DNA of 20,676 nucleotides from Stramenopiles sp. TOSAG23-6 (taxonomy: Eukaryota > Sar), in the NCBI GenBank assembly GCA_900128565.1, contig LT636034.1, forward strand, positions 1 through 20,676, read 5' to 3'. Each line of letters starts with the position of its first letter. Positions within the stretch are counted from its first letter, which is position 1. The translations under genes and the position numbers were made by a program. The notes under the pieces were generated by a model. It ran no database searches. It was given only the letters and a program-made list of their open reading frames with translations, and had not been told where the DNA came from. Of the stretch, positions 1-20,676 are shown in pieces.

Positions 1-68
1 TTTTTTCATACGAAATTTCGTACCTAACAAATTTTAGTTTTTTTTTTTGAAATATTTTTTCACAATAC
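1..68 (+). other. 3' part of non-canonical intron A
   Basis: The window opens inside an intron that matches the three complete ones downstream. It has a branch-like GTACCTAAC (branch A near 27), a T-rich tract and the terminal block CACAATAC, ending at 68. The coding frame of exon 69-2642 continues from C68 in the same phase class (phase 1) as intron B. A perfect 14-nt palindrome, TACGAAATTTCGTA, sits at 9-22 directly before the branch block. An AG exists at 36-37, but using it would add a poly-T stretch to the exon and would not fit the pattern of the sister introns. Confidence 0.7.
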
Positions 69-3000
69 GCTCTTCATGTGAAGAAGCAGAATTTAGCTCT
101 AAGAATTCATCTCGTGCTTTGGAGGAACTTTCTCATCAAATGATTCGAACTCGGAAAGAATTTTCCGCTACTCAACATATTGCTGTACAAGCACAAGAAG
201 ATGCTCGAGCAGCACAGGCAGAACGAGATATGACAATTATGAAATTTGATCGAATGGAAAAAGCATTTTCTCAGTATCAGGAGGATCAAATCATTGAGTA
301 CCAGATGCAGAAAAAAGAACATTTTAAAATTGAGGAATCTTTGAGACATAAGTTAAATACATTGCGTAGTGTTCACGAGTTTGTGAAGGATAAAGAAGAA
401 AATAACGATAATCATTTCGAAACCAATGAGAGTATACATTCTATTGACCGTCATCCTATAGAAATAAAACGGCTTCGTCTACTTGTGAAAGAAAATAAAA
501 AAGTCTCAGATGGACTTGAAGCTCATGTAATGAAACTTCAACGAGTAGAAAAAAAACTTTTGACTGAAATATCAATTATGAAAAATATTTTTGCAGAATA
601 CAAAGTTATACGCAAATGTCATGCAGGTTCTTTATTGTCTAAAATTCAAAGGTACCAGGAAGAATTAGTTATTAAAGCCGATAAGGCGATGCAACGTGAA
701 AAATTACTTGTACAACGTATTGAAAAAGTTATTTCTAAAGAAGAAAATGCGAAGAAACAAGTTCAAACTTTACGACATGAGCTTTCTTCTACTCTTGAAG
801 AGTTATCTAAAATGAAAATAATAGTTGAAACACCTAATGTAGAAGACCTAACTACAGATGACGTTAAGGCTGCGTTGAAGAACCGTTCGAATCAAGATAT
901 TATGTGTGAAGTGTTTGCCCTAAAAAATATACATGCATCGTTACTAAAGAGAATAGCTGATCAGCAACGCCATCATAACGAGATAATGTTTCATTTGGCC
1001 CAAACTTTTGTTGTCACTACTCCAAGAATTTCAAATTTGATAAATGTGGAAAATCAAGAAAATGAGAAAAATATAGAAAATCAAGAAAATTTCAACTATC
1101 CAATTACAATCACGAATACAGGTAAGAAATATTGGAGGAACGAATTTGATCAGCGATTAAAGATAAACTCGTTGCAGAAGAATATTTTTGCTATTCAGAC
1201 TAAATCATCTAATCAAATGACATCATTGATAGAAGCTAATGTAAATATTGCCATTCTGAAGCAGTGGAAAGCGAATAAAATTGCTCAATGTGTGGAAGAC
1301 AAAAAGATTGACAGGGCTGTGATGCATAGACAATATGAAAAGTGTAGGCCAATACATGATAAATCAATAACGAGTAAAGATAGAAATATGTTATCAAATG
1401 AACTTGAAAAAGCGCGAAATGAAATTAGTTTATTAAAAAATGAATTATCAATCAAAAATACTGCTTTTGTAGAACTTCAACAGGGGATGAATCGAATGAT
1501 GGATGCGGCAGTGTCTCAATTTTGTGTGAATCATGCATCATTAAGTACAATTGAAGATGATGATTCGAAATTAAAGTTTGTTCAATCAAGTTTCGATAAT
1601 GACAAGGATAAAATTCGTCGCGTGTTGATTTCTCTGGATAGTAGAATAACTCTTGAAGAAGCGAAAATAAAATCTTTAAAAGATGCGAAAATTTTAGAAA
1701 GTTCATTACAAGACTTAAAAGAAGAAACTGAAAAGTTGAAAAATAGTAAAGTAAAGAACGAAGCAATGATAAATGATCAAATAAACGAAATTGAAGAGAT
1801 GCGTGAAGCTATTCATACATCAGAATCATCCTTTTTGAAATTAGGAAATGAAAATGCTCAACTTTGCAGAAAAATAGAAAGCGTCGAGTGTAAAGCGGAA
1901 CAACAATTACAAATTTCTAATAATAATTTGTTAGAATATGATCAAAAATATCAAAGAAATATTTCAATGGAAAATAAAATGTGTATTGAATATGAAGATA
2001 AATTATCTGCAATGGAATCCTTACGAAATAAAGCTCAGTTAGCGTTTGAAAAAGCAACTGAGCAATATGAAAGAGACAAAAAACAATTGGAAGAAAATTC
2101 AATAATGATGGGAAAACAATCTCAGATTGAATTAAATGAAGTTATTGAAACATTGAAAAGAGAAAATGTTCAATTATCAATGAAGTTGTGTGATGTTGAT
2201 TCAAATCGTATAGGTATAGATTCTAGTATGTTAATCAAAAATGAAGGAAAGGATAATCTAAAAGAAATAAGTGCTGAGTGTGGTCGTTCACTAGATGATT
2301 CAAATTTTGCCCAAGCAAATCGTGAACGCAATGCAATGTTAGAAAGAGTCAAAGATTTACAAATGAGATTGGAAGAACTTCAAATGCAAATGACTAAAAT
2401 TAAATCCCTAAACAAGAATCTTTCTATATCCAACTCTGACTTAAAAACGCGTCTCGATGATGCGAAATCAGAATCTCAGAGGGTTATACTTGCATTACAA
2501 AAAGATAATACAAATATTTGTCGAAAGATGATGAAATTTAATAATGCAGTGAAGATAGCAGCTCAACTTGCGACAGATGTCGAAGGAAGTATGACAAAAA
2601 TTCATGACAAACGTGAAGTTATTAGTCTTAAAGGAAATGTACGTTTTCATGATGAATTTCAGAATTATTTTTTTTTCATACGAAATTTTGTACCTAACAT
2701 TTTTTTGANANATNTTTTNCACAATACATGCCTCAACACTTGTTGATCAAGCACTTCAAGAAATCTCCACATTTCATGTTCAAACATCAAACATTTTGGA
2801 TGAATCTATTGAGATATCCGATAGATCAGATAGTGAAAATATTTCTGGTGATGCTTTTAGTTCATCATCACTAATAATGAGTGATCTTAAAAAAAAAGAA
2901 AATGTATACTTGAATAATTCACAGAAATCAATTATTATAGATCCATCATTTACATTGAAGCAGCAACGTATGATAAAGATTGTCATTCAAGCGCTTCGAC

Positions 3001-4653
3001 ATTCAAATGTAGAATTTGAGCGAATGAAAAATGCGTACGTAGAATTTCAAAAAATACAACACCAGAAACAAAAAATAGAAAAACAATTAAAAAAAAAAAC
3101 AATAGAGTTTGAGACGAAGCTATCATCAACAGAAAAAAGTGCAAAAATGTTTGCTAACCGAGCTGTTAAAGCAGAGCTTGAAGAATTGCGCGTTGCTTTA
3201 CGAGAAAGAAATGCCCAGCGCAAGGAGGCACGTACATTTTCAGAAATGAATTTTTACCTACAATTGTTTAACTATCAAAATTTTGTGCCTAACAAATTTA
3301 TTTATTAAAAACAATATTTTTTCAAAATACATTTGAGTCTTTAAAACGTAAACAATTAATCATACAAGAAGCGAAAAGTAAAGCAAACAATGCAATCGCT
3401 CAAAGAGATGAAGCTATAGAAAGAGCGATGCGTGCTGAATTATCACTCAAATTATCCAAAACTGAAAAAGACCGTAGAAATAGTCGAATTATTGAAATGA
3501 AACATCACGAAAAACAATCAGTACAAAGGGCTGAAGCTGCTGAAGCGACTGTTGTGAAACTCACAGACAAAATAAAGGCGTTACAACACACTTCGAGTAG
3601 ATCCAAAATAAAGGCTCAAAGGTTGAAAAAACAACTTGAGAAACAGTTAGACGACATTGCAAAGGTTGATGTATATGAAAAAGAATGTAAAGAATTAAAT
3701 AATCGTATTGAAAAAATCAGACTAAAAATGCAATGCATTTCAAAACGTTTAAAATTATCTGAGAGTAAGAGAAAAACTGCCGAGAATAAAGTGGTGGAAT
3801 TAAAAAAAACTCATACGAAAACAAATATATGTAAATCTCGTAAGTATAAGAAAAATGTACAAAATAAAAAAACTGAAAATAAATCTGAAAATAAATCTGA
3901 AAATAAATCTGAAAATAAATCTGAAAATAAAGATTTTCAAAATTCAGACATTGATTCGATACAATGTAAATTAGAGACTGCTGAGAATCGTATTGAGGAT
4001 TTATGTGGAGCAATCATTGCAATGATTTCTGCAATAATGTTTGGTAATTCACAATTACAACACCAATTATTACACAATACGGAAAATAAAGGTAACAAGT
4101 TTGAATCATCAGCTGATCATTTACTTCAATTACCAGTAGAGCAAGTTGATACATGGGTGGAAGATTCTCTCAACAAACATTCGCTTCTCTTGTACGTTTT
4201 CAAAATTGATTTTTTACATATATTTTTTTACGCTGAAAGTTGTGTACCTAACAAATCTTTTAAACCAAAATGTTTTTTTCACAATACTTACTACATAAAG
4301 TCCAGACGGCTCTATCTAACATGCAAATAGACGAGGCTGTGCTCCAAGTAGTACTTGCTGATATTATAGAAGAAAGAGTTCGTTTACATTTAGCAGCTGA
4401 TATTGCCGATGTTGCCTTGGATGACGAAAATATACATATTTCTGAGGAGGACATGAAATTTGCATCAGATCGATTTAAAACCGCAGCTTCATTGCGCAGA
4501 TATGAAAATCTTGTCATTCGCATGCAAGATCAATCTGCCTTGGAATATAAAGAAAATCAAAAAGCATTTGAACAATACGAGGATCAAATTAAAATACTCA
4601 AAGAAGAGAAATGGGGATATCCTCCAACTAATAAGTTGCCCTATAGAAAATAA
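69..4653 (+). CDS. Large coiled-coil protein, 3' part, four exons visible
   Basis: I do not recognise this gene. It enters from outside the window; the visible exons are 69-2642, 2728-3235, 3331-4195 and 4288-4653 (stop TAA). With the one base owed by the upstream exon they sum to 4314 nt, exactly 1438 codons including the stop. The product is rich in E, K, Q, N, S and L with few prolines, and long stretches have a heptad-like look, so an extended coiled coil is expected. A low-complexity (ENKS)n run is encoded at 3875-3934. No signal peptide, membrane segment or catalytic motif is visible, but the N-terminus is missing. A structural, cytoskeletal or trafficking role would be usual for such a protein, but nothing here fixes it. 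Exons 2 and 3 have no ATG at their start, and open frames between exons lie in different phases, so these are exons of one gene and not separate genes. The introns are non-canonical (described separately). Confidence 0.8.
2643..2727 (+). other. Non-canonical intron B (RT...AC)
   Basis: The 85-nt intron is flanked on both sides by TAC: exon ...GTAC before GTTTTCA, and AATAC before ATGCC. The upstream frame leaves off after C2642 at codon position 1 and the downstream frame resumes at codon position 2, so the join is in frame (phase 1). The first two AG dinucleotides downstream (2750-2751 and 2759-2760) do not restore the frame from the GT at 2639. The branch-like GTACCTAAC has its A at 2697, 54 nt after the intron's first base and 30 nt before its end. 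Ns at 2709, 2711, 2714 and 2719 mark poor consensus. The exact cut could slide by up to three bases because of the repeated TAC. Confidence 0.75.
3236..3330 (+). other. Non-canonical intron C (AT...AC)
   Basis: This 95-nt intron is also bounded by TAC on both sides (exon ...CGTAC, then ATTTTCA; 3' end CAAAATAC, then ATTTGAG). Joining after TAC3235 to 3331 continues the frame (phase 2) straight into the next exon. The intron contains an in-frame stop, so it must be removed or the protein ends. Its branch-like block is GTGCCTAAC with the A at 3292, 56 nt after the start and 38 nt before the end. No AG lies between the branch block and 3330. With the cut after TAC the termini are AT-AC, the pair typical of some U12 introns. 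A frame-compatible AG exists at 3367-3368, but it is 76 nt past the branch and has no counterpart in introns B or D. Confidence 0.75.
3875..3934 (+). repeat. 12-bp tandem repeat encoding ENKS
   Basis: Four exact copies of GAAAATAAATCT and a fifth ending AAAGAT encode four Glu-Asn-Lys-Ser units followed by ENKD inside the coiled-coil gene. The unit is a multiple of three, so copy-number change keeps the frame. It is a coding minisatellite, probably a flexible charged linker between coiled-coil segments. Confidence 0.9.
4196..4287 (+). other. Non-canonical intron D (GT...AC)
   Basis: The 92-nt intron is bounded by TAC (exon codons TTG TAC, then GTTTTCA; 3' end CACAATAC, then TTA CTA CAT). The phase is 0 on both sides. 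The flanking frames differ by 92 nt, which is not a multiple of three, so removal is needed to connect the two open frames. The branch-like GTACCTAAC has its A at 4251, 55 nt after the start and 36 nt before the end. No AG lies between the branch block and 4287, and the first six AGs beyond it (from 4299 to 4351) all break the frame when paired with the GT at 4192. Confidence 0.78.
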
Positions 4654-4901
4654 TCTTCTTTAAAATGTAAATAAATAATTTCATTGTGTATACAATCACT
4701 TAAAAAAATTAAAAATCACCTTAAGCAAGAAAACGAATTCTTTCTTTTTTTTTCTTTGTTTTGCTTCTTTCTTCTTTTTCAAAAATTCGAAAAACGTTGA
4801 CTGAAAAGTTGTACCTACTGTATTCATTAGTTAAAATAATGTATTAGAATGTATACGATAAGTTTGGCTGTATTCATTGTATTCATATTCTATCCATCTT
4901 T
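4654..4901. other. Convergent intergenic spacer
   Basis: Tail-to-tail spacer between the coiled-coil gene (plus) and the membrane-anchored secreted gene (minus). It is very AT-rich with a long T/C-rich run around 4739-4780, as expected for two 3' UTRs. No gene or RNA is visible. A stretch at about 4774-4820 looks like a decayed relative of the introns upstream (see findings). Confidence 0.5.
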
Positions 4902-5816
4902 TCAGTTGATGATCATAAATATGGAAATCATTACACTTGCCTGAACGAAGAAAATACAGCACATCAAGTTGACAATAAATCGTTGTGAACGACGGTAGCG
5001 CATTTCTTTCTCATAAACCAATCTCCGATCTCTATCACGTGAATTTTCATCCAACCCTTGACCATATCCAAGTTTTAATCTAGTTTCATGTGCTTTCGCG
5101 ATATAACCCACTTCTACACTATTGTACTTGTCATTTATATTTTTTATACCAACGAGAGATTTTATTCCTTCCCTTTTTACTGCAATCTCAAATAGATTAG
5201 TTTTATTATGATCATTAAAGTATTTGTTTACATTTTTTTTCAGCTCAGGAAGAGAAACAATCTCACGTACGGTAAAAACGACATTGCGCAGGAGGGGATG
5301 CACACCCGATGCTTTTTTGGGATCTTCATTTGCACAAAATAAACGAACAAGGTAAACACCGTCATTTACATTTTCTTCAATGAGTCGCATAAGAGTGCTT
5401 CGGTTATAAGCTTGTGTGAGACTCTCTCCGGTTGTCCTCGTGCCGATGGAAACAGGATCAACTAATGCATCACCAGTAATAAAATCGATATACTCATCCG
5501 GCATCACGTCCTCGAATTTTTCAAGATCTTCTATCGTTTTTTCTTCAGCTTCAGGGTAAATACGCCCCGTGCGGGAAATATTCTTTGAAATAACAACAGC
5601 TTCCACTGGATTCTCTACATCACCTGAATTGTCCATAACTGCTCTAGTTATAAGGGGCTGCGTTACACGTGGATCCCTTAACGAGGTGGATTTTTCTTGC
5701 ATTTGACTGTTCGCTGTAACTGCACTGACTTTACCGACAGAAGTTCCAGAACTACATATTGAAAAGACAATTAATAGAATTAAGATAATGAATTGCGGAT
5801 GATAGAAACATAACAT
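4902..5816 (-). CDS. Secretory-pathway protein with C-terminal membrane segment
   Basis: A 304-residue protein that I do not recognise. Residues 1-22 form a clear signal peptide: a short N-region, then the hydrophobic run FIILILLIVFSICSS. The body (about 25-275) is hydrophilic and mixed in charge. It contains possible N-glycosylation sites (NIS at 79, NRS at 138, NKT at 204) and two cysteines at the start and one at 161. Residues about 280-303 are hydrophobic and end the protein directly after a basic patch (RDRDRR...RYRRSQR), which fits a single membrane span with almost no tail or a lipid-anchor-type signal. I see no RXLR motif after the signal peptide. The start ATG is the first of the frame, immediately before the signal peptide. 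The next gene upstream is also secreted and on the same strand. An exported or surface protein is likely; an effector role would be speculation. Confidence 0.75.
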   Translation of the reverse strand: MLCFYHPQFIILILLIVFSICSSGTSVGKVSAVTANSQMQEKSTSLRDPRVTQPLITRAVMDNSGDVENPVEAVVISKNISRTGRIYPEAEEKTIEDLEKFEDVMPDEYIDFITGDALVDPVSIGTRTTGESLTQAYNRSTLMRLIEENVNDGVYLVRLFCANEDPKKASGVHPLLRNVVFTVREIVSLPELKKNVNKYFNDHNKTNLFEIAVKREGIKSLVGIKNINDKYNSVEVGYIAKAHETRLKLGYGQGLDENSRDRDRRLVYEKEMRYRRSQRFIVNLMCCIFFVQASVMISIFMIIN

Positions 5817-6109
5817 TCTTCAAACTAAATCGATTCAATTAATCAGAAATATTTCAATGATTTACTTCTTTGGCTTTGGTAAATGTTACGGGTACCGTAA
5901 GGATACTGACTTGTTGTAGCACGTGACCAGCGCGCCGGCCATGATTTTTTATGTTGGCCACATGTGGACATTCGAAAAATTCGAAATTCAATCGAGATCG
6001 AGATCGCACTCGAAATAAAATCTAAAGCAAAATTTGGTGCATTTCATTTGATTTATGACTTATGTTTATTTCAACAACAAAATAAAGTCAGCAAAATTGC
6101 TCATGTCAC
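5817..6109. promoter_or_regulatory. Spacer with promoter of the 5816 gene; palindrome cluster
   Basis: This 293-bp spacer holds the 3' end region of the W-repeat gene and the promoter of the membrane-anchored gene, both on the minus strand. It contains TTACGG-GTA-CCGTAA (5886-5900), CCACATGTGG (5958-5967), a GC-rich palindromic stretch near 5930-5940 and repeated GATCGA at about 5994-6006. These are plausible protein-binding sites. I see no gene and no TATA-type box that I would call. Confidence 0.4.
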
Positions 6110-7348
6110 TTAAATTTTCTCTACGGTAGGAGTTTTTCCCACACTTTTATCACCAGTAGTGGGTCCAGCCTTGTTTTTTTTCCAAATAAATCCAGAATTA
6201 ACATTGAGCACAGGATCTCCTTTACCACCCTTTTTTAACTGCCAAGCAGTCACTTTAGCAAACTCAGTACCTTTCACTTGTTCAAGATATTCAAGAAATT
6301 TCTTCACTTCTTGAGGGAGAAAAACACCAAATGCGTCATATGAATACTGTCTTAAATTATAACGATAATCCTTCGTGTACTCTTCAATGGTCTTCAACTG
6401 CTCAACAGGTGGGTGCTCAATAAATCCATCACTATTTTTTGTATAGGTAATGTGAAATCCATGATCAATAATGTCTTTGAATTTGCCTTCTGTAGTAAGA
6501 GAGTAAGGATCCGGTATATATTTCCACTCTTGATACTTTTCATCCCATTCGTAAGAAACGTCTTTTTTGTACATCTCATCCTCTGGATCTCTTATTGGGT
6601 CAAGGAAGTTCCAAAGCCAAGGACCATCGTCTATGTCTTCCAAAGTGAGTTCATCTTCTTCNTCTTCTTCAGAGATTGTTGAGGAAACGTCATCTTCTAG
6701 TTCAGGAATTTTCCATATTTTGGCTGTTTTGTCCCAAACATGCTTAGCGTCATTATCATTCAGTTTGTAGTACTCCGGTCGTGCATATCGATTGTTCCTT
6801 GGGTTGTCCAGTGAGTCGTATTTTGGATCCCACACCCATCTTTCAACCCTTTTTTCATAAATAAGTTTTTCATCCTTAATATATTTTTCATTTTCAGGAT
6901 TTGTAATATCATCCGTGGAATATCTCCAAGACGGGAATCTATCTTGAAATTTTTGGTGGAAAGCGTTGTGAATCAGATCGTCAATTTTATCACTGTCTGG
7001 ACACATAGAAGCGAGAGAATCTTTTAAACTCTCTTCCACGGCCTTCGCTTCGTTCTCAATTTCTTCTAGAAGCTTCGTTTCATAAACTTGCCTCTCTTCA
7101 TTCAATCCTTTATGGAATTCTTTCATCTGCTTTCTGGTCATTTTTTCTTCGAAAGGTCTCATCATAAACTCAGATTCTAGTTGCTTCAACTCAGCGTCAC
7201 TTAACTTTGACCTTACATCAATAGTTTCTGGTTCTGGAGCAGGTTCGACTAAAACTCCGTCATTTTGTCCATTACGTAGATTAGTTGCGCTTAGCGTTGT
7301 TGTTGCCAAAGCTAGCGCGATGAACGCAATTGTGGATGATTTTCCCAT
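6110..7348 (-). CDS. Secreted protein with three tryptophan-rich repeats
   Basis: A protein of 412 residues that I do not recognise. The frame is open up to a TTG at 7366, but the ATG at 7348 is the real start: it gives MGKSS directly before a good signal peptide (hydrophobic run about 5-20, likely cleavage near TLSA-TN). After it come an acidic proline/glutamate stretch, a helical charged region (about 45-110) and three repeats at about residues 140-171, 171-212 and 244-275. Each repeat has W-x-[WY] at the start, then [ND]P-[ER]-[ND]-[EN]-x-Y about ten residues later, a charged helix-like part and a closing W. An acidic run at about 214-242 carries one N base (6662) that leaves one residue unknown. 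The tail is basic with no membrane span, so a soluble secreted or ER-lumenal protein is likely. It is divergently placed to the C2-domain gene. Confidence 0.78.
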   Translation of the reverse strand: MGKSSTIAFIALALATTTLSATNLRNGQNDGVLVEPAPEPETIDVRSKLSDAELKQLESEFMMRPFEEKMTRKQMKEFHKGLNEERQVYETKLLEEIENEAKAVEESLKDSLASMCPDSDKIDDLIHNAFHQKFQDRFPSWRYSTDDITNPENEKYIKDEKLIYEKRVERWVWDPKYDSLDNPRNNRYARPEYYKLNDNDAKHVWDKTAKIWKIPELEDDVSSTISEEXEEDELTLEDIDDGPWLWNFLDPIRDPEDEMYKKDVSYEWDEKYQEWKYIPDPYSLTTEGKFKDIIDHGFHITYTKNSDGFIEHPPVEQLKTIEEYTKDYRYNLRQYSYDAFGVFLPQEVKKFLEYLEQVKGTEFAKVTAWQLKKGGKGDPVLNVNSGFIWKKNKAGPTTGDKSVGKTPTVEKI

Positions 7349-7571
7349 TTTTGTGTCAAGACTCAATAAACTTAGTGGTGTCGTATGTGGTGGGTGGCCA
7401 GAGTTCGTTAATTTTGCTACTTTAAAATTAAAAAAAAATTCAGTGTGTGGTCGTGTCGCGAACGAATCAGCCGTTTGAATATTCTATTTTAACCGTCGAG
7501 CACTCTCCAGCTAGTGAAGTGGTAATATATCTTATCAAATAAGATACCTATATATTGATACATTCATTAGT
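7349..7571. promoter_or_regulatory. Divergent promoter region
   Basis: The 223 bp between the start codons of the W-repeat gene (minus) and the C2-domain gene (plus) must hold both promoters. A palindrome of 8-bp arms around CAA (TATCTTAT...ATAAGATA, 7528-7546) ends 25 nt before the C2 start codon and contains GATA-like cores on both strands. The sequence TTCATTAG at about 7563-7570 is only a weak match to the oomycete initiator. An A/T run lies at 7420-7440. Confidence 0.45.
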
Positions 7572-10500
7572 ATGGCTACCAAGAGCTTAGAAGATTGGGA
7601 AGATGAGCAGAAAGCACAGGAAGATGATCTTTTATATTTTGAAAAAACTTACTTGAAAAAAGACGACATAAAAGAAGAAGAAAAAACAGAAATACAACGG
7701 GACGACTTGCTAGATTCGAGTCGTAGTACAGAGCAAAAAGAATATGACCCAATATCACGAATCAAATTTCAAGACAATTTACAAGAGCACATTAATCGCG
7801 TAGTAAATGATGTTGCAGATTCAGTTGCGCGATCTTGTCTTGTGCCTAAAGATGACGAAGATGTAGTAGTCCGTGGAACTCTTCATCGAGCGAGAAATTT
7901 GCTCGCTTTAGATGGAGCGATAAATGCATTTATCATTATTTCTTTTGTTGAAGCAGTACCTCAACTTTCAAATAAGGATCCCAATAACAACATGCGTAAT
8001 TGTTCTCCTAAAAATAGTGTCATGTTTAGACCAAAACGGGAAGTTCATCGTACAGAAATTATAAGAGATTGTATACGAGGAAATCCAACGTGGAAAGACG
8101 GCACTTTTAATTACTCAGCAAAGAGAGCCAAACCTTCAAGCTCACAAGATATTCCAAAATTGGGAGAATTGTTATTTTCTTTATATGATAATAAGAATGG
8201 AAAATATAACGAATTTATTGGTCAGGTTCATATACCATTAATATCCCTATTATCGCCGTCTTTGTCGACACCAGGTTTATTACACGGTTGGTTTCCGCTG
8301 AATCAGAACCGTTATAAATCTAGCCCACGGAAGAGTGTAACAACTAGTGACCATGACAATATTGGCGAAATTGAATTAACTTTACGATTAGGTGCTAGTG
8401 TGGGTAATGAACAACTCGCTGCTCGTGCTGCAGCTGCATTAAACCAAACTGGTTTTCATTATAACAGAATGTCGAAGACCAGTACAGATGAAACAAAACA
8501 TAAAAGTGTTGATGTTTCAATCGATACCGGAGATACTTTGCGGAGTGATGAACATGTACTTCTTGTTGATTCGATGAATACACCTATAGCTGAAATTGAT
8601 ATTGAAAAGCAAATGGCTATAACGAAAAAACGTGTAAAGCAATCGGCTAAAGTCATTCCTCTCTCAGATGGAATCAAAAAGGCTCGAGCAGGTATTCTGC
8701 CTCAAAAAGAAGTTGCTAAAGCTGACATACAAGTCGATAAGAAAGATGACAAGAAAACGATAAAGAAAAGAAATCAACGGAGAAAACAACAGGGTCGGGT
8801 AACTGGTGCTTTAGTTGCTGAATATACAGCCGATGGGAAACCATCTGGGCGATCTAGACGAATGTATCCCGTGGAAGTTCGAGGCCCTGGGATATCAAGA
8901 AGGAGAAGAGAGTCGAGACGTATCAAAAGAGAAAATGAAAGAGCCGAACAAAGACAAAAGGATCCTTCATGGGCATCCAGTAAAACAGACTCAAATGTAA
9001 ATGGGAATCCTCAGGCTGATGAAAACAAAGCCAAAGTAGAGCTACATCATGCTAAGCTCCGAAATATGAAAAATGCAAAGATTAAACAAGAAAATAGACA
9101 ACAAAGAAAACGACTGAAGAAAATAGCACGTCCAATCCCAGGGACAAGAAAGAACAACAAGAAAAAAACATCAAAACTTCGAAAGTCTCCAAAGGGTAAT
9201 AACCAAAATGAAAACCAAAGTGAAATGACGTCAACGGAAATTGAAAGGGCAGGGTTTGAATCTGAATTAATGCGGCTAAAAGTTCTTCGAACGAAGCTTA
9301 AAACAGAAATTAAACATTTGACCACTCGTATTGGAAGTGTCAAGAAACACTCTAGGCGACTACGTGCAAAAGCAATAATGGGTGAAAAGTTTGCAAAAGT
9401 TGTTCGTTCTTCGAGCACACAAAGTAAAACTAGCCAATTAGGTGAGAAACGGCTTTCCAAAACGACACCAAATACAACACAAATAGTGTCTTTGAAGATA
9501 AAACTTGCATATCAACGTGATAAGCTACAAAAGGGTATCGAGAACTTTGACAATACATTAGCAGGTCTGCGGAAATCTCACCAGGATGTAAAAGAAATGA
9601 AAGAAATGCAAAAAAAATTGGAATATGACATTGCATGCGCACAAGTTCGAAAGAAGTGGACAGCAGCGCGAAGAATGTATGAATTCAAAATCAAAAACGG
9701 TATCAATACATCTGATTTGGTATGGCCTCCAAAAGGTATCGATCCACTACTTGTTCAGGAACAAACCGAAATTGATAAAGTAGCAGCAAATATTTTAGAA
9801 CTGAGAAAAGCTGCTGCGAAAGTAAACATAGCCGAGAATAGGAGAGATTTTAAATTACAAAGAGACATTGAAGGACTTAAAGTTGAAGAAGGAAATACTG
9901 AAAGTACACTCACGAAATTAAAACAGTCCTTGTCTAATGTAATGACTGAAAAGAAAAATGCGGCTGAAGAATTAGCAGAGCTGGAAGAACTCGATGAAAT
10001 AGTTCAATTGAAAAGATTTTTACGTATACTTCAGCAAGCTGTTATGCAAAGTGGTTCGCCAAGAGCGAAGGATCGATGGAACAAAAACCAAATGACATCG
10101 AGGGCGCAGAGGCGAAAACAAAATTTTCAGCAAGAGTCCTGGAAATTAGGTGAAAACACGACCCTAACAAATCTAACCGAGGAAAAAACTTTGAATGATC
10201 ATATAAACGTAGCTGATACCGAAGCTAAGGCAAATGCAGTAGAAGCTGATACAAAAATAGATGTACCTGAGAAAAATACAGTAAATGAACTTCCAGTAGA
10301 AGCTGATACAAAAATAGATGTACCAGAGAAAAATACAGTAAATGAACTTCCAGTAGAAGCTGATACAAAAATAGACGTACCTGAGAAAACTACAGTAAAT
10401 GAACTTTCAGTAGAAGCTGATACAAAAATAGATGTACCAGAGAAAACTACAGTAAATGAACTTCCAGTAGAAGCTGATACAAAAATAGACGTATCTGAGA

Positions 10501-10667
10501 AAACTACAGTAAATGAACTTCCAGTAGAAGCTGATACAAAAATAGATTTACCAGAGGAAGGTATCAGCGATAGCGACTGTCTAAATGATGATGAACTTTT
10601 TGAAACAGTTGGATCACGCACAAGTATAAGTGGAGAATCAAGTGAAGAAGATATATTTGCTAGATAA
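7572..10667 (+). CDS. C2-domain protein with basic coiled-coil body and C-terminal repeats
   Basis: A 1031-residue protein without introns. Residues 1-90 are acidic and polar. Residues about 98-275 read as a C2-type beta-sandwich: VRGTLHRARNLLALDG at the start, NPTWKDGTFNY in the middle, LLFSLYDNKNGKYNEFIGQV near the end and IGEIELTLRLG last. It has a long lysine/arginine-rich insert around 130-170. Few of the expected calcium-binding aspartates are evident, so binding could be calcium-independent; that is inference. Residues about 385-550 are strongly basic with RRRRESRR-like runs, and about 560-690 and 750-850 look like coiled coil. From residue 890 a 19-residue unit (VEADTKIDVPEKNTVNELP) repeats six times, followed by an acidic tail. 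No signal peptide or membrane span is seen. A membrane- or cytoskeleton-associated scaffold is plausible. The family beyond the C2 domain is unknown to me. Confidence 0.85.
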   Translation: MATKSLEDWEDEQKAQEDDLLYFEKTYLKKDDIKEEEKTEIQRDDLLDSSRSTEQKEYDPISRIKFQDNLQEHINRVVNDVADSVARSCLVPKDDEDVVVRGTLHRARNLLALDGAINAFIIISFVEAVPQLSNKDPNNNMRNCSPKNSVMFRPKREVHRTEIIRDCIRGNPTWKDGTFNYSAKRAKPSSSQDIPKLGELLFSLYDNKNGKYNEFIGQVHIPLISLLSPSLSTPGLLHGWFPLNQNRYKSSPRKSVTTSDHDNIGEIELTLRLGASVGNEQLAARAAAALNQTGFHYNRMSKTSTDETKHKSVDVSIDTGDTLRSDEHVLLVDSMNTPIAEIDIEKQMAITKKRVKQSAKVIPLSDGIKKARAGILPQKEVAKADIQVDKKDDKKTIKKRNQRRKQQGRVTGALVAEYTADGKPSGRSRRMYPVEVRGPGISRRRRESRRIKRENERAEQRQKDPSWASSKTDSNVNGNPQADENKAKVELHHAKLRNMKNAKIKQENRQQRKRLKKIARPIPGTRKNNKKKTSKLRKSPKGNNQNENQSEMTSTEIERAGFESELMRLKVLRTKLKTEIKHLTTRIGSVKKHSRRLRAKAIMGEKFAKVVRSSSTQSKTSQLGEKRLSKTTPNTTQIVSLKIKLAYQRDKLQKGIENFDNTLAGLRKSHQDVKEMKEMQKKLEYDIACAQVRKKWTAARRMYEFKIKNGINTSDLVWPPKGIDPLLVQEQTEIDKVAANILELRKAAAKVNIAENRRDFKLQRDIEGLKVEEGNTESTLTKLKQSLSNVMTEKKNAAEELAELEELDEIVQLKRFLRILQQAVMQSGSPRAKDRWNKNQMTSRAQRRKQNFQQESWKLGENTTLTNLTEEKTLNDHINVADTEAKANAVEADTKIDVPEKNTVNELPVEADTKIDVPEKNTVNELPVEADTKIDVPEKTTVNELSVEADTKIDVPEKTTVNELPVEADTKIDVSEKTTVNELPVEADTKIDLPEEGISDSDCLNDDELFETVGSRTSISGESSEEDIFAR
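10239..10580 (+). repeat. Six-copy 57-bp coding tandem repeat
   Basis: Units start at 10239, 10296, 10353, 10410, 10467 and 10524. Each encodes 19 residues beginning VEADTKID. The first five differ by only a few bases (for example AAT/ACT giving EKN or EKT, and one P to S); the sixth diverges after its first third. The unit length keeps the frame. The antisense strand also stays open across the array, which is a by-product of the periodic sequence. Confidence 0.95.
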
Positions 10668-10723
10668 TTTATTAAAAGAAATAAATTCTAAATTCCAAAT
10701 CATGTGTACTTTATAAACTATTT

Positions 10724-13700
10724 TTACGAGAACAAATCATCGCGATCAATTGTCACAGCTCCAGCACCTTCAACCTCAGAGAAATTCAAGAAATGTTGTT
10801 TTCTGTGTATTTCATCATAAAATGTTTTCGGATTAGCCAGACATAAGTCGTAATGCATCCCTTTAGAATGCTTTATTCCCTGGAAATTATAATTCCAAAT
10901 GTTATCCTGTGGCACTAAGAAACTTCCAAAGAAACGATCCGATAAAAGTAACTGAGTTTGTTCATAATGCGAGGGTGAAAACCCAACGGGACTTGGAGTT
11001 TTATCATCATTTTGTCTGCCCCAATCGAAACCCTCAGGCGTGAGCTTGTAGCATGAAAGAGAGCAACTTCCTGGAGTAAATGAGATCGGTAATACAACAG
11101 TTGTTTCACCATCCCAGGATGTATTATCTGCCATAACTTTCGCATGCATTGTTACGTCGTATGGTGATAATCCATTTAGTTCCGCCGGTTGAGTGTGAAT
11201 CCATCCAAGTGGTTCAAGACCTTCAATAAAATCATGCTCAGGTAATTTAGTAGGAAATGTCACGCCTCTATGAGTACCAATTTGTGGAACCATGACGATA
11301 AGACGAATTTCTTTTACAGATGGATTTTCTGCTGGAGAAATACCATAAATGTAACCACCAACAATTGTACGTAAATCTGAAATGCAGATGAATTGTTTCA
11401 GTATGTTCTTCGGCATTACATACGTAAAACCTGTAGCACCATCCTCATCGCCATTGCCAACAAATATATTTTTGCATCGCAGAGGTAAATTTGTTGCAGA
11501 AATTGCACGCATTCTCCAATCTGTTTTACTAGCAAAAGTATCTTGTTCATATTGTGACGTATTTGTAACAATCATTTCATCACCATGTTTGTTCACAGTT
11601 CGTGTTGTCGTTGCTGTCAATTGTGAAGCTTCGCGCGCTTGTTTCTCTATATCAGCAATTTGTTGACGCTGTAAACTTGGTGCAGCAATTTCCATTCCTA
11701 AAATAATATCTCTTATTTCTGATTGAGTAAGACTTTGAATACTGACATTGTTTTTCTTACCAAAGTCTTCAAGGATCAAATCTTTCAATGAAACCTCAAC
11801 TTTAATCCATTCTTCATCAGTGAGGGTAGGCCAGATATGATGACCAGCAGTAACAGTAGTAGTGTCTGGTCTCAACACAATCTTAGCTTTATCGTGACTT
11901 ACATGTAGAGCTCTCAGAATAAGAATGAGTCGAGAAAACGCAGTATATGATGAAATTGTTTTGAGCCAATCATCATAAATGTTGAATAAAAGCATTTGAG
12001 GTTCAGTTGCTTTAAGAATTAAATCGCCAAACTTTTCTACCTTCAAGCACGCCATAAATGGCAATTGCAAATCACAACCTTTAATCACAATATTNGNAAA
12101 ATCNATNAATGNANCTCCATCGGATCCAAGAGAAATGGCCGAGTAACAATAATTTGCTTTGGTTGTTCTTCAACAGGGAGAGAACGAATCAGAGCAGCAA
12201 CTTCTTCTGCCGTTTTCCATTTTGCCAACTGTGATAAACGTTTCTGGCCTGCCCATACCGAAGTATGAATAATTTTCAAAAACAACTGTCCTGTTCTTGG
12301 ATTGAAGATGAATATTGCACCATTTATAGGTCTTGTTGTCAAATTACCATCAAATGTCTTATGTATTGTGACACGATATACGTTTGTATCGTCAACAAAC
12401 CAAATTATTTGGTTGGAAAATAATTCACCATAATTCTGTGATGACAAATACGGTTCTGTAGGCTCTGAAGAATACAACTGAAGACCTTTTCGAATACGTT
12501 CTCTCAATACATACAGTGCTGGATTAGACTTCACTATTTTCGCCATGGCTTGCTGTACCAAAGGCTTGCAACCCGGGAACCAATTTCCGAAGCCTGAATA
12601 GAGATTATATGCAAGATCAACTGCAAGAATTACACCAGTAGGAGACGGATATATAGACATATTATCAGTTGTATAATCCAAAAACTTTGCACGACTATAC
12701 CGTTCAATATCATGAGAGTCATAATCACCCCATCTACATTGGATATCTAACCAATATTTCGTGGTAGTTGTATCATCATAATTATCTTTTGGGTCATGTA
12801 ATAATGCCGGCTTCGCTACTTGCCATTTGTAAGCCGCAAATAATAAAATATCAGCACAAGAGGTATTCATTTTGTAACTTTTACGAGGATGAATCGTTTC
12901 TTTCTGTACGTTTTCGATTTCTAATGCATCCAGTTCTTGATCAAATACTTGGCATATATCCATCACAATACTTTCATGAATTTTTTGCCACAAATGGGCA
13001 CGAAATATCTGAATAAGAGAAATTTTCAAAGTAGGAATTTTACCATGCATGAAAATACCAGTCAAATCCAATTGTACTTGAAAACCAACATATACATTTG
13101 CACGATTAATTGTTGGAGACCACCATAAAGTAAAACGTCGATTCGGAATCTGATTCAAACCTGAACGCTGCGCATTTGTCAATTTTTTAAATCTCATAGA
13201 TTCTTCAAAACCAGATGCTTTTTCCCAAAACAATCCTTCCCAAGTTGGAAAATAAGTTCCCTTGAAGAGCGTGTGTTCTAAAATACCTTCAACGCCGCCC
13301 AAAGCTTGGATCATATCCGTACGATAATTATTTAAATTCCATAATTTACCATCGTGACGTTGATGAGTCCACCAAAACGGGTCAGTTCTATATTGAATAT
13401 ACTGACGAAAATGTTTACGTACGCGCCAACCTTTATCGTATGCAAGAGTATGCCGATCTTTTTGAAACAATGTATTTATACGAGGCACACCACGATCCCA
13501 AGAGTCTTCAAGATCTTCTAACGTTAACCTTCGATTTTGAGCATTAGCCTCTTGACGTTTGAGAGCATATTCAGCCCAAACACGTTGACTATCAATAAAT
13601 TCAGCTTCCCATGGTTGGATGTAACGATATAAATTAGGGATAAGTTGATCTTCCTCATGAGACATACCAGACCTAAAATGAGTAACACCTGCATCAGTTT

Positions 13701-16700
13701 GCTTGGAGTACCGTAAATCAGATTGTGGAATCAAAACATGACCCATTGAAAGCATTCCTAGACCACCCAATTCTTTTGGGGTGTAGAAGACTACAGGAGG
13801 GAAACGACTAGGCATTTTTGAATTTAAACCAACTTTAATCCGTGTTTGCATCTTATTTTCACATTTTACAAGAATATCAAGAAGTTCTTGTGTATGTACT
13901 ACAGCTTCACGATAATATACCATGAGACTAATACATGCTGTATTCCACTTATTTGCAATTTTAGTGAAAGTCGCTTGACCAGCTGTCATAAGTATATTTC
14001 GAACACGATTTTCAAATTCAAGACAACCTTCTGCGTCTACACGCAAATACGCTTGTGCAGTCCTTTCTTTTGTTTCTTCATTTTGTAGATTCCACACGCC
14101 ATCTTTATTGACAAAATCCGACATATTTGCCATGCGGCACTTTGGAAGAATGCGTACTTCAAATCCACACATATTAAATAATACATTAGGATTATCACGA
14201 CTATAGACTGATACGAATGAATGTTCCCATTCTAAAGTTGTCACTGAACGCGGTAATCTATTATTCAGATCCCAAAATGTTGCCCTTCCTAAATTAACAT
14301 CATGTTTCATTAAACGCATTCGAGCATCACGAGGCCAACATTTTTTGTTATTATACCCAACAATATTTTCATTATTTGGATCCGGATTTTCAGTGAGATA
14401 TCTTTGAATAAGATCTTTACTCTGATCAGAAGAGAATTTCAACAACATAAAGACTTTATCAATATATCTAGCATACATTCGAATAGGATGACGGACTTCT
14501 GTTTCCAACGAATCAAAAGTGAGAAATTCATTCGGACGCTGAGGAGGACCTGCAAGCTCAGATGCACGAGTTAGACCTAGCGACAGAAGATCAAGCACGA
14601 GACCATAATATTGAAATATAAAGGATGCGAATTGAATTCCTCTAATGAGACCGTAACTGTTAGTATGCATCATATCCTTGAAACTTAACACAACATTATT
14701 TTTAGCAGTCATATAATCAGCGATATTATGATCAACAATTAAACGCAAAAGTCGGTTTAATAAAGTCAAATCGATTTTCTCGTAGACTTTTTCAAATTTT
14801 GATTGAACCATAACTAGACATTCGCCATTCTTTGTCTCCCAGACGTCATGTAAATTATTCATTCCCTGACACCATTTGTAAACAAGTAATGGAGGTGGTT
14901 CTGAATCAGCAGGCTTGACCCAATTTGGAAATAATCTTCTTTTATCAGCTTCATACCAAATGTATTGGTCGAGGTATTGATCAGTTATCTTCTCTAAAGG
15001 CTCGACTTCATATACCGGAATTAAATGAGTATATAAATCTAAAAATGTCATACCTACTTCTTTAAATGCACGTTGCACTAGCATATGTCTTTTGATACGC
15101 GCCAAAGCTTCATGAGGATTATCATACGCCAACTCAACTAGACCTAATTCTTCACGTTCACCACTTGATAGACGATGTTTTGTCGTATATATTTCTTTCA
15201 ATCTTTCAAGAGATAAAATAAGTAGTTTCGTATCGTGCTTGTAAGACAAAGGAGGGAATGGAATAGGAGCAAATTTTCTTGATTCTAACCAATGTACCGT
15301 TGTAGTATATATAGCAACAGCTTCTTCAGAGGAAACATATGGACCATCTTTAAGGTAATTATGTTGTCGCTCTTGTTCAGCTTTCAAGAAAAGACGAGTA
15401 AGTCGACCTAGATTTTTCCTCGTAACAGTTTTATTACAAGTTGCGCCTCTACGAACACGTTCACGATTGTAATGAGCAATATTCGTCCACCAATCTGCTT
15501 TACTCTTGACATATCGAAGAATCATGTTTTCAATAGGTGCTGGTAAACCAGGGACTTTCCATGGAATATTAGCTTTCCAACATCGCCAAGCTTCTGATAA
15601 ATGCTGCAAAATAGTACGACTTTTATTAGCTTTGACTCCTTCAGGCATCATATCGATAATATCATGCATAACTGCAGCACGAAGTTCAAGGTCGAAATGA
15701 GATTCTACACGTTGTTTTGTTACAGTTTTAGCAATTCCTTTTGAATGACGTCCTTCAAATTGACGTGCAAGAAGATTTCCGAGCCATCTTTCAAGTAGCG
15801 GTATAATACCTCGAAGGAAGAAGAGCCAAACTCTCCATGTCGATACCCAGAAGCCAACACCTGGACCTTTACCAACAGGACCAGTATTGAAACGATAATA
15901 TATCAAATGTTTCAGATCTTTACACATCCGTATTTGTTTCATTAGCTTATATTTATACCGATACATACCTGTAAGTTGTCCGACATGAGAGAATATATAC
16001 TGCAAACCATCTGCGAGTTGATATGCATCAACATTACCTAAACGATATTGAACATGTGTATCAACAACAAGTTTTGTAAGACGTAATATTTCTCTGGTTA
16101 AATGAAACGCATTACCAAATCGAGATTTTTTCCTTTCTTTTGTAGTCAAAGTTTTGACAGGTTTTAGATTAAAATTGTAATCAAGATGGAGGTACAATAA
16201 TTGCTTTCTATGAATCAGTAAATTTAACATGTTATATCCTTGACGAACAACTTGTAAACCAGCTTCTACCCAATCTAATTCTGTACTTTGAAAAAACTTT
16301 GTTTGTCTGAGCGCTTTAAACAGATATTTTTTATTCAAAGCTCTTGGAGGACGTTTGTGCAATTCATTCTGCACCCATGACTTAAGCAACTTTTGGTATG
16401 AAACACGAACTTTGACTGGCTGGTCTCGAGAAACATGCTCTGTATACCATTGCTTAACTAATGGCACATCAATACAACGACGTGTAAAACCACTCCGCAT
16501 GTTAAAAGGTCTTGGAGCATGTAATAAAGCAATTCCTTCAGCAGTATTAGTAGTACTTATCGGAGTGTTTTGTAAGATAGGTTTCATTCCAACTGGCAAA
16601 CAAAAATCTTCTCCACCGTCTATTTGATCAGCAAGACGATTCCGTTCTTCTTCGATTTCCTTCGATTTTTCATTTTGAACAACTTGAGTACGAAAAGACG

Positions 16701-18090
16701 ATAATGGATTCACCACTGGATCATAATAAAATGCTGGCAAGTCGGGATCCTCAGGTTTTATAAAGCAAGATGGCACATGATGATAAAATGGGATAGCTAC
16801 AGATCGGGGACGGCTATTGTAAAGATATGGCATAGCAATGCGATATTCTGTGCGAATTTGCGATCGAATGATCACTTTGTTGATGTCATTAAATTCATTC
16901 CAATCTTCTTCATCTATGGCTGCGTCTTTATGCAAGGGCTCAAATTTAGGCCCACCTGGAATGGCTAAATTCAATGCTTTTGCAGTAAAAAAAGATTTTA
17001 AATCGAAAAGGTAATAATAATTCTTATCAGATAGATCGGATAACAACTGGCCAGCTAAGCGATAGAGATTACTCATAATACTGACAGGCATTCTCCATTT
17101 TCTGTAAGAAGGACCAAGCACGTACTCAGAATGTTTAAGAGGGCTGCGATCGTACAACCAATCAATGACAGGAGCATCGTCTTCCTCATCCAGTTCCATT
17201 TCTATTGCTGCCAATGGTTCCACATCTAAAAGATTATCACCATAGTCGAGCGCTGGTTCTTCATCGTCAAATGGAGGAAAACGCATACGTTTGAAATTAC
17301 GACGGTCGCGTTTTTCACGTCGCATCATGATCCACATAGTACCCCACTGGGCTTTATACACAGGCTCAATGACCCAAGGGACTTCGTTTACAAAAGTGAT
17401 TGCACCTGTTACGTGATACAGTACCTTGACGTTTTTAACTTGTTCCCACGGCATCGGCATATTTTCCAAGAGTTTATATACTGAATGTGGAACGTATTTT
17501 AGAGCACCAAGATATACACGTTTATCTGTGATATACTTTTTCGACATCATATCTCCGTGGTCTTTCACAACTTTACGCACGTGCTCCGGGGGCATGTCAC
17601 TTTTATCCATTTCGACATAACCATGCTTTCTCTTTTTCGAAAAACGACGCGTGTGCATCTTTTGCCATTTCCTAGCCTTTTCGATTAACTTCTTTCTTTT
17701 GCGTTCCTCAAGTTCCTCGGGAGTAGGTGGTTCGCGTGGTGGAGGAGGAACTTGTCCTTGAGAGTAAATTCCCGGTTGCCCAGGATGAACTTCTACTGCG
17801 TTTGGAAACGAGGGCTGGTGGGAAGAGTATTGTTGTTGGGGTAATCCTGGCGGGGGAAAACCTTGATAACCAGGTGGGGGCATGCCACCAGCCATGGAAG
17901 GATGTGCGTTCGGCGGCAGTCCAGGAGGAGCACCGAAATAATAACCAGGAGGAGCACCCGATCCTGGAGGTGGAGCACTCTGGAAAGGAGCACCCTGAAA
18001 ACCTTGTGGAGGTAATCCTGGAGGTGGACCCTGATAACCAGGTGGGGGCATACTCTGCGCCTCATCATGAATATACCCAGGTCGGGGCAT
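10724..18090 (-). CDS. PRP8: Pre-mRNA-processing-splicing factor 8 (PRP8), with one-base consensus error
   Basis: PRP8 is the largest protein of the spliceosome core (U5 snRNP) and holds the 5' splice site, branch point and 3' splice site at the catalytic centre. The sequence matches the family end to end: KARKWQ and [16 protein letters not shown] near the N-terminus, [64 protein letters not shown] in the RT-like/linker part, then the RNase H-like domain, and finally the Jab1/MPN domain with [10 protein letters not shown] and the C-terminal tail [11 protein letters not shown]. The frame breaks at about 12095-12114, where six Ns occur. The total span is 7367 nt, one short of a multiple of three, and adding one base gives 2455 residues. 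The N-terminal 120 residues are a proline/glycine/tyrosine-rich extension longer than the human one. No introns are visible in over 7 kb. Confidence 0.96.
12095..12114 (-). other. Low-quality stretch with apparent frameshift in PRP8
   Basis: Ns stand at 12095, 12097, 12104, 12107, 12112 and 12114. On the coding strand the region should encode the conserved segment between LDPMEVH and IVIKG. The observed stretch is one base shorter than the codons need, with the missing base near 12104-12105. Conserved PRP8 sequence continues without loss on both sides, so this is a consensus error and not a biological frameshift. Confidence 0.88.
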
Positions 18091-18531
18091 TATCGCATAA
18101 GAGGGAGGTGCGTAAAGAAGGAGTGTAAGGTATTTACGCTTCGGTCCGAACTACTCGCGCGGTGTCGCGAGAGAGAGTGTCGTGTCATGGATGGCATGCG
18201 AACCGAAGCGCGACACAAAAAAAAAAAATTTGAACTCCCTTGGAGGGACAAACCTGTCCGGATCTCGCTGTAAAAAAAAAAGAAGGCTCTAACTTGGCTT
18301 GAAAATTCATGAAATTTTCAACAGAAAATGAGAATTTTCATAAATTTCAACAGAAAAATATAAAATCATAGTATATTTTTTTGCACTTTCATTAATATAC
18401 CTAAAGCGACGTTGAAACTCATGATAATAAAAAATACTAAAATGGAAATTCATATTTATTATTACTATTTAGATATGTATTTTTAATATTATTAGAAACT
18501 CAATTATTTGTAAAACATATTTTAGATGTAT
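18091..18531. promoter_or_regulatory. PRP8 upstream region with structured leader and direct repeats
   Basis: This 441-bp spacer lies between the PRP8 start codon and the DDX52 stop codon, both on the minus strand, so it holds the PRP8 promoter and leader. Within 120 nt of the PRP8 ATG there is an inverted repeat CGCTTCGGT/ACCGAAGCG (18137-18145 and 18202-18210). It encloses the hairpin CTCGCG/CGCGAG (18154-18171). Further out two imperfect copies of a unit of about 30 bp ending TTTCAACAGAAAA lie at 18302-18328 and 18332-18358. The rest is AT-rich with no gene visible. Confidence 0.45.
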
Positions 18532-20454
18532 CTAACTATTAAAAGCACTTGCATCTTGCCATTCTCCAGTATTAACAGAGTTAGAAGATTTTTTCCTTTT
18601 TGGACCACGACCTCTTGCTTTTATCCCTGTTCGCCGTTCTCGATCTCTTTTTTCTTTTGATTGTTTAATCATATTGGCTTTCTTCGCTGCCGCTCTTCTA
18701 TCATATGTACTCGCAGTTGAAATACTATGCCGATTTATTGCACTAGTCTTTTGTTTCCTTCGATCACCAGAATTCTGTTTCTTAATCTGAAGCATCCATG
18801 AAGGTACATTACAACCACTAAGCTTCATGATATTGGCTATTGTTCGTAATCGTGAAATGTCTGATTCGGTGAAAAATGTCACAGCTCTACCTCGACGCCC
18901 GGCACGTCCTGTACGACCAATTCTATGAACATAACTGACACCACTCTGAGGGAAATCAAAGTTAATTACAGTTTGAACACCTTTAAAGTCTACTCCTCTA
19001 CACATAAGATCAGTCGCAATCAGAACCCATATAGCCCCAGTACGAAAACGTGTAATGATTTGATCACGTTGGGCTTTAGATCGATCACTATGAATCACAT
19101 CCACATTGATACCATCATATACTAATTCTCGAAAAAGCTCCTGAGCCCTATCTTTAGATTGTACAAATATAATTGCCGGTGGTTTGAAACCTTTTTGAAC
19201 AAGTTGTCGTATAGCTAGAAGCTTGCCTTGTTCCATACCAACAAATAAGAGTTCTTGGTCAATTGTGCTTGCACCAGCATTTCGTGTGCCAATCACTAAA
19301 CGTATTGGCTCTCTGAGAACTGATTGAGCTAACTCCTCTACATTTTGAGGAAGTGTTGCAGAAAACATCGCGCGCTGGATTTTGCTGTTATTACAAAGAC
19401 TGAGAACAGAATCAATTTGTTGAAGAAACCCGCCATCCATTTCTAGTAACTTATCAGCCTCATCAAGTACTACCATCTCAATAGACGAAAGCGAAAGAGG
19501 TTTGCTTACCCATGCTCCAGGAGTTTCGCCAGCGCCTTTCGTTATTTGTAAAACTTGCATTGGCGTACTTACGATAATATCAATATTACTACTTGATGCT
19601 ATAGACACCGCTGTACTCTTTGTAAGCAGTTGTATACGGAATTTCTTACCTTTTGATAAACGCTCAAATTCACGGACAATTTGTGCGGCTAATTCACGTG
19701 TTGGTGCTAAAACTAATCCTCGAGGACTTTTTGACCCCTCTTCTCGTTTACAACAGATTTTCTTTAGCATTGGAATCGCAAATGCAGCAGTCTTACCGGA
19801 ACCTGTTGGTGCTGCAGCGAGAATATCTCTACCTGCAAACAAGATAGGGAGCGCTTGCATTTGTACTGGAGTAGGGTCTATATACTTACTCCGCTCAATG
19901 TTTTCTAAAAGAATATTTCGAAAATGAGGATTCTCTTCAAGTTCAATATCATGAAAGGATTCCAATGGTGGAGGAGGATCTGAACCAGATATTTTAATAG
20001 ATAAGCGCTTTCGAAAAGCTTTTAACTCAGCTTTGGCTTTATCTTCTGCGGATTTTTCAATGTCCGAATCAGAAACCAACTTCACAGTACTGTCTACATT
20101 AGAAAAAACTGTTAGCTGTTCTTCACCATCAGAACTTTCTTCCCCAGTTTGTACGTCATCATCTTTATCATCTAACCTTGCTTCAGATATTATGCCAGGC
20201 TTCAGTTTTTTAACACTGCTTTCGGATTTCAAAGTAGCAGCAATAGTAGCTCGCTTACGTTTCTGTTTCTTTGGCTTGGTCTGAGAAAATGAACCGAAAA
20301 AGTCGAGAGATGGTGGAGCAGTCGACTGCGCAAGTTTTCTACTCAAAGTCGCATCACGACGCTTTCCCTTTTCAAAGAGAGCCATGTGCTCTCCACACTT
20401 CTTACGATCGAAGCGAGCACCTCCATTTAGCTGCCTGAATATTTCTGCTTCCAT
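18532..20454 (-). CDS. DDX52: DEAD-box RNA helicase DDX52/Rok1
   Basis: A 640-residue ATP-dependent RNA helicase of the DDX52 (yeast Rok1) group, which acts in the nucleolus in early small-subunit rRNA processing. The visible motifs are the Q motif PTPVQ (195-199), I APTGSGKT (215-222), Ia PTRELA (251-256), II DEAD (331-334), III SAT (365-367), IV IIFVQS (428-433), V around ATDLMCRGVDF (480-490) and VI HRIGRTGRAG (510-519). The subfamily call rests on the N-terminus (EIFRQLNGGARFD), on QELLFVGMEQGKLLAIRQLV and on INVDVIHSDRS, which fit DDX52 much better than other DEAD-box proteins. The C-terminal tail (550-640) is basic and disordered-looking, as usual for a nucleolar protein. The start ATG gives the conserved N-terminus, and all motifs are intact. 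Residues about 580-598 are copied in inverted orientation at the window end. Confidence 0.95.
   Translation of the reverse strand: MEAEIFRQLNGGARFDRKKCGEHMALFEKGKRRDATLSRKLAQSTAPPSLDFFGSFSQTKPKKQKRKRATIAATLKSESSVKKLKPGIISEARLDDKDDDVQTGEESSDGEEQLTVFSNVDSTVKLVSDSDIEKSAEDKAKAELKAFRKRLSIKISGSDPPPPLESFHDIELEENPHFRNILLENIERSKYIDPTPVQMQALPILFAGRDILAAAPTGSGKTAAFAIPMLKKICCKREEGSKSPRGLVLAPTRELAAQIVREFERLSKGKKFRIQLLTKSTAVSIASSSNIDIIVSTPMQVLQITKGAGETPGAWVSKPLSLSSIEMVVLDEADKLLEMDGGFLQQIDSVLSLCNNSKIQRAMFSATLPQNVEELAQSVLREPIRLVIGTRNAGASTIDQELLFVGMEQGKLLAIRQLVQKGFKPPAIIFVQSKDRAQELFRELVYDGINVDVIHSDRSKAQRDQIITRFRTGAIWVLIATDLMCRGVDFKGVQTVINFDFPQSGVSYVHRIGRTGRAGRRGRAVTFFTESDISRLRTIANIMKLSGCNVPSWMLQIKKQNSGDRRKQKTSAINRHSISTASTYDRRAAAKKANMIKQSKEKRDRERRTGIKARGRGPKRKKSSNSVNTGEWQDASAFNS
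18662..18716 (-). repeat. Inverted repeat, copy inside DDX52
   Basis: These 55 bases, coding for residues about 580-598 of DDX52, are identical on the opposite strand to 20622-20676. Outside the 55 bases the two flanks on the inner side share no similarity; the outer side of the other copy is cut by the window end. Confidence 0.95.
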
Positions 20455-20621
20455 TTGAATGGGAATGCAATTTGTTATTGGAAGACTTGGCTTACTGCTT
20501 TGGTTAAACAGAGAGTGTCACTGACTCACTGACTCGACTCATTTTTGCACGCAAACCTGCTCCTTCTGATTAATTCACAACTTTTTTTTTGCGTTCGAAG
20601 CGTTCGAAGCTAGCGCATCGT
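20455..20621. promoter_or_regulatory. DDX52 upstream region
   Basis: The promoter side of DDX52. It contains CACTGACT in tandem with a TGACTCA core (20522-20528, a bZIP-type half-palindrome), a doubled GCGTTCGAA (20591-20608), and CTCATTTTTGCA on the plus strand at 20538-20549. The last resembles the oomycete initiator consensus with one extra base and would point rightwards, away from DDX52. No gene is visible before the inverted repeat starts. Confidence 0.35.
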
Positions 20622-20676
20622 CTGCGAGTACATATGATAGAAGAGCGGCAGCGAAGAAAGCCAATATGATTAAACA
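20622..20676 (+). repeat. Inverted repeat, copy at the window end
   Basis: An exact plus-strand copy of 55 bases of the DDX52 coding sequence, running to the last base of the window. It reads in frame as the DDX52 tail (ASTYDRRAAAKKANMIKQ). The frame is open for a short distance upstream but has no ATG in the matching part. Either a second, inverted partial copy begins here, or the contig end was joined wrongly. Confidence 0.9.

Follow-up and report, generated by a model that had tools for sequence, protein, structure and literature searches.

Introns that appear to end without AG in the single-cell genome of an uncultured marine stramenopile

Few two-letter signals in eukaryotes are as conserved as the 3′ AG, and a long coiled-coil gene at the start of the window (by which we mean the whole 20,676-nt stretch of contig LT636034.1 analysed here) raises the question of whether introns can be removed without it. 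A preliminary description, made from the letters alone, had noted three intervals in this gene (B, 2643-2727; C, 3236-3330; D, 4196-4287) that interrupt one shared frame in phases 1, 2 and 0. We reproduced this at the same coordinates, together with the in-frame stop that results from retaining C, the change of frame caused by the 92 nt of D, and the lack of any AG from CTAAC to the 3′ boundary in all three. The next AGs downstream are out of frame as well (the first two for B, the first for C and the first eight listed for D), and the claim of introns proven by frame and lacking a terminal AG is supported. The position of the junctions stood as regards the frame but not as regards the exact cut, since a better-supported cut lies 4 nt further upstream at the left boundary and 2 nt further downstream at the right one. 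With this correction the frame in the window is the same and two residues fewer are read; the corrected register was derived from class introns in other genes, the coiled-coil gene of the window being no part of that test. In this register the features are:

71 to 2638, 2730 to 3231, 3333 to 4191 and 4290 to 4653, plus strand: exons of the host gene, encoding a long coiled-coil protein
1 to 70, plus strand: 3′ part of intron A, which began before the contig start; CCTAAC at 23 to 28, AATAC at 64 to 68, final two nucleotides (NN) GC at 69 to 70
2639 to 2729, plus strand: intron B, 91 nt, phase 0, AT^GTACGTTTTC...AATACAT^G; flanking dinucleotides AT left and AT right; branch motif CCTAAC at 2693 to 2698, inside TGTACCTAAC; 3′ splice element CACAATAC plus AT at 2720 to 2729, base 2719 being N
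3232 to 3332, plus strand: intron C, 101 nt, phase 1, AC^GTACATTTTC...AATACAT^T; flanking dinucleotides AC left and AT right; branch motif CCTAAC at 3288 to 3293; 3′ splice element TCAAAATAC plus AT at 3322 to 3332
4192 to 4289, plus strand: intron D, 98 nt, phase 2, TT^GTACGTTTTC...AATACTT^A; flanking dinucleotides TT left and TT right; branch motif CCTAAC at 4247 to 4252; 3′ splice element TCACAATAC plus TT at 4279 to 4289

Intron A is a fourth, partial member of the class, and in it an AG does follow the branch, at 36-37. A 383-aa piece of the host protein had no match in Pfam.

A genome-wide class and its motifs

A genome-wide search for matching introns, which the preliminary description had proposed, yielded 436 exact matches to the tail pattern (branch...TTYAMAATAC) in the 8.03-Mb assembly, duplicated contigs counted, versus 1 in the reversed control. 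Judged from these sequences, the three intervals of the window are genuine introns and belong to a class found across the genome, and the suggestion of a separate non-canonical class is supported: in the single-cell genome of this uncultured microbe from the sea, hundreds of introns seem to close with a fixed ACAATACAT-like motif and not with AG. Their layout is NN^GTAYGTTTT...CCTAAC...TTTTTTCACAATACNN^, with a branch (TGTA)CCTAAC, a T-tract and a 3′ element TTTTTTCACAATAC, in sense orientation within genes.

The counts given here rest on 85 strict introns, many of the 223 relaxed candidates being probably false. Because donor, branch and tail motifs were the criteria for the strict set, its motif frequencies in part reflect that choice. 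The donor has G at +1 in 83, T at +2 in 80, A at +3 in 77, G at +5 in 76 and T at +6 in 83 introns, a U1-complementary (GTRNGT-like) 5′ site whose score was part of the selection; as had been remarked, it is unlike the U12 donor RTATCCTT. A CTAAC branch occurs in 84 of the 85 (a TAAC motif being part of the selection), and CCTAAC together with the 24 nt before it was found in 81. A T-tract lies at about -16 to -11, so that branch and pyrimidine tract are both in place, and the branch A stands 31-56 nt from the intron end. Donor and branch are, by their motifs, U2-like. The AG that a U2-type 3′ end calls for is largely missing, the last two bases being AT in 66 introns and AG in 3.

Keeping the intron would break the gene in 80 of the 85 cases (63 by a stop, 17 by a frame shift only). 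In 14 long loci the tail motif was hit 51 times. Coding sequence in the sense direction flanks 47 of these hits on one or both sides, with no antisense call; 2 lack a coding flank, and 2 were called antisense, both of which are introns by gene models. Of 51 coding gaps, 25 fit the motif rule, 17 more look class-like by eye and 9 are not intron-like; no convincing GT-AG intron was seen among them by eye. Class densities are biased, because the loci were mostly fetched for containing the motif.

The cut and the use of AG

Conserved proteins fix the cut. Fifteen junctions in six proteins (UAP1 five, MCM5 four, Myb two, a 2-hydroxyacyl-CoA-lyase-like enzyme two, GlnRS one and pyrophosphatase one) are gapless against solved structures or homologues, and none of the introns ends in AG. 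Left out of this count were the first and second MCM5 junctions, which fall at alignment gaps, and those of a DHCR24-like and a ZC3H3-like protein (L022 and L047), whose support is general background on the homologues; a search for a solved structure of the former gave no match. In the conserved proteins two more nucleotides follow the (A)ATAC element before the cut, and the ending is ...ATACAT^ in most cases. The GT-AC and AT-AC terminal pairs described earlier were lost with this cut, as they had arisen from the misplaced register; the end is mostly AT, sometimes TT, GT or others. The genome matches GSMAST32 in EukProt, a name that implies a MAST-3 stramenopile single-cell assembly, and the public UAP1 model from it (P0181) differs from ours in five blocks, one per class intron.

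The dinucleotides on the two sides form a direct repeat, usually AT, in 58 of the 85 strict introns (39.7 expected, 0 of 20000 permutations), and in the relaxed set of 223 the neighbouring positions have little or no excess of repeats. Where the two dinucleotides are equal, the same mRNA would come from another register, cut before the repeated dinucleotide and after AATAC (^ATGTAY...AATAC^), which would give mostly AT-AC ends; A at +1 with C at -1 is a known AT-AC intron combination. We regard this register as unlikely. In the 27 strict introns with unlike dinucleotides, the right one is AT in 20, the left one in 3 and neither in 4, which fits a right dinucleotide that belongs to the intron and a left one that belongs to the coding exon. 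Moreover, two mismatched junctions among the 15 are informative, and both require the left dinucleotide: CRERW in Myb needs R, not C, and VYTSG in MCM5 needs V, not M. GTAYGT would also begin only at +3. That these are ordinary GT-AG introns with misplaced ends is very improbable, even though an AG lies nearby in some of them and 3 of the 85 end in AG. AG between the branch and the 3′ element is moderately depleted (16 observed versus 24.9 expected from shuffled sequence), as would be expected if AG still mattered, and a few single cases lean the same way: the minus-strand intron L046 ends in an AG-compatible AATAGAG, in L052 a join from a GC donor to AG scores 18.6 versus 17.2 for the class cut (with flanks of unequal length), and L066 offers two AG-ended joins, both from non-GT donors, with scores of 9.7 and 11.7. 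Yet the first AG that lies 10 nt or more past the branch is in frame in only 26 of 84 introns, matching chance, none of the 15 gapless junctions has an AG end, and in the pyrophosphatase gene, which proves the class cut for one intron, the AG cut creates a stop.

The pyrophosphatase intron is one of five, picked by eye and L052 among them, with TTTYAG near the end, in which the coding sequence is better with a cut 7 nt later (class and AG cut scores 17.2/-8.1, 15.2/9.3, 0.8/-27.5, 11.4/-12.7 and 6.9/-12.5); a well-placed AG such as TTTTTTCAG can be skipped. We also considered, and rejected, the idea that a few introns with this branch truly end in AG. The pattern GTACCTAACN{22,52}TTTYAG had 49 matches versus 2 in the control. 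In five of the 15 places fetched, all chosen for having no visible AATAC-type end before the AG, a class-type end was seen by eye just past the AG and is favoured by the coding, and the other ten had no clear AG-ended intron, although the two L066 joins do score. The remaining 34 were judged from the printed matches only.

Origin and removal of the introns

The two-nucleotide repeat is of the kind left by target-site duplication in introners. The variable middles of 48 introns have a mean nearest-neighbour identity of 0.82; for 25 of them the closest relative is at least 85% identical, for none at least 95%, so there are no recent copies. Among 12 matches in IMG/VR, 9 fall in one phage coding sequence and 3 lack flanking motifs, and we took them for chance.

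Taken together, the motifs suggest that the splicing machinery uses another rule to locate the ends of introns. We think it quite probable that the class consists of spliceosomal introns, belongs to a MAST-3-like stramenopile and is handled by U2-type machinery without the AG rule, having spread in an introner-like manner. An essentially ordinary U2-type spliceosome would remove them, reading the 5′ site and the branch as usual and choosing the 3′ site through the T-tract and an AAUAC element instead of AG; U2AF35 or another step would have changed, and the class would have spread as an introner-like element duplicating two target nucleotides. A stronger version has, in our estimate, slightly better than an even chance: the lineage would have dropped the AG rule entirely, measuring from the branch, reading the U-tract and CACAAUAC and cutting two nucleotides past them whatever the bases, ignoring good AGs, though Prp8 is ordinary in the stretch examined; an ancient introner family would have set this code and replaced the ancestral introns.

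Part of that machinery is encoded in the window itself:

10724 to 18090, minus strand: PRP8 gene, without visible intron

A stretch of N (about 12085-12169) divides the gene into two reading frames, and the matching public Prp8 model has stretches missing from this apparently intronless gene. The Prp8 domains are present and canonical over the 421 aa compared, so no change in the machinery was identified. Searches for U1, U2, U6 and U12 snRNAs and for U2AF35 gave no match, in a probably incomplete assembly and without a eukaryotic positive control; for U12 there was no signal anywhere, controls included. The U6 family search gave signal, below the cut-off, in four prokaryote controls. A U2AF2-like protein is present, with a double RRM1 and without RRM2, an arrangement that we dropped as a cause because other stramenopile proteins have it.

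The preliminary description had also offered diverged minor-class introns, and this is not supported. U12-type introns are rare in their genomes and, like the class, can end without AG. They differ from it in donor and branch spacing: the donor is GTAYGTTTT instead of RTATCCTT, and the branch, which in U12 introns must be near the 3′ end, is not TTCCTTAAC close to that end but GTACCTAAC at its distance of 31-56 nt. The motifs argue against the U12 type, and since the class makes up all the introns recognisable in the 51 coding gaps, we consider it extremely unlikely. Just as little can be said for DNA-level elements (IES-like excision) or free mobile elements that are not RNA introns; the two-nucleotide end repeats, and the related sequences at many places, with their averaged 0.82 identity of the middles, would fit, but the donor and branch motifs are of intron type, and among the 51 tail-motif hits there was no confirmed antisense insertion and only 2 lacked a coding flank. 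Splicing without a spliceosome, of the kind proposed for euglenids and hemistasiids, in which the ends would be base-paired and cut by other enzymes, is quite improbable. Short direct repeats occur at the intron ends here, as passages of PMC12621601 and PMC7789003 describe for non-conventional introns, and GTAT...ATAC forms a 4-nt terminal inverted repeat. However, the strict introns have a U2-like donor, branch and T-tract, and neither pairing that we examined covaries: the base at donor position 4 does not depend on which base ends AATAC, and the palindrome before the branch (TACGAAATTTCGTA), a candidate RNA hairpin, is conserved in sequence with a summed paired fraction of 4.35 versus 4.27 expected (six column pairs, 81 introns).

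Other unusual introns and what the class would mean

Several systems share features with the spliceosomal introns that we favour. In the larvacean Fritillaria borealis, according to the portion of PMC13326754 available to us, 95% of introns in the genomes examined are off GT/AG while the core spliceosome is kept, U2AF genes are duplicated, and some 3′ ends are AU or AC; its splice sites range broadly and include non-canonical 5′ sites, whereas the class has an apparently canonical donor and branch and a single non-AG motif at its 3′ end. Amoebophrya, as far as the sections seen of PMC7789003 go, likewise has repeated introns with short direct repeats at their ends, over 60% of them non-canonical, but no clear splicing signature, in contrast to the strong motifs at all three sites of the class; its introner subset has 3-5-nt direct and 8-20-nt inverted repeats, unlike the 2-nt repeats here. 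Introners in general resemble the class in their related copies and target-site duplications, and part of PMC9860276 gives them GY/AG core splice sites with some GC or GA 5′ sites; the class differs in that its last two bases match the duplicated target, mostly AT, and in its lack of recent copies. The excerpted text of PMC12621601 describes hemistasiid diplonemid and euglenid introns that also lack GT-AG and carry short direct repeats, but with paired ends and no U1 complementarity, whereas the class has a U1-type donor and no covariation in the two pairings.

Since the public UAP1 and Prp8 models depart from the genes as read here, functional inferences from single-cell genomes of this kind may need re-annotation. 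A 2018 paper on MAST-3A and MAST-3F assemblies (PMC5778133, seen in part) reports that complete protein matches in MAST-3F were too few for gene-finder training. If the proposed rule is true, the AG rule would be separable from the rest of splicing, and directly testable; it would raise the questions of what reads the acceptor and whether a nearly ordinary Prp8 core is able to carry out step two without AG.

Introns of one class across the assembly

Three intervals in the window had been proposed in the preliminary description to interrupt one long coiled-coil frame, and the interruption, the phases, the in-frame stop and the AG properties claimed for them were all reproduced. As re-cut here, the three introns are:

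2639-2729, intron B of the coiled-coil gene
3232-3332, intron C of the same gene
4192-4289, intron D of the same gene

A tandem repeat, AAATCTGAAAAT, is present in this gene between introns C and D (window about 3876-3930).

The genome-wide search for introns with the same motifs that had been suggested proved productive. In the whole assembly (8,027,113 bases in 408 contigs, the window being contig C84, 1-20676), the pattern CCTAACN{20,50}TTYAMAATAC had 232 matches on one strand and 204 on the opposite one, while its reversed control gave 0 and 1; these are places, contig duplicates included, and not independent introns, as some contigs repeat one another or themselves. Identical introns occur twice, within or between contigs, in C13/C14, C33, C37 and C58, as expected of the amplification chimeras of single-cell assemblies. 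A motif scan gave 72 candidate introns in 179 kb, and criteria on donor, branch and tail gave a strict set of 85 in 259 kb, with a median length of 100 nt and 31-56 nt from the branch A to the intron end. Retention would break the gene in 80 of these 85, and class matches sit within genes, in sense orientation, so far as this could be called. Beyond the signals, nearest-neighbour similarity among introns is moderate (mean 0.82, n=48) and reaches 0.95 in none of the 48, so the family looks old. The 2-nt repeat and the GTAT...ATAC ends recall a transposon-derived introner. No covariation was found in a palindrome upstream of the branch. A search of open-access literature on MAST-3 and other MAST single-cell genomes, non-canonical protist splicing, introners and Fritillaria turned up no account of this intron class.

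Junctions and register

Homologue alignments were made with the cut NN^GTAYGT...AATACNN^, which gave gapless alignment at 15 junctions:

UAP1: MTD^DDT, QGT^LPC, VSS^IWC, RSG^ITC, KKV^IPC
GlnRS: KR^MTM
2-hydroxyacyl-CoA-lyase-like enzyme: VWI^IWG, DAC^WTQ
Myb: CRE^RWF, VGN^KWC
MCM5: four junctions, with by-eye joining at the last two
Pyrophosphatase: YKV^PDGK

The 15 leave out two more MCM5 junctions, which coincide with gaps in the alignment. The cut points first proposed were compared by arithmetic rather than by these alignments: they make each intron 6 nt shorter, and every junction gains two residues. UAP1 (locus L040) reads as a complete 492-aa protein with five introns, all of the class; one of the five has a GA donor, and the ends are AATACNN in three, AATATAT in one and the variant CATTGTGT in one. 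Upstream of this gene, at about 2080-2110 (-), TTAGGG-like repeats are possibly telomere-like sequence within the contig.

In 58 of the 85 strict introns the dinucleotide that precedes the donor is repeated directly after AATAC. Composition predicts 39.7 such introns, and none of 20,000 permutations reached 58; further out there is little or no excess matching (relaxed set, n=223). Among the 27 unlike pairs, AT stands on the right in 20, on the left in 3 and on neither side in 4, an excess that would follow from a right pair that closes the intron and a left pair that belongs to the coding sequence. Residues at the Myb (R) and MCM5 (V) junctions also assign the left pair to the exon, and nothing can be read from the mismatched junctions of UAP1 and the lyase. 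Since the unlike pairs and these residues place the left pair in the exon, most of the introns run GT...AT, in place of the GT-AC and AT-AC ends first described. The final dinucleotides (n=85) are AT 66, TT 6, GT 5, AG 3, AC 2, GC 1, AA 1 and TA 1.

AG as a candidate acceptor

That these are ordinary GT-AG introns with misplaced ends is very improbable, even though several observations speak for it. Counted from 6 nt past the branch motif to 10 nt before the end in the 84 introns with CTAAC, AG occurs 16 times against 24.9 in shuffled sequence, and is thus depleted there, yet not excluded, at least one being present in 15 of the 84. Some alternative joins to AG also score well: one with a GC donor in locus L052 (18.6 vs 17.2 for the class cut, over flanks of unequal length) and two with non-GT donors in L066 (9.7 and 11.7). 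Against this, when the first AG lying 10 nt or more past the branch is taken, it is in frame in only 26 of 84, the chance level, and in the pyrophosphatase the AG cut leads to a stop while the class cut yields the conserved WYKVPDGK. Five introns, chosen by eye among 15 places fetched for a TTTYAG end, have a higher coding score when cut 7 nt past the AG. Across 14 long loci, none of 51 same-strand coding gaps held a convincing GT-AG intron: 25 fit the motif, 17 are by-eye variants, one of which (L046, AATAGAG end) is compatible with AG, and 9 do not look intron-like. On the sequence and protein evidence AG is not the acceptor signal, and the same evidence gives good support to the class of introns, to the junctions assigned and to the way in which AG is passed over.

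The organism and its splicing machinery

The window Prp8 and the UAP1 match EukProt GSMAST32.ASY1 proteins P0004 and P0181. UAP1 is identical to P0181 save five blocks (435/477 aligned residues), and Prp8 shares 1141 of 1160 aligned residues with P0004, from which it differs through absent stretches and a different tail; from this near-identity, the window genome is either the GSMAST32 public assembly itself or one that can hardly be told apart from it. By its name, GSMAST32 is a MAST-3 single-cell assembly; MAST-3A and MAST-3F assemblies were described by Seeleuthner et al. 2018 (PMC5778133). The public UAP1 model departs from our spliced reading at all five class introns, and several stretches of the Prp8 gene (window 12124-18150), in which no intron is visible, are absent from the public Prp8 model, as if introns had been called there. 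Other features noted are:

Locus L067, 1096-3060 (-), contig C376 of the assembly: U2AF large-subunit-like protein
Locus L049, 1-564 (-), contig C1: eukaryotic 18S rRNA gene, of which the 5' part is present and could serve to place the organism
Window about 12085-12169: N-containing stretch dividing the PRP8 frame in two, which looks like an assembly flaw rather than an intron
Window about 10246-10560: tandemly repeated, VEADTKIDVPEKTTVNELP-like units in the coding sequence of a C2-domain protein, close to where its gene ends

Over 421 aa round the U5- and U6-binding regions, Prp8 aligns to human Prp8 gaplessly and is nearly identical. The U2AF large-subunit-like protein has an RS region, two RRM1-like domains and a UHM, with no RRM2-like match, and the double-RRM1 layout is common to other stramenopile proteins, such as that of Ectocarpus. 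A U2AF35 query on the assembly gave two weak matches only, both to other RRM proteins, and U1, U2, U6 and U12 RNAs were undetected; these absences weigh little because the assembly is probably incomplete and the RNA searches had no eukaryotic positive control.

Introns that do without the AG rule, removed by what we infer to be a U2-type spliceosome, are the likely explanation of the whole; that spliceosome would be the agent, and some part of the machinery would presumably read the acceptor. We lean slightly towards a lineage that may have no AG rule altogether, in which the acceptor would be cut past a fixed element whatever the letters.
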